In this document: piece after piece, positions 1 to 64,000 of the stretch
Numbering within the stretch: the stretch's first letter is position 1
Layout: each line of letters begins with the position of its first letter
DNA from: Anthracocystis setariae
Lineage: Eukaryota; Basidiomycota; Ustilaginomycetes; Ustilaginales; Ustilaginaceae
NCBI GenBank assembly: GCA_928724745.1
Contig: CAKMXJ010000032.1
Location: forward strand, 434,001-498,000
Length of the DNA stretch: 64,000 nt
Direction of reading: 5' to 3'
Program-made: the position numbers and the translations under genes
The notes under the pieces: generated by a model
The model's database searches: none
Seen by the model: only the letters and a program-made list of their open reading frames with translations
Told to the model about the DNA's origin: nothing

Positions 1-1221
1 ATGCAAACTGCCAACGTACAGCCTGGCTTCCGGGTTGGGCATGTTAGGGCCAGGGCGTTGAGCACGAGCGGCGGCAGGAGGTGCGACGTTCATATGGATG
101 GGTGCGCCCGCCGTGTGATGCTGCATTGGCAAAGGAACATTGGCCAGTACCCTAGGGTCAAGCTGCATAGCCGGGACAGCTGGGTGTGGAGCGGCAGGAA
201 GACGGCCGTTTGCGTCTCCTGCGCCTGGCTGACTGCCGTTGCGAGCTGCATCGGTGCGCTGAACCACGATCGGCAGGCCAAAGAGGATCTTGCCAGTCAA
301 CTCGATGGCCTTGGGTACAAGCTCGCGAGCAGCGAATTCGACATAACCAACACCTTTGCTTCGATGAGTGACACGGTCCATGACGATGCGAACATCCTGC
401 ACAGCGCCTTCTCCAAGGTGATCTTCGAAGAACTCGCCAAGGTCGCGCTGGCCGACTCGAGCCGACAGTTGACTGCAGAAGACAGAACGCTCCTCGTAGT
501 CATCGATTTCAGGACTGGCTGTGCGGCGTGATCGGACGGAATGGGCGGGACTATCGTATCGTCCCCTCCTACGTCGCGGCGCGCGACGAATCTCGTCTTG
601 ATGACGGCTTCCCCTTCGATGGTGTCCGCGCTCGACGCCGCGGTCGTAGCGTCGGTCCTCGTAGTATGAATCGTATCGGTCACGATCTGCGCGACTGGAG
701 GAGGGCGCAGGACTAGGGCGATAGTGGTCGGAAGAGGCAGCATCGCCATCACGATAGTCATCGCGTCGATCGCTGCGTCGACGGCGGCGTTCGCGAGCAC
801 GGTCTTCGTCGTCCTCTTCGACGCGGTCTCGATCGCGACGGTAGGCATCGTCCTCGCCTCGCCGTCTCTTCCTACGCTCCTCCGCTTCGTCGTCGGCCCT
901 GGTGTTGCTTCTCCTCGAGTGGTGACTCTTGCGACTGCGGGCGCTGTCCCTGCTACGACTGCGGCTACGGCTAGGAGACCTGGCCGGCGAAGATGCTTGC
1001 GAGGAGCGGCTGGATGTGGAAGGGGACCGTTTGCGACCTCGAGAAGCATCCGTCTGACGGGATCGCGAAGCTTGCGCACGCTTTCGCAGTTGCTCTGCTA
1101 GCTCCTTCTCCCTCGATCGAGACCCTTCGATTTCGTCGGGATAGGAATGCCTAGCATTGGCATCTAAATTCGAGTTTCGGCGACCTCGTCGAGCGCGCTC
1201 CTCCTCCAGATCGGCATACAT
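1..1221 (-). CDS. RBM39/Rsd1-type SR splicing factor, C-terminus cut by window edge
   Basis: Minus-strand frame read from the ATG at 1221-1219 with no stop through base 1, giving 407 codons; the gene continues beyond the left edge. Residues 50-240 are rich in Arg, Ser, Asp and Glu, with many RS/SR dipeptides. RRM1 covers about residues 245-322: its RNP2-like segment is SVFCSQL and its RNP1-like segment is SKGVGYVEF. Residue 400 begins RLYVGSLH, the typical start of RRM2 in this family. Order and motifs match the CC1-like family (human RBM39, S. pombe Rsd1), nuclear factors linked to U2AF and early spliceosome assembly. RRM3/UHM would lie outside the window. The linker between the two RRMs is longer than in the human protein and Pro/Ala-rich. 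Divergently transcribed from the WD40 gene to its right. Assignment to family is firm; the exact cellular role is inferred from homology. Confidence 0.85.
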   Translation of the reverse strand, partial: MYADLEEERARRGRRNSNLDANARHSYPDEIEGSRSREKELAEQLRKRAQASRSRQTDASRGRKRSPSTSSRSSQASSPARSPSRSRSRSRDSARSRKSHHSRRSNTRADDEAEERRKRRRGEDDAYRRDRDRVEEDDEDRARERRRRRSDRRDDYRDGDAASSDHYRPSPAPSSSRADRDRYDSYYEDRRYDRGVERGHHRRGSRHQDEIRRAPRRRRGRYDSPAHSVRSRRTASPEIDDYEERSVFCSQLSARVGQRDLGEFFEDHLGEGAVQDVRIVMDRVTHRSKGVGYVEFAARELVPKAIELTGKILFGLPIVVQRTDAARNGSQPGAGDANGRLPAAPHPAVPAMQLDPRVLANVPLPMQHHTAGAPIHMNVAPPAAARAQRPGPNMPNPEARLYVGSLH

Positions 1222-1602
1222 GCTTGCTCCTGCTCTTGCCCTCTTCCTTTGTTGGATACGCTTTCCTGGCGTTTGGCGTGAAGAATGAGAATGATGGGCG
1301 GCGGAAAGAGAAGGACTGATGATGCTGGAATAAGGAATCAGGAGACGGCCAGCGGGCTCAGTCCGATTTGGGGCGTTTCGAACTTAGAAATTCCTACATC
1401 ACGTGATCTATTTTCAAGCAGCAGCAGAACGCGTTTTGGAAAGTGAGTGGCTTTGACCCTGCAGATGGATGCAGCAGCCAAAAAGGACCAACACTTCTCG
1501 CTGCTCACGGCTGACTTGACCCGCCATCTCCATCTAGCTGTTTCATGCGGACATGTCTGACGAGTGCACACAGACTCGTCAGTCGTCATATCTGCCAACG
1601 GA
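1222..1602. promoter_or_regulatory. Divergent intergenic region, splicing factor / WRAP73-like gene
   Basis: About 380 bases separate the two start codons, so both promoters must lie here or overlap. I see no convincing TATA box. The region contains a CACGTGAT stretch near 1400 (an E-box-like CACGTG). Function is inferred only from position. Confidence 0.4.
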
Positions 1603-3207
1603 ATGGACTTTACGGCCGCGTATCGGCATGCGTCTTGGCGCTGTATCGCCTTTTCGCCCGGCTCGACCTTCTTGGCTTCCGTGACGGGCGACGATGCATG
1701 CTCGATCGTAGTCAGGGCCAGCTCGACTCTGCAAATCATCCGTACATGGACCCTCGAAACCTCGATCAGCGTGCTGGAATGGTCTCCGGATGGAGCCTTC
1801 CTGCTAGCAGCTCACCCAGGACAGACGGAGGACGGCGTCGTGTTCGTCCTGTCCCTCGACCCTGCCAAGGAGGCCAACGACGGTTCCGATGCCGGCTCTG
1901 GCTGGGTCGCTCGCATCTCCTCAGGCTCCGATGGCCTCTCAAGTGCTACCTGGGCACCTCCCTGTGGCCCGAAAACAGTGATCCTTTTCAGTCAGAACCA
2001 CCTACGAGCCTCCCTGTACAATCTTGTCGATCAACACATTTCCGCGATCGAGGGACCCAAATTCGACAAGATCGTGTGGTCAGCCGAGCAGCCTAAACAT
2101 TTTGCAAGCATTCTCAAAGGGGCCGAGCACGATTCGCTCTACATCATGTCGTGTCAGAGGATGCAGCATCAAGACCTCAAACAGTTTGCCAATTCGCCAA
2201 AATCGGAGGAAATGTGGAAGGTGGAGCACGCTTTTCATCTTGCCATGAACGATGCACATGATGTACTGTGGGCACCAAATGGAAGCTGCTTAGCGGTGTG
2301 GGAAGGTCCATTGGAATACAAGTTGCAGATCTACTCGCCTCTCGGCTTCTTGCGGGCAACGTTCCTCGTCGAACCGGACTCGGAGAGCGGTGCCCCGGTC
2401 ACACGGGCAGGAGCCATCAGCGAGCCTCGCCAAAACAACAAGCGCCACACAGATTCCGCAGACGTACCTCACATAGTCGCAGGTGGTGGAAGCGGTATTC
2501 GTCAAGTTGATTGGCACCCGTCATCGCTCTTCCTGGCAGTCGGCGGTGGCGATGAAAAGGTTCGGATCCTGGAAAGCATGGAATGGGAAGAGGTGGCATG
2601 CTTGGATCTTTCGAGCTCTTCCATCCGTGCAAGCAAAGACACGACATCGACGCCGATGTACGGCCCATTGATCGTCTGGAGAGAGCCCCTCAGCTGGCTC
2701 GAAGAGACTCGAGCACGCGGCATTGTCGGGCTGGAGCAGGCTAGTTTGCCAATCTCGCTTTCGCCGTCCAGGTCCGACGGAGGCAAGTCGAACTCGAAAG
2801 CAGGCATCGCATGGATGGCATGGAGCTCTGAGGGTAACCTTGTAGCCGCCTTGAACGAGCGGTTGCCGCACGCCGTATGGATCTTTGCCTTTTCGGAGCC
2901 CGGCGAGGGTCGAGTGTCGGGCCGATCTCCCCGTCTGCTAGCTGTACTGCAGCTCAACGGCGCGGCGCGCAAGATATGCTGGCGACCAGGGCACGTGGGC
3001 AAGCTCGGCGTGGTGTGCGACAACAGAGCGGTCTACAGCTGGGAGCTGATCTCCAGTTCGGCCGGCCAATACCGACAGAGGGCCGAAGCGATTCCAATAC
3101 CAAACGATGAGCTCAAAGCGAGTCAGATGCAGTGGTCGCCGGACGGACAGAAGATCCTGTTAGCGTCGGATCAACTCTTCTGCTGTGCTTTCGAAGCCGG
3201 AGAGTGA
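1603..3207 (+). CDS. WD40-repeat protein, WRAP73/WDR8 homologue
   Basis: Single-exon frame of 534 residues. The frame is open from an ATG at 1564, but the ATG at 1603 is preferred because MDFTAAYRHASW aligns with the family N-terminus (Met-Asn-Phe start, then the first WD strand). Recognisable elements are SVLEWSPDGAFLL, VLWAPNGSCLAVWEGPLEYKLQIYS (a family-diagnostic stretch), RQVDWHPSSLFLAVGGGDEKVRIL, the late WMAWSSEGNLVA-ALNERLPHAVW element, and the terminal ILLASDQLFCCAFE. WRAP73/WDR8 proteins act at spindle poles and centrosomes, and in fission yeast with a kinesin-14 partner. A role in spindle-pole microtubule anchoring is therefore likely but inferred. An extra loop near residues 275-300 is rich in polar residues. 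It ends 96 bases from the convergent ELP6 gene. Confidence 0.82.
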   Translation: MDFTAAYRHASWRCIAFSPGSTFLASVTGDDACSIVVRASSTLQIIRTWTLETSISVLEWSPDGAFLLAAHPGQTEDGVVFVLSLDPAKEANDGSDAGSGWVARISSGSDGLSSATWAPPCGPKTVILFSQNHLRASLYNLVDQHISAIEGPKFDKIVWSAEQPKHFASILKGAEHDSLYIMSCQRMQHQDLKQFANSPKSEEMWKVEHAFHLAMNDAHDVLWAPNGSCLAVWEGPLEYKLQIYSPLGFLRATFLVEPDSESGAPVTRAGAISEPRQNNKRHTDSADVPHIVAGGGSGIRQVDWHPSSLFLAVGGGDEKVRILESMEWEEVACLDLSSSSIRASKDTTSTPMYGPLIVWREPLSWLEETRARGIVGLEQASLPISLSPSRSDGGKSNSKAGIAWMAWSSEGNLVAALNERLPHAVWIFAFSEPGEGRVSGRSPRLLAVLQLNGAARKICWRPGHVGKLGVVCDNRAVYSWELISSSAGQYRQRAEAIPIPNDELKASQMQWSPDGQKILLASDQLFCCAFEAGE

Positions 3208-3303
3208 TCCGGGCGGTGTTGATCGGATTCGCCAAAAGTGCACATGTATTCTAGCAGACATGGATCAAACGAATGTATTTTAGTGGCAACCGCTCGTTAA
3301 AGG

Positions 3304-4490
3304 TCACAAGAAACCTCTTCCTGTGCCGCGGGCCCAAACCTGGACCCGTCCCGTATTGGATCCCACGCTTGCGCCACGGAGCGCTGCACTTTGGCCGTCG
3401 GGTGCGATTCGGTACAGAACTGCTTTTGCGCGATTTGGACAAGGCGTCTCGACTGCAAAGGCTTGCAAAGGCGGAATGCTGTTCTGCTCTTGCAGTGGAG
3501 TTGAGAGGGTGGCCGAAGCTGGTATCGCACGCGCCAGCGATGGTCTGACGAGGGGATGGACCGTGATCTCACCATCGCAATCTCTGGCTCTACCGCTGGC
3601 GAGCTCCTTGACTTCGAACCAAACATCCGATTGTTGCAGCAATGAGCTGAATAGGGTCTCGTCAGTAGGGTCGGAAGCGCCATGCTTGCTGCAGGACGTT
3701 GCGTCGGCATGCATCAGGGTGACCAGACTTGCTTGATGCTGTTGTTGCGATGTGGTGGAACGATGAAGAGACAGAGATGTCAATGGGTATAAGGAGCTGT
3801 GAAGAGCTCGGTGCTGCTGATGCTTACCTTTGCTGCGAGAGATGTCAGAGCTTGGATCCAGTCGCTCAAATGTTGCGCCGTAGTTCGATGATCGGTGAGA
3901 CTGGGGTTCGAATCTAGAGCCCAGGCCAAAGCTGTCACATCGTCGATAATGATGATGTTTCTCGACGTCCAGTCTTCTGGATGTTTTGGATCCGGTGGGT
4001 TGGCGGTTGAGAGCGCTTCGGAAATGGTGTTGTAGAGCTGCTTTAGCGCTTGCAAAGGGTTGGATGGCTGGTCTTCGATTCTCATCGATCCCATGGCGGC
4101 TGTCCTTTCGACTTGCATTGACGTTGCAAGCAAGGTCTCGCTTGCATCAATAAACGCAAAGGTGCCATGACGAATCTCGTCCTCCAGATGTACGCCAGAT
4201 TTGCGAGCGACATTCTTGAGGTGAACGATTCCGTCTGAACTGCATCCTAGCCAGATCACTTTGTTGCTCTCCTTGGATTTCCCCTTCTTATCTGTGTAGG
4301 CAGAGCGATGAAGCCTGTTGAGTGCATGGCAAGCTCTCAAGAAGTGGATCAGCACGAAGAGAGCCGGAGAGTCGATGGTGTCGGTCACCAGGATGTGCGA
4401 GGACGTTGGTGGGATCGGCGTCCTCCCGGCACCGGAGGATGAAGCAGCACCACGCCTCGGAAAGGAGAGGAGCGTGTCAAGATTTGGCAT
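3304..4490 (-). CDS. ELP6: Elongator complex subunit 6 (two exons)
   Basis: Exon 1 runs 4490-3828 and exon 2 runs 3738-3304, separated by an 89-base intron with donor GTAAGC (from 3827) and acceptor CAACAG (ending 3739). The junction is in phase 0 and gives 365 residues. Conserved Elp6 features are ILVTDTIDSPALFVLIHFLR (first strand of the RecA-like fold), KVIWLGCSSDGIVHLKNVARKSG, GTFAFIDASE, NIIIIDDVTALAWAL, and in exon 2 QASLVTLMHAD and SDVWFEVKELASGRARDCDG. Elp6 forms the Elp4/5/6 hexamer that supports tRNA wobble-uridine modification. The Walker A motif is absent, as is normal for Elp6. Start chosen at MPNLDTLL; an upstream Met in the same frame (4724) would translate a T-rich 5' leader as poly-Phe and is not credible. 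Longer than the yeast and human proteins (about 270) because of Ser/Pro loops. Confidence 0.88.
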
Positions 4491-5374
4491 AGCTTCTACG
4501 GCTATGCTCTTGACACAAAGGCAGAAGCAAGCCCTTAGCAGAGGTGGTTGCACGAGGTTGGAGGGAGGAGAAACAGTTGGTGGGAGCAGCGTTCCAAAAA
4601 AAAAAAAAAGGAAAAAAAAGAAATGATGCGAGGAAGAATCAAAGTGGAGGAAAGCAGTCCGATCTAGTATTATTATAAGATCAAAGTCTTGATCGGGTGA
4701 TTTGCTTTTCTCTTGGGCCTCCAAGGCGGCAAAAGTGGCACGTGTTGCATATTATTGCACCGCTGTGTGGCTGAGCAGACGTGGACAGGCCAACGTGTCA
4801 ACGTGCGCAACTTAGGGTTGAAAAGCACGCGCTCTTCTTCGCAACAGCACACCGCAGCGGCACAATGTTCGGTATCACCCTTGTTGCTTGTACCCTGTCA
4901 CGTTGACATTGCCGATCCCGCATCCCCATGACTGCTAGCCAACAGACAAACCATCATGCAGGGTCAAGAGTGCCACAAGGGGCAAGTAGTCGCCGTCTGG
5001 GGAGCATCCGTGAAGGTGCTGTGCGTTCGACGCTGTCCAAGTCCAAGTCGCTGTACTGTGTGCCGATGCTGCAGTGATATGCCTGCCGCAAGTGTGTCGT
5101 CTGCCTATCTGTGACCCAAACTGCTTTGCAGAGATGGAATCGTGTTCCACCCCTCACTCATCACAAAAAGAGACCGAGTGACACCCCACATCTACCCTTG
5201 GCCCCCCTGTCGTTGACCTTGCCATCCGACCACGACCACACGGCTACCTTCTACGATATCTCATCTCCCCAACAACAACAACAACAACACACAAGCGTGT
5301 ACAGACTAAGATACAAGATTCAACACAAGTTGCTGCTCCATTAGCGCTCAACGAAAGCGTCTTCGAATCCAGAG
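4491..5374. promoter_or_regulatory. Divergent intergenic region, ELP6 / glycosyltransferase
   Basis: Nearly 900 bases between start codons, with no supportable gene. Holds an interrupted poly(A) tract at 4596-4623 (poly(U) in the ELP6 leader) and an (ACA)n run at 5270-5289 shortly before the glycosyltransferase ATG, within its probable 5' leader. Both promoters are presumed to lie here. Confidence 0.4.
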
Positions 5375-7369
5375 ATGGCCGCCACAACTCAGCCGTCGGC
5401 CATCAACGTCGGCGACGTCGTTGCTGCTACTTATCCCCGTGACGTCAAAAGCCCTAAGCTTCGCGTGGCCATCGTGACCGAAAACTTCCTTCCCAAGGTC
5501 GACGGAGTCACTCGCACACTCGCTCGCCTTCTCGAGCATCTCAACAATGAGGGGCACGAAGCTATTGTCCTCGGCCCCGAGACCGGCATCCGTCAATACG
5601 CCGGCCACCCTGTCGTCGGCACCTTTGGCGTTCCCCTCGTCATCTACCCGGGACTCAAGCTCAACTTTATGCGCCCCCGCTTCATCCGCAGACTTCAACA
5701 GTTCAAACCCGATGTCATCCACTTTGTCGATCCAATCTGGCTTGGAGCGCAGATGCTCCCTGTCGTGAAAAAATGGCTTCCCGACGTGCCGTGCGTTTCG
5801 TCGTATCACACCAACCTTGCCACGTACGCCACGCTGTTCGGTATGCCATGGCTCGAAAACGTCATGTGGAAGCTGACGCGCAACCTCCACGACCGATGCG
5901 AAATCATTTTCTGTCCCTCGGAAAGCACTCGACGCATGCTGCAAAGCAAGGGCTTCCGCAACGTCGAGATCTGGTCCCGAGGGGTTGACATCGAACTCTT
6001 CAATCCTCAAGCTCGCGATGAGAACCTGCGCGAGAGCTGGGGCTGCACTCCCAAACCCGCCAATCTGCGTCTGCCACTTTCTCCCTCCGTGGCGGCCGCC
6101 GATGCCACAGCAAAGTTCGGATCCGAGGCAGCGGCTCTGTCTCATCTTGCAGGCAAACTCGGCGTCGGTCTCGTTCACCCGCCATCCACGAAGCGGGCGT
6201 CTTGCGACGACGATGGCAGCTTCATCTGCACTCCACCCACTGCGGCGACTTCACCCGAGTTTTCCTTCTCGCCCCCTCCCGCTTACGATAGTATCGGCAA
6301 TGTGCCGGAACTCTTGAGCCTGCCTCCACCCGCTCTCGGATCGACTGCAAACACCATTCCGGCTGCTCTTCGTGTCGAGCCGGAACCGAGCAACTCGAAA
6401 ACCGTGGTCCTGTACGTCGGTCGCATTTCCTGGGAGAAGAACCTGCGTCTGCTCATCTCGGCCTTCCAGTTGCTACCCAGCTCGGTGCGTCGATCGGCCA
6501 AACTCGTGTTCGTCGGTGACGGTCCTGCTCGCGCCGACCTGACACGGCTGTGCAACAAGCTCGAGTTGGATGCGAGCTTTATGGGCCATCAGAAGGGGTC
6601 GAGGCTGGCGGCGATGTATGCGTCTGCGTCGATGTTTGCGTTTCCCTCGTTTACCGAAACGTTTGGACAGGTGGTGTTGGAGGCGTTGGCGTCCGGGTTG
6701 CCTGTAGTGGGGCTTCATGCTGAGGGGACGAGTGATTTGGTGAGTCATGGTCGAACGGGGTTGTTGCTGGATGTCAATGCTGTTGCCAAGGGGGTTGTGG
6801 TTGGTGCGGGTGGGGATTGTTGTCCGTCTACTCCTGGTGCTAGGCGGGTTGGTGTGGACGATCGAACCGTTTCCTCGAACGCGATCAATGAATTTGTCAA
6901 GGTTGCCTCCACCGCGGCGCTCAACCTTGCTGCATCACCCACCAAATCCTCCACTACCGAGCTACCACGCGTCGGTCTCGCATCGCCCATCCCCTCTACG
7001 ATGGACTTTAAAACCGCTATGACGCCCAACACACCTTGGTTCCACCAATGTGCGAAATCCTACTCGATGCTCCTCGAACGGCTTATCCTAGACCGTCAAA
7101 CTCGCGCGCTCATGGGTCAACGAGCCGTACTGTACGCATCACGAAAAACTTGGTGCCAAGCAATGAACACCCCCGTCGAAACTTACCATTCCCTCACCAT
7201 CACCAACCCAAACTTAAACCTCACCGACGAACAACTCGAAGCTTGGCGAAACATGCAACAAATCTACCCTCCCCTAACAGGTCCTAAAATCAAACTCGCA
7301 ATCTCCCTCTTCATCTCCCTCTTCACCTACTCCCTCTACCTTCTCCTCCTCTCCCCAGCCGAATCCTAG
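5375..7369 (+). CDS. GT4 family glycosyltransferase with C-terminal membrane segment
   Basis: 664 residues, one exon. The N-terminal GT-B Rossmann half (about 25-230) carries RVAIVTENFLPKVDGVTRTL, DVIHFVDPIWLG and SSYHTNL. The C-terminal half (about 345-470) carries VVLYVGRISWEKNLRLLI, LVFVGDGPARADL, and the nucleotide-sugar-binding signature ETFGQVVLEAL (Glu-X7-Glu) followed by SGLPVVG. The pattern matches the SQD2/MgtA-like branch of family 4 retaining transferases, which use nucleotide sugars on lipid acceptors. Donor and acceptor here cannot be told from sequence. A Ser/Pro/Ala-rich insert of roughly 110 residues (about 230-340) separates the two lobes, and a second low-complexity insert lies near 470-550. 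The last 25 residues form one hydrophobic segment (LAISLFISLFTYSLYLLLL), suggesting a tail anchor in an internal membrane. Convergent with the F-BAR gene. Confidence 0.8.
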   Translation: MAATTQPSAINVGDVVAATYPRDVKSPKLRVAIVTENFLPKVDGVTRTLARLLEHLNNEGHEAIVLGPETGIRQYAGHPVVGTFGVPLVIYPGLKLNFMRPRFIRRLQQFKPDVIHFVDPIWLGAQMLPVVKKWLPDVPCVSSYHTNLATYATLFGMPWLENVMWKLTRNLHDRCEIIFCPSESTRRMLQSKGFRNVEIWSRGVDIELFNPQARDENLRESWGCTPKPANLRLPLSPSVAAADATAKFGSEAAALSHLAGKLGVGLVHPPSTKRASCDDDGSFICTPPTAATSPEFSFSPPPAYDSIGNVPELLSLPPPALGSTANTIPAALRVEPEPSNSKTVVLYVGRISWEKNLRLLISAFQLLPSSVRRSAKLVFVGDGPARADLTRLCNKLELDASFMGHQKGSRLAAMYASASMFAFPSFTETFGQVVLEALASGLPVVGLHAEGTSDLVSHGRTGLLLDVNAVAKGVVVGAGGDCCPSTPGARRVGVDDRTVSSNAINEFVKVASTAALNLAASPTKSSTTELPRVGLASPIPSTMDFKTAMTPNTPWFHQCAKSYSMLLERLILDRQTRALMGQRAVLYASRKTWCQAMNTPVETYHSLTITNPNLNLTDEQLEAWRNMQQIYPPLTGPKIKLAISLFISLFTYSLYLLLLSPAES

Positions 7370-7411
7370 CTGTGTGCAAATATACCCCTTTCTCGTCCCA
7401 CTCTAAGAAAG

Positions 7412-7481
7412 AAAAAAAAAAAAAAAAAAAAGGAATGCATTTCTACTACCAAGAAAGGAAAAAAAAAAAAAAACCCCCCCC
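7412..7481. repeat. Homopolymer block between convergent genes
   Basis: A20 at 7412-7431, a second A run at 7459-7473, then C8 at 7474-7481, touching the stop codon of the F-BAR gene at 7483. It fills most of the 113 bases between two convergent genes and must lie in both 3' untranslated regions or terminators. Confidence 0.7.
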
Positions 7482-7482
7482 A

Positions 7483-10400
7483 CTACTGCAACAGCGCGAC
7501 AAAGTTACTGGGGAACGTATTGGCGCCCAACTTCCTCCTCGCTTCATCCATCAATTCGCCCTGCCACCATCCGTCCGCCTCGGTATGCGTTACCGCAATG
7601 ATATCGCCCTTTGTGAAACTGAACTCGTCCGGGTTGGTCGCTTGGTAATCGTACAGAGCATTGACGTAAAACAAGATCGCATGCCCCGCATCGGTGTACT
7701 GCCCCGTGGGCGAGATCGTCGGGTTGACGCCTGCGGGAGCACCGGCAGCAGCGGCGGCGGCGGCGGCGGCCGGAGCCGGACTTGTAGCGCGTGCCCACTG
7801 CTGCTGCTGCTGCTGCTGCAGATATTCGTGCATGTATGCGGCAGCTGGAGTTTCCTGAGCAGGATAAGGCGATGGTTGCTGCTGCTGAACCGCAGGAACG
7901 GCGCCTGGATGAGCGTAGTAGCCGGCTGGAGGCGCCGGTGGAGCGGCCGAAGGTTGTTGCTGGGCAGAATACGGGGACTGAATAGCAGAAGCAGGCGAGC
8001 CGACGTACTGCGACGCAGCCGGTTGATGCTGTGCTAGATGCGCAGGCACACTCTGGCTTGGAGCTGCGGGCTGATGACCTTGCCCGTACGTCGACGGAGC
8101 ATATCCAGGGTATTGCGGCTGGGTTGCAGCAGCTGGCTGACCCGCGGTCGAGTACACCGATGGATGAGCCGCATGCTGACCTGCGTAAGCGTACGGGCTC
8201 TGCTGCGGAGGAGCCTGGCCAGGCACCATACTGAATTGACTCGAGACAGAAGGATGCGCTTGATGATGAGCCACTTGCTGCTGGTAGACCACCGAGGGTG
8301 GTCGCGCTGGTTGTGCAACTTGAGCTGGCGCTGCGGCAGCAGGCTGCTGCTGTTGCTGAGGCACATTGCCAGCCTTGCGAATGTAGTCGACCGCCATTTG
8401 GTCGTGCGTCACAGAGCCAGTGGCATCCAACGAGATCCCCAGAGGATCGGTGCCGCGAGGAGGGATGTTGGATTGTCTTCGCGTAAGTGTGCCCGACTTG
8501 GGCTGGTCCGACGATGGTGCTGGGACGTGCGGCGAGGCCGCGGCGGCCTGTTGCTGTTGAAGCGTTGGCTGGGTCCATGGCTGTGGGCTCGGGCTTCGAC
8601 CGCGAGCACCCACACCTGCAAACCCTTGCTCTTGCTTTGCGGGGCTCCTTGGTGTTTCTGGTGCAGAAGCTGGCACACCTGCACGGGAAGCCACCGAGTT
8701 CTGTCGAGAGAGCGATCTACGTTCGCCAGGGAACGATTGGCCATACTGCCCTACGACATCCTCTACGGGCAAGGGTGAAGGTGCTCTCGCGGGCGCCTGC
8801 ATGAAGGCAGCCGAGGGCGCGGGCGACCTGGCTCGGGGCGGCATGTTGCTCGCCATGGACGGCGATGGCGAGTGAGCTCGATGCTGCGGAGGCATGTTGT
8901 GTACAATCTGTCCCGGCTGAGCAAAGGGAACGGAAGAGGGTGGTTCGGCGGAGAGGCTTTCGCGGCGTCCGATGTTGGGCGATTTGGCACCTGGACGCAT
9001 CCTTAAGCTGGCAAGAGCCTTGGCGATGGGGTCTTCATCGTCGGCGTTGCTGGCGGCGGGCGGAACCTGGCTGCTTGGGGCGGTGCTTGCGAGCGGCGCG
9101 ATAGGCGCTGAACGGGTTGTTGACTGTAATGTAGTCGAATTTCGGAGATGGAAGGGGTGCGAGCAAGATCGTGGTTAGCTGAGGTCCTGCATTGTGGGAG
9201 AGTCGTTACGTGAAGATCGAGGCAACTGCGTATGGGACGTGAACTCACCTGGGCGAGAGGAGGGGCAGGCGCAGGAATACCAGGCTGGGCCGATGGCAGA
9301 CTTTGTTGGGCTTCCTCCTGCTTATACTGGTGTGAAGCCAAATCGGACATGTGTTGTGTGGGCTGAGGAGGTACGGGCTTGTCCTGATAGTACGGATTGC
9401 GTGGCGCAGGCACGGGAGCGGATGGCGACGGCTGCAGAGGCACAGCCTGCGTCAACTCTTGGGACTGCGAGTGGGGTAGGTCAGGGACGTGCTGCTGTTG
9501 CTGTTGCTGAGGCGAGGGCTGCTGCTGCGGAATAGGGAGTGGCGGTGGACGGGTGGTGTTGCGCTGAAACTTGGCAGTGTGATAGGTGGGACGAGAAGGA
9601 GGAGCCTGGCCTTTGGCATAGTTGATGTACTCGGGTGGAGCAGGGATGAGGGAGCCGGTGCCGCAATACTGGATGAAGAATTGGACGTCGCGAGGAGTGT
9701 CGACGTTTTCGAGACTGACACGGATGTGCTCGCACGACTCGTCATCAGCGACGCAGACGGCGGAGACGGCGTTGGCAAAGTTCCAGAGGTTGGTCTTGGT
9801 AAAGTCGATGCGCTCTTCTTCGTGGTCCTGGCACTGATCCAAGTAGGCTTTCCACTCTGCGTTCCATTTGACGGTGGTGTCGCGGAGGGCACGAACAAAG
9901 TTTTGGTAGTCGCGGTCGTTCTGGCTGACGGTGGCCTGCGCCTTGTCCAATTTGTGGGCGACCTTGTCGAGGTCTTTGCCCTGGACCAAGCTGCTTTGGG
10001 CGGTGTAGCCGTTGATCTTGATGCAGTCCTGCTCGTACTTTTCGCGGGACTTGTTGAGGTAGCTCTCTTGGGTCTGCTTTTGTTTGTGGAGCTTTTCGAT
10101 GTTGGCTTGAGCGGCTTTGCGTGCGTTCCAGCTCTTGTTGGCAAAGTCGACGACATCGGCTTCGAGGTCCTTTTTGATCATGGTAGCGAGGTCGGTGTGG
10201 GTTCGCGAGGTGGCTTCGAGCTCGGCTTTGACGACATCAAAGGCGGCTTTGAGGGCACCTGTTTCGCTGTATCCGAGGACTTGCTTGGAGAGTTTGGCGA
10301 GCCGCTTGGCATATTCGGCTTCGATGTCTGCGCGCTCCTTGTAGAGGGATTTGAGCTCGTCGAGGGTGCGCTGGGATGCTTTCATACGAGATGAAATGAC

Positions 10401-10604
10401 GTCGAAGCCGGCATCGTTGTGACCCCAGAATGCGTTGCAGAAGGAGGTGGTCTCGGTGAGCTCGCGACGAATGTGCTCGTCTTCAGCGGCGATGCGACGG
10501 CCTGCTTCTCCGCCATCGGGGCCCATTGCGCCGCCTGCACGTTGAGATCGTGAGCTATGAGCCGAACCAGCGGATAAGGAGCGTTGGCGACGATCTGAGG
10601 GCAT
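7483..10604 (-). CDS. CDC15: F-BAR and SH3 protein of the Cdc15/Imp2/Hof1 class (two exons)
   Basis: Exon 1 is 10604-9249 (452 codons) and exon 2 is 9123-7483 (546 codons plus stop), 998 residues in all. The 125-base intron has donor GTGAGT, branch-like CTAAC and acceptor TTACAG. An earlier TGCAG acceptor would run into TAA and is excluded. The junction is phase 0 and restores a frame reading DDEDPIAKALASL, a motif common in this class. The F-BAR domain covers about residues 50-290 (SFCNAFWGHNDAGFDVISSRMK, ADIEAEYAKRLAKLSKQ, EKYEQDCIKING). A long Pro/Gln/Ser-rich disordered middle follows, with several SPS-like phosphosite candidates. The C-terminal SH3 domain begins NALYDYQATNPDEFSFTKGD and includes DGWWQGEL. 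These proteins bend or bind the plasma membrane at the division site and scaffold the actomyosin ring and septum. The symbol marks the class; orthology between Cdc15 and Imp2 was not resolved. Confidence 0.88.
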
Positions 10605-10935
10605 GATAGTAGTGGAGCTGCAGCGAGAGGTGAGGACTCGCTGAGCTGAAGGAGGTGGCTCGGCAAGCGCGGCACCAGCCTAGCAAGAAAGACGAAGCGC
10701 ACAGATCGCGCGCAAACGAATACAAAGGCGCGGTCGGTTGAAAACGAGATGGGTTGAGGCGGTGTGTTGATAGATTTGGCAGAATTGCAACTGTTTGAGA
10801 AAGTGAGATGGTGGTAGATGGGGAGGGTAGACGCCGATGTCGGTGAAACAAACGTCGAGTTGGCATGTGGAGATAACGTCAAAAGAGTGTGACAGAAGAG
10901 TAATTATTTGTGTGTTGGTCTGAGCTCGCGTACGG

Positions 10936-10970
10936 TGCGATGCGGTGCGGTGCGGTGCGATGCGATGCGA
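10936..10970 (+). repeat. Pentamer repeat TGCGR x7
   Basis: Seven perfect-length tandem copies of TGCGA or TGCGG, ordered A-G-G-G-A-A-A at the fifth base, about 330 bases upstream of the F-BAR start codon. Confidence 0.85.
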
Positions 10971-11229
10971 TGCATTTTCCTTGTGCTGAAAAGGCGGTGA
11001 GAGAAGCCACTTCAACATAGCCACACACCAATTTTACACGCTACAAAAAAAATTAACCTAAAAAGCGCCAAAAATAATAAAATCAAATTTGGTCATCACA
11101 ACTTGGCCCACTTAGGAGGCTTCCAAAGCCACGTGCAACTCATCTTGGCATTTTGAAGCTGATTCTGTTAGACTGAATAGTAATAGATTCCAAGTTTGTG
11201 AGATTGGTAGCTTTGCACAATCTTGACAC

Positions 11230-11252
11230 TTTTTTTTTTTTTTTTTTTTTTT
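11230..11252 (+). repeat. Poly(T) tract, T23
   Basis: Uninterrupted run of 23 T in the intergenic region between the F-BAR and CorA-like genes. Confidence 0.9.
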
Positions 11253-11929
11253 AACCTCAGCCGACGGTTCGGCCAAAAAAATGACAAACGTGCTCAATCA
11301 ACAATCAAACAAAGCTCGACTATGCAACACCTTGCCGACCGACCCTTACTCCGCCGGTGACGAGCACAGCGCAGTCGGGTTTTCAGCAGAGGCTTCTTCG
11401 GTACATGAAGAAATGTGCAAGCCTATCAAGCAACCTTTTGCTCCTTGTCTTCAGAGAGATACAGCACTGCAACAAGCTAGCTGTTCGTGTGGTGCTGTCA
11501 GCCTGTTGTTGTTTATTGATATACTTTTTTTGTTTTCCCCTTTCTTTTGAGTGTTATCTGATGGCTTTTGCGTGCCCTGCTGTTGCTTTTTTTGTTTTTG
11601 TTTTTTTTTGTTTTTTTGTTTTTTTGTTTTTTTTTTGGGTCCAACGTCGCCTTTTTCATGCTAAGGTTCAACTTGATCCACCCCTCCCCTGCCTCTTCCA
11701 TCAACATTGTAGACATGCATCGCCATATCGTATCGCTTTCCACCGCTCGCGAATCTAGCTTGACTCGAGCAGCTTCCCACTAGATACGCCTTCTCTGGTG
11801 CGCTCTCTAACCCGATCCGCGCAGAGGATGATTGCGCTCAATACATGCTACCAAGGCACGCTGTCACCTTAAACGCTAAGCATTCTTCTCACCCCTCATC
11901 TGGACGCTCTTTTACACAACCTATTCCAC

Positions 11930-14900
11930 ATGTCGTCTTCACCTCCTGTGCCTCCAGGCTCCGATGGCCAGCCTCGCATCTCGCCTCGCACCTCGTTTGA
12001 GCTTGCTCATCCGGCACTATTAGCTCCTCGACAATACAATGCCGATGTCGACCATGCCCAAGCATCCTCTCACTTAGCTGCCCCATCACTTCCACCTCCC
12101 GTGCACTTGTCCCACCACGTCCCTCCTCCGCCGCGAAGACCAGCAAACCGCCAGGATGCCTTGATGGACGATGCCCTTCGCTCCCTTCCTCCTGCTGCTC
12201 AACGCCACAATCAACGCCAGCGCGCCCCCGCCAATGTTCTTTCCATGTTCAATACATCCATATTCGGCACAGGCGCTTCTTCCTCCTCTTCTCAACCCAC
12301 CCAGTCTCATGCATATCCACCACAACCTTCCGCATCCTTCGCTCTTCAACGTTCCAAGAGCGCTGCCAGCACCACAAGTATCGCATCCAACGCTACCACT
12401 TCCCACAAATCATCTCGTCATGCCAGCTCCCATCCACTCCGATCCGCCATCGGCCGCGTCGCCCACATTGCCACTCCATCCAGCCCCATACAGTCTCCAA
12501 TGCCAACCGCCATGTCCCCGCCCTTGAAGCCTCGTCCATCATCCATGTTCAACGCATCTTCCGTTCAAAGGACAAAACAAGCACGTAGGCAAGCTCGAAG
12601 AGAGGCCAGGAGCGCACAGAGGCGTGCACGACGACATCGCCAAGCTCAACACAACCGTACTCTTGACCAACACCATCAGCCCCACATCCCTCCAGCCCAT
12701 CCCTCCCCACGCGCTGCTCAACTCGGTGACGAGATCGTCGAGCTACCCGAACAACCTCCTCTCGATGTCCCCGAAGCAAATGCGCCCACTGCTACCGCCC
12801 TCGCCATGGCTTCCAAGGTGGCTCGCAAACCTAAGCGCAAGCTTCAGTTCGCTCCCGACCAAAGGCGCGTCCGTAAGGTGGACCTGCCTCCAAGCTTCGA
12901 CCCTCAAGATACCTACAGGAATCTCGATGACTACGTTGCCGCATCTCGCCAGCGTCGTCGCGTCCAACGTGGCGTACACCATGGCCGGTCTCGTGGCTCA
13001 CGAGCCCGTCGAGGCTCTCGTAGCAGTCGTGCCAGTCGTAGTTCCGCTCGAAGCAGCGGCAACTCGAGCAGCTCCAGCAGTACTTCTTCTTCCTCTTCTT
13101 CCTCCTCCTCGTCCTCCTCCTCGTCCTCCTCCTCGAGCTCAGGCTCTGGCCACGGACTCACCATCGCCCGTCTGCGAGCCTTTTTCGGCGATGCATCTAG
13201 CTCCTCCTCTTCCAGTTCCAGCTCAGACTCCTCATCCACCGCCTCGTCTTCGTCTTCTTCCACTTCGTCGTCATCCGACACAGAATCCACCACCACCGAT
13301 GCCAGCCAGTCCAGGCGTTCTTCCGCTCGTCGACTCTCGTTTCCTGGCAAGCGTTTCAAATCGCGCCGCGCCAGTCGATCACATTCTCGTGGTGATCAAT
13401 CTGACGCAAGCGATCTACCCGGTTCGCCCACCTCAGGCCGCAAGGCGCCCCTGACTCCCTACTTTGGTCCTCTCTCCGAATTTCCTCTCGGCAAAAAGGC
13501 AGCTGAAAGACGTCAAAACAAAAAAGCCCGCCAGGCTGCCCGCCGTGCAAAGAAGCGAGAGGCGCAGCTCATTCGTCAGGGTCGATTGCCCCCTAAGCCC
13601 AGTCGCAGCGCTCGCGCAAAAGCGCTGCGCGCAAGGGAGCTTGCCGGCGGAGTCACTGAATATCAACTCTTCACGCCCATGCGACTGCCCATGGATCTCG
13701 AGTGCACCTCTCTGGCGACTCTCGAGGCGACCTCAGCTCCGCTAGTCGGAACTACTACCGTTTTCAAGAAGACCATGCGAACGCGTAGCTGGGTTCAGGT
13801 CCGCAATCAGCTCTATGTTTTGCGAAACTATCTGCGTCAGGTCGACTCGCAAAGTGGCGATCTCGGCATGGACCCAAAAGCGGCATACCAAGCCTTGCAA
13901 CGTAGACAAAAGACCACCAAGACGGCTGGCGACAAGAGCGCCACTCGAGCAAAGAAGACGCTTTCGAGAGACGTACCGAGGAGTGTTGTTCCAGAGCCAG
14001 TGCCCGAGGCAGATCCAACCGAACTCGACTTTTTCGACGGAGATCTGGCTCTGCCCCCGCCCGCTATGGACCTTCCGGAAGATCAGCTGGAGACGGCGCA
14101 GGCAGCAGGTCCCAACCAAAGCAAACAAGAGCTGCACACTTCCATGGGCTCGTCGCCGCAAGACCACACCTCACACTACAACTTTGATCAGCATCTTCCC
14201 GCCGATCAAGAGGAGGAAACCCGTACAGGTCGCCATCTTTCCGACATGCCGCTCAGTCCACACTATGCTACCGTCTTTGGCAAAGACTTTGGCCAATCTC
14301 CGCAACCTTTCTCGACTTCCAGACAGAGCAAAGGCAAAGGCTTGGACACTGCCTCTGCCACACCCTCGAGCGGCGCGGGAAAGACCCTCCCCGACGCTGG
14401 TCATGGCAAGCACATTCCGCCATCGGAAGAAGGCGCATGGTGGCTACATGTCCAATGTCCCACGTACCGTGATATGCACGAGATCTCCAAGCTGTTTCCC
14501 ATGCACCCGCTGACGGTCGAAGACGTTCTGCAGCAGGACCCACGCGAAAAGGTCGATGTCTTTGATCGTTTGGGTTACTACTTTGTTGTGATCCGCGCCA
14601 TCGACGAGCGTTACTTCCGCTACACCTCGACCGCCTCGAAAAGCTCGCCTGGCTCTCCGAATTCCTCAGCCTCTGGCTCCTCGAACGACACCGTGCAGGG
14701 TGACGCAGATTCAAAGCCGAACGACGATCAAGACGTCGAGTCGGACAAGAAGGCACATAGCTTTGAAATGCAAGAGATCGGCGATCGAAACAAGCGATCG
14801 AAACAGCAGAAGGATGGACAACATGCGCGCTTGGCAGCTCCAGCACGTACGGGCAAGGGTCGCGTCGAGATCGTCGAAGGCATCGGTGGCAAAGAGGGTC

Positions 14901-16132
14901 TGGAAGGTGTCAGTGTTGGTGCCAACAACCTGTATCTGTTGGTATTTTCGCACGGCGTGATTTCGTTTGCGTTTGAAGACGTTCGCAAGCATATCGATCG
15001 CGTCGCTGAACGTCTGCTTGAGATCACCCGACCTGTCGAATTGACGGCCGACTGGATCGCGCACGATCTGTACGATTCGGTCGTCGATGCCTTCCTACCG
15101 CTCATCTCGTTTGTGCAGTCGGAAGTCGTCGAGGTCGAAGAGTTGGCGAGCGAACCGATCAGTACGACGCAGTGGAAGAAGCAGAACAACTATGCGCCGA
15201 AACAACGTCGTCAGAGGGCTCTGTTGGGGTCCAATCCGGCAGGACGTCTGATCAGCGTCGAACCCGTCTCGGTAGCGTCGTCGCCCTCTTCGCAAGAGAT
15301 CGAAAAACGCACCTCGATGCTGGAGGTGCGTCGCCTCAAGACGGTGCAGACGCTACGTCCTCTGCCCATGCTGCGTGTGGGCAACCGCATCCTGAACCGG
15401 TTACCGCATTTCCTGGTCAAGCAGAAGCAAAAGGTCACGATTCAACGACTGCCAGAGTGGCAGTTCAAGGACACGCTTGAGGTTGAGATGCGAAGGACTG
15501 CGGCCGAGATCGATGAGGCGAGCAATTCGGTGTTCGACACGCAGGCAGCTGCGGATCAGAGTATCATGTTGCACCGTATTGCCGACACACGCAAGATCGT
15601 CACGGGCCTGTCGAGATTGCTGGGGCCCAAAAACGATGCGGTCAAGGGTTTGCGCAAGCGGCTGGCGGATATGCAGCAATTGCAGCGTCGGGAGGAGGCG
15701 CTTCAACGCATCGGGTCGAATAGTCGCAATTTGCTCGCACGCACCGAAGTGTCCATGTACATGTCGGACGTTCACGACCACATCATCTCGATGCTCAACC
15801 AGCTCAATTCGGGCGAAGGTCGTCTGTCGGAAATCCATCACAATTACCTCGCCCAGATCACGATCGAGAACAGGAGGTTTCGACAGGGTGCGGATCAGGC
15901 ACTGTTCTTCTTGGCCACGATCGGTATCTCGGTGGTGATCGCTGTGTTTATCACGTCGATCTTCTCGGTCAATGTCAATCGTCCGGGGAATGAGCTGGGG
16001 TCACATCATCTGGCTTGGTTCTTCGGGATCGTTGGCGCTTGTGCGTTGACACCCTTGGGCGTGTATCTGTACATCTTGTACATATCGAAGCAGAGCAGGT
16101 TGAAGCTCGCCAGTAGACGCGCTGCGCGCTAG
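11930..16132 (+). CDS. CorA-like divalent cation transporter (Alr1/Mnr2-related), GMN motif degenerate
   Basis: 1,400 residues, one exon. The first ~830 residues are disordered, basic and Ser/Arg-rich, with two long Ser runs (about 377-405 and 423-449). The CorA domain starts near residue 836 (GAWWLHVQCPTYRDMHEISK, FPMHPLTVEDVLQ), continues with FDRLGYYFVVIRAID, NNLYLLVFSHGVISF and the long stalk helices (AADQSIMLHRIADTRKIV, DVHDHIISMLNQLN), and ends with two membrane segments (FFLATIGISVVIAVFITSIF and AWFFGIVGACALTPLGVYLY). At the end of the first membrane helix, where the family normally has Gly-Met-Asn, residues 1346-1348 read Ser-Val-Asn (bases 15965-15973). The family carries Mg2+ or other divalent ions as a pentamer in the plasma or vacuolar membrane. 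With this motif changed, the substrate or even transport activity is uncertain. An acidic/Ser insert near 905-975 splits the soluble domain. Confidence 0.83.
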   Translation: MSSSPPVPPGSDGQPRISPRTSFELAHPALLAPRQYNADVDHAQASSHLAAPSLPPPVHLSHHVPPPPRRPANRQDALMDDALRSLPPAAQRHNQRQRAPANVLSMFNTSIFGTGASSSSSQPTQSHAYPPQPSASFALQRSKSAASTTSIASNATTSHKSSRHASSHPLRSAIGRVAHIATPSSPIQSPMPTAMSPPLKPRPSSMFNASSVQRTKQARRQARREARSAQRRARRHRQAQHNRTLDQHHQPHIPPAHPSPRAAQLGDEIVELPEQPPLDVPEANAPTATALAMASKVARKPKRKLQFAPDQRRVRKVDLPPSFDPQDTYRNLDDYVAASRQRRRVQRGVHHGRSRGSRARRGSRSSRASRSSARSSGNSSSSSSTSSSSSSSSSSSSSSSSSSSGSGHGLTIARLRAFFGDASSSSSSSSSSDSSSTASSSSSSTSSSSDTESTTTDASQSRRSSARRLSFPGKRFKSRRASRSHSRGDQSDASDLPGSPTSGRKAPLTPYFGPLSEFPLGKKAAERRQNKKARQAARRAKKREAQLIRQGRLPPKPSRSARAKALRARELAGGVTEYQLFTPMRLPMDLECTSLATLEATSAPLVGTTTVFKKTMRTRSWVQVRNQLYVLRNYLRQVDSQSGDLGMDPKAAYQALQRRQKTTKTAGDKSATRAKKTLSRDVPRSVVPEPVPEADPTELDFFDGDLALPPPAMDLPEDQLETAQAAGPNQSKQELHTSMGSSPQDHTSHYNFDQHLPADQEEETRTGRHLSDMPLSPHYATVFGKDFGQSPQPFSTSRQSKGKGLDTASATPSSGAGKTLPDAGHGKHIPPSEEGAWWLHVQCPTYRDMHEISKLFPMHPLTVEDVLQQDPREKVDVFDRLGYYFVVIRAIDERYFRYTSTASKSSPGSPNSSASGSSNDTVQGDADSKPNDDQDVESDKKAHSFEMQEIGDRNKRSKQQKDGQHARLAAPARTGKGRVEIVEGIGGKEGLEGVSVGANNLYLLVFSHGVISFAFEDVRKHIDRVAERLLEITRPVELTADWIAHDLYDSVVDAFLPLISFVQSEVVEVEELASEPISTTQWKKQNNYAPKQRRQRALLGSNPAGRLISVEPVSVASSPSSQEIEKRTSMLEVRRLKTVQTLRPLPMLRVGNRILNRLPHFLVKQKQKVTIQRLPEWQFKDTLEVEMRRTAAEIDEASNSVFDTQAAADQSIMLHRIADTRKIVTGLSRLLGPKNDAVKGLRKRLADMQQLQRREEALQRIGSNSRNLLARTEVSMYMSDVHDHIISMLNQLNSGEGRLSEIHHNYLAQITIENRRFRQGADQALFFLATIGISVVIAVFITSIFSVNVNRPGNELGSHHLAWFFGIVGACALTPLGVYLYILYISKQSRLKLASRRAAR

Positions 16133-16326
16133 AGGCCACCATCTCTCGGCGCATCTTCTACATCGACTTCTTCGCGATGGGTAGAGAGGTTTGGCATGTA
16201 CATCTACATTAGGATATGAATAATTACGAGAAGGACAAAGTTACCGTTACCGTTACAGCATTTTGGGGGTGAGGGGTGGGGTCAGTACTTTGCAAAGTCG
16301 GATGCAAGTATCGGTGCGGTGAGGTG

Positions 16327-16626
16327 TTAGTCTAAATAGCAAGCGAAGAAGTCCCATTTCTGGTCGGGTTGGGTGGATTCGCATTGGATGCCGTTGAGCG
16401 TTGCGCCGATGCTGGTGCAGCAGTTGGTTGTGGCCGAGGTGGGTGGGGGCGAACGGAAGGGGCCTTTGTCGAGGAGACGGTGGTTGGCCAAGATCTTGGC
16501 CGGTGCGGCGATCGCGATGAGAGAGAGGATAATGGCAGGGTGTAGGTTCAATTTGAGTCGCAGAGGCGATGGGGGTTGATGGAGAGAGGAGGTTTGAAGG
16601 AGGACGAGGAGGACGATGACGGTCAT
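16327..16626 (-). CDS. Small putative secreted cysteine-containing protein
   Basis: 99 residues from the ATG at 16626. Codons in this frame end predominantly in C (for example AAC TGC TGC ACC AGC ATC GGC), like the confirmed genes and unlike the surrounding sequence, which argues that it is real. The N-terminus is hydrophobic (MTVIVLLVLLQTSS), and a second hydrophobic stretch (AIILSLIAIAAPAKILA) follows near residues 32-48. The C-terminal part has four Cys in the order CC..C..C. No family recognised. A small secreted or membrane protein is the best reading, possibly an effector-like protein if the organism is a plant-associated smut. The frame stays open further upstream to 17034, but that part lacks the codon bias. 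An unseen upstream exon is possible. It lies 194 bases from the convergent 3' end of the CorA-like gene. Confidence 0.5.
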   Translation of the reverse strand: MTVIVLLVLLQTSSLHQPPSPLRLKLNLHPAIILSLIAIAAPAKILANHRLLDKGPFRSPPPTSATTNCCTSIGATLNGIQCESTQPDQKWDFFACYLD

Positions 16627-18441
16627 TGTGTGGGGTGAGAGCTTCCATCCCACAGACGCAAGAGGCGCTCCTGCGGTTATATTGGGCGAAGAAGGCTCAA
16701 ACGAATACCATTCACAATCGGCATCAAGATCGTCTCGACAGGTGCAGCTTGCATCTGGTGGAAGAGCGGCACCGTATTTCAGCAGACGACAGATCCAGGC
16801 AGGAACATGAGAACACAAACCGACAAGTGCGTCGGCGTGCCCAAAAGCTACTCTGCGCGCAGTCAATCGAAACCCTGACGTCCCCAAGCGAGCTTTGTTC
16901 ATCTGGCGCTCGATTCGATCTTGTGTGCCGTTACCTTTGTCACAGCCCACGGACGTGGATTGTTTTGCGCGCTCAGATCTTGGTATGGGCATGGACATGG
17001 GTCTGGAAATAGATTTGAGCAGCATCAGTTGCAAGAATATCGACTACATTGATGAAGACCGAACAAGAACAGCCCGGTCCTGGCGATGTGCAGAGCCGAT
17101 AGTGTTGCCGTATTCTCACGCATGACCCATAGGGGACAGAGTCGATGCGGTGCTGCACGATAGTCTGACACATGTTGATTTCGAGATGGAAACCCAAATA
17201 ATGGTGTCCTTGCAACTGATACGAATTGGATAACACGTGTCTCATGGCTGTGAGCATTGCGGGGGTCTTGTCCGAATCAACACGGTTCGGCGTTCAAGTC
17301 GACAGTCTTGGCATCGTTGGTGTTGCTTTCAAGCCAAAGGGGGGGGGCGACCTATACTTCTGTTCAGCTGTGGTTTTCTGGCTCTGGACCCGAGTGGGAC
17401 TGGACTGCCCTGGTGCGCCGCACGCGTGGCGGAAGTTGTCCAAGAGTGCAGACGACCCTCACAGCCTTCCAGGCGCTCCGCCGCATCGGTACGATAGCGG
17501 CCACAGCATTTCGACATCTACTCCATCTATACGTTGCGTGTTTCGAATGGGAGAGAACAAAACAGATCGAAAGCGACGTGTGCCCCATCAACGATCGCAC
17601 TCATCTGGTCGAGCCCTCCATAGATTGCTATGCTCTCAGCATGTGTGTATCAATCTTGGATCCAGGATTGACTACGTGGCTACGACGACATGGTGCTGAA
17701 GCATGTGCGGTTTCGAGAAGAACAGGATATAGCGTGCGCTTGTTCGGTCAAGGTCTCGATACCGCATCTCCGCATCGACCCATCTCGATGTCAGGGATTG
17801 ATGCGTAAGTTGGCTTGGCCCAGGCTCAGCATGAGCAAACCCTCGCACCTACGCTCGGCGCCTACTCTTCCAATGTCAGCACCAGGATGAAGTATGTACC
17901 CCTACTTAGCGTGGTTTCGGTGGCGTTCGGCGTGGCGTACGCACAGAGAACGCAGATGAAATGGACAGTGTCCGATGACGCTACTGGAAATACGGAGCCG
18001 TCCAGAGCTGCGACCCGACACTGCTGTCGAATCTCACATGGTTCCATGCATGCTCCTACCACACATGCCACGATGCGCACAGCCCTGGTGGTTTCCGCAA
18101 TTGTTGTCAGCAAAAGGCAAATGGTTACATAGTCATGTCAGGCTGAGCATGAGGAGCTTAGTCGAAATGTGTCGCAGTCATGATCGACCTCGGGTAGTGT
18201 CAAGGCTGGATGCACTGATTGTGCTACTTAGGGTTTGGTCAAGACTTTCATTTCGCAGCCCTTGCTTGATTGCTATGGTCTTTGTGATTCCGGTGCTTAG
18301 GCTGGTAGGCATGTTTTATTGTGCACTACCTGAACGACGGCATGATGGATTCGGCTCTATGGGACCACTTGAATGGCCATCGGAAGCAACGCAACTGTCT
18401 GAACGTACCCAAACCCGTTCAAGGGGTCAAGGGATGGAGCG
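16627..18441. other. Gene-poor stretch
   Basis: 1.8 kb in which frames are short, overlapping in several frames and without the C/G third-base preference of the neighbours. No repeat, tRNA or transposon signature seen. It includes the promoter of the small secreted protein gene. Confidence 0.4.
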
Positions 18442-19461
18442 TTAGAGGCCACGAAACCTGTTGAACGCATTGAACTGCCTCGCTGCCTCACCATTGAAGG
18501 CGGGCTCGACCACGACACGCAAAGCCTCTTCGATATCTGCGCCCGGATTGGCGACCTTCACTCTGAACGAGTTCCCATTCGCATCGTTGATATCGAACCT
18601 CCCATGCTGCTGAAGCACATCCACCATGGTTCTCCGATCCGTCGAGCGATCGAGGCGATGTTGGGCTGGCTGGTTTACACCTTGGATGCGATCATCCTGC
18701 ATCTCCCAATCGGGATAGATCGGTTGACCATACATGATGGAAGCCAAATTCGGACCGAATCTGGCACGCACCGCATCGTGCTGAGCCAACACCCTTTCCA
18801 CAAGCCCCTCCTCGCTGGTTGTAGGCTTGCGGATTTTGAGATTGAGAGGACTATATCCGACGTGACTAATCTCTCCACTGGGTCGTTTGAGCCAGAATTG
18901 ACCCGGCGGCTTTCGAAGTGCGGTGAACATTTCGATGTCGGAATCGTGGCCGGGACGGAGGACGGGGTAGCCGTTAACTTGTGGATGATGACGCAGATCA
19001 GCAGTGGCGGTGAGACCATGTTGATGGCCCCAGAACACTCTGTGTAGTCTGGGATCCGCGTGAAATACGCGGAACGCCTCCTGGGCCTGCTGGGTAGGAA
19101 GTCGTTGCTGTCGAAGCGAAGTGCGTTCGAGCCAGAATACATCGGTTGGATCGCTGCCGACGATGCCGACTCTGGGATATCGGAGGAGCGCGCGGGATAC
19201 GGTTCGTTCTGGGCTTTCAGAGGAGTAGAGCGGGAAATAGCCGTAGAAGGGAACGTCAGCACCAGCATCGGGCGCTTCAGCGAAGGCTTGCTGTGGAGAG
19301 ATCAGGCTAGAGATGGTACTCGCTTCGATCCGGTCCCTGTACGTGGCAGAAGAGCTTCCTGCATCGTCCCGCCCAGCAGCTCGACAGCTGATGGAAACGA
19401 GGATGACCGCCAGCAAAAGCGTAGCAGTGACTGTGTGCAGCTTCGTACGCAGAGATTTCAT
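18442..19461 (-). CDS. Predicted secreted protein of unknown function
   Basis: 339 residues when started at the ATG 19461-19459. The frame is open up to 19653, but the extra 64 codons would bury a good signal peptide. From the chosen start the N-terminus is MKSLRTKLHTVTATLLLAVI followed by LVSISCRAAG: basic start, hydrophobic core, small residues at a likely cleavage point. The mature part has few cysteines, no membrane segment and no family I recognise. Local features are VPFYGYFPLYSS, RVGIVGSDPTDVFWLERTSL, HRVFWGHQHG and FRVKVANPGADIEEALRVVV. It sits in a gene-poor neighbourhood beside another small secreted candidate, a setting common for smut effector genes. That role is only a suggestion. 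It could also be a lineage-specific cell-wall or vacuolar protein. Confidence 0.65.
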   Translation of the reverse strand: MKSLRTKLHTVTATLLLAVILVSISCRAAGRDDAGSSSATYRDRIEASTISSLISPQQAFAEAPDAGADVPFYGYFPLYSSESPERTVSRALLRYPRVGIVGSDPTDVFWLERTSLRQQRLPTQQAQEAFRVFHADPRLHRVFWGHQHGLTATADLRHHPQVNGYPVLRPGHDSDIEMFTALRKPPGQFWLKRPSGEISHVGYSPLNLKIRKPTTSEEGLVERVLAQHDAVRARFGPNLASIMYGQPIYPDWEMQDDRIQGVNQPAQHRLDRSTDRRTMVDVLQQHGRFDINDANGNSFRVKVANPGADIEEALRVVVEPAFNGEAARQFNAFNRFRGL

Positions 19462-20098
19462 TGCGATTCCAGTTGGGTCGAGGAAATGGGATAGAGGGTA
19501 GACGAAGAAACGTGAGTCGGAGAGTACCCACCAGAAACACTTCTTTACCTGGACAGCTTTTAAATATACACCGTCGTTCCCCTTGGTGGATTTCCCTGCT
19601 GGTTGGTGGGAAAGCCAAGCTGCAAATGAAGCTATTGTGGGAACTGGAGCCATCTCTGCAGTTGATTCGGCCTTTGTGTCATGAAAACATTAACTTTTCA
19701 CATATCACATATGAATGGTTGGATGCGCCCAACCGGATATTCACACGCTCTCCTTCCTCCTTAGAGCGCGGGACAACCAATTCAAGGATCAAGCTCGACT
19801 TTGTCAACAGATCCAGAGTCGTGCGTGTCTTCAAGCGACTACTGACGAAGCATCAAGGACCTTACACGGACAGCAGCCGATGTGTTATGTATGATAGATC
19901 AAATTGCATTTCTTGTACGAGCCAAGATCCATCTTGAGAAAGCTAGCACATGAGATGCAAAGTGTTTACCAGGAAGCCTTGGCACTGTTGTCACGGAGTT
20001 CGAAAGGCAAGGTGGGAAGAGAGTCAAGTTAGTAACGGCTGCATGTTTCGTCGAGCGCCCCTTGCAAGGGTTGAATCCAGGTTGGAATGGGGCGATGC
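19462..20098. other. Intergenic, no gene seen
   Basis: About 640 bases between the start of the secreted-protein gene and the 3' end of the COX8-like gene. Should contain the promoter of the former and the terminator of the latter. No repeat or coding signal noted. Confidence 0.35.
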
Positions 20099-20655
20099 TT
20101 ACAGCTGGAACTTGGCGGCGACGAAGGGAAGGGAGAAGCCGACGATAAGGAAAGTGCTAAGGCAGATGGCGACGGGAACCTTGCGGGTGGGGCCCGAGGG
20201 GAAGGGAACTGTTGGTAGATCAAAGCCAAAGAAGAATTGCAGGTGTGATGAACGAGGTCAGCAACATTGTTCGCCACTTCGAAGAAAGGGTTCTTGCTAC
20301 TTACGCGACTGATCAAGTTGCGAATAGGCGATCGCAGGGAATCGTTCAAGCGGACAGGTGGTCGAGAGAGCGGAAAGAATGCACAAGTGGAATGTCAGCA
20401 AATCAGATACACATGTTGATATTGGGTGTGCAAGTCGAAATCCTGGCTGGTCCTCGAGACTCTTCCACTGCATTGGAAGCAAGACCGAGGATCCAGAGAG
20501 GTTCCATGGTGGTCGGCATGTGATGTCATGTGGTTGGGGTTGACACGTACGGTCTCGTGAGTGTTCTCGACGTGAAGGTTGCGGCGGAGCAGAGGCTGCT
20601 GCTGGCGCATAACAGTGCGAGCAGAGCGGGCGGTCTGGCGAGCGAGGAGAGACAT
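20099..20655 (-). CDS. COX8: Cytochrome c oxidase small subunit, COX8/COX7C type (spliced, 72 residues)
   Basis: First exon from the ATG at 20655 encodes MSLLARQTARSARTVMRQQQ then PLLRRNLHVENTHET, an Arg-rich mitochondrial presequence ending in the family's LHVEN-like processing region. The last exon is 20208-20099 (acceptor CAACAG) and encodes PFPSGPTRKVPVAICLSTFL followed by IVGFSLPFVAAKFQL and stop, the single inner-membrane helix with the typical PF..A..QL ending. The two must be joined with one extra base of phase. Either the donor is GTGTCA at 20546 (one intron, giving T-V-L-P-F), or the stronger donor GTACGT at 20550 is used together with a 4-base exon, TCGC at 20308-20305, flanked by CAG and GTAAGT (giving T-S-L-P-F). 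Both models yield 72 residues, normal for this subunit. It acts in complex IV assembly and stability. Divergent from RPF1. Confidence 0.8.
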
Positions 20656-21079
20656 GTTGAGCTACAGGCTGGTACCGTTGTAAGGTGACTGATGTGATGA
20701 TGAGAGATGGAGTGAGTACGATGAGTTTGGATGGCGATGAGACTCACGAGCGCGCACTTTGCTATCATCATTCCGAACAGAGCCGCACACACACTGACTG
20801 CGAATTTCCATCATCGCAGGGCAGCAACCCTCTGTTCTGTTAAGCATGACAAATCAAGATTTTGGTGCCAAATCACGTGCGCGCCAACATTTTCATGGCA
20901 TTTGTGTGGAGAAACGGTGCAGCTTTTTGGGAAAATTTCCAATTCCCTCGGAACCCTGACTGCCTTCTCCTCACGTCCAACCAGACCATCTATCTCATCC
21001 AGAGACAGGAACCGAATCCATCGCAATACTCATCGGCGCAAGCACAGACAAATCGATAGCAAGGTGCAATTAGCCAAAC
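20656..21079. promoter_or_regulatory. Bidirectional promoter region, COX8-like / RPF1
   Basis: 424 bases between divergent start codons of a respiratory gene and a ribosome-assembly gene. No clear TATA box. Function inferred from position. Confidence 0.4.
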
Positions 21080-22393
21080 ATGGCGGCCAGCGCAGAAGTC
21101 TCCGGCTCGGGGTCAGGTGGGGACAAGCCCGCTTCTGGCTCATTCAAGCACATTGGCAACAAGATGAAGCGCACAGAACTCTATCGCAAATACAAGGCCG
21201 AGAAGCGCAAGTCGAAGCTCGCCAAAAGATCTGCACAAGCCAAGGAGGAGCGTGGGCAAGACGGTGCAGCTAAGAAGGCAGCTCGTCTCGCGGCGAACAA
21301 GACCCGGACGATCGAGAACACTCGAGATTTCAATCCGACCATCATCAATGCGCCCAACACACACGAAGGTCCTGGGCCGAGTAATCTGAAGAAGACAGTG
21401 GAAGGCAAGGGTGACGATCAGGACAGTGACGCAGAGGAGGCAAGCGAGGGGGAAGAGCAACTGCACGAGCAGGAGGCGGCGGAAGAGATCGACGATGATG
21501 AGGATCCAAGTGCGCCACCAGCCATCCTCATTACCACCTCGATGCCTTCCTCTTCCACTTCACCCCACCTCGAATCGCTCAACGCCCGCTCGCATCCTTC
21601 CGAAAGGACCAGAGAGTTTGTCGATGAGCTGCTCTCCGTCTTTCCCGGTGCCGAATACCGTCCACGCGCAAAGGCCCAAGGCGTCGGATTAGGCAAGATC
21701 TGCGGTTGGGCTCGGGACCGACGCTTCGGAGCCGTGCTTGTCGTCAATGAATCTCGCAAGGTCCCCTTCGCACTCACCGTCATCACCTTGCCGCACGGTC
21801 CCACCGCTTTCTTCCGTCTCACCTCCATCTTGACCGGAGCCGAGATCTACCGCAAGGCCCGCCCCACGCCTCATACGCCCGAGTTGATTCTGAACAACTT
21901 CACCACCGTTCTCGGTCACCGTGTTGGTAAGGTTCTCCAGTCTCTGTTCCCCAAGATCCCTCAACTCGAGGGCAGACAGGTGGTGACGTGTCACAATCAG
22001 CGTGATTACATCTTCTTTAGGAGGCACAGGTATATGTTCAAGAGCGACGAGAAGACGGCATTGCAGGAAATTGGTCCGAGGTTCACGTTGAAGCTTCACA
22101 GTCTCAAGGAGGGGTTGCCGAAGGGGGCGGGAGTTTGGGATGGAAAGTATACAGGCGAGTACGCCGAGCTGGAGCCGGAGGAATTGGAGGCATTGCAGAG
22201 ACAGGCGGAGGATGGTGGAGAAGCTGTAGCAGCAGGAGAGGCTGTGGAAGGAGAGGTTGGGGTGCAGAAGAGCGGAGCTGCTTCGTCTGGGTCGTCATCG
22301 AAGAAGAGGCAGAGGGGAGAGGAGGAGACGGTGGGGTTGGACTTCCAGTGGAAGCCAAAGATGAGCGTGTCCAGGCGAAACTTCTACCTCTAA
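21080..22393 (+). CDS. RPF1: 60S ribosome biogenesis factor Rpf1 (Brix domain)
   Basis: 437 residues, one exon. The basic N-terminus has FKHIGNKMKRTELYRKYKAE (conserved in Rpf1). An acidic linker (about 110-150) follows. The Brix domain covers about 150-350: ILITTSMPSSS opening strand, SLNARSHPSERTREFVDELL, FGAVLVVNESRKVPFALTVI, LPHGPTAFFRL, NNFTTVLGHRVGKVLQSLFP, VVTCHNQRDYIFFRRHRY and LQEIGPRFTLKLHSLKEG. The tail has a low-complexity insert and ends in FQWKPKMSVSRRNFYL, the usual Rpf1 ending. Rpf1 is a nucleolar factor required for 27S pre-rRNA processing in pre-60S particles. The ATG at 21080 starts directly on conserved sequence. Confidence 0.92.
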   Translation: MAASAEVSGSGSGGDKPASGSFKHIGNKMKRTELYRKYKAEKRKSKLAKRSAQAKEERGQDGAAKKAARLAANKTRTIENTRDFNPTIINAPNTHEGPGPSNLKKTVEGKGDDQDSDAEEASEGEEQLHEQEAAEEIDDDEDPSAPPAILITTSMPSSSTSPHLESLNARSHPSERTREFVDELLSVFPGAEYRPRAKAQGVGLGKICGWARDRRFGAVLVVNESRKVPFALTVITLPHGPTAFFRLTSILTGAEIYRKARPTPHTPELILNNFTTVLGHRVGKVLQSLFPKIPQLEGRQVVTCHNQRDYIFFRRHRYMFKSDEKTALQEIGPRFTLKLHSLKEGLPKGAGVWDGKYTGEYAELEPEELEALQRQAEDGGEAVAAGEAVEGEVGVQKSGAASSGSSSKKRQRGEEETVGLDFQWKPKMSVSRRNFYL

Positions 22394-22835
22394 TCACGAG
22401 CTTGTCATCATCCGTATGCACATCGTTCCACTTCCTGTCGTCGCAAATTTTGTACTTTTACATTCTCTCGATATTCCATTGCCGCTTTTGCTTTTGAGAG
22501 TTCAACGTGCTACGTGAGCTGCTACTATGTTCGTTGGTGGCCAAGTTCAAAAGCGAAGAGCAAGGGTTGAAACTTATCAAGCTTGCTTCTTCGCAGTTAG
22601 CAAGGGTGACTAGGCAGAGGCAGCCAACGCGCGCTGTGGTGAGCTGGAGAGCGCGTCCGAGTTGCAGCAGCAAGAATCGCAACTGCATCGGTTGGACCCT
22701 GAAGTGCTCTCCACCTTCTCACCAGATTGCTTGCACTCCTACCTCACCTCTACCTCCAACTCACCTTCCCGTCATTCCCATCACAAGCCAGCACGAGCGG
22801 CGTCAGCCGCCCCCCTCGACACCACACGACGCAAC
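22394..22835. promoter_or_regulatory. Intergenic, RPF1 3' region and SWD1 promoter
   Basis: 440 bases between tandem genes. T-rich just after RPF1, then pyrimidine-rich (CT/CA) immediately before the SWD1 start, as is common in fungal 5' leaders. No other feature seen. Confidence 0.35.
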
Positions 22836-24551
22836 ATGAACGCCCAACTCCTCAACCCATTCACTCTCGACCACCCGGACTCGGTCTCGCACACCTTTTC
22901 CACCGCCGAATGTACAACGCTCCTCTTCAATCACGGCCACAACTCCTTCTCCGGTCAATACCTCGCCGTTGGTCGTGCGGACGGCCTCATTACGATCTGG
23001 GACATTGAGACCAAATCCGTCCTACGCGTGCTTGTCGGTCATGTACGCGCGGTCAGTGGTCTAGCTTGGAGCAGCGGAAATAGGTATCTTGCGAGTTGCG
23101 CCTCGGATTGGAACTTGATCGTCTGGGATCTTGCAGCCAAGACTTCGGCCGGACCAGTGTTGAGGAGAGCTGCAGTGTCTGATAGCGTCGGGGAGGAGGG
23201 TATGAATGGAGAAGGGGGCGAAAAGAACGGGTTACCGTTGGCTTCGGAGAGGAAGAGGACGGTGAGGTTCGACTGTGCTGTATCCTCGGTTCAGTTCGCG
23301 CCAGGGAATAGCAAGAAGCTCGTGGTGGTACTCAGCAGCAACCAGGCCTTTCTCATCGACATTGACGAGAAGGTCCGAATTCGCAGAAGGAAGTCGACAT
23401 CCTCGAGCTCGAAAGGGCCGTTATTGGAGGTGGAGGATGTTGATTCGGACCCCATCCGTATTCCCCTCATCATTCCTCCAGGGGAAGCGGAACAAGATTC
23501 GACGACACCTGGCATCACCGCCGCGCGCTTCACTCCAGATGGCCGCTTTGTAGTTGCTGGCACTTCGAAAGGTGGATTGCTAGTATTTGACCCAGACTCG
23601 GGCGAGTTGCTCGACGAAAAGAAAGTACTCGGCTCTGTTTCCGGCGTCAAAGAACTAGCCTTCGATGCGCCCGGTCGCTTCTTGGTAGTCAACTCGAACG
23701 ATCGTGCGATCCGCCTCCTCTCCGTCTCCACCACCTCTCTCACCCAACAACCCACCGAAGAAACCGCATCCAGATCCACGAAACGACGCAAAACCTCGCT
23801 GGAACTGGCACTGCTGCACAAACTGCAGGACACCATCAACCGAACCGCCTGGGTCAACATCGGCTTCTCGCCTTCATCCGACTACATCTACGCCGGCGCT
23901 GCACACAAGGCGTCGCACAACGTGTACATCTACGACCGCACGTCCGGAGTGCTCGAGAAGATCCTGGAGGGACCAAAGGATTGGTTGATCGGTGTGGACT
24001 GGCATCCGAACCGGCCGATGTTGGCGAGTGTCAGCAATGCTGGCGTGGTGTATGTGTGGTTTACGCCGACCGAGGAGATCTGGAGTGCGTATGCGATGGG
24101 GTTCGAGGAGTTGGACGAGAATCGTGAGTATGAGGAGCGCGAGGATGAGTTTGATTTTTATGAGGATCGCCACAGGGTCGAGGCGAGGAGGTTGGTCGAG
24201 GAGGAGGCGGCGTTTGTGCGGATTACCGAAGAGCCGTTGGCGAGTAGATCGAATGCTGTCGGGAGGATGAGATCGAGTATAGGTGCAGACGAGGTGTTGG
24301 AGAGGTTGGATGTCCCACGAGAGGCGAGGAGTGGAAAGTGGGTGAGAGCGCTCGAGAGGATCACACCGAGTCTCGCGGGGATCAGCAGCGAGTCAGGATG
24401 GGTGCGGGACGACAGTCAACGACAGAGCGATGCGGAGCAGCAGGTAAAGGAGCTCGTGTTCACTTTGGTCGACGACGACGCCGAGGGTTCATTCGTGATT
24501 CCTCCGCGATTGGAGGCGGACTACTCTGACTTTCACGACGACCACATTTGA
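22836..24551 (+). CDS. SWD1: Set1/COMPASS subunit Swd1 (RbBP5 homologue)
   Basis: 571 residues from the ATG at 22836 (MNAQLLNPF). The frame is open from 22662, but the upstream part looks like untranslated leader. WD40 propeller signs include YLAVGRADGLITIWDIETKS, HVRAVSGLAWSSGNRYLAS, SDWNLIVWDL, FTPDGRFVVAGTSKGGLLVF, WVNIGFSPSSDYIYAG and LIGVDWHPNRPMLASVSNAG. After the propeller comes the diagnostic hinge WSAYAMGFEELDENREYEER followed by EDEFDFYEDRH, corresponding to the RbBP5 segment that contacts Ash2 and the Set1/MLL catalytic module. Swd1 is a core scaffold for histone H3 Lys4 methylation in the nucleus. Two low-complexity insertions lie between blades. Convergent with the esterase gene 142 bases away. 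Confidence 0.92.
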   Translation: MNAQLLNPFTLDHPDSVSHTFSTAECTTLLFNHGHNSFSGQYLAVGRADGLITIWDIETKSVLRVLVGHVRAVSGLAWSSGNRYLASCASDWNLIVWDLAAKTSAGPVLRRAAVSDSVGEEGMNGEGGEKNGLPLASERKRTVRFDCAVSSVQFAPGNSKKLVVVLSSNQAFLIDIDEKVRIRRRKSTSSSSKGPLLEVEDVDSDPIRIPLIIPPGEAEQDSTTPGITAARFTPDGRFVVAGTSKGGLLVFDPDSGELLDEKKVLGSVSGVKELAFDAPGRFLVVNSNDRAIRLLSVSTTSLTQQPTEETASRSTKRRKTSLELALLHKLQDTINRTAWVNIGFSPSSDYIYAGAAHKASHNVYIYDRTSGVLEKILEGPKDWLIGVDWHPNRPMLASVSNAGVVYVWFTPTEEIWSAYAMGFEELDENREYEEREDEFDFYEDRHRVEARRLVEEEAAFVRITEEPLASRSNAVGRMRSSIGADEVLERLDVPREARSGKWVRALERITPSLAGISSESGWVRDDSQRQSDAEQQVKELVFTLVDDDAEGSFVIPPRLEADYSDFHDDHI

Positions 24552-24693
24552 TCACACATGGCAATCGCAAACTTCAAGCCCAAGTTCCCTATGTGGTGCA
24601 TTGCTTTTTTTCATTGCGATACCGAGACGAGGCCACGATTCCTAGTAACACATGCGGGCTAGTACATTTCACGTCTAAAAGAGGAAAGAAAGC

Positions 24694-26424
24694 TTAGAAA
24701 CCAAAAACGGCAGCAGCTTTGGGGTTGGTCAGAGCCTCCATCGCCTCCTTACGATACGTGTCTGGAATCTGGGTAATGTTGTCACCCTTGAGCTGGAGGA
24801 GCATCTCACCGTCTTCGTACTTGGGCCAAGGAAGCCCCGACAGCACGGCAGGATCGTGGTAGTTGACGAAACTGATGTACGAAGCCGGCATCTTTTCCGC
24901 CAACACTGGGTCCTTGATCCTTCCATCCGGTCGGACGAAGAAGTACTTGAGTTCGGAACCGTGATACGGGCCGAGGGCAGAGCCGGTACCGTTGGGATAC
25001 TTGTCGTTCTGGGCGAAAAGGAACGACCAGGTCTTGCACTTGTTCTGCCTCCACGGAAGCATCGAGGCAGCCAGGTAGGTTCGACGGTGAGCCTGGAAGG
25101 TGAAGTCGCCAAAGAACGCGCCGGAACGCTTATACTGGTTGGACTCGAGTGGTGGCAAGATGCGGCTCTCGAGGTCGTACGTCGTGTTGGCACTGGTGGC
25201 AGTTCCTTCGTTGTAGTAAGGCGAGCCTTCCTCGGGAATGTCCGGGTATGCCTCGAAGACGGCCTGCAACACCTCCTCGGTGTCGGAGGTGTTGTAGATC
25301 GTGCCAGCGGTGCGCACCCACGTCTCGAAATCAGAGCTGCTGTTGAGCATCTTCTGCGCAAACAGCGGACCTTCGTTGAGGTTGTTGCCCTGAATAATGG
25401 GAATGTCAGCGAGCTTGCCTTGCGGAAGGTTGATGTGAGGGTAGTTGGTGATCAGCTCGTAATCGACCAGAGGCAACCAAGCGAGTGCGCCAGGGATCGG
25501 GAATGTACCACCTGCCATCCCGGTGAGCATCAAGCCCACATTCTGCACGTTGGTTGCATTGGCTTTGCGAAGGCAGGGCAGCAAGGGGGCCGTGGTGCAT
25601 CCGACACCAGCAGCGAGGTCGGCGAAAGTCTTTTCGACGGTGGGGTGTTTGGGCGTCAGCAAAGGACCCGGTGCAATTCCTCCCGAGTCCATGATGGCAG
25701 CATGGTAGAGACCCTGAGTGTCGCCATCGTAAGCAAACGTCTGCAGAGCAATGCTCATGGCACCAGCCGACTCGCCGAACAACGTAACGCGACCTGCATC
25801 ACCGCCGAACTTGCCAATGTTGTCCTGAACCCACTTGAACGCCAGCCTCTGATCGTACAGGGCAGCATTCGGTGTGGCCGAGTCACTATCGGCGATCTCG
25901 GAACCTCCGATAAAGCCAAACGGACCGACGCGGTAATTGGCAGCGACGAACACCATCGGCTTGCCCAGCTCGACACTCTTCTGTACCAGTTCACTGGCAT
26001 TGTAGGCAGGGGTGCTTCCCATGAAGAAGGCACCGCCGTATACCCAGATCATGACGGGGAGGTTGTCGCCCTCGGAGACGCCCTGCGGTCGAACCACGTT
26101 GAGGTTGAGACAGTTCTCACTCATATTGTAGAGCGCAGAGGGAGCGCCAGGCTGCATGCAGATGTCACCAAAGCGCGTAGCGTCAATGTCACCTTGCCAG
26201 CCCTGGATCGGCTGGGGCTTGGCGAAACGAAGGTCACCAACGGGTGCTTGGGCGAAAGGGATGCCGAAGAATTGCTCCAGGCCGTAGTTCTCATCGACGG
26301 AACCTGTGACTTTGCCAGTGTCGATGTCAACGACGGGGTTCTCACATCGCTTCTCGAGCGCATGCGGTAGTGCCGATGAGAAGCCGATAGCTGCGGCAGC
26401 CGTAGCGAGAAGTGACCACCTCAT
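24694..26424 (-). CDS. Secreted type-B carboxylesterase/lipase
   Basis: 576 residues with signal peptide ([20 protein letters not shown]) and a Lys-Arg at 25-26 typical of Kex2 cleavage. Alpha/beta-hydrolase of the cholinesterase/Candida rugosa lipase type: [25 protein letters not shown], oxyanion-hole YGGAFF (129-134), nucleophile in GESAG (Ser219), probable acid in NEGPLF (Glu351) and catalytic His in [12 protein letters not shown] (His488). The full catalytic triad is present, and several Asn-X-Ser/Thr sites suggest glycosylation. It would hydrolyse acylglycerols or other carboxylic esters outside the cell. The substrate cannot be fixed from sequence. No introns, full length for the family. 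Its promoter faces a 4-kb gene-poor region. Confidence 0.9.
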
Positions 26425-27078
26425 TTGGGATGATGGACCAAGCTCTGTATCGACCTCGGTGATCCACTAGGAATGATGGCGATCGGCGTAGGGTGGCGAG
26501 AGAGGAGGGAGGTGGGAAGGTGGCAGTAGAAGGTGTGGATGACGCGGGATTCGTCCGCTTCTTGGGTTTTGGAGGCATCGTTCTTATAGGTTATGCCGAG
26601 GACTCATCCTTCCACAGTATGCTATGGTTGGCAGGCAGAGAGCAAGAAAATGGAAAGGGCTGCTCGACTGCGTCGTTCAAGATTCGCACTGCTTCCAAAA
26701 CGCACAGGAATGAACGTCCAACCGGCACCATCAAGTAACCCAACCTCGCTTAGTGCCCGTTGCAGACAAACCTCGTGCGCAGGGTTAGACCGGCAAACAA
26801 GATGACCCAAGTGAGAAGAGGGTATAACGGCACCTTCCATGCATCGTCCGCCGCAGGTGGAGAGTCAGCTTGGCGCCATACATTGGAGGCTTCCCACGGT
26901 CAACTGCGGCAACCAGATGCCCGGCGGCAGCTTCCTCCTCTGATCACATTGTAGATCTGCTGCGGAGAGGTCGTGGCCGCAAACACCCTGGCAACGCGCG
27001 GGGAAACACTTCTTCGTGCCTTGCTGATCGCCAGTGGCAACTAGGTTCATGCTCAGACAGATTGTGATGCAGGCAGGC

Positions 27079-29536
27079 TACAGTATAGTCAATTGGGCAG
27101 GTACGATGGTGGAACCTCCGCAGGGAAAAAAAAATGGTCCTGCAACACTTTGCAGTATTCAACGGCGCGTAGCAGGGATTTGTCGAGTTATGCGAGCAAC
27201 GCTCGCCCAAGAAAGCTAAAGATGCCACCGACGGAGCCAGATCCCTTCACCGCCTGCAGTGTTCCCCGGATGCGGGGCACCAAAGGCAAACGTGGGGCAC
27301 TCATTGACGTCTAGGTCAGGGTGTGGGGAAGAGAGTGTACAGTAGTCATCGTGGCTGAATGCTTCTGAAGCTTCCATACCACGGCGGAGTGCAGGGGCGT
27401 CGTGCATAAATGGAAGGATCGTGGGAGGGTGCTTCTGTGGTGACAAAAGGCTTGCAACTGGAAGTTGAGCGAGACAAAAGATAGGGCCGAGATATATGGC
27501 CTCATGCCAACGCAAGTCGGCCGATATTCGCTGGATAAGACGGCACCGGTGAATTCTGCTATCAAAATGTTGGGCCACTTTCTAGCTCGTCTCTACACGC
27601 TTGCATATGGGTCGCTGCAATACATGCGGCCTCCCTTGGCGCCAGAAAGCATCACCTACCCCGCAATTTGGACAGCATACAGTACGTTCATGCCGCCAAG
27701 CATGCAGACCTTGCTTCTGTTTTAGGATGCAGGTCGAAAAGATGCACAGGTCCAATCGTTCGGCCGTCGAGAGCCGTTGACGTTGGAAGATAGGCACGGA
27801 TCTTTCCTTGATCGCATGCAAGACCCGCAATTCGATGTGCTTGCTTGCGTGCGAGACAAGCATATCACGGACGGTGTCTGATCCTTGTGCTGTCATGTGA
27901 GATCTCGATCTTGAGCATATCTTGCGGCACCTCGGAACGGAGCCTATGTGTCTACTACCAGAGTCTGCAGTTCAGCCTCGGTCAGAATCTCCCAGTGACT
28001 CGGGAAGGGCCTTGGCAAGCAGCACCTCGCCGTCCAATACAGCAACTCTGCGCTATCATGAAGGTGTTTTATTCATCGTGTTCGTCTGCGCGACAGCTCC
28101 CCGGGCTTTCGTCAATGTCGTCCATCTGCGTGCTGTCCTGACCATCATCTTGCGAAGGATACGGAATCTGAAGGTCGAGTTGATGAAGATGCTTCAAAAT
28201 GCTCGAGCCAATCTGATTAGCAACCTGGTTAGGCTGAGACAAGAGAGCTACAATAATGACAGACAAGCAATGAAGAAGGTTTACAGTTGACAAGAGATGG
28301 AGCGATCGGGATCGGGCCCGACGCCATCTCAATCTTGAAGATGAAATCAAGGGCTTGGTCGGTAAGCGCCAAGAAATTGTGATGATGAGTGCACGGGAAT
28401 GCAAGCTTTGGACTGGTGCAGTTCAATATACAGTACAAATACAGCATGTGACAAGTGCTGTCTCGTGCAGGTCATTGTCCGCAAATGAATACAGTACGGT
28501 ACCGGTACAGTATAATACACACGTAACTCATGCACCCACTCGTAGAAGCGTGGACAGAGTGTGGCGCCTAAACCAAAGTGGCACCTCAGACGCGGTCCTT
28601 TAAAACGCCCCGAAGCGAGTCCAACGCATCAGTTATGGCTGAACGATTTTTCGACAAAATGTCAGACGCAAGGAACAAACGCAGGGCGCACGCCACTCGC
28701 TCCGTGTCATCCAACCCTCGTCTGCCGTCATTGCCAAGGATGCCCGCTCGGACTGCAAACTTGGTAGACTGACGTACTCGAAACACGGAAGGATCAAGCA
28801 AGGGAGGTTGTGCAGCCCCAGCACAATGACTGATTACAGAAGCGTAGGATGGTCCGGACGCCGACTCAGAAGATGTTCTTGGAGCCTGACTGGCTCATCC
28901 AAACACTTGACAGCTCGCAACTACATAGGAACCTGCGCAAGATGTCGAGCCGCCTACCAACAATAAAATAGCGATCCGGTCTTTGACCCTTGAATCGCAA
29001 ATGGGAATGGACAAAACTGGAATCTGCTTCCGAGAAGGGCCAACCTAAGAAGAGCTACACGGTAGGTGAGGTGTGGGCGAAGATGCGCGCGGTAACCTAC
29101 ACACAGTACTTTTCATCGGCGACTCCGAGCGTCGAATCTAGACAAGGTTTGCATCGCCTCTCACAACCTTCTTTCGTGTGGCCAACCGTGAGAACCCGCG
29201 AAGCTTTGCGTTCCAATTTGCCTCAGCAAGGGCAGCACCCGAAGGATGTCGCGAATACGAGCATACATATAACAGATAACAACGACAGAATCACGTTTGT
29301 TTGTTGCTCGCTTGATTGCAAAATTTGGATGAGGCGTGGCCGATTCCATGGGTTCAGCCAGGTTCCGACCGACCTGCAAAAAAAAAATAGGAAAAAAAGA
29401 GTTTGAAAGCTGCAATGGGCCGGGAAACTTCGGTCTTGCCTCGGATATGTACAGTAGTGTGGGTTAAAATTTGACTCGCTTCGGGCGTGCCGAATGCCCT
29501 CCTCACTTCGATTGGCGACCTCTGTGGCGTACAGTA
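27079..29536 (+). repeat. Cluster of eight TACAGTA heptamers
   Basis: Exact TACAGTA starts at 27079, 27338, 27678, 28429, 28490, 28506, 29450 and 29530. Chance expectation, counting both orientations, is roughly one per 8 kb, so eight in 2.5 kb is a clear excess by eye. All are in the same orientation. No function known to me. Confidence 0.6.
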
Positions 29537-29863
29537 TACTGCACGAAGAAGCTCCATACGCTCTAGCGTATCCGTTGCATGGTGAAGCGTCCCATGATGA
29601 GATTGCCGTTCTGCGCAGTATACAATATGCACTAACCAAGTACGGACTGATTTCGCTGATTCATTCATTCATTGCTTGGTTGCTTGCTAATTTGGTCTGG
29701 ATTTTCCAAACCCTTGACTCCACTTGGCCGTCAGGTCTCATCATGACAAGTGCGGAGCAGATACGGCATCCCGATGGTACGCGCGCATCAAACTATAGAA
29801 GTACACATCAAAGCATCCAAAGTATGTGGTCACTATCCTTCGATAGGGCCCATCGACTCTGAT

Positions 29864-29900
29864 GAAAGAAAGAGAGAGAGAGAGGTAGAGAGAGATAGAG
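29864..29900 (+). repeat. Purine (GA)n tract
   Basis: Imperfect (GA)n/(GAAA)n microsatellite about 700 bases upstream of the zinc-cluster regulator. Confidence 0.7.
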
Positions 29901-30573
29901 ACGCGGCTGCTGTTCCGACAACGCTCTCGAAGCAGGCCCAGGCTCGCTCCGGATGGCGCGGAACTAGGCGTTTATGTGCGTCTCGTGCAGTTGGTCGTTT
30001 TGATTTGAAACGTGCATTAATTAGCGCTTCTCGCATTTCATTCCGAAGCCCTTCATCCCTTTTGGCTTTCTCATTCTTGGCCAGACCGACCAAAACCCTT
30101 TCTACTTTCACTCTTCCAACTTCTGTCCCCATCGATTCGATATCGAAAACCTTCCCGCTCTCTCACCACCAAGTGCACCTCGCCGCATCGTTACAATCCG
30201 CTCAGTCCCACTGTAGACCACTCAGCTTCGGTATCTGCTGTCCTTTTTCTCTCCAACTCAGCTCACACACCCGCTCTACTCGCTCGCCAGCGCCTTCCAG
30301 CATCACCTTTAGGCACACAACTCAGGAACAAGCCTGATCAATCACGCAAGGTCGTAACGCCAGTCGGCAAGCTCGCCAGACCATCACTCTCAAGGCGTGG
30401 CCCCTCTCCTCTGCGACAGCAAATCGTTACCACTGTCTTTGCATGTCAATGCCAGAGCTGTAACCGACTAAAACAGTCCGACAAGCATCTTCGTCTGCTT
30501 GCTTTTGTACCTGCGCAATGGTATGACACAGAAAACTCAGCTCTGCCAATCCCTTGCGAGTCAATTCGTTACT

Positions 30574-33500
30574 ATGTCGGAGGCACCTAGACCCGCCATC
30601 AACACCCGTATGCCCAAGGGCGCAAAGCGTCCAAAGTCTTCTCGCGCATGTCTAGCGTGTCGCAAGCTCAAGGCGAGATGCGAGCCAGCTCGGGAAGCTA
30701 GGACGCCTTCCACGCAAGATCCGCAATCCTCGACCTCGACTTCCTCGTTCGTCATTTGCCATCGATGTAAAACGCTCTGCATCGACTGTTTGTATGAGAC
30801 ACCTAGCGGCGAGATCGTCAAAGGCGAGCAAGTCCAAGATCCGAGCACCTCTGCCTCGCCCGCCGAAGAACACATCAAACCTCCCTCTTCTTCCAAGCGT
30901 CCAAGGCACGACGATGCCCGTGGTGCAGCGCCTGATGACCTTGGCAATGACCGTGCCATTTTCTTGTCTCCTGCCATCTCTCCCTGTCCTTTGACACGAT
31001 CCATCTACAGAGACGTCGAAATCTGCTCGCTGAATACGGCACCAATCAGTCATTTGGAGCGACCCGTTCTTGCCGCCAATGCCCTTTCAAGGTTGATCGG
31101 GGCCAAGCCAGCTCTGAAGAAGCAGGCGCAAGACTACATCCTCGGCCTCTCGGGAGCCTCCGGAACAAGCAGCCCACACAGCTGGAAGCAGGCTCCACCA
31201 GACCTGTGCGCAGGAAAAGCGGCTGTCAGGCTCATGCTGCAACAAAAGCCGAACACCGTGTTTCCAAAGAACGAAGTCGACTATCTGACTCGTTTCTTGC
31301 AGCCCCACGAGCACCATCTCAAAATCCTCTTCCAAGGCTTGTACGGCGCTTTCACACCCTTTCTCTCTACACCTTTCGAAGACACGCTTGGCCTTTCAAC
31401 CTTCCAGTCGGAAGCACAGTGCTTTCTGCTTCTTACCATCTACCTCATCGCTCTTCCCCATCTCGAATCCACCCACTCTGTTGGTCAAGCCAAGAAGCCA
31501 CTCCGCAAAGCTGTCGATGCGCTCTTACGTCGTGCCCTGCATACCCCAACCAGCGATCATCTCAACATTTTCGCATTGCACAACTGTGCTTCGCTTCTGC
31601 TCATACCCGTCGACGGCCTAGTTGAGGATTATCGTCCTGTTGACACTTCAGAGCAGGGGGATGATGGACTCTTGGAATTTGCATTCGACCTCAACCCACG
31701 TGCGGCCATCATTACAGCACTGATCGTAGCCCATCGACTAGGCTATGCTAGTCTCGCCTCCACGCTGCCTTCGCTTCGCCAATCTTTTGAAGCCGACTCG
31801 CCTGCGGAGAGTGGCGCATCTGACTCTCTTCGAGATGAATATGCCCATGCGGTCCTTTGCACATTCACTTGGCTAACACTGCTGCAGTTCCGGGCGTCCA
31901 TCGATGTCGCCGAGGACCGCATCGAGTGGGAATCGCTGGCCCAATTCGAGACAGACATTCCGCGTGTCCGGATCGATGCCTTGACTGCTGCTCTCATGCC
32001 GCCTCCTTCCTTTTTGTCCCCTCGCGAACAAAGTCGGTGCTGTTGGATGGCACAACGTGCCGAGCTCTATGGTATCGCACGCGATCATCGTCATCTCAAG
32101 CGTGCTGCTGCATCCTTCACCAAACGAGAGGGCGAGGAGCAGTCGTTGAGCTATAAAAAGGCGCTGGACGGTTGGCGGTACAAGTTCAACGAACAGATGC
32201 GAAGTATGAGCATGGAGTTTCGAAACGACGATCGCGGTCTCCGCTTGCACCGTTACTACTCGGTCTTCTCCAACGCAGAGGCTGCATCGCTCCAGTCCTG
32301 CATCGGCGCCGTCTTTCACAAGGAATTGGCTGCAGATTTGCGACAACGACTGGAAGAGCCCTTCTACCGCGACAATGTCCCTTGGAAATCGGCAGCCACC
32401 ATCCTCCTAGGTCACGAAAACGACCGGATCACCAAGGCCATCCTCATCAATCTTGCCTTTGTTGATGCCACGCTCAAAGCACTTGGCCTCATCTCGTCCT
32501 TGACGCCGGTGATGCCCCAGCTGTACGACTTTGTTGCCTATGAGGATAGCGCGGGCAGCGAGATACCGTCGCCCTCCATCGTTGCCCCGCCCACGGTCCA
32601 AGCTGGACTCTTTGCTCTGTCCGTACTGGTTGCAGCTGACCTTAGACTCTCTGTGATCGAGGCATGGGGAGCGGGCGCGTCCTACTTCAACCATCATCTC
32701 ACGCCGCTATTGACCAACTGCGTCAAATCGTTGCGCGCCTGTCACGTCAGAGTGGACCTTCCTGGCGTCCTCAAGATTCCATATACCACCGCCAACCCCA
32801 TTGCCGATTACCTGCAAGGACCATTCGAGATCTTGATGAGAAAGGTTGCGCAAGACGAGGAGCGCTTGCAGATCTCCCATGTCGAAAGCATCCTCCTGCA
32901 GAACAGCTTCATTCTGTTGTCGAGCAAGAAGAGGCAGACCAGGGTCATAGCTGATGAGCTCGCACCGGATGTACCAGAAATGGTGCAGGACATCGCAGAC
33001 AGCCACAGAATCGAAGAGGAGATCTCTGCGAGCATGATGAGTTCGCTCAATGTTGAAGCTCTTGAAGAAGTCGGAGATACCGACTTTGCGGTGCGGATGT
33101 TTGGCTCAGACGTGCTCGAGGGAGACGTACGGCCGGTTCGCAAAACGAACAGTGGCCTGAACAGTTACGCAACCACGCCGGACTCAGAAGGGCAAAGGAT
33201 CAGTGCCATTTACAACAAGTCGGGCAGTGTCGAAAGAGAGCAGACCAATGGGCCGCCAGTCCCCGTAAGATCATCTAAGCGCGAAGCGCATCTGTACCAA
33301 GGCGTTCGCTCGGTCAACGATGATTCACGATACTCAAGCGCAAGCTCACCGGCGCAGTCTGGTTCCGATAGGCAACACGACAATCTCAACTTGAGCGTGG
33401 TCGGGCATTCCTCGCAACAGATCCAGATCGAGTCTCGAGCCTTCGCGCCGCTTTCCAACCAAGAGCCATTCCACGAGCCCCACGTTCAGAGACCGGGCGT

Positions 33501-34272
33501 TGCTGATGGTGTGGTTCAGTCTGGAGAAGCGAGATATCCACCCTTCCCGAACACCGAGCAGCGTTTCGCATCCGAAGACTCTCTTGGCACCGTTCCGAGC
33601 GAATTCGAGGTTGGAACGCGCGGCTCGTATGCACCGACGATGCAGATGCCTGCACATACCCAAGCGCACGCTACACACAGCTACCACCCTGTGCAGATAC
33701 ACGGCGGTCAACGTCCGGCGGCCAGCGTCATGTACGATGCAGTTCAAGTGCAAACCGAGCACCGCCCAACGATGAGTGCCAACTATGACCCAAGCTTTGC
33801 GCAGCCGAGTTCGAGCCATATGCAGGGCATTGCTCATTTGACGGGGGCAGACACATGGTCGCAGCAGAATCCGACTCACTCAGCGTCGCAACACGCCGGT
33901 GCATCAGCATACCAGGGTGAAGCAGGGATGCCAAAGGATCCGACGCAGCCAAAGTATGAACCGTTCTCGAATGCTTCCGGGCCGGACGCGCACGAGACGT
34001 CGTTTTGTTCGTCTCAACAAGCGCCGAACCATGGACCGTTTGATGGTCAATTCCAGCAATTGTGTTATCCGGCGCATCCACGCGGTCATGCGACTGCAAC
34101 GCTGGTGCATGTCGAGCAAGATGCCGATGTTGTTGGCCACTTGACGCCGCAACACCAGCACCAGGGCCACGCCATGTGGCAGGCTTGGAACTGGGATCCA
34201 GCCCAACAACCGCCACAGCAGCAGCAGCATTATCAGCAACACCCACAACATCAACAGCATTTCCACGGGTAG
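30574..34272 (+). CDS. Zn(II)2Cys6 transcription factor with long Cys3-Cys4 linker
   Basis: 1,232 residues from the ATG at 30574; the frame is open from 30499 but the zinc cluster lies directly after the chosen start. Cysteines at 26, 29, 36, 62, 65 and 72 fit Cys-X2-Cys-X6-Cys-X25-Cys-X2-Cys-X6-Cys, with an additional Cys69. The basic RKLKAR between the second and third Cys is the DNA-contacting stretch typical of Gal4-type factors. The X25 linker is long. Residues about 160-850 are helical and resemble the fungal-specific regulatory region (FLQPHEHHLKILFQGLYGAF, ECFLLLTIYLIALPH-like segment). The C-terminal third is disordered and ends rich in Gln and His, a plausible activation region. A nuclear sequence-specific regulator is firm; targets are unknown. 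Confidence 0.82.
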   Translation: MSEAPRPAINTRMPKGAKRPKSSRACLACRKLKARCEPAREARTPSTQDPQSSTSTSSFVICHRCKTLCIDCLYETPSGEIVKGEQVQDPSTSASPAEEHIKPPSSSKRPRHDDARGAAPDDLGNDRAIFLSPAISPCPLTRSIYRDVEICSLNTAPISHLERPVLAANALSRLIGAKPALKKQAQDYILGLSGASGTSSPHSWKQAPPDLCAGKAAVRLMLQQKPNTVFPKNEVDYLTRFLQPHEHHLKILFQGLYGAFTPFLSTPFEDTLGLSTFQSEAQCFLLLTIYLIALPHLESTHSVGQAKKPLRKAVDALLRRALHTPTSDHLNIFALHNCASLLLIPVDGLVEDYRPVDTSEQGDDGLLEFAFDLNPRAAIITALIVAHRLGYASLASTLPSLRQSFEADSPAESGASDSLRDEYAHAVLCTFTWLTLLQFRASIDVAEDRIEWESLAQFETDIPRVRIDALTAALMPPPSFLSPREQSRCCWMAQRAELYGIARDHRHLKRAAASFTKREGEEQSLSYKKALDGWRYKFNEQMRSMSMEFRNDDRGLRLHRYYSVFSNAEAASLQSCIGAVFHKELAADLRQRLEEPFYRDNVPWKSAATILLGHENDRITKAILINLAFVDATLKALGLISSLTPVMPQLYDFVAYEDSAGSEIPSPSIVAPPTVQAGLFALSVLVAADLRLSVIEAWGAGASYFNHHLTPLLTNCVKSLRACHVRVDLPGVLKIPYTTANPIADYLQGPFEILMRKVAQDEERLQISHVESILLQNSFILLSSKKRQTRVIADELAPDVPEMVQDIADSHRIEEEISASMMSSLNVEALEEVGDTDFAVRMFGSDVLEGDVRPVRKTNSGLNSYATTPDSEGQRISAIYNKSGSVEREQTNGPPVPVRSSKREAHLYQGVRSVNDDSRYSSASSPAQSGSDRQHDNLNLSVVGHSSQQIQIESRAFAPLSNQEPFHEPHVQRPGVADGVVQSGEARYPPFPNTEQRFASEDSLGTVPSEFEVGTRGSYAPTMQMPAHTQAHATHSYHPVQIHGGQRPAASVMYDAVQVQTEHRPTMSANYDPSFAQPSSSHMQGIAHLTGADTWSQQNPTHSASQHAGASAYQGEAGMPKDPTQPKYEPFSNASGPDAHETSFCSSQQAPNHGPFDGQFQQLCYPAHPRGHATATLVHVEQDADVVGHLTPQHQHQGHAMWQAWNWDPAQQPPQQQQHYQQHPQHQQHFHG

Positions 34273-34429
34273 ACTAGAGACACTCACTCGTCGCTTCACA
34301 TTTGTACAAGGTTCATTGTCCATCCCGTACTGTATTTTAGGTGACGCTTTGCATATACTACGCGCTTGGTGATGTCGAGTTTTGACTGTCTCTGTTGAGT
34401 GAGAGGTTGGGTATGAGGAGGGGGTAGGG

Positions 34430-36010
34430 CTAGTCTTGGGAGGAATGTGCGGATTGGTCGGATTCGGATTCGGATTCGGAGTCGGAGTCGGAGTCGGGAT
34501 CGAGGGCGAAGAAGGCGTTGATGAGGGCGGTGAGCGGGGTTAAGATGGCGCATCTGCCTGCTTCTGTTGGGATGGAGGTAGGGCGCGAGTTGGTGTTGGC
34601 GGCAGCAGCGGCGGCGGCGGTGGGGGGTAGGAGTGGGGAGATGATATGGTTTTGGTCGATGGCGGTTTTGAGGAGGTGTTGAAATTCCGAGTTGAATTCG
34701 GCAAGCAAAGTGGTGATGGTTTCGGAGGAGAGGGAGGGGGAGGGGGGAATTTTGGGGGTGATGGAGATGTTTGGGATGGCGTGACCGTAACGGTTGAAGG
34801 TGATGGTGAAGGTGATGGTGAGGGAGGCGGAGTTGGAGTTGGTGAGGGTGAGGGTTTCTGACGAGGTTGGATGGATTAGGGAGTGTGCGAGACGGTCGTC
34901 AGACGGGGTGGTGGTGGAGGAGGAGGAGGAGGAGGGGGTTGGTCGGTGACGAGGGTGCGGGTGCCAGGGGGAAAAGTCGAGGGAATGGGTTTGTTCCCAT
35001 TGACGAATGTGAGATCGGACGAGGTGTGTGTATTGTTGCATGAGGGTGGTGTAGAGGTTTCGACGGAGGGAGATGAGTGGGATGAGGGTGCGAAGCATGA
35101 GCAGGATGGCGGGGAGGTCGTTACGGTGAACGAGACGATCGAAGAGGTGGTGGGATCGGTTGAGCGTGTCTTTGAGCCAGGCGGGAAGTTTGACTTGCAA
35201 GTTTTGAATCTGCGGCGAGGACGTGGTGGGGGTTTCGATAACGTCAAACCGGATGTCGAGGTGGAACAGCCTTGCTACACTCCCGGCCATATGAATGCTT
35301 CGCGATCGATGGCCACTTGGATCCACTCCCGTATCGCGCTGCTCGAGCGTGTCGATATGCAGATACGAAAACTGTACAAGCCCTTCCACCAGCGCGATGG
35401 AACGTCGTTGTCGGTCTTTCAAGTACTCGTTAACCGAAGCGCAATGTCGAGATCTCGCAACTTGACCTTCCACCCCACCCCTCCCGTTCCTACCCCCCTC
35501 AGCAGATTGTCGCTTCCACCTGCGGTCAATGTCAGACCCACTCCCTGTTCCTTCCACACCGACACTCTTGCTCGCCAACAACGACACATCTACGCCTCCC
35601 CAACCCACCTCCTTCCCACCGCCACCACCGCGAACTGAGCTAATCCATCGCGCCACACTCTCGCTTCCGGCAACAAGCAACGACGTAAGCGCATCATCGT
35701 CCATCGAACTCAACTTTTCCAACAGCGCACGTTGGATGCCGTCCCGACCGCGCGCTTCTCGATCGAGGAAGTCGAGCTGCATCTTCGAGCGTGACTTTTC
35801 GCGCTGTCGTTCCGTGAGGTTGCGCCGTTTCTCGCGTTCGGCGAAGATCGAGCGACGAAGATCATGCACTTCGAGATCGAGCGTCTCGACACGCTCGAGA
35901 AGCGTACTGCGATCCATAGTGATAGAGGCGTTGGATCGGGCCGAGCCGGGAGTTTCAGGAGCAACCCCCCGCCGCCGAGACGGAGTAGCGGTAGGTGTGC
36001 TCTGCGACAT
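34430..36010 (-). CDS. Coiled-coil protein, possibly CENP-O/Mcm21-like
   Basis: 526 residues, one exon. After a Ser/Thr/Pro N-terminus, residues about 33-100 form a coiled coil (RSTLLERVETLDLEVHDLRR). A Gly-rich low-complexity stretch follows (about 128-185). A conserved-looking core near 245-330 contains RLFHLDIRFDVIE, LQVKLPAWLKDTLN, and NDLPAILLMLRTLIPLISLR. A second beta-rich part (about 400-430) precedes a helix. The last residues are an acidic Asp/Ser/Glu repeat encoded by a hexamer-like microsatellite (34459-34497). Coiled coil plus two RWD-like blocks with the LP..L and R.DL..L..L..L...R spacing recalls the kinetochore COMA subunit Mcm21/CENP-O, but the resemblance is by eye and weak. 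If not that, this is a hypothetical coiled-coil protein. Confidence 0.55.
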   Translation of the reverse strand: MSQSTPTATPSRRRGVAPETPGSARSNASITMDRSTLLERVETLDLEVHDLRRSIFAEREKRRNLTERQREKSRSKMQLDFLDREARGRDGIQRALLEKLSSMDDDALTSLLVAGSESVARWISSVRGGGGGKEVGWGGVDVSLLASKSVGVEGTGSGSDIDRRWKRQSAEGGRNGRGGVEGQVARSRHCASVNEYLKDRQRRSIALVEGLVQFSYLHIDTLEQRDTGVDPSGHRSRSIHMAGSVARLFHLDIRFDVIETPTTSSPQIQNLQVKLPAWLKDTLNRSHHLFDRLVHRNDLPAILLMLRTLIPLISLRRNLYTTLMQQYTHLVRSHIRQWEQTHSLDFSPWHPHPRHRPTPSSSSSSTTTPSDDRLAHSLIHPTSSETLTLTNSNSASLTITFTITFNRYGHAIPNISITPKIPPSPSLSSETITTLLAEFNSEFQHLLKTAIDQNHIISPLLPPTAAAAAAANTNSRPTSIPTEAGRCAILTPLTALINAFFALDPDSDSDSESESESDQSAHSSQD

Positions 36011-36480
36011 GGTCGGATTGTATTTGCTGCCGATGGAAGTGGAGCGTCGTTATGCTGTTTGGTGGAGTTGCAAGTTGAAATGCCGTGTTGGGTTGGAGAA
36101 GAGTCGATGCTGGTCTGCTGCTAAAAGTGGATGATTGGATCTACGTTGGGTATAAAGAGAGAGCAGTGCATGCAGCCGAGAAGCGTGAAACGGTCAAGAT
36201 GATAGGGGTCAGAAGGGGGTTTGGAATGGTTGATGGTTGGGTGTGAGAAATATGGTGTTGTTCGATGCAGCGTCGATGGGCGGCGCGTCGCGTCTTGCAA
36301 TTTACCGGACAGATGAGAACAATTTGAAGCGGTCTAACAACATTAGCCTAAACGCAACCGCTACACCCTCATCCCGATTCGACAGGCAAGAGTGTGTACA
36401 AATGAGGCGCGGTGTTGCTACCTGACTTTGCTGAAGACATCTGTTGCAATTGCAATGCTGCTATCAAAGGTAGTCTGCTT
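36011..36480. promoter_or_regulatory. Intergenic, promoter of the coiled-coil gene and RRP36 terminator
   Basis: 470 bases between two tandem minus-strand genes. No gene, repeat or clear motif seen. Confidence 0.35.
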
Positions 36481-37860
36481 TCAGAACTTGGTCCTCTTGT
36501 TTGACTCGCCACCGGGTCCACTCCTTTTCCTCTTGGGCACCGCTGCGTTTCCTTCTCTGCCAAACCCGATCCCGACCGGCATATGCCTCTTCTCCTTCTG
36601 GGCGTTCTTCTTCCTTCTCCTCTCGAGCGCCTTCTTGAGTTGCTTCTTCTCCTGCGCACTCGGCTTGTTCTCTGCATCGCCTCCACCCGACAGTCGGTCG
36701 TACTTGTCCTTGAGCAACATTTGCTTGATCTCGCTCTTCTTGGGATAGAACGGTTGCAGACCCTTGTCGACCCTCTCCTTATTCTGTGCTTTGATCTTGC
36801 CCTTGACTGTCGACTCGCGAGCCCTCCTCTCCCTCTCCCCCGCCAAACCTTCCGCCCTTCGTAACGCTGCTTCCACCTTGGCTCGCTCCTCCCGGATCGC
36901 CAGCGCTGCTTCGGACCTAGCCTTCGGACCCGCTTGGTGAGCTTCTTGCTTCTTGAGCTTGGCCAGCGTCTTTTTCAGCGTGGTAAGCTCGTCTTTGAAC
37001 ATATCCGGAAGGAACGAGTAGGATTTCGCGAACAGGTCCTTATTGACGCTGCCCGAGAGAGATTCGAATCTGGGATCGCGCACCTGGCTTGAGGCGGTTT
37101 CGATGACAGTTCGCTTGCGAGAGACGGGACGTTTGCTGGAGATCTCGGTGGGGGCGTTCTTGTTGGATCGTTTGGCGAGTTCTTTGCGCTCGTGGATTTG
37201 GCGTTTTCGTTGCTCGCGCTCCTTGCGTGCTTGCGCCCAGGCATCGTCTGCGTCGTTGTTGGACGAGGAGGCTCCACCGCCGGAGAGTTGTCGAAGTCGT
37301 TCACGAACCTCGCGACGTTTGGCCTCCAGCGCTTCGTCTGCGTCGACGGATGACTTGCTCGACCTGGAAGAGATCGGATTGCGTTGCGGTTGTTTGCCTG
37401 CTTTGGCTTTGGCAAGTCTCTGACGATCCGCTGCGAACTCGTCTTCCTCGAGATCGGAAATATCTGGTTCTGGTTCGGAAAGGTCGTCTTCACTGTCGGA
37501 ACCATCGAGTTGTTGGTGAGCTTTCACTAGGGCTGAGAAAGGGATCTGGTTCATTTGCTGTTCGAGGTCGTTTGCGTCGTCAGAGTCGGAGTCCACATCG
37601 TCACTGGAATAATGTGCGCCATTTTCTTCGTCTTGGTCGGTTTCGAGATCTTCAGAGTCATCGTCTTCATCAGACTCGCCCATGAACTGAGCGTACTTGG
37701 GCCTCTCCTCTTCATCGTGTCCTTGTTCGTCGTCGTCGTCCTCTTGGCCTAGTTCGGAGCCAGACTCGAGCTGGAGCGAGCCAACGTCCGACTGTTCTGA
37801 ATCCTGTTGGAACACAGCAGCCCTTGCTGGCGGCTTTCTCGCTGTTGCACCTTTCACCAT
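36481..37860 (-). CDS. RRP36: rRNA processing protein Rrp36 (SSU processome)
   Basis: 459 residues from the ATG at 37860 (MVKGATARKP). The frame is open to 38052, but the extra part translates leader sequence. The N-terminal half is strongly acidic (Asp/Glu/Ser runs, about 20-150). The conserved Rrp36 block starts with APTEISSKRPVSRKRTVIE then RDPRFESLSG, continues with a helical stretch (FLPDMFKDELTTLKKTLAKL), and reaches the basic QPFYPKKSEIKQMLLKDKYD and KKALERRRKKNAQKEKR. It ends in a nuclear-localisation-like Lys/Arg tail. Rrp36 is needed for early cleavages of the 35S pre-rRNA. It shares a 330-base promoter region with UTP7, another SSU-processome gene. Confidence 0.9.
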   Translation of the reverse strand: MVKGATARKPPARAAVFQQDSEQSDVGSLQLESGSELGQEDDDDEQGHDEEERPKYAQFMGESDEDDDSEDLETDQDEENGAHYSSDDVDSDSDDANDLEQQMNQIPFSALVKAHQQLDGSDSEDDLSEPEPDISDLEEDEFAADRQRLAKAKAGKQPQRNPISSRSSKSSVDADEALEAKRREVRERLRQLSGGGASSSNNDADDAWAQARKEREQRKRQIHERKELAKRSNKNAPTEISSKRPVSRKRTVIETASSQVRDPRFESLSGSVNKDLFAKSYSFLPDMFKDELTTLKKTLAKLKKQEAHQAGPKARSEAALAIREERAKVEAALRRAEGLAGERERRARESTVKGKIKAQNKERVDKGLQPFYPKKSEIKQMLLKDKYDRLSGGGDAENKPSAQEKKQLKKALERRRKKNAQKEKRHMPVGIGFGREGNAAVPKRKRSGPGGESNKRTKF

Positions 37861-38190
37861 TGTTGAGCGAGTTGATGGGGTATATGGGAATGGTGATGTT
37901 GTCGAGGCGAGAAGGAATCCAAGTGGAGTGCAGCAACTTTGTGTTTCAGGCTGAGTTGCTTCCAGATTTTGTATTCGAATCGAAAAATGTGGATACAAGC
38001 CTTGAAGTGAGTTCAGGGTTTTTGTATTGAAAAAAAAGGGTTGAGTGGGCATTTTCTTCGTTGAGTTCTTTCATTTTTTTTTTTTTTTTTTTTTGGACAG
38101 TGTGGAGCTGAATGAACCCTTCTTGGCTGCTCAACACCATCAACCGTCAGAGGAACATCTGACCATCCTGTCGATCTCAGCATAGGCACC
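37861..38190. promoter_or_regulatory. Shared promoter region of the SSU-processome genes RRP36 and UTP7
   Basis: 330 bases between divergent start codons, including an uninterrupted T21 run (38074-38094). Short distance and common function suggest coordinated expression. Poly(dA:dT) tracts are known to exclude nucleosomes in fungal promoters, so this tract may be functional. No further motif was identified. Confidence 0.55.
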
Positions 38191-40086
38191 ATGGATCCAG
38201 GACCATCCAAACGTACATCCAGTGGCTCGAAGGCCAAGAGCAATGGCACGAACAAGTCTTTCCACACCCAAGAGGCGCTCGACAAGCAAGCCAACTCCAT
38301 CTCGGCCGCCACCTCGCTTCCTCGTTCGCTCGACCGCTCCGCACCAGCTTCCATGAAGGATGTCAAACTGCCCAAATCCGTAACCAACCTCAAGGACAAG
38401 AAGCTAAAGAGCAAACTCACTCACCAGCACTTGTCCGCAAAGCGAGCCGCTGAGGCTGCACGTCTAGCCAATGAGTATCTCAACACTTCCGCGCCCGGCC
38501 AAGGCGCCGGCATGATCGAAACCGAGGGCGAGCTGGAGAGGACGTTCAAGGTGACACAGGCGCAGATCAAGGATAATGTTGGTATAGATACGGCGACGAA
38601 GGGGTTCGAGTTGAAGTTGGATGGTGGGAAGCAGGGCGTGGGGTTGGGGCCGTATAGGTGTGATTATACTAGGAATGGACGGCAGTTGGTGATCGGTGGT
38701 AGGAAGGGCCATTTGGCAGCGTTTGATTGGCAGACGGGAAAGTTGAGCTGTGAGATTCAGGTCAGGGAGACGGTACGCGATGTCAAGTGGTTGCATAACA
38801 GCAGCTTCTTTGCTGCGGCGCAGAAGAAGTACGTCTACATCTACGACGATGCAGGTATCGAGATTCACAAGCTCAAACAGCATACCGATGTCAACCGACT
38901 CGAATTTCTACCGTATCACTTCCTGCTCGCCTCCGTCGGTGCGACGGGCTACCTGAAATACCACGACACCTCCACCGGAACGCTCATCAGCCAGCACCGC
39001 ACCGGTCTCGGCAACTGCAACACCATGACGCAAAACCCCCTCACCGCGGTCATCCATCTCGGCCACACCAACGGGACCGTAACACTGTGGACACCCAACC
39101 TTTCCACACCAGCGGTCAAGCTGCTTGCCCACAGGGGGCCGGTGACGGGTGTTTCGATCGACTCGCGCAATGGTGGTCGCGATCTGGCGACATGCGGCAT
39201 GGACGGCACCATCAAAGTGTGGGATACCCGCATGCTCGGCAAAGGCGCACGTCGAGAATGGCAAGCACGTCGACCTGCTTCCGACCTGCAATACTCTCAA
39301 CGCGGTCTGCTCGGTGTTGCGTGGGGTCCTCACGTTTCCGTCTACGACACGCACGCGCCGCTGGGAAACGCCCCACCCGGTCCGTACATCACGCAAGGCT
39401 TCCCGCGTTCCGAACCAATCCAAGTGAAATTCTGCCCATTCGAGGACGTCCTCGGAGTCGGTCATGGTGGCGGGTTCACCTCGCTGCTCGTGCCAGGAGC
39501 GGGCGAACCCAATTTCGACTCATCCGAACTCGATCCGTTCGAAACACGCACCGCCCGTCGCGAACGCGAAGTGCACCAATTGCTCGACAAGATTTCGCCC
39601 GACCTCATCTCGATCGACCAGTCGATCCTCGGCTCGATCCATGTCGCCGAGACCAACGTGTCTGCTGCTGAACAGGAACGGGTTCTGGCCGAGGTGACGA
39701 GACGCAAGTCAGATGCGGTGGTGCGGTCCTTGGATGGACGGCCCTATTCGCAGCTCTCGCGACTCGAGCGTTTGCAGTTGGAGAATCCCGAGTTCGCGGA
39801 GGGGGAGGAGGAGGAGGAGGAGAGTGGTAGTCTGGCGGTGAAGATCGCAGCACACGAGGGACCGAAGAAGGAGAAGAATCGGATGAGGGGTAAGAATAAG
39901 GCGTTGAGCAGATATTTGAGGAAGAAGAGGGAGAATGTCGTGGATCCAAATAGGATCGCGGTCAAGGCGAGGATGGAGAGGTTGAGGAAGGAGCAGTTGG
40001 AGAAGAGAAAGAGGAACAAGGCAGCAGGTATCGCCGAGGATGACCAGAGCTTCTCGGCTCTCGACATGTTTAAAAAGCGGGGTTGA
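38191..40086 (+). CDS. UTP7: U3 snoRNP / SSU-processome protein Utp7 (WDR46)
   Basis: 631 residues, one exon. The basic N-terminus includes the helix KLTHQHLSAKRAAEAARLAN. The WD40 propeller contains YRCDYTRNGRQLVIGGRKGH, AAFDWQTGKL, ETVRDVKWLHNSSFFAAAQK, YVYIYDDAGIEIHKL, FLPYHFLLASVGATGYLKYH, ATCGMDGTIKVWDTR and the family-specific GFPRSEPIQVKFCPFEDVLG, then GHGGGFTSLLVPGAGEPNFD. The C-terminal extension is highly basic (MRGKNKALSRYLRKKRENVV). Utp7 binds the U3 particle and is required for 18S rRNA maturation in the nucleolus. Divergent partner of RRP36. Confidence 0.92.
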   Translation: MDPGPSKRTSSGSKAKSNGTNKSFHTQEALDKQANSISAATSLPRSLDRSAPASMKDVKLPKSVTNLKDKKLKSKLTHQHLSAKRAAEAARLANEYLNTSAPGQGAGMIETEGELERTFKVTQAQIKDNVGIDTATKGFELKLDGGKQGVGLGPYRCDYTRNGRQLVIGGRKGHLAAFDWQTGKLSCEIQVRETVRDVKWLHNSSFFAAAQKKYVYIYDDAGIEIHKLKQHTDVNRLEFLPYHFLLASVGATGYLKYHDTSTGTLISQHRTGLGNCNTMTQNPLTAVIHLGHTNGTVTLWTPNLSTPAVKLLAHRGPVTGVSIDSRNGGRDLATCGMDGTIKVWDTRMLGKGARREWQARRPASDLQYSQRGLLGVAWGPHVSVYDTHAPLGNAPPGPYITQGFPRSEPIQVKFCPFEDVLGVGHGGGFTSLLVPGAGEPNFDSSELDPFETRTARREREVHQLLDKISPDLISIDQSILGSIHVAETNVSAAEQERVLAEVTRRKSDAVVRSLDGRPYSQLSRLERLQLENPEFAEGEEEEEESGSLAVKIAAHEGPKKEKNRMRGKNKALSRYLRKKRENVVDPNRIAVKARMERLRKEQLEKRKRNKAAGIAEDDQSFSALDMFKKRG

Positions 40087-40207
40087 ATACAGTACATGTT
40101 GTTTTCTTTCTCTCGATCACGCCTTCCTTTTGCAAATATTGTGATCTTTCTCATTGAGACTACACGAAGCGATAGCGTGGCGGACAAAACGATCTAGGGA
40201 GGATGTC

Positions 40208-41506
40208 TTAGTGCAACGACCACTCTTCACCGTTGAGTTTGATCTCGACTGTCTTTTGGTGGTCCAAACTCCTCCTTCCCGCCTCGAGGATAGCCGTGGT
40301 GAGTACGGTATCCTTGATCGTCGGCAGCACGACATCGTAATCCACCGCGTTCCTCTCACCCCTATTGATCCTGCTACACGCATTGACGAAGTTCTCCAAC
40401 GAGATATAACCGTAACCATGTTGCCCAGCAAAGTAGCCCTCGGCGTCGGGGGTGTATCGCATGTAGAACGGGTTGTAGTCGGTGCAAGCGCCGCCGGTGG
40501 CTGACTGGCTGACGTCCTCCTTGGTGAACTGGTACCCACGACGCGCCTGGTTGATACGAGTCTCACCGTGTGTGCCGACAAAGTGGAAGTGCTGTTCCGA
40601 GTGAACACCGGCACCCTGTGGAGCGGTCCAGGAGGCGGTGAAGATCGCGGTGGCGTTCTTGCCCGCAATGGGGTTGCCTGTGGAGGGGTCGAGGATGGCG
40701 AAATCGACGAGGAGGGTGATGGTGTCTTCGGTGCCTTCGATGCAACCTTTCGAGGTAGCGATGCCTTTGGATCCCGATGCGGTGACGCGCAGAGGGATAG
40801 CACGGTTTTGCACCATCCACAGACAGATGTCGATATGGTGCGAGTTGAGGTAGTAGCTGATATCGCTGTCGCGACCGGCCCAGGCTTTGAACGTGTCGAG
40901 TTGGTTCTTGGGCTGACTCATGTACGAGTAGAAGTAGTTCAAGTCGCCCAATTCGTCCCTAGCCCTCTGCCTAGCATCCGCATATGCTGGGTCGAAACGC
41001 TTGTGGTGCTCGACCATACACAAGACCCCCTCGGCAGCTGCGGCCTTGACGAGCTGCTGGTGGTGTTGGAGTGTCTGCGTTGCCGGTTTGGTGACGAGCA
41101 CGTGGATCTTGCGTTTGATCGCATACATGGCAATGTCAAAGTGCGTCGAGTCCGGTGTGAAGATCGTGATCGCATCTCCGGCTTTGAGACTGTCGATGGC
41201 GTCTTTGTACGCATCGCCATTGCGTACACCGGCGGCAGGGTACGAAGTAAACTCGGTCGACATGTCGCGATACTTGTCCTCGATATTGGTCTTGAAATGA
41301 TTCCTAATCCCAGCAAACTTATCACCATTGGTGCCAACCATCTTGATCTCGGGTGCAATGAGACCACGACGACGCAGGTCGAACATGACCAAACCAACCA
41401 CACCAAGCTTCTTGTCCGACGGCGATGACGAATTGCCTACGAACCCAGTCGTGTATTCGCCCGTTCCAACCGCCAACACCGTGGGAAGACCTTGTGCGTT
41501 CGACAT
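40208..41506 (-). CDS. Gfo/Idh/MocA-family NAD(P)-dependent oxidoreductase
   Basis: 432 residues, one exon. N-terminal nucleotide-binding fold begins LPTVLAVGTGEYTTGFVG, with DAITIFTPDSTHFDIAMYAI and the signature HVLVTKPATQT, where Thr-Lys-Pro replaces the usual Glu-Lys-Pro. The central EHHKRFDPAYADARQRA and SHHIDICLWMV fit the substrate-domain helix and catalytic His-X3-Asp region of sugar and inositol dehydrogenases. The C-terminal part is beta-rich (EDTITLLVDFAIL, GTHGETRINQARRGY). Most relatives oxidise a sugar or cyclitol hydroxyl in the cytosol. The substrate is not predictable. No signal peptide. No metabolic genes are adjacent. Confidence 0.82.
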   Translation of the reverse strand: MSNAQGLPTVLAVGTGEYTTGFVGNSSSPSDKKLGVVGLVMFDLRRRGLIAPEIKMVGTNGDKFAGIRNHFKTNIEDKYRDMSTEFTSYPAAGVRNGDAYKDAIDSLKAGDAITIFTPDSTHFDIAMYAIKRKIHVLVTKPATQTLQHHQQLVKAAAAEGVLCMVEHHKRFDPAYADARQRARDELGDLNYFYSYMSQPKNQLDTFKAWAGRDSDISYYLNSHHIDICLWMVQNRAIPLRVTASGSKGIATSKGCIEGTEDTITLLVDFAILDPSTGNPIAGKNATAIFTASWTAPQGAGVHSEQHFHFVGTHGETRINQARRGYQFTKEDVSQSATGGACTDYNPFYMRYTPDAEGYFAGQHGYGYISLENFVNACSRINRGERNAVDYDVVLPTIKDTVLTTAILEAGRRSLDHQKTVEIKLNGEEWSLH

Positions 41507-42048
41507 TGTGATCGATTTATCTGCGTGTGGGAAGCGGTTGCGGGGGGTGGTGAGTGTGGAAGAGTGTGTGAGAAGGAAGGCTTGGGTATATATGTGTGGT
41601 TGTACGAGGTGGAATTTTGACAGGGCGGGGGAAGGGGATCAACCGTCAACTTGGACTCTCGCAGTTCAGTGCAGTTCTGAACAGTGAAGCCACGCCCACG
41701 TTCAAGATCCCGACCCTTTTTTTTTCCCCACGTCGATCTCGCCTTTGTTCTCTGAAATTACCGATCTCTCCCCCGCGCAATACGCCGAACACCTACAGTC
41801 CAGCATGCAGCCCCACACTCACTCACTCACTCACTCACTAACTCACTCACTGGTCGACACAGCGACCCCCTCCCCCACAGCATCACTCGAGCACAGCACA
41901 ACAACGCATGCTCCACAAACACAAATATCGGCATGGCCCTTCGGATATCTACATAGTCTTCCACTACTGTGCTGTACTATCCTGTCATCATATCTACACT
42001 ATGCTTGGCCGTCTCGACCTCCCAAGTTTCAAGCTCGAGACCACCTCC
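41507..42048. promoter_or_regulatory. Intergenic, oxidoreductase promoter and SAC1 terminator
   Basis: 540 bases between tandem minus-strand genes. Contains a TATATAT stretch at about 41587 and an (ACTC)n microsatellite at 41816-41851. No gene seen. Confidence 0.4.
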
Positions 42049-44040
42049 CTAGTTGGGAATCGTGTACGCCTCGCCTCTTCTGCCAGCATTGTGCAACGCA
42101 GGCGCACCCTTCGCCTTGAACGGATTCACCACACCAGTCCTACCCTTGGCGCCGGACTTGAACCCTGGTCCATCGTAGAAAATCGTTTCGTCCGGCCGGT
42201 TCAACGTCGGCCAAGCCACATAGTCCAACCCTCTACTGACCATAAACTGCGCACTTGCCATCGCGACCACCAACCAAAGCGTGAAGAAGTACACATTCGA
42301 GCCTCCCTTGACCGCCCCAGCTGTGCCCGTCGAAGTGACCGTCGCCACCGCATGCCGGGGCAGCACGAGACTTGCAAACACCATCGTGAGCGAGAACAGC
42401 AAGATCCACGGCATGGCCCTCACCAGCAATGCGCGCTGGTCCGGGTGCGGCAAACCCTTGGAAGGCTCCCATGCTCCCGTGAACAGATCGTACGCATCCT
42501 GTCGTGCGCCGTCAAAGTAGTTGTTCTTGATGTACCTCGTGATCGAGTTGATGCCATCCTGCAAAGCTCCCTCCTTGGACCGCTTGCCCGTTCGCGTAAA
42601 GTCGGTCTTGAGCGCACCGGTCCCACTGTACGCCTTGGAGATCACGTCGGCATGGTCAGCCCAAACGTTGCGGTAGACATGCATGAACTCGCTGTGCGTC
42701 TCCACCTTGTCGCCCTTTTCCAGGATGCCGATCGATCCAAGCTGCTCGTTCAGGATCCATCGAGCAAGCGTACCCTGCACCACGTTGGTCCGGTCCAAGC
42801 AGTCCATGCAATTGGTCCGCACCACCGAGTGTTGCTGGCTGACCACCTTGCCATCGTCGCTAGCAAAGTAGTCGTTGCTCTTGAGTCCCTTGGTCTGTAG
42901 ACGGTCGATGAGGTCCATGACACGCTCGAACTTCATCCCCTTGCATTCGTGGTGGAAGTCGTAGTAGGTGTAGTGCACCTGAGGGTTCTGCAGCTTCTCT
43001 ACGGCACGTTCGTACGCCTCCTTGACAGGTTTCTCGTAGCCCTTTTGGTTGACCAGGTTGACGAGGTAGTTGTCGCCGTAACGAGCGACCTGGTCGTCAA
43101 AGTGCTTGCGCGTAGCTTCGGCGGTGTCGGGCTTGTCCATGATCTGAAGGTCAGGTTTGTAGCGTAGGTTGTTGACTTCGGCCCAGAATACGGGGACGCT
43201 GCCGCGGGTCTGGACGTAACTCTTGCGGATGCTGCCGTTGGCCTTGTTCATGGTGGGACCGCCTTTGGGATTCGTGATGACAAACTGTTCGGTCTCGTTA
43301 AAGTTGGAAACATTGCCGTCGAGATCGATTCCTCGGGAGAAGTAGCGCGTTCCTACGCGGTGACGCGATCGTCGAGCGATGAGACCAAGCACGAATGCAT
43401 GACCGTTGATCTTGACCTCCTTGACCTCCAGGAAACCAAAGACGCAAGGTAGAATGAAGCGGGAAAGGTCGTGACCAATAGACTGGCTAGTCTCGACAAA
43501 CTTGTGCATGAGAAAGCGGTTCCAGAAGAAGCGGTCGTCGGTTCGTTGCCAAAGGGGAGCCGACTTGTTGGAAACACTTGCTTGACGCTGCATGCTGCTG
43601 GTCAGATCGTAATCGTAGCTGAAGTAGAAGGGAGCACTGTAGAGATGCGCCTTGAGCAGTCCGAGGAGCGTTTTCTCCACTGGATGCTTGAGTAGCGAGG
43701 GGTTGGCCTCCTTGTCTAAGGGAAGCACACGGAACTCGGTAGCCATGTAGACGTCGGCACCGGCGATCTCAGCCACCTTCTTCTTGCTGGTAATGACGAC
43801 GAGGAACTCGGAGGTGTGCAGCTTGATGATACCGACGATACCCTGCACTTCCTTGATACTGTCGCCCTTTGGAGCGGTGTTCTCTTTGGAGAGACGGATG
43901 CTGCTGTCATTTCTGTCGATGATCAGCAGCTCGGATGGAGAGCCAGAAGGCTTGGAAGAGGGTTCAAAAACGTAGGCTTCGGAGGAGATATGCATACGGA
44001 AACCAGCCCATAGCTGGGGGACGCCACTGGACGACGACAT
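42049..44040 (-). CDS. SAC1: Phosphoinositide phosphatase Sac1
   Basis: 663 residues, one exon. Sac N-domain: VQGIVGIIKLHTSEFLVVIT, FYFSYDYDLTSSMQR, FFWNRFLMHKFVE, FILPCVFGFLEVKEV, ALIARRSRHRVGTRYFSRGI-type core, and NFNETEQFV. The catalytic Cys-X5-Arg loop is present in RTNCMDCLDRTNVVQ (about residues 410-425). Two hydrophobic segments near the C-terminus (AMPWILLFSLTMVFASLVLP and YFFTLWLVVAMASAQFMV) anchor it in the ER/Golgi membrane, as in yeast Sac1. It dephosphorylates mainly PI4P and also PI3P and PI(3,5)P2. Length, order and active site are all standard, so an active enzyme is expected. Confidence 0.95.
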   Translation of the reverse strand: MSSSSGVPQLWAGFRMHISSEAYVFEPSSKPSGSPSELLIIDRNDSSIRLSKENTAPKGDSIKEVQGIVGIIKLHTSEFLVVITSKKKVAEIAGADVYMATEFRVLPLDKEANPSLLKHPVEKTLLGLLKAHLYSAPFYFSYDYDLTSSMQRQASVSNKSAPLWQRTDDRFFWNRFLMHKFVETSQSIGHDLSRFILPCVFGFLEVKEVKINGHAFVLGLIARRSRHRVGTRYFSRGIDLDGNVSNFNETEQFVITNPKGGPTMNKANGSIRKSYVQTRGSVPVFWAEVNNLRYKPDLQIMDKPDTAEATRKHFDDQVARYGDNYLVNLVNQKGYEKPVKEAYERAVEKLQNPQVHYTYYDFHHECKGMKFERVMDLIDRLQTKGLKSNDYFASDDGKVVSQQHSVVRTNCMDCLDRTNVVQGTLARWILNEQLGSIGILEKGDKVETHSEFMHVYRNVWADHADVISKAYSGTGALKTDFTRTGKRSKEGALQDGINSITRYIKNNYFDGARQDAYDLFTGAWEPSKGLPHPDQRALLVRAMPWILLFSLTMVFASLVLPRHAVATVTSTGTAGAVKGGSNVYFFTLWLVVAMASAQFMVSRGLDYVAWPTLNRPDETIFYDGPGFKSGAKGRTGVVNPFKAKGAPALHNAGRRGEAYTIPN

Positions 44041-44666
44041 GATGAAAGCGTGTAAAGACGGGGTGTGGGTGATGGGAGTGACGAACGAACGAACGAACGA
44101 GGGCGTGCGATGAGAAGAAAGGTGTTGACGTGGGCAAAGTGTGAGAGCAGCCTTGTTTCAGGAGCGGCAGACGCAGACAGCACGCAACCGCGCATCATCC
44201 ATGATGTGGAGCACAGTCCATCTGAAAATGCGGCGTGAAACAGACAGCCGAGCGGCTCTTCTGCCATCGCTGTTTTTGGCTTTCAATCGGGCATATTCCT
44301 CATTGATTCATTGATTTGGCCCGATCCGATCCTGACCTGGACTGGGAGGGGGGCTGCTCTGTAGGCAGACGATTCAGGGTCTCGAATGCCTTTGATTCAC
44401 AATCCCAACAGATCGGATGGGCTGTGTCTTTATCAGCTTCCGACACCTTGGACATCCCCCTGCACACAAACGTCAAGACTTGAAAGGTTTTGCATATCGC
44501 AGCCTGGCTACATGTACAAAGATAGAGATGGCAAAAGTAGAGTGCCTGGCAATTTGATCGAATCATGCTAGATCAGCGTACCATTTTGGGGCAAGTGAAA
44601 AGCGATCCGGCGGTCGTTTACGCTGGAATCGTCGCACTGACGGCTTGCAGGTGGGATAAAGAGCGC
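44041..44666. promoter_or_regulatory. Intergenic, SAC1 promoter and eIF3f terminator
   Basis: About 630 bases between tandem minus-strand genes, with a short (ACGA)n run at 44081-44100 close to the SAC1 start codon. No gene supported. Confidence 0.35.
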
Positions 44667-45572
44667 TTAGGTGAGGAGGGTGAGACGAGACGAAACCTCG
44701 GCCTGGGCGCGAACAACGTTGGCAAGGTAGGAGACCATGAGCACATCTTGGAGGTGAGCGTTGAAGAGCGTTTCGAGCTTGTTGTCGTCCATGCCGGCGG
44801 GAACGACGCTGATGGTGTCGTTGAGGAATCGACCGACCGCCTTGTCGCCCTCCTTCTCTCCGGAGATGACGGCGCGAACGTATGTGAGGACGCGGTCAAG
44901 CTGGGCCTGAACCTGCTTGAGGCTGACAGCGAGAGCGTCAAGGTCGCTCAAGGGCGACGAAACATTCTGAGAGGCAAGCAGCGAAAGCGAAGAGTGCTCT
45001 GGTGTCGAGTGAAGCAGGTTGGTGGGCAATGGAAGGAAGACGCAGTTCTCGGCCTTGGGGGTGGCGCCCAACGGTGACGAAATGTACGACTTGATGCCGA
45101 GACCGGAGGCTTTGGAACCGTCGATCGAGGTGTCCATGGTGAGGTGGACCGCCTGGTGAGGCGCCGTCTCTCGCGAGTAAAAGTCTTGAATCAGAGCGCT
45201 GTAGGTGTTGAGTTCTGGCGAGGTAGCGTACCAACCAACAATGACCTCATCCGGTCGCACCTTCTGGCAAAGCTCGTACATGTTTCGGTGGTACTCCATG
45301 TCAACCTGAACCTGACCCTCCTCCTCGTCTTCCAAATGGGGGACCGCAAAGCAGTTCTTGATCTCGATCTCGGACTCGGTGCGCGTTCCGAGCAAGGTAC
45401 CGATCACACGGTTCTGTCCATCGTTGCGGCGGAGGTAGTGGTCGAGGATGGAGAAAAGAGCGACAGGGTGAACGTTGACGGCGGTGACGGAGCGCGAGTG
45501 CATGACACCCGTACCAGTGGAGGCCGGGAAGTCAATGTGAAGAGCAGAGGACGAGGATTCAGCAAGAGACAT
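44667..45572 (-). CDS. Translation initiation factor eIF3 subunit f (MPN domain)
   Basis: 301 residues, one exon. The MPN domain covers about residues 25-165: VNVHPVALFSILDHYLRRND, NRVIGTLLGTR, VQVDMEYHRNMYEL, RPDEVIVGWYATSPELNTYS, and FYSRETAPHQAVHLTMDTSI. The JAMM zinc residues of active deubiquitinases are not in the canonical arrangement, as expected for eIF3f. The C-terminal helical part has SDLDALAVSLKQVQAQLDRV, VGRFLNDTISVVP and LMVSYLANVVRAQAEVSSRL, all typical of eIF3f. It is a component of the eIF3 complex on the 40S subunit in the cytoplasm. Start codon lies in conserved context; divergent from SPT6 across a 1.1-kb gap. Confidence 0.93.
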   Translation of the reverse strand: MSLAESSSSALHIDFPASTGTGVMHSRSVTAVNVHPVALFSILDHYLRRNDGQNRVIGTLLGTRTESEIEIKNCFAVPHLEDEEEGQVQVDMEYHRNMYELCQKVRPDEVIVGWYATSPELNTYSALIQDFYSRETAPHQAVHLTMDTSIDGSKASGLGIKSYISSPLGATPKAENCVFLPLPTNLLHSTPEHSSLSLLASQNVSSPLSDLDALAVSLKQVQAQLDRVLTYVRAVISGEKEGDKAVGRFLNDTISVVPAGMDDNKLETLFNAHLQDVLMVSYLANVVRAQAEVSSRLTLLT

Positions 45573-46707
45573 GATGGCGGATTCAATGCTGATTGTATCG
45601 ATGATGAGAAGTGTTGGAGAGATGGGTGTGTTGGATGCGGGAAACTCCGAGCGTGACGAGCCGGGTATCGACGGTAGACGATGCGGAAAGGGATGCAGAG
45701 GTAAGTCGGAGCGTTGTTTGAAGCCAGAACGGAGTCAAGACGTTTGGCAGCGGGATGGTGTTGAGGTGATGAGAAGAGAATCGATGATCTCGAGATTTGG
45801 TTTCGCTGCAGAGCTTGCTTTGCGCTGTGCTGTGCTGTGCTGTGCTGTGCTGTGTTGTGCTGCCAACGTTCTGCTTGTCAGTTGAAGCACTCGAATCAGA
45901 AGAAAGCTGCAATGCGCTGTGGCAGGCAGGCAGGCAGGCAGGCAGGTAGGGATATAGGCAGGCCGACGGCTGTCTTTGGCTCGACCCTTTGATGATTTCT
46001 TCTTTTTCTTTCTTGAAAACGAAGCACAGCAGCGAGCCACGAAACAAAAAAAAAAAAAAAGAAAAAAGAAAAGAAAAAAAAAATCCGCAATTCTTCTGGT
46101 TCTGGTTCAACTTGTATTGATGCATTTCAAGCATCTGCGCGTTACAGCAATACAAAACATTAACGTGGTTATAGTTGGCTGTGGATTGGGTTGTATTCAA
46201 GTTGGCTTCTTTTGGCCAAGCTGAGCGCGACAAGACTGCCAAATTTATCTAAAATGATTCGAATTGCAATGTTAGTTGGTTGCCGAGGACTGAGTTGATC
46301 TGATCGAGAGTACAGTAGTGTGCGTTGTACGTTGTGCGTTGTGCGTTGTGCGTTGAGGTTTCGGGTGGTCGTGCGCTCTTGTTACATTCCATCTCACACT
46401 TTCCGCTTAAGCCTTGCCTTGTTTCTTCCTTTCTTCTCTACCTCCAACCATTTCAGGTCAACGCTTTCGACCTCTTCTCACAACCCCAAAATAGATCACC
46501 ATCTGGCTCACCTCAGCTGAGGTTGATGGACTTGTTGATCGCCTAACCACTTCCAGAACCCGAGATCTTGCTGGTCTCGAGTTGCGGTGCAGCTACTTTC
46601 AGCCTACGTCGCCGCACTGAGCTTTGCATCACCACTCGACCATCCCTTCTCCCATCTCCCAAGCCAACTCTCCGACCCAGCGCCGTGTCGCAGCACCATT
46701 CCACAGC
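45573..46707. promoter_or_regulatory. Divergent intergenic region eIF3f / SPT6, rich in simple repeats
   Basis: 1.1 kb with no supportable gene. It holds (GCTGT)n at 45822-45862, (GGCA)n at 45921-45946, an interrupted poly(A) at 46046-46083, and five tandem heptamers at 46321-46355 (TGCGTTG, the second copy TACGTTG), preceded by TACAGTA at 46311. Both promoters are presumed here. Confidence 0.5.
46321..46355 (+). repeat. Heptamer tandem repeat, TGCGTTG x5
   Basis: Five consecutive 7-base copies, four identical and one with a single G-to-A change, about 350 bases upstream of the SPT6 start. Confidence 0.85.
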
Positions 46708-49700
46708 ATGGCTGACCAAGAGAGGGTTCCCGCCCCTTACTTTCCGGATGACGAGCAAGGAGAGCAGTCAGATGAAGGCGAGGGAGTCGACCTCATAAAG
46801 TCAGATGGCAACCTTGTCGGTTCTGGAGGCGAAGACAGCAGTGACGAAGAAGACGACGATGATCCAGAGGAAGCTCGACGTATCGCAGAGGGATTCATCG
46901 CTGAGGACGACGAAGAGGACGACCAAGACGAAGAGGCACGCAGAGAACGCAGGAGGCGCAGGAAGAAAAAGAGAAAGCAAAATGAGCAAGACTTCGAGGT
47001 CGACGAGGATGATCTCGAGCTGCTCGCCGAAAACACCGGACAAGGCCGAAAAGGCGCCGGTCGACTCAAACGTTTCCGACGCGGCTCCGCCTCTCCACCT
47101 GCCGATGACGAGGCCGCTGCCAGGCAAAAGACCCTGGATCAGATCTTCGAGGATGACGACGACGATGAAGACGAAGACATCCGCTCAGGTCGTCGCGGAG
47201 TCAACTACGATGACGACGACGACGACCTGCCATCGGTTGGCCAAGCTTTGCGTGCCGGTGTTGCTCGCAAACAGCGCGAAGCTGTCGGTGGCTACGAGGA
47301 CGACGGTCTCGACGACTTTATCGAGGAAGACGAGGACGACGAAGAGATGCAGGGTCTCGACGAGGACGAGCGCGAGGCCAGGCGCCAAGAAAGGAGGGAA
47401 GAAAAGCGCAGGGCACGTATGTCCGGATCCGCAGCTGATCCAGCCAAGGCCGGTATCGACCGCGAAGCCTGGGATGAAATCCACGAGATCTTCGGAAACG
47501 GTGAAGACTACTTCTGGGCGCTCGAGGACGAAGACGACGATGCCTTCGAGGAAGAAAAGAAGAACAAGATGGAGTACAAGGACATCTTTGAACCCGCACA
47601 GATTGCAGAGCGCATGTTGACCGAGGAGGACGAGCGCATCAAGCGTGTCGACATCCCAGAACGTCTCCAACTCGCTTGCCCCGGCGAAGAAGGTCTCAGG
47701 CTGCTCGAACGCAAGCTCAGCGATGCAGAGTTGTTCGAAGCCGCCAAATGGGCCTCGACCCGCATCTCCACCAGGACATCCGCCGAATTCCTCGACGACG
47801 CCGGTCTCTTCTTCCGCTTCCGCTCCGAATTCCTCAACGCCGTCCAGCTCATGCTCGCTTCCATGCTCAACGACTTGCTCGAAGTGCCCTTCCTCTTCCA
47901 GCACCGATTCGACGATCTCGAGCACGTCTTCCAGGACGAGATCGAACGACGCCTCCGCAGCATCGACCTGCTCACTCGCAGAGAGCTCTACACACTCAGT
48001 GGCCTTGGTCTCAAGTTCAAGACGTTGCTCGTACGCAAGGACCAGCTGCGCGCCACTTTCAACAAGATCCACGTCGATATCAAGCCTGAAAAAGTCGAAC
48101 CTGGCGAGGACGCCCTCACTAGCCAAGTTCCCCCCGTAGACGAGGCTCAAGTTAGCCAGCAGGAATCTTCGCGCAAACTCAGGGCTAACTTTGAGGACAT
48201 GCTTGCCCAAGCGTCGAGTCTCGAGGAGATCTCGGATATCACCGAGTGGCTCACGCTCCATTATGGTCAGAAGATGCGCGATGCACAAGCGCTCGCCGCG
48301 AGAACGGACGAGGCGGCAGAAGACATGGAGGCACTCACGATCAATGGCGAGCCTATCCTCAGCGCCACTCCTGGATTCAAGAAGCCCAGTCTGGTGGGTC
48401 AATACGAACGCACCAAGAACACGGTCCTCTCGGAGCTCGCAAAGAAGTTCGGCATCTCGGCCGACGAGCTCGCCGCCAACATCTCGAGCTCTTCGCGCCA
48501 ATACTCGCCTCGCGACCCCGAACACGATCCTTTCAAGTTCGCCGAGCAGTTCACCGGCGCTGCTTGGGGTGCACAGTCGCCAGAGATCGCGCTTGCCAAG
48601 GCCAAGATGCTGCTCAGCCAGGAGATCGGCAAGGACCCCATCCTCAAGCGAGAGATGCGTCAGCTGCTCAAGGATGCCGCCGAGATCAACGTGGAGCCAA
48701 CCGAGCGTGGCATGACCGTCATCGACGACCAACATCCCTACGCCAATTTCAAGTTCATCCTCAACAAGCCAGCTCGACTCGTGCCCCAGCAACCAGCACA
48801 GTACCTGCAGATGCTCCAGGCCGAGGACGAGCTGCTCATCAAGCTCGACATCGGGCTTAAGGAGGTTGTTCTGGCTCGTTTCGAGAATCGCCTCTACACC
48901 AACTACGCCAGTGAAGGTGTGGGTGACGTCAGCAAGGCATGGAACGAACAGAGGCGCGAAGTGATCAAAGAAGCGCTCAAGTCGCATCTGGTTCCGCAGG
49001 GCCAACTTTGGCTCAAGGAATGGCTTCGTGAGGAGTCGCGAGAAACTCTGCTCCGCCACTGCGACGTGCTGATGACCAAGCGGGTTCAGGATGGTCCTTT
49101 CATTTCGCGAAGTATGATCGCCAGAAACCATGACCCCAAGATCGAGGAAGAGGAGCGGACTCCGCGTGTGCTCGCCGTCTCCCACGGTGGCGGCGACCCC
49201 AAGAAGGATGTCGTCCAAGCTGTCTATCTCGACGAGCGAGGTCGCTTCCGTGAACATGCCACTTTCGACGATTTGCGTCCCCTTACCGCACGACAGATTC
49301 AGGAGCGTGACCTCGAGATGGAGCGTTCCCGAGGCAAGGCCGAATTCGTCGACCACCGCGCCGACTTTGTCAAACTCCTCAAGAGCCGTCGACCCGATGT
49401 CGTGATCGTCAGCGGATGGAGTGTCCGTACTGCCGAGCTCAAGAAGAACGTCAAAGATCTGGTTGACATGGCGCACCAGGAGATCTGCGACGAGGATGTG
49501 CTCGAGGAACAGTTGGAACGCGATCAGGCTCTGATCGACGTTGCCACGTGTCACGACGATGTCGCGCGCATTTACCAGCACAGCACGCGCGCCGCCGAAG
49601 AGTTCCCCGAGCTCGGCGAGCTGGGTCGCTACTGCCTTGCGTTGGCGCGATATGCGCAATCGCCCGTCAACGAGTTCGCCGCACTTGGCGGTGACTTGAC

Positions 49701-51873
49701 CGCTGTCATCCTGGATCCCAACCAAAGGCTGTTGCCTCAGGACCGACTGCGCCTCCACTTTGAGCGCTGCATCGGTGCGGTTGTCAACGACATAGGTGTC
49801 GAGATCAACCAGGCCATGACGAGCACGTACCTGCAGACCATGTTGCCGTTCGTCGCTGGTCTTGGTCCCAGGAAGGCGCATGCGCTCGTCAACGCCATCA
49901 ACACTAAGCTCGAGGGTACGCTGATCAACCGTACGTTGCTGCTGTCGCGAAACATCTTGACCTTCCAGGTGTTCCAGAACTGCGCCTCGTTCCTGCGCAT
50001 CGAGCAGGATATGTTGCTCGAGGCCGACGAGGACGATGTGCCCGATGTGCTCGACAGCACGCGCATTCATCCCGAGGACTACGACTTCCCGCGCAAGATG
50101 GCGGCCGATGCGCTCAACAAGCACGAGGAGGATTTGGAAGGCGAGCATCCAAGTTCGCCATGCAAGGAATTGATGGAAGATGCGGATCCCGAGGACAAGC
50201 TCTCGACGCTCGACTTGGACAACTACGCCCAGATGCTGTTGGAGCGCAAGGGCGAGCGGAAGCGCGCGACGCTGCACTCGTGCAAGCAGGAGCTGATCAA
50301 GCCGTACGACGATTTGCGAGAGAAGCAGCGAGAGCCGTCGGCGGAAGAGATGCTGACCATGTTTACTGGCGAGACGCCCAAGACGCTCGCGGCCGGCTTT
50401 GTTGTGTCGGTCGAGGTGTTTAGGGTGCAGGAGGGCAATCGCATGGCGGAGGGACGAATTCTTTGCCGCTTGGACTCGGGCATCGAAGGGACCATCGAGG
50501 CTGAGGATACGGTGGACAATTATGTTGCCGGCTCGGTTCGTCTGCGCGAACTGATCCGTCCGAGTCAGACGCTAGATGCTCTCGTCAAGCAGATCGATCC
50601 GGAGCACTGTACGGTGAAGCTGAGCATCCGACCGTGGGATTTGCAGCACCGCGCGACGCACCAGGGCAAGACGCCGCTGGATCCCAAGTTCTACGACATC
50701 AACAAGGCGGAGAAGTGGAACGAGCAGGCTGCGCAGAAGGCCAAGATGCGCATGCAGGCTCGTCGCCAGAACCGTGTGATCGATCATCCGAACTACCACA
50801 ACTTCAACTACAAGCAGGCGGTGGAGTTCCTCGTGACGCAGCCCAGAGGTTCGGTGGTGGTGCGACCGAGCAGCAAGGGGGATGACCATCTCGCCGTGAC
50901 GTGGAAGGTCGACGATGGGGTGTACCAGAACATCGATGTCAAGGAGCTGAACAAGGAGAGCGAGTATTCGCTCGGGCGTGTGTTGCGTATCGAGGGGATG
51001 GGGTCGTATTCGGATCTGGACGAGTTGATTGTCAACCATGTCAAGCCGATGGTGCATATGGTGGAGATGATGATGAACCACGAAAAGTACAAGGGGGCGG
51101 ATGAGGAGGATCTGAATCGGTTCTTGACCAACTGGTCGCTAGCGAATCCGTCGAGGTCGGTGTATGCGTTCGGGCTAAACCGCGATCGGCCGGGGTACTT
51201 TAATTTGTCGTTCAAGGCGAACAGGGATGCGGCGATCCAGACGTGGCCGGTCAAGGTGTTGCCGAATGCGTTCAAGTTGGGGCCTGCGGATCAGTTGGCG
51301 GATGTAGCGGCGCTGTGCAATGCGTTCAAGACGCAGTATACGACGCAGGCGAGTATGGCACGCGGGGCCAAGACTCCCTATGGTGGGGGACGGACGCCGG
51401 CTGGGATGGGCGGGGCGACGCCGATGGGTGGTCGAACGCCGTATGGGGGAGGGATGCGTAACGGGATGGGTGGCGGGGCGACGCCGTTGGGTGCGGCGTA
51501 TGGTGCTCCGCCGTCGGTTCATGTGGCGTCTTCTGCTACGCCGAACGCGTATGGTAATGGAGCGTATGGAAGGGGTCCAGGTGCGGGAGGGTATGGCGCG
51601 CCACCACCTGGTCGTCCGCCGTCGATGCCCGGTGCGCCTCCAATGATGCCCCCCGGTATGATGGCTGGTGGTGCGGGCGGTCCAGCTTACGGTGGTGGTG
51701 CGGGTCAGCCAGGACCTCCGCCGTCGAGACCGGCAGTGCCGCACGGTATGCATCCGGATCGCTTCGCAAAGGCCGAGTACGGCGGGGCCTCCGCTTCGCA
51801 GCAGTATGGAGGTCATCAGTCCGAAGGCGGTGGTGGTGCGGGTGGATATGGGTATGGTGCGGGTCGGTACTGA
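46708..51873 (+). CDS. SPT6: Transcription elongation factor and histone chaperone Spt6
   Basis: 1,721 residues from the ATG at 46708 (MADQERVPAPYF). The frame is open from 46624, but the chosen Met begins the typical acidic N-terminus (Asp/Glu runs to about residue 240). Following parts: helix-turn-helix/tex-like region (about 300-700), YqgF-like domain (near 814: RVLAVSHGGGDPKKDVVQAV), helix-hairpin-helix (near 1040: LPFVAGLGPRKAHALVNAIN), S1 domain (about 1225-1300), and tandem SH2 (about 1360-1540: HPNYHNFNYKQAVEFL, RGSVVVRPSS). The tail (about 1550-1721) is Gly/Pro-rich with repeated Thr-Pro in GG-T-P contexts (KTPYGGGRTPAGMGGATPMG). Spt6 travels with RNA polymerase II, binds the phosphorylated Rpb1 linker through its SH2 pair, and reassembles nucleosomes. 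One uninterrupted exon of more than 5 kb. Confidence 0.95.
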   Translation: MADQERVPAPYFPDDEQGEQSDEGEGVDLIKSDGNLVGSGGEDSSDEEDDDDPEEARRIAEGFIAEDDEEDDQDEEARRERRRRRKKKRKQNEQDFEVDEDDLELLAENTGQGRKGAGRLKRFRRGSASPPADDEAAARQKTLDQIFEDDDDDEDEDIRSGRRGVNYDDDDDDLPSVGQALRAGVARKQREAVGGYEDDGLDDFIEEDEDDEEMQGLDEDEREARRQERREEKRRARMSGSAADPAKAGIDREAWDEIHEIFGNGEDYFWALEDEDDDAFEEEKKNKMEYKDIFEPAQIAERMLTEEDERIKRVDIPERLQLACPGEEGLRLLERKLSDAELFEAAKWASTRISTRTSAEFLDDAGLFFRFRSEFLNAVQLMLASMLNDLLEVPFLFQHRFDDLEHVFQDEIERRLRSIDLLTRRELYTLSGLGLKFKTLLVRKDQLRATFNKIHVDIKPEKVEPGEDALTSQVPPVDEAQVSQQESSRKLRANFEDMLAQASSLEEISDITEWLTLHYGQKMRDAQALAARTDEAAEDMEALTINGEPILSATPGFKKPSLVGQYERTKNTVLSELAKKFGISADELAANISSSSRQYSPRDPEHDPFKFAEQFTGAAWGAQSPEIALAKAKMLLSQEIGKDPILKREMRQLLKDAAEINVEPTERGMTVIDDQHPYANFKFILNKPARLVPQQPAQYLQMLQAEDELLIKLDIGLKEVVLARFENRLYTNYASEGVGDVSKAWNEQRREVIKEALKSHLVPQGQLWLKEWLREESRETLLRHCDVLMTKRVQDGPFISRSMIARNHDPKIEEEERTPRVLAVSHGGGDPKKDVVQAVYLDERGRFREHATFDDLRPLTARQIQERDLEMERSRGKAEFVDHRADFVKLLKSRRPDVVIVSGWSVRTAELKKNVKDLVDMAHQEICDEDVLEEQLERDQALIDVATCHDDVARIYQHSTRAAEEFPELGELGRYCLALARYAQSPVNEFAALGGDLTAVILDPNQRLLPQDRLRLHFERCIGAVVNDIGVEINQAMTSTYLQTMLPFVAGLGPRKAHALVNAINTKLEGTLINRTLLLSRNILTFQVFQNCASFLRIEQDMLLEADEDDVPDVLDSTRIHPEDYDFPRKMAADALNKHEEDLEGEHPSSPCKELMEDADPEDKLSTLDLDNYAQMLLERKGERKRATLHSCKQELIKPYDDLREKQREPSAEEMLTMFTGETPKTLAAGFVVSVEVFRVQEGNRMAEGRILCRLDSGIEGTIEAEDTVDNYVAGSVRLRELIRPSQTLDALVKQIDPEHCTVKLSIRPWDLQHRATHQGKTPLDPKFYDINKAEKWNEQAAQKAKMRMQARRQNRVIDHPNYHNFNYKQAVEFLVTQPRGSVVVRPSSKGDDHLAVTWKVDDGVYQNIDVKELNKESEYSLGRVLRIEGMGSYSDLDELIVNHVKPMVHMVEMMMNHEKYKGADEEDLNRFLTNWSLANPSRSVYAFGLNRDRPGYFNLSFKANRDAAIQTWPVKVLPNAFKLGPADQLADVAALCNAFKTQYTTQASMARGAKTPYGGGRTPAGMGGATPMGGRTPYGGGMRNGMGGGATPLGAAYGAPPSVHVASSATPNAYGNGAYGRGPGAGGYGAPPPGRPPSMPGAPPMMPPGMMAGGAGGPAYGGGAGQPGPPPSRPAVPHGMHPDRFAKAEYGGASASQQYGGHQSEGGGGAGGYGYGAGRY

Positions 51874-51972
51874 GATTAGCATTGTTCGAAGCTGGTCGAG
51901 TTTTGATGGATTGGTTGGTTCGAGTGTTGTTCAATTTAGTATGTTTGAAATGGCGCTGTTCGGTATGAATGG

Positions 51973-52005
<33 letters not shown>

Positions 52006-52100
52006 CTTCCTCCACTTTTGAAGGGGGGAATTTTGGTGGGGTTCACGTGCGTCGGCGGTTGGGCCAAGCGAATTGTCGGTTGGGTTCTCCTCACCACCAC

Positions 52101-52160
<60 letters not shown>

Positions 52161-52210
52161 AATCATCATCATCATCATCGTTGCTATTTTCAACGATACC
52201 ATATTAGGCG
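51874..52210. repeat. Intergenic with (TG)n and (CAT)n microsatellites
   Basis: 337 bases between SPT6 and the next gene. (TG)n at 51977-52005 and a near-perfect (CAT)26 tract at 52101-52179 with one CAT-to-AAT change. The remainder holds the SPT6 terminator and the promoter of the small gene that starts at 52211, only 31 bases after the CAT tract. Confidence 0.85.
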
Positions 52211-52736
52211 ATGTCGGAAGAGGGGCTGTATCGATTTGGCTCTGGCTCTATCTCTGGGTCGGGAGAGGGGGAGGGGGAGAAGTTTACATTCCAACCGCAC
52301 AATTCGAGTGGCTACCTTGACGATAGGGTTACCAACACGTCGTTGTTTACACACCTTGCGCACGAATCGCAATATCAGCGTCAACGCCAAGCAAATGACT
52401 CAAAGAAGCAGGAGGGGGGGGAGGGGGATAGTGAAAGCGAAGTGGACTCTGAGCTACTGCAGAGGGAATGGGATGAGCAGATGGATCAGATGAAACTCAT
52501 GTTGCACATCATCATCTTTCCGTTTGTAGGCAAGTTTTTGGGTAGGAAATTCGCATACTTTCGTAAGTTTTCAACCCCCGTTTAGATATACACAAACCAT
52601 GACTACTATCACTAATCTTAAGAACCTCGTCGCTTGAAATGCCACTTGGCGCACACACACTTCAGTTTTCGATCGATACAGAAGTTTAGGCACACCACTA
52701 GCAGCCGCTTTCTGGCACACACATAATGGACTCTAA
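52211..52736 (+). CDS. Small acidic protein with C-terminal membrane segment, MIM2-like (two exons)
   Basis: Exon 1 is 52211-52562 and exon 2 is 52666-52736, with a 103-base intron (donor GTAAGT, acceptor CTTCAG, and a CTAAT branch-like site at about 52611). Splicing replaces the unspliced ending by FAYFLFDRYRSLGTPLAAAF then WHTHNGL, 140 residues in all. The N-terminal ~85 residues are polar and acidic. The conserved-looking part is ELLQREWDEQMDQMKLMLHI followed by IIFPFVGKFLGRKFAYFLFDRY. An EW-E/D-x-x-x-x-QL-like helix leading into a single membrane segment that ends GRKFAYW/F-like resembles fungal mitochondrial import protein 2, an outer-membrane partner of Mim1 that inserts multi-span and signal-anchored proteins. 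The gene model is well supported; the family call is from recall of the motif. Convergent with MCH1, 84 bases apart. Confidence 0.68.
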
Positions 52737-52785
52737 AAACAAAATGTATATTGCACATTTCGAACCCAATCCACACAAGTTGTAA

Positions 52786-52805
52786 CCCCCCCCCCCCCCC
52801 CCCCC
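52786..52805 (+). repeat. Poly(C) tract, C20
   Basis: Twenty consecutive C (G20 in the MCH1 transcript) just past the MCH1 stop codon, in the 84-base gap between two convergent genes. Confidence 0.9.
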
Positions 52806-52820
52806 TCTCTCTAACCCCCT

Positions 52821-54659
52821 TCACTGTGCATAACTCCTCCTGAACCCAGCCGGTAGCCACCCCGTCCTCCTCGCGATCAACACCAAACTCAACACCACCG
52901 CACACACACACCCGATACTCGTCACCACAAACACCTCGCGATAACACTCCTCACCATCCATACAAAGATGCCTCGTCGAAGAATGATCACCCCCCTTCTT
53001 CTTCTTCTTCTTCTCCTTGTCGTTCAACGCTTCAAGCAACCCCTGGATAGACACCATGACACTTGGCTCTGACTCGACATGACTATCATAAATCCTACCG
53101 AATAGCAGGTTGAACACATTTCCAGCGACGACGGGCGCAAGTGAAACGAACCCCCAATTCTGCGAGAAATGCTTCATACCAAACCACTCGAACACGAGCG
53201 TCGGACATACGCCGAACAGCGTCCCATATGCCAACCCTGTCAGCGTCGACACGGCGAACAACGAATGCACGGTGGAAATCGCCCCCGGCACCGCCGCTAG
53301 CAGTTGCGATCCCAACGCCAGCATCGTAACGACGATTAGAAGCCAGACCCGGTTCGACGGCGAACCAGACTTGTTCACCACCACATCCGATAGCAGTCCG
53401 ATCATGATCCTACCCGACGCATTGCACACCGAGATGGCCGAGACTTGACGTGCTTGCATTTGTTGCACCGACGATTTGGCTTCGACCTTGAGCTGCTCAA
53501 ACGTGAAACGACGCAGGAGCAGGTCCGAGTTGGACGCGGCGACCAGGAGCGGGGTGCGACGATGGTTGTAGTCCCACAGCGTTTTTGTGATGGTGCCAAC
53601 GTTGTTGATGAGGAGCAGACCAGCGCCGGAGACGAGCGTGACCATGATGAAGATGAGGTAGAAGTCCGGTTGCGTGAGCAGCTTGCGGCCAGAAATGTCG
53701 ATCTGAGCCGGGTCGACTTGCTTGGTGGCAGCAGCGTTGGATTTGGATTCGGTGCGGCCGGACAGCAAGCCCTGAGTCTCGAGATCCTGATCGCTTGGGG
53801 TGCTGTCCTGGACGGCATGCTCGGAAGTGGAGGCGGAGGCGGCGGCGGCGGCTGCGGCTTCGGGGTGGTCATCTTCGTCGTCGGTGGCTTCGGCGGAGAG
53901 TGACTCGGGCTGTTGCCAGATGGTAGCGCGTGCACGAATGTCGGAAGACGAGCGGCGACGAACGAAGGAACGGCGATCTTGACCCGAGGGAGCAGCTTCA
54001 TCATCGATCGGAGGCATGATCTTGATCAGCGTCAAGCCGATCAGCATACTCGCCATGCTGCCCCCTGCGAGTAGAAGAAGATACTGACCCGTGTTACCGG
54101 GGAACAACCAGTGGCTCAGACTGGAATAGAGGAACGCACTCAAGCCAAAGCCCGACAGTACCAGTGCTGTGGCGGTACCCCTTCTACTCCCACCCCACGA
54201 CTTGGCCTGAGCATTCATGGCAGCTGTGAAACCACCGCTGTTGCCTAAGCCGGTGAGCAAGTTCATGAAGGACAGTATGCCGGTGGAATGGAGACTCCAT
54301 TCGAGCGTATAGCTCGCTGACAATCCTGCGTAGCCCAACGGCACCAGGATGGCCGCAACGATCAAAGCCGTTTTCGGACCTCTCTTGTCGATATATCTGC
54401 CCCATAGTGGACCAGAAAGATACACGCCTGCATTACCAGCGATACCGATGAGGTTGATCTGGGTTGAACTAAGGTGAAGGTTTTCCTGGAGTTGGGGTGC
54501 GAACGACGAAAAGGCGTAGTTGGAACCTGCTGAGAGAGCGACGGCGACCGAACCGAAGAGAGAGATGAGTTTGCGTCGTTGTAGGCGTTGCAATGCTGGG
54601 GCGGTGGGATTTGGATTGGAAGTGACGCCCAAGGGTGGGCTTGGGGGCAGTTGGACCAT
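52821..54659 (-). CDS. MCH1: Major facilitator transporter, MCH1 / nodulin-like group
   Basis: 612 residues with about twelve membrane segments. It starts with LISLFGSVAVALSAGSNYAF then SSFAPQLQENLHLSSTQINL, the typical first loop of the MCH1/nodulin-like group, followed by GPLWGRYIDKRGPKTALIVA (loop 2-3 motif). A long, acidic, Ala-rich central loop (about 225-320) divides the two halves. The second half begins QPDFYLIFIMVTLVSGAGLL. A late loop carries a Lys repeat (KEKKKKKKG) encoded by a (TTC)n microsatellite at about 52998-53018. Yeast Mch1 is a monocarboxylate-transporter-like protein of the vacuolar membrane, but its substrate is not established, so none is proposed here. Convergent with the MIM2-like gene. 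Confidence 0.83.
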   Translation of the reverse strand: MVQLPPSPPLGVTSNPNPTAPALQRLQRRKLISLFGSVAVALSAGSNYAFSSFAPQLQENLHLSSTQINLIGIAGNAGVYLSGPLWGRYIDKRGPKTALIVAAILVPLGYAGLSASYTLEWSLHSTGILSFMNLLTGLGNSGGFTAAMNAQAKSWGGSRRGTATALVLSGFGLSAFLYSSLSHWLFPGNTGQYLLLLAGGSMASMLIGLTLIKIMPPIDDEAAPSGQDRRSFVRRRSSSDIRARATIWQQPESLSAEATDDEDDHPEAAAAAAASASTSEHAVQDSTPSDQDLETQGLLSGRTESKSNAAATKQVDPAQIDISGRKLLTQPDFYLIFIMVTLVSGAGLLLINNVGTITKTLWDYNHRRTPLLVAASNSDLLLRRFTFEQLKVEAKSSVQQMQARQVSAISVCNASGRIMIGLLSDVVVNKSGSPSNRVWLLIVVTMLALGSQLLAAVPGAISTVHSLFAVSTLTGLAYGTLFGVCPTLVFEWFGMKHFSQNWGFVSLAPVVAGNVFNLLFGRIYDSHVESEPSVMVSIQGLLEALNDKEKKKKKKGGDHSSTRHLCMDGEECYREVFVVTSIGCVCAVVLSLVLIARRTGWLPAGFRRSYAQ

Positions 54660-55212
54660 GGTTTGTTATATCTGGCTGTTTGAGAGGTCTGCCAGTTCGG
54701 GAGGGATGGATAGAGTTGGGTCGCGGTAAGGTTAAGTGTGGTGATGACATGCAAGGCAGCGTAGGGATTGACGGATTGACGCGACGCTTTGAGCCAACAG
54801 CGCTTATCCAGATCAAGTCGGAGGAGAGGCGGTGGACGTGGTGTGGAGACCGATGCAGTCAATTATTCACCTCACTTAAATGGGACCCTAACTGTAAATT
54901 GTATCGCGGCGATCCAAAGGCGGTGTTCCGCAATCCGCCATTTCCCTGCATTCACAAAAAAAAAAAAAAAAAAAAAAAAAAAACCCTCCAAATTGAAACA
55001 GCCTTAAGCTACAGTGTGTACTGTAGCTCTGCCCAAAAGCAACACGCAGCAGTCTCGGAGTGCAACGTGCAGCCTTGCTTTTCATATTCACACACGTGCC
55101 GACTAGTCGAGGAAATGTTTGACATCACCCTGATGCCACAAGACGATACAGAACCACCAATTAACTTAGATATGTGCGAACAAGTCTGCCCATCAACACA
55201 TCCTGACAAATG
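54660..55212. other. Intergenic, MCH1 promoter and REC8 terminator, with A28 tract
   Basis: About 550 bases between tandem minus-strand genes, including an uninterrupted A28 run at 54956-54983 and one TACTGTA (55019), the reverse complement of the TACAGTA heptamer. No gene supported. Confidence 0.45.
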
Positions 55213-57120
55213 CTAGCTGACAAGATCAATACGGATCTCACCATACGATTGATCTTGGTTCACCTTGATCCTACCGCCACTTGCCAATGCCAACGTGTGA
55301 TAGAAAGCCTGCGCTGCTACCGCCGGCGTGCTGCTTGCTACCGGTGCCAAATCGCTGAAGAACAAAAAGCTCGGATCCTCGAGCTCGTCTCGGATACTGT
55401 GAGCATATTGGTAAAAATTGCGTGTCTCTTCCTCCATCTCCTGCTCGAAGACTTCACCGGGAGGCGTCGGTGATCGCGGTACCCTTTCCTCAACCGCAGG
55501 GGCCGTGGGCAGTCCAAGTCGGAGCCCCTCCACAGAGCGCGTCTCTGGCGGAGGCATGTAGTATTCCTCCAGCGGAGCTACTGTCGAAGGGCTTGCCGGA
55601 GGCGGAAAGAGAGGTGATTCCGGAGGTCCCAACCGGCGGAGTCCAGTGGGGGTCTCGATGGAAACCTCGCGTGGTCGGATGGGTGTCGTTTCGCGTAGAA
55701 ACGTCGGTGGCTGATCAATCGAGATCGACGGCAACATAGACGATCGTCTTCGATGTTCCATAAAGACGTTCCAGGGCAGAGATTCTCGGGCACCTCGAAG
55801 GGCGGCGGGAAGTTGCGCTTCCGCCTGTGCAGCAGCACGCGCAACACCGACTTCCACCAGATCCTCCTCGTCCAAAGGCGTAGGCGGAGGTGGCACGGGA
55901 GGCCATTCTTCCACAGGCGCCATCCTTGCCTCTTCAGCCATTTGAAGATACCATTGTCTACGAGAAGCCAAGTGCGCAGTGACGGTGGAGCTCCACATTT
56001 CCGACAGGAGCGCGTTCATCGACATGTCTTGCGGAGGGTCGAACATCATTCCTCGCGTGATAGCGTCAGCCGCCCGCCGTTGTCGATCAAGTCGGGAGGC
56101 ATTTCGCTCAGAAGCCATGCGAGTTACGTAGTCGGCTCGGGCGGAACGAAGCTGATCGTCACTGAGCATGGTGACGGGGTCGTCCAGGGGGTGAAGAGGC
56201 AGTGCAGGCGGCGGTGGGCGACGAGCGAGCAGCGAGGGTTCTACCTCTTCTTCGCGAGGACGACGAGCCGGAGTGACGGTGGGAACGCCTTCGATGATCT
56301 CGAGCTGAGCAGCCTCCTCGGCAAGTCGCTCTTCAAGTTCCGGCCATTCTAGCAGAGGGCCGGTGGTAGTAGTTTCGTCGCCAATGTCGCGACTTTGAAT
56401 TTCTTCCAGTGCGCCCGGGATCAATGGTTCCGGACGAGCTGCTTCGATACCTTCCAATCCCAGATCGAGGCCCTCGACATCCTCAATGTCCACTCCATAC
56501 CCCTCACCGAAGATGGGACCAAGTTCTTCCCCCTCCTCATATCCTCTCGGCAAGCCAAGCTCTTCTTCCTCAAAGGCCGCTCTGGGCAGTGTGATCCTGC
56601 GTTCCTCCTCCACAAAGCGAACGGGTGTCGGCGTGCGGAATCCATCCTCCACCCCTTCGAGCCCAACCCTCATCTCCGGTGGCTCGACACTCCATCTACC
56701 GAGCAAACCCGTGCCGATATCGAAATCGAGCGTATAGAACGCCAAATCCAACGGCAACGTAATCGCATCTATGGGCTTGGTGGATACACGCATGTCGACA
56801 TGCTCAGTGGCCTTTCCGCGTGTATCCAGCGTCAACGCGTGCCGTCGGACGTCGCCATGCGTGCTCGCCACATCCTGATACAAGAGCTCCATCTGATGGC
56901 CGTAGAGCTTGACGACGCCATACATGAGCTGGCTGGACAGTCGAAGGGCAAGAGGCTCGGTGGGTGAGCGAAGGTACTCGCATGCAGGTGTGATGCGCAC
57001 GGACAGAATGTCTTTACGAGTCAGCCGACGGACAACGGATCGATCGCCCAACGTAGCCGCAAGCCAGACAATGCCAAGTCCGCTTTTACGACGCGAGAGG
57101 ATGTCGTTGTTGTAGAACAT
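55213..57120 (-). CDS. REC8: Meiotic cohesin kleisin Rec8
   Basis: 635 residues, one exon. The N-terminal kleisin domain begins MFYNNDILSRRKSGLGIVWL, with KDILSVRITPACEYL, EPLALRLSSQLMYGVVKLYG (about 1-95), which binds the Smc3 neck. The middle is long, acidic and Pro/Glu-rich with many Arg-Glu and Ser-Pro pairs, where separase sites (Glu-X-X-Arg) would lie. Candidates include IQSRDIG and nearby Glu-X-X-Arg motifs, not resolved. The C-terminal winged helix (about 570-635) reads FYHTLALASGGRIKVNQDQS then YGEIRIDLVS and binds Smc1. Starting at MFYNND and the short winged helix favour Rec8 over the mitotic Rad21/Scc1, which begins MFYS. It holds sister chromatids together in meiosis. Presence suggests a sexual cycle. 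Confidence 0.85.
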   Translation of the reverse strand: MFYNNDILSRRKSGLGIVWLAATLGDRSVVRRLTRKDILSVRITPACEYLRSPTEPLALRLSSQLMYGVVKLYGHQMELLYQDVASTHGDVRRHALTLDTRGKATEHVDMRVSTKPIDAITLPLDLAFYTLDFDIGTGLLGRWSVEPPEMRVGLEGVEDGFRTPTPVRFVEEERRITLPRAAFEEEELGLPRGYEEGEELGPIFGEGYGVDIEDVEGLDLGLEGIEAARPEPLIPGALEEIQSRDIGDETTTTGPLLEWPELEERLAEEAAQLEIIEGVPTVTPARRPREEEVEPSLLARRPPPPALPLHPLDDPVTMLSDDQLRSARADYVTRMASERNASRLDRQRRAADAITRGMMFDPPQDMSMNALLSEMWSSTVTAHLASRRQWYLQMAEEARMAPVEEWPPVPPPPTPLDEEDLVEVGVARAAAQAEAQLPAALRGARESLPWNVFMEHRRRSSMLPSISIDQPPTFLRETTPIRPREVSIETPTGLRRLGPPESPLFPPPASPSTVAPLEEYYMPPPETRSVEGLRLGLPTAPAVEERVPRSPTPPGEVFEQEMEEETRNFYQYAHSIRDELEDPSFLFFSDLAPVASSTPAVAAQAFYHTLALASGGRIKVNQDQSYGEIRIDLVS

Positions 57121-57678
57121 GAGGTAGATTGTCGGTATAGAACGCGGAATTCAGAACTGGACCCAAGGTTCGGGAAGCGAGGAGAAAGAGGGCGAGGATG
57201 AGCGATGAGGTTGGATATTCATGAGCGAAGAGAAGCGGGTTATATAGAGTACACAGAGAGCGAGGAGAGAAGACAGGGACGAACGACATGCGGTGCGAAT
57301 GCGAATGTACTGCAGGCCAGCCTGCCCACAGGAAAGCTGAGGGAGGAGGTCAGGGTATCGTCGAAGGGCTGTCTGGATCCGACGGGATTCGACAGGGACC
57401 AGCGATGAGTATAAGTTGCAGTAGCAGGGATGAGCGACAATGACCAAGGCGAGAAGGTAATCTCTGGATAGGTGGTCTGAGGATGGCCGTCTTTGCTGGA
57501 CGAACATTGGAGGGTATGTCGGAAAGGCTGAAATCAACGAACAATGGAAGTTGATTTGGCAAATCGGGTGGTTCAGCAACGCTAATCTTATCTCAAGATC
57601 TGCGAGACCTTGATTTTATGCGCCATTGAGGGGGCTCGCCCTTGGATGAGATGGGTGGCATACTGTCTGGTTGCAAGG
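57121..57678. promoter_or_regulatory. Intergenic, REC8 promoter
   Basis: About 560 bases between tandem minus-strand genes. A TATATAG element lies at about 57240, some 120 bases upstream of the REC8 ATG. A longer open frame on the minus strand (57151-57579) has no coding bias and is not called. Confidence 0.4.
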
Positions 57679-58308
57679 CTAGTACGGTCGAAGTTGAGCG
57701 GCAGGAAAGTGCGTTGCCCAGACGGTGGGCGTGTTTGCTCCACTTGTGCCCAGAGTGTCAAAGTGAGTAAAGGAGGGCAGCTTTGCCGCCTTGCTCATCT
57801 GTCTCCGCTGCAGAAGATTGTCGATGCTAGCCTCTGCGTCTTCGGACATGGCACCGCGTGCATGATGCATGGCTGCCCAGTCTTCGTAAGCTTCGTCGAC
57901 TTCACTTTCCTCGTAGGGGTAGCAGGGTGGGTATCCAACAACAGCGTCGCTGGTTGTAAGGATCTGGGCCGGCCTTTGGGTGGGGAGAATGTCGGCATGG
58001 AAAGGGGCGAAGCGCGGCGGCTGTTCATGAAGGACTGATGTAACTTGGCTTACTTGACCGCTGGAAGTGTTGGTTCTTGATGGATGGTCCGCATAGTTGT
58101 GAGTGATTGAAGGTCTCGGGCCGGAATTGTGATGGGTGGGGATGGTTTGGTGTTGATCATGTTGCTGCAGCTGACTGAATCTGGAAGACCAGAAGTGGGC
58201 TTCGTCCTCCTTTTCGCCATTGGCAGTTCGAATGTAAGTACGGATGAGGCAGCCAATGATGGCCAAGCTCACAAAGATGATGGCTCTGGTGGTGTCTGAG
58301 CTTGGCAT
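57679..58308 (-). CDS. Hypothetical protein with N-terminal membrane anchor
   Basis: 209 residues. An N-terminal hydrophobic segment (RAIIFVSLAIIGCLIRTYI, about 8-26) is followed by a polar, His/Gln/Ser-rich region and an acidic stretch (YEESEVDEAYEDWAAMHHAR). Codon choice resembles that of neighbouring genes, which supports reality. No family recognised. The topology would be a single anchor with a soluble tail; whether the segment is a signal anchor of ER or mitochondria is unclear. A donor-like GTAAGC inside the frame near 58050 raises the possibility of an intron, but no good acceptor at a normal distance was found. Confidence 0.5.
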   Translation of the reverse strand: MPSSDTTRAIIFVSLAIIGCLIRTYIRTANGEKEDEAHFWSSRFSQLQQHDQHQTIPTHHNSGPRPSITHNYADHPSRTNTSSGQVSQVTSVLHEQPPRFAPFHADILPTQRPAQILTTSDAVVGYPPCYPYEESEVDEAYEDWAAMHHARGAMSEDAEASIDNLLQRRQMSKAAKLPSFTHFDTLGTSGANTPTVWATHFPAAQLRPY

Positions 58309-58810
58309 GGTCGAGGCTTGATGCTAGATGCGGTTGGAAGCCAAGGTAAAAACAGGGGTGGAGATGCGGTTCGGGGCAAAGTTTTAGTTGGGTGAAGCTG
58401 TTCCGGGTAGAAGAAGCTTGACGGGAAGTGGCGAGCTGACAGCGGGAAGCAAGATGAAAGAGGCTGATATAAAATGATCAAATAGGATCAGTTGTGACTG
58501 AGTTTGGAAGCCAAAAGAGAGTTATGAAGCGAGCAAGCAAGCAAGCAAGAAAGCAAGAAAGCAAGAAAGCAAGCAGCTAAGCTAGGGTTCGGAGGCAAGG
58601 TTGCGTCAAGCGTTTAGGAAGGGTTGCGAAGAGCACGTCGGCAGGGGCACATTGACGCACTCGATGCTGTGCTGGTTGTAGCGCTCCTTGGCAATGGTTG
58701 GTGGGGCTGAAGCAAATGAGAAACGGGTTGGCGCAGAGAGTTGAGCTGGCTGGTAGGTGCGTTATGCTCAGCCACCATGTTGAAAGCCATAAGGCGAATG
58801 AAACAAAGCC

Positions 58811-58841
<31 letters not shown>

Positions 58842-59467
58842 AAAAAAAGAAAAAGAAAAAGAAAAAGCGAGTTGCATCGAAAGGGTCCTCCTGCTCCCGT
58901 GCCGAATCAGTCAACAGCCAAGCATGCAAGCTCACAGCGGTACTGCAGTGCTACTGCATTGCTGCATTGCTGCATGACTGTCGACATATGAGGTTTTACG
59001 AGCGATGGATGGCGCTTTGTTTTGCATCTGCCATTGGCACATTTCAGATGAACCTGAACGCGGCTGTGGCTGGGAACGTCTGGAACGGCACCATTCATCT
59101 TCAGAGTTGTTCGGATGCAGGGGCAACAGCATGCATCCGACTCCGCTGGCTATTCCCCCGCACTATGCGATCTGTGCCGAAGGGCAGAGAGGGATTCCAT
59201 CATCTGGCCATTCAATTACGGCAAAGTGCACCTGCGGGCGGCCAGGCGGCCGAGCGATGACGGCGGCCAACAGAATAGCATATGCCAAGCAGGGATTCGC
59301 ATTTTTGCGGGGTGGGCATTTTGGATTCCGAAGGCAAGCGTCGATTGTCGAGAGTTGTTGGGTGGTGGATGTGCAGTAGTATGCTAGTCTGAGTTGACTG
59401 ATTGACCAGCAGCGAATACAGTATCTAAGCGAGCCATGCTTCCTCCAAGAAGGTCGCTGTCGGTACC
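58309..59467. other. Intergenic between the hypothetical gene and the retrotransposon
   Basis: 1.16 kb with no supportable gene. Contains (GCAA)n/(GAAA)n repeats at 58531-58575, an A29 run at 58811-58839 extending as A/G tract to about 58866, and one TACAGTA at 59417. The last five bases before the candidate LTR, GTACC (59463-59467), would be the left target-site duplication if the LTR boundary is right. Confidence 0.4.
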
Positions 59468-59640
59468 TGTCAGGTGACTACCTGACTACCGCTTAGCTAA
59501 TCAGTCTCACGTGCAGGACAAGTGCATATACGATCACTCGCCTGTATATATATTCTGCTCCGTTCCGGTTTCAGCTCTCTTTAGGAACGTCATCTCAATT
59601 TCACGCTTAAAACCGCATACAATCGTGCGAAAGCGTGACA
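59468..59640 (+). repeat. Candidate 5' LTR (173 bp)
   Basis: Begins TGTCA and ends TGACA, a 5-bp inverted terminal repeat with canonical TG...CA ends. A TATA-like GTATATATATT lies at about 59543. The boundary is set also by the primer-binding site starting two bases after it. A 7-bp inverted repeat (GTCAGGT / ACCTGAC with a GACT spacer, 59469-59486) sits at the outer end. The right LTR is not available to confirm. Confidence 0.6.
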
Positions 59641-59641
59641 T

Positions 59642-59653
59642 TGGTAGCTTCTG
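59642..59653 (+). other. Candidate primer-binding site, initiator-Met tRNA type
   Basis: TGGTAGCT directly after the LTR is complementary to a tRNA ending AGCTACCA, as initiator-Met tRNAs of many fungi and plants do. The match weakens after eight bases. Initiator Met is the primer of Ty3 and many relatives. Confidence 0.55.
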
Positions 59654-59854
59654 TGACTTCTCCGACAATCCTTACATTTTTCACATCCACACCTTACCGT
59701 AGTCACCATTTCGCATTCACCACCTTGGGTACTACGTGCCCGTCGCCATCAACAACCTCTCTATCCGTTTATTGACGACATCGACAAGCTCCTCCGTCGT
59801 TCGTCCGTCTCTGTTTCATCATCTGACAACTCCGCAACCCCCGCAACATCGATA

Positions 59855-60976
59855 ATGCCCGACCCGTCGCCTGTTTCGCCCACCCGTTCCTCGACCTCTT
59901 CCGCGGTCACTGAACAGCCATCCTTCCACACCTCCAACCTCGAGCGGAAACTCGATCGTATGATGGCTCTTATGGAATCCTTCCTCTCCGCCCAGCAAGG
60001 AGGAACTCCTATCGTACCTGCCGCGATGACCACCGCTCCCGGTCCCGGTTCCAACGCCGCCTCTTCCGATTCCGAAGACTCCTTTGTCGGCGTAATTGAT
60101 AAAAAGCATGTTCTGAAGCCCAAGGACATTGCTACTTTCAACCCGGAAAATGGCGACGACGTCGAAACTTTCTGCCGCCGTATTGACGAAGCTGTCGACA
60201 CCTACGGTACTAAATCGGTCTGTCAGGTCCTACCCAAGTGCTTGGAAGGTACAGCCGTCGACTGGCATACCAACCTCGGCCACCTGGAGCGCGCCGCGCT
60301 TAAGCGCAGCCCTAGCATCTGGATTCGACTCCTCCGCGAACGTTTCGGCATGAGTGAGGCTGATGCACTCCAGGAACTTCTGGACATCAAATACGATATC
60401 GCCGTGGACTACAACACATACCATGAACGTGTCATGCGTCTAGCTCGCCTCGCCAATCAGAACTCGCCTACCCAGCTGGTTCATTGGCTTCTCCACGGCC
60501 TGCCTTATCGCATGAAGGAACAACTCACCGCGGATGCCGTTAGCGCCAAAGTAGATCCTAATACTTTCCGGCAGATGTGCATCGCTCAACGAAAGCTATA
60601 CCTTAAGCATGGTACGCGCCTTAACGCTCAGTCTGACTCCCGCTCCCGCGGTCAGACTACTCCATCTCGTCGCGATCAGCCGAATCCAGCTAACCCTGTC
60701 AAACCTTCCGACAAGCAGGTCGTTCGTGCTCCCTTGCGTCCTTGTCGCCACTGTCAAGGCTCTCACTGGGATGCCGAATGCCCTAAGCGTCCAGGACTTC
60801 CCACCACCCGCGCCGTTGTCGCCGCCCATCATGTCGATAACGAAGCTGACTCTGCCTACGACAATGCTCAGTACGCAGCACTCCAAGCTGCTTACTTCGC
60901 AGTGTCCGACGTCAGTTCTCCCGAATCGTCTTCCTCTTCGAACGCAGACTCTGACATCGCGATGCATGTCGCCTAG
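59855..60976 (+). CDS. gag: Gag (capsid and zinc knuckle)
   Basis: 373 residues ending at TAG 60974-60976. The N-terminus is Ser/Thr/Pro-rich with a helix (LERKLDRMMALMESFLSAQQ). The capsid-like retrotransposon gag domain covers about 95-255 (FNPENGDDVETFCRRIDEAV, LEGTAVDWHTNLG, FGMSEADALQELLDIKYDIA). A nucleocapsid zinc knuckle CRHCQGSHWDAEC follows: its spacing is Cys-X2-Cys-X3-His-X4-Cys, one residue shorter between the second Cys and His than the retroviral standard. Gag assembles the virus-like particle and packages the RNA. The same reading frame continues without a break as pol beyond the stop. Confidence 0.88.
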   Translation: MPDPSPVSPTRSSTSSAVTEQPSFHTSNLERKLDRMMALMESFLSAQQGGTPIVPAAMTTAPGPGSNAASSDSEDSFVGVIDKKHVLKPKDIATFNPENGDDVETFCRRIDEAVDTYGTKSVCQVLPKCLEGTAVDWHTNLGHLERAALKRSPSIWIRLLRERFGMSEADALQELLDIKYDIAVDYNTYHERVMRLARLANQNSPTQLVHWLLHGLPYRMKEQLTADAVSAKVDPNTFRQMCIAQRKLYLKHGTRLNAQSDSRSRGQTTPSRRDQPNPANPVKPSDKQVVRAPLRPCRHCQGSHWDAECPKRPGLPTTRAVVAAHHVDNEADSAYDNAQYAALQAAYFAVSDVSSPESSSSSNADSDIAMHVA

Positions 60977-61011
60977 GAACACGCGGGGAGCTCATCTTCT
61001 CAGAGCTCCCC
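60974..61011 (+). promoter_or_regulatory. Putative stop-codon readthrough signal: TAG, 8-base spacer, 9-bp hairpin
   Basis: The gag stop TAG (60974-60976) is followed by eight bases, then GGGGAGCTC (60985-60993), a 9-base loop (60994-61002) and GAGCTCCCC (61003-61011). The arms are perfectly complementary and 7 of 9 pairs are G-C. Gag and pol share one frame, so suppression of this TAG would directly make Gag-Pol. The base after TAG is G, as in gammaretroviral readthrough sites, whose structure also begins eight bases after the stop. Confidence 0.65.
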
Positions 61012-64000
61012 ACCTCAGAAACCTCCCGACCAACTCTCGTCCCTACCCTCTTCTACGCTGCCAATCATCGATGCACACGAGCCCTTGAACCCGACATTCC
61101 ATCTCGTTCCCACCTATCTCCGCCTCTCCGTCCAACCTTCTCGCGGTCCCACCATTGAAGCCTGCCTCGATACCGGCGCCTCTTGTTCTCTCATCGCTCA
61201 ACCTCTCTTAGCTTCATTCGACCACACACTCCACCCAACCACTACTACCATCCGTACGGCCAGTACACCGACCACTTCCCTTGGCACAGCGACGTTTTCC
61301 CTCTGCATTCCTTGTCCACCTCACGCAATCGCTCGAACCACAGTATCCTGTCACGTTCTCAGCACGCTACCACCTGGTCTGATCCTCGGCATGGACTTCT
61401 TCATCGCCCATGGCCTCCTGTTCGACTCGGTGAAATCTATGATCTCTCTACAATCGTGTGGTTTGCGCGCTACCGTCGGTACTGTACGCCAGGCCAATCA
61501 TAACCCTATCGCGGCCCTCGCTACAGCACCTCCGGCTAAATCGCATCTTCCACAGAATCCGATCCTCGCCCCAGATATGCGGGCTCCTCCGGACATGGAA
61601 GGGTATACGCTGCCATTCACCGTACAGCCTGATCAACTCGACTCCGGCGACTCCCCCATTTTTGACTCCGACTGCGAGCCCGCTCTCCGTACTGCCTTTC
61701 TCACTCTTCTTGATGACTATCCCGACGTTTGGCGTCCTGGCCTTGGCTTGCTCAAGACTGGTGACGCCATGCGCCTTCCGTCTAAGGTTCTTGACCGGAA
61801 CCCTCACCAGTTCAAACCGCGCCTCTATCGTGTTTCTCCTCGTGATCGGCGCGCAATTGACGAAGTTTTCGATGCTCTCACTAAACAAGGTCGGTTGTCC
61901 AAGGCCCCCGCCGGTACCCTGTGTGGCTGGCCAGTGTTTGTGGTGTATCGCAATGGTAAGCCTCGCCCTGTCGTGGATCTACGCCAGCTTAACCAGGTGG
62001 TTGATCCCGATCATTATCCTCTACCTAACCCCGATGATCTCCGCGAACGTTTGGCCGGCGCCAAGTTCATTACAACGTTCGACCTACGAAAGGCCTTCTA
62101 CCAGATGCCCCTACATCCTGATGATCGCTGGAAAGCCACGGTCCTAACTCACCGCGGCCAGGAGACACTTTCCTGCACGATCATGGGCCAATCCCGTTCC
62201 GTCGCCTTCCTCCAGAGAACGTTGACGGAAGCCTTCGGAGCTGCTGGACTTGCCGACAAAACCTTTGTCTACGTTGACGATTTCGGCGTGCGTTCCGCTA
62301 CAGCCGACGCTCACCTGCAAGACGTCCGCGCTGTGATGAACGTTATTCGCCACCTCGGCCTTACTCTCGCCCGCGACAAGGCGCACGTCGCACGGGCCGA
62401 AGTTCCCCTCCTTGGTCATCTCGTCTCCGGTCGTGGAACTCGACTTCACCCTGATAAGTGCACGGCTATCCAGAATATCCAATACCCGACTACGCTCAAC
62501 CAGTTGGAATACATCGTTGGATTCTTCTCTTACTACAAAACATACGTTTCGCGATTCGCAGCCCTGATCCAGCCCCTTCAACGCCTCAAGACTCTGCTTC
62601 TCAAAGGTGCTCCGCCCGGAGGCCACGCCAGGAAAAAGCATTGCTCTACCACCGCCGTTCCTGAAGACCCCGCCGCCCAACAAGCCTTGCACGAGCTGAA
62701 GGCCATCCTCCAGGATCGAGTTCTCCACTTCCCCGATTACTCCAAACCCTTCCTCGTGTACGTCGACGCCTCGCAGCAACACGGCTTCGCTCTTGCCTTA
62801 CATCAGAACCGCCCGACATCCTCGTCAATCTCCCCTGCCGAAGTCCCCATTTGGTTCGACTCCCGCGCCCTGCAGCCCGCCGAACGCACATATTGGCCAA
62901 CTGAGCTCGAAGCCGCGGCTGCGGTCTGGGCCCTTCAGCGAACCAAACGCTTCCTCGACGCCTCACCAGGTCCTCACATCCTATTCACAGATCACCTCGC
63001 TGTCACCAGCATAGCCGACGCAAAGCCTTTCTCTGTAACACCTGCATCCCGAAACCCTCGCCTTATCCGTTTCGCACTCCTCTTGGCAGAGTTCCGGCCC
63101 AAGCTGCAGTTTATGCACCGCAAAGGCATGTACATGACACATGTCGACGCCTTAAGCCGCATCCAGGCAGCGGACGCCTCTTCCCTCACCGCCACAGCTC
63201 ATCATGTTTCCATCAGTCCCGCCCTCCAGGAATCCATTGCATCCAGCCAGCGTTCTGACTCACCTATGGCTCGTATCGCTAAAGACCTCGTAGCTAAAGC
63301 CGCTGGTCAACGCCCCTTCTTACACAACGGATGGGGTCTAGACGCCGCAGGTCTCCTCCACAAAGTCGATGAAGACGGCAAGTGGCGCATTTGCATTGGA
63401 CCAACAGCCCTTCCGCAAGTCATCGCCCTTGCTCACACTGGCCACCTCGGAGTCAGCGCCACCTTTGATCGGTTTCGCCAAGTGGCTTATGCGCCTCATC
63501 TGCTTCGCCACGTCAAAACCTTCGTTCGCCGCTGCACTCGTTGTCAGCAAACAGCGACACTGCGCCATCGTCCCTACGGCTCCTTGCAACCACTTCCAAG
63601 TCCGCACGCTCCCTTTCTCACACTGTCATGCGATTTCATCGTCCGGCTACCTCCAGTCCGTTCCCACTTCGACCGCGACCTCCTTGATACGATCTTAGTT
63701 ATTACCGACACTGCAACCCGCCGAATCTACCTGCTCTCCGGCGCTACCACGTGGACGGCAGAACAATGGAGCTTCCGCTTCGCAGAACGCCTCCTACCTC
63801 ATGTCGGCTACCCAACTCGACTCATTAGCGATCGCGACTCACGATTAACCTCGGCCTTTTGGAAGTCTCTTAACGCTCGCTACGGCTGCGAATTAGTTCA
63901 CTCCGCTGCTCACCACAAGAGCGACGGGCAAAGTGAACGCGCTATTCAATCGGTCGAAATGGCCCTACGTGGTCTATGCAATGCTTGGTCAGATGACTGG
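60977..64000 (+). CDS. pol: Pol polyprotein (protease, RT, RNase H, integrase), right end missing
   Basis: Open in the gag frame from the codon after TAG to the window edge, 1,008 codons; there is no Met near its start. The protease has Leu-Asp-Thr-Gly-Ala-Ser (DTGAS at 61169-61183) and later GLILGMDFF. Reverse transcriptase: KPRPVVDLRQLNQVV, FITTFDLRKAFYQMPLHPDD, and the catalytic YVDD at 62270-62281. RNase H: FLVYVDASQQHGFALAL, ELEAAAAVWAL, LFTDHLAV. Integrase zinc region: HTGHLG (63434) with CTRC (63533). The integrase core has its Asp in LSCDFIV, its second Asp in SDRDS and its Glu in DGQSERA. Only 34 residues lie between the last two, one fewer than the usual 35. All catalytic residues are present, so the proteins are probably functional. 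It is presumably made only as Gag-Pol by readthrough. Confidence 0.9.

Follow-up and report, generated by a model that had tools for sequence, protein, structure and literature searches.

A family of Ty3/gypsy (Metaviridae) LTR retrotransposons in the genome of Anthracocystis setariae very probably makes its Gag-Pol by programmed readthrough of a UAG codon, stimulated by a simple stem-loop together with an invariant linear motif. Searching the 21.5 Mb genome, we found 23 family elements that reach the gag-pol junction, with Gag sequences 40-77% identical to that of the copy in the window (the whole stretch of 64,000 nucleotides analysed); all conservation counts come from this one genome. In 23/23 elements, TAG is followed by G, a spacer of 8 nt, a gapless stem region and pol in frame 0, and TAA, TGA or a sense codon occurs at the stop site in none of them. 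Synonymous sites outside the hairpin are near saturation (pS 0.59-0.79) yet TAG is unchanged, which counts for programmed readthrough. This joint conservation of stop and hairpin strongly suggests that ribosomes occasionally pass the stop and so produce the reverse transcriptase, and it supports the initial annotation, which had read the junction of the window copy as stimulated stop-codon readthrough. Stop codons do break many fungal elements, as described in the available part of PMC3248453 (in which the words 'readthrough' and 'frameshift' each occur 0 times), which speaks for reading the TAG as a private inactivating mutation beside a chance hairpin. With a sense codon in 0/23 elements, covariation in the stem and otherwise open frames in a young copy, that reading is already refuted within this genome and keeps almost no probability. 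The decisive argument against chance is that 23/23 family elements share TAG, the +4 G and one gapless register.

In the window copy, gag runs on the plus strand from the ATG at 59855 to 60973 (373 codons) and is closed by the TAG at 60974-60976. The pol ORF follows in frame 0 from 60977, stays open to the window end at 64000 (1008 codons) and continues to a TAA at C28:498679-498681 (contig position), in agreement with the roughly 3 kb of open frame claimed initially; the single TAG between same-frame gag and pol, with a perfect 9-bp stem 8 nt further on, also had exactly the coordinates first assigned to it. The 5' LTR (plus strand, 59468-59640, 173 bp, TG...CA) is identical at 173/173 positions to a 3' LTR copy that sits 3' of pol at C28:498835-499007, and the target-site duplication GTACC at 59463-59467 (plus strand) recurs as the same five bases at C28:499008, after the 3' LTR. 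LTRs and target-site duplication were examined in the window copy, one of the 23 elements, and on their basis this copy is a young, recent insertion whose frames are otherwise open. Pfam domains above their cut-offs follow one another in pol as RVT_1 (327-481), RT_RNaseH (587-706) and Integrase_H2C2 (813-859), and gag-asp_proteas scores below its cut-off (20.8 of 28.2 bits); the protease motif reads DTGA or DTGS in 22/23 elements and NTGS in one. The best match among solved structures is the Ty3 Gag-Pol 7q5b (E 1.4e-53). The order protease-RT-RNase H-integrase, the TG...CA LTRs with a 5-bp duplication and an RT nearest, among solved structures, that of Ty3 identify the element as a Ty3/gypsy LTR retrotransposon. 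Gag has no match in Pfam at E 0.001 or in NCBIfam at 0.1, and pol has none in NCBIfam either; by eye, the Gag translation contains a zinc-knuckle-like CX2CX3HX4C motif (60743-60781, plus strand).

At the junction, all on the plus strand, the UAG at 60974-60976, which is the proposed readthrough site, is followed by the spacer (60977-60984), equal in length in 23/23 elements in a gapless alignment, the 5' arm of the stem (60985-60993), a variable 9-nt loop with no conserved complement downstream (60994-61002) and the 3' arm (61003-61011), which covaries with the 5' arm. The initial annotation had named the hairpin as the only element between the two frames; the hairpin is indeed conserved, and the signal is wider than that, extending over a linear context, GNY-TAG-GRW-NN-C-G and then mostly C (60971-60984, plus strand), that is invariant through C-G. 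In every element (23/23), a GNY codon precedes the stop, G, [AG] and [AT] follow it in turn, and positions 6-7 are C-G; the eighth base is C in 20/23. As a genome-wide pattern, TAGGRNNNCGNGGRGR is not enriched in itself: it has 31 matches, and its backwards version, taken as control, has 45. Of the 31, 23 are the family junctions and the remaining 8 fall at sites other than the listed matches to gag and pol. A perfect 9-bp stem beginning 3-15 nt after TAG, with a loop of 3-12 nt, is found at only 2 of the 799 TAG triplets on both strands of the window. The 60 nt past the stop have a folding energy of -18.9 kcal/mol (z -3.44, 0/200 shuffles as good), whereas the 161 nt around the stop are unremarkable (z -1.10, 29/200 shuffles as good), indicating that the folding signal is local; a larger fold across the 161 nt was rejected on this z value. 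At the junction, an Rfam scan of 59400-64000 returned nothing; its one match, to a snoRNA and below threshold, lies in another part of pol.

The two arms of the stem change largely in concert. Over 22 distinct rows (the junction of L021 is that of L020), paired cells amount to 86.9% compared with 74.5% after shuffling, cells changed on both sides number 35 compared with 11.5, and the covariation score is 0.452 compared with 0.215, none of which is reached in 500 shuffles; these measures drop when the register is slid by 1-3 nt. Pairs with a both-side change make up 6/9, a value reached by 31/500 shuffles (mean 4.4), so this measure alone is weak. On an RT tree, in which 10 of the 20 inner branches have firm support, pairing in the seven outer pairs survives 5 changes on both sides and 9 on one side and is broken by 5, and among 1263 control helices in the alignment none has as many both-side changes and as few breaks. 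When all nine pairs are counted, 19 pair-breaking changes equal the pair-keeping ones (7 + 12), and at the two innermost pairs, 12 and 9 of the 22 distinct rows lack pairing. Changes in the arms are largely compensated, by covariation and on the tree, and this check, like that for sense codons at the stop, did not refute the initial reading. In a scan of all column pairs, pairs outside the stem also rank high, as expected from clade structure. In one control helix, kept changes make up a larger fraction than in the stem (0.79 compared with 0.74); its coordinates show it to be this stem plus one outward pair.

The 9+9+9 stem-loop is gapless in 23/23 elements, with 6-9 of 9 pairs formed in register in each. 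For the 45 nt after TAG, the mean z is -2.48 (n=23), compared with means of -0.38 to +0.28 at 11 control offsets; z is weaker than -2 in 6/23 elements, and single control segments reach -3.7. The in-register stem is weakened in L010 (6/9 pairs; z +0.22 over 45 nt), and this element has an alternative stem with a C-run further on (z -2.89 over 60 nt), which may be due to chance. We also considered a pseudoknot of the gammaretroviral type. In 22/23 elements and over 45 nt of downstream sequence, the complementarity of the loop was 10.73, compared with 10.55 when loops were exchanged between elements (101/300 swap sets as high), and the pseudoknot was rejected for want of any signal above the exchanged loops.

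Codon-level selection, estimated in 20/23 elements in three groups (omitting L011 and L021, near-duplicates of L009 and L020, and L016, which falls in no group), separates the hairpin from what follows. In hairpin codons 1-12, pS drops to 0.26-0.35 and pN/pS is 0.85-1.04: the RNA is selected and the protein is free. In codons 13-38 past the stop, dN/dS is 0.12-0.15, reflecting protein-level selection in frame 0. The Gly codon at position 4 is GGG in 15/15 cases, compared with 57/492 Gly codons further on (22/23 elements; L021, whose junction duplicates that of L020, was left out here and in the splice-site and pseudoknot analyses). The last 30 codons of Gag are likewise conserved as protein (dN/dS 0.12-0.27), which argues against splicing as a bypass of the TAG. 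That idea has some appeal, in that the TAG, preceded by a pyrimidine-ending codon and followed by G in 23/23, resembles a 3' splice site (YAG|G) whose use would give an mRNA encoding the fusion, and the window copy carries CTGAC 20 nt upstream of the TAG and GTACGC sites further up. However, a CTNAY branch-like site is absent within 60 nt in 10/23 elements and GTRNGY is absent in 16/23 within the 450 nt examined, both signals being present in only 6/23 (the scan of L040 was partial, as its upstream part is interrupted), and splicing does not need a covarying hairpin at a fixed distance; we regard it as very improbable. Internal initiation, or reinitiation after Gag, would yield Pol as a protein of its own with no fusion, in keeping with two ORFs parted by a stop. 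Here, a frame-0 AUG between TAG and protease motif is absent in 19/23 elements and lies at codons 41, 21, 6 and 5 in the other four, and the codons ahead of the protease are under protein-level selection, leaving this route still less probable than splicing. The -1 frameshift layout, with pol in the -1 frame and an in-phase slippery heptamer, was not found, pol being in frame 0 in 23/23. Splicing, internal AUG initiation, frameshifting and private mutation all fit poorly.

In the readthrough mechanism that we propose, most ribosomes would halt at the UAG and release Gag, and in a minority a near-cognate tRNA would insert an amino acid at the UAG and carry translation in frame into Gag-Pol. The compact stem-loop, 8 nt past the UAG and close to the mRNA entry of the ribosome, would cut termination efficiency, and the context GNY-UAG-GRW-NNCG would act together with it to the same effect; the linear motif may also have an effect of its own within the mRNA channel of the ribosome. 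What the sequences show directly is the conservation across the family, the selection on RNA and protein and the frame-0 pol; that ribosomes read through, how often and with which amino acid, and how hairpin and motif affect them, is inferred. A Rad21/Rec8-like gene in the window terminates in TAG, so UAG seems to be an ordinary stop here. A-to-I editing of mRNA, which has been reported for certain filamentous fungi, would instead convert UAG into UGG (Trp) and produce Pol from the edited mRNA; it would account for a stop that is always UAG, which a single A-to-I change turns into Trp, and for the nearby RNA structure. Fungal editing sites of this kind are known from loops, and the target A lies outside the hairpin, 10 nt before its start, which counts against editing, as does the fixed 8-nt spacing, which looks like a ribosomal recoding signal. 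Editing is accordingly very improbable, if marginally less so than splicing.

The Gag to Gag-Pol ratio in retroelements is governed by few recoding tricks, of which UAG readthrough stimulated by a structure has its best-known cases in one branch of animal retroviruses. In the gammaretroviral signal, the stop is followed by G and the spacer measures 8 nt, and both traits are shared by 23/23 elements here. The gag-pol junction of murine leukaemia virus is alike in its same-frame pol, its UAG and a stimulatory RNA structure 3' of the stop, but its stimulator is a pseudoknot (both points from the available text of the review PMC5009743), whereas the present elements have a simple stem-loop and nothing to indicate loop-downstream pairing. 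The gammaretroviral likeness drawn in the initial annotation stands for UAG, +4 G and distance, with the refinement that a pseudoknot of that type finds no support here. Host and element family also differ, and the device is likely to have originated independently of gammaretroviruses. In Candida albicans Tca2/pCal, likewise a fungal LTR retrotransposon, gag and pol are separated by an in-frame stop that is suppressed; the element belongs to the copia rather than the gypsy superfamily and has another stop codon. Sireviruses are also Ty1/copia elements. Plant sireviruses resemble this family in having, at the gag-pol region, a conserved stem whose nucleotides covary, but their pol is in the +1 frame rather than frame 0, and one subset has a pol-frame UAG shortly past the gag terminator; the review, in its available text, leaves their mechanism open (PMC5009743). 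Within the same superfamily, Saccharomyces cerevisiae Ty3 uses +1 frameshifting (PMC5009743, available text), and it and other Ty3/gypsy elements with +1 or -1 frameshifting differ from the present family, with its frame-0 pol. Three elements sampled from other lineages in this genome place pol in the -1 frame and carry in-phase slippery heptamers, which would mean that the recoding mode switched within the superfamily. On balance, we favour the reading that a fungal Ty3/gypsy lineage independently evolved a distinct gammaretrovirus-like device, made of a pseudoknot-free, covarying stem-loop at 8 nt and the invariant GNY-UAG-GRW-NNCG. If so, this covariation-supported case beside -1 frameshift elements would represent the same solution arisen again, in a minimal stem-loop version of the readthrough signal, and its 23 natural stem variants could map what the ribosome requires for ignoring a stop codon.

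Scans of viral contigs (with the window pol piece and with alignment A4, comprising 11 of the 23 elements) and of genome contigs (with A4) gave pattern matches and no confirmed relative; these collections are not fungal genomes, and the result is thus no evidence of rarity. Within its own genome, Gag has 34 matches: the 23 elements, some of them split, account for 25, and the other 9 (22-35% identity) were left outside the family. The 27 pol matches correspond, judging from their coordinates, to the 23 elements and 4 downstream pieces severed by nested insertions, and 12 of the 27 lie within an open frame of at least 1218 codons.

The window holds part of an LTR retrotransposon that crosses the window end. 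Its 5' LTR (59468-59640, plus strand) is identical at 173 of 173 bases to the 3' LTR at positions 498835-499007 of the window's own contig (C28), and GTACC is present at both outer ends of the element. The gag ORF (59855-60976, plus strand) ends in TAG (60974-60976, plus strand), after which pol continues in the same frame and stays open up to a TAA at C28:498679. This pol contains an RT, an RNase H and an integrase zinc-binding domain; among solved structures it matches Ty3 Gag-Pol best. The Gag zinc knuckle (60743-60781) has, as read by eye, an apparent spacing of CX2CX3HX4C, the customary one being CX2CX4HX4C. Upstream of the element lies a Rad21/Rec8-like cohesin gene (55213-57120, minus strand; Pfam matches at both ends).

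Copies were sought in the same genome (21,467,743 bases, 36 contigs), from which the conservation evidence is drawn and whose size and gene content suggest a smut-like fungus; scans of viral and prokaryote sequence collections confirmed no relatives. The Gag query gave at least 34 matches and the protease-RT query at least 27. Assembled by coordinates, 25 Gag matches join with the 27 pol matches, four of the latter being downstream pieces apparently split off by nested insertions, to form 23 family elements that reach the junction; nine Gag matches at 22-35% identity were left out. Gag identity to the window copy ranges from 40 to 77% across the family, and synonymous differences among its elements are near saturation. 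Five copies, on contigs C2 (twice), C4, C7 and C15, have gag and pol matches ~8-16 kb apart, which suggests nested insertions of other elements.

All 23 elements have a gag frame ending in TAG, a G as next base, an 8-nt spacer and pol in frame 0. None carries a sense codon at the site, the check proposed in the initial annotation, and none has TAA or TGA as its gag stop; that the TAG is a private mutation is scarcely credible. A genome-wide search for the junction pattern returned the 23 family junctions and eight places outside family gag/pol matches, the pattern itself being no commoner than a backwards control. The surrounding linear motif, GNY-TAG-GRW-NNCG (60971-60984, plus strand), is invariant in 23 of 23 elements: GNY precedes the UAG, GRW follows it, and C-G occupies positions 6-7 after the stop. 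Codon 2 after the stop takes nine forms encoding nine residues, always with C as final base. This invariance is accounted for neither by protein constraint nor by the stem, and suggests that linear context may help weaken termination. Editing of this UAG to UGG in the mRNA is very unlikely.

The hairpin coordinates in the initial annotation (60985-60993 pairing with 61003-61011) proved exact. In the window copy, the 60 nt 3' of the stop have a folding energy of -18.9 kcal/mol (z -3.44); the mean z after the TAG is -2.48 across the 23 elements, with 17 at or below -2, versus means from -0.38 to +0.28 at 11 control offsets. In the gapless junction alignment, the nine stem pairs show standard pairing in 86.9% of cells (74.5% when shuffled) and 35 cells changed on both sides (11.5 in shuffles), and every pairing measure falls when the partner is slid by 1-3 columns. 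Both-side changes occur in six of nine pairs, a weak measure alone, as 31 of 500 shuffles get there. RNAalifold recovers the same stem with seven pairs, four with both-side changes; pair 26-48 is G-C in 14, A-U in seven and G-U in one of 22 distinct rows. On an RT tree, firmly supported at 10 of its 20 inner branches, pairing in the seven outer pairs survived five both-side and nine one-side changes, while five changes broke it, a largely compensated pattern of the kind that the initial annotation had proposed as a check. Among 1263 control helices of that alignment, not one combines so many both-side changes with so few breaks. The two innermost pairs show no conservation. In one copy, L010 (2578-2640), the registered stem is weakened and an alternative with a C-run farther downstream is possible, at -25.4 kcal/mol and z -2.89 over 60 nt and at z -1.97 over 75 nt; it may be a signal that has paired anew, or chance.

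Selection, estimated from 20 of the 23 elements, changes along the sequence after the stop. Codons 1-12 have a pS of 0.26-0.35, about half the 0.59-0.79 found elsewhere, with pN/pS 0.85-1.04, and codons 13-38, ahead of the protease, have dN/dS 0.12-0.15 and no frame-0 stops. The hairpin segment is thus maintained at the RNA level, and the segment after it at the protein level in the gag frame, as expected if ribosomes translate past the stop. Codon usage fits RNA-level selection: among 22 elements, codon 3 Ala is GCG in 19 of 19, codon 4 Gly is GGG in 15 of 15, and codon 12 Pro is CCA or CCG in 21 of 21. A bypass of the UAG by splicing has a slimmer chance than editing, and internal initiation of Pol a slimmer one still. 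On the sequence evidence, programmed UAG readthrough with stem-loop stimulation is very probably the right reading. With the UAG in the A site, the stem-loop would sit near the mRNA entry and would stimulate readthrough to a minor Gag-Pol fusion.

In Candida, the Ty1/copia element Tca2 carries an in-frame stop at the gag-pol boundary, so that suppressing a stop would not in itself be new for fungal LTR elements. The murine leukaemia virus device has a pseudoknot, whereas one looked for at the family junction found no support. The accessible portion of the review PMC5009743 describes LTR retrotransposons whose pol is shifted to the -1 or the +1 frame, and assigns UAG readthrough into an in-frame pol, stimulated by a pseudoknot, to murine leukaemia virus and several further retroviruses; in that of a fungal survey (PMC3248453), stop codons figure solely as evidence of decay.

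Three elements of other lineages, sampled from the genome's 150 RVT_1 matches and Ty3/gypsy-like by our reading of their ORFs, place pol in the -1 frame, with in-phase slippery heptamers ahead of the gag stop: GGGAAAC starting 25 nt before it in L059 (1493-1520), GGGAAAT 13 nt before it in L060 (1421-1436), and TTTAAAC 7 nt before it, abutting the TAG, in L061 (831-840). In L059, coupled reinitiation is a possible second route, since the gag stop TGA overlaps a pol-frame ATG (ATGA, 1517-1520).
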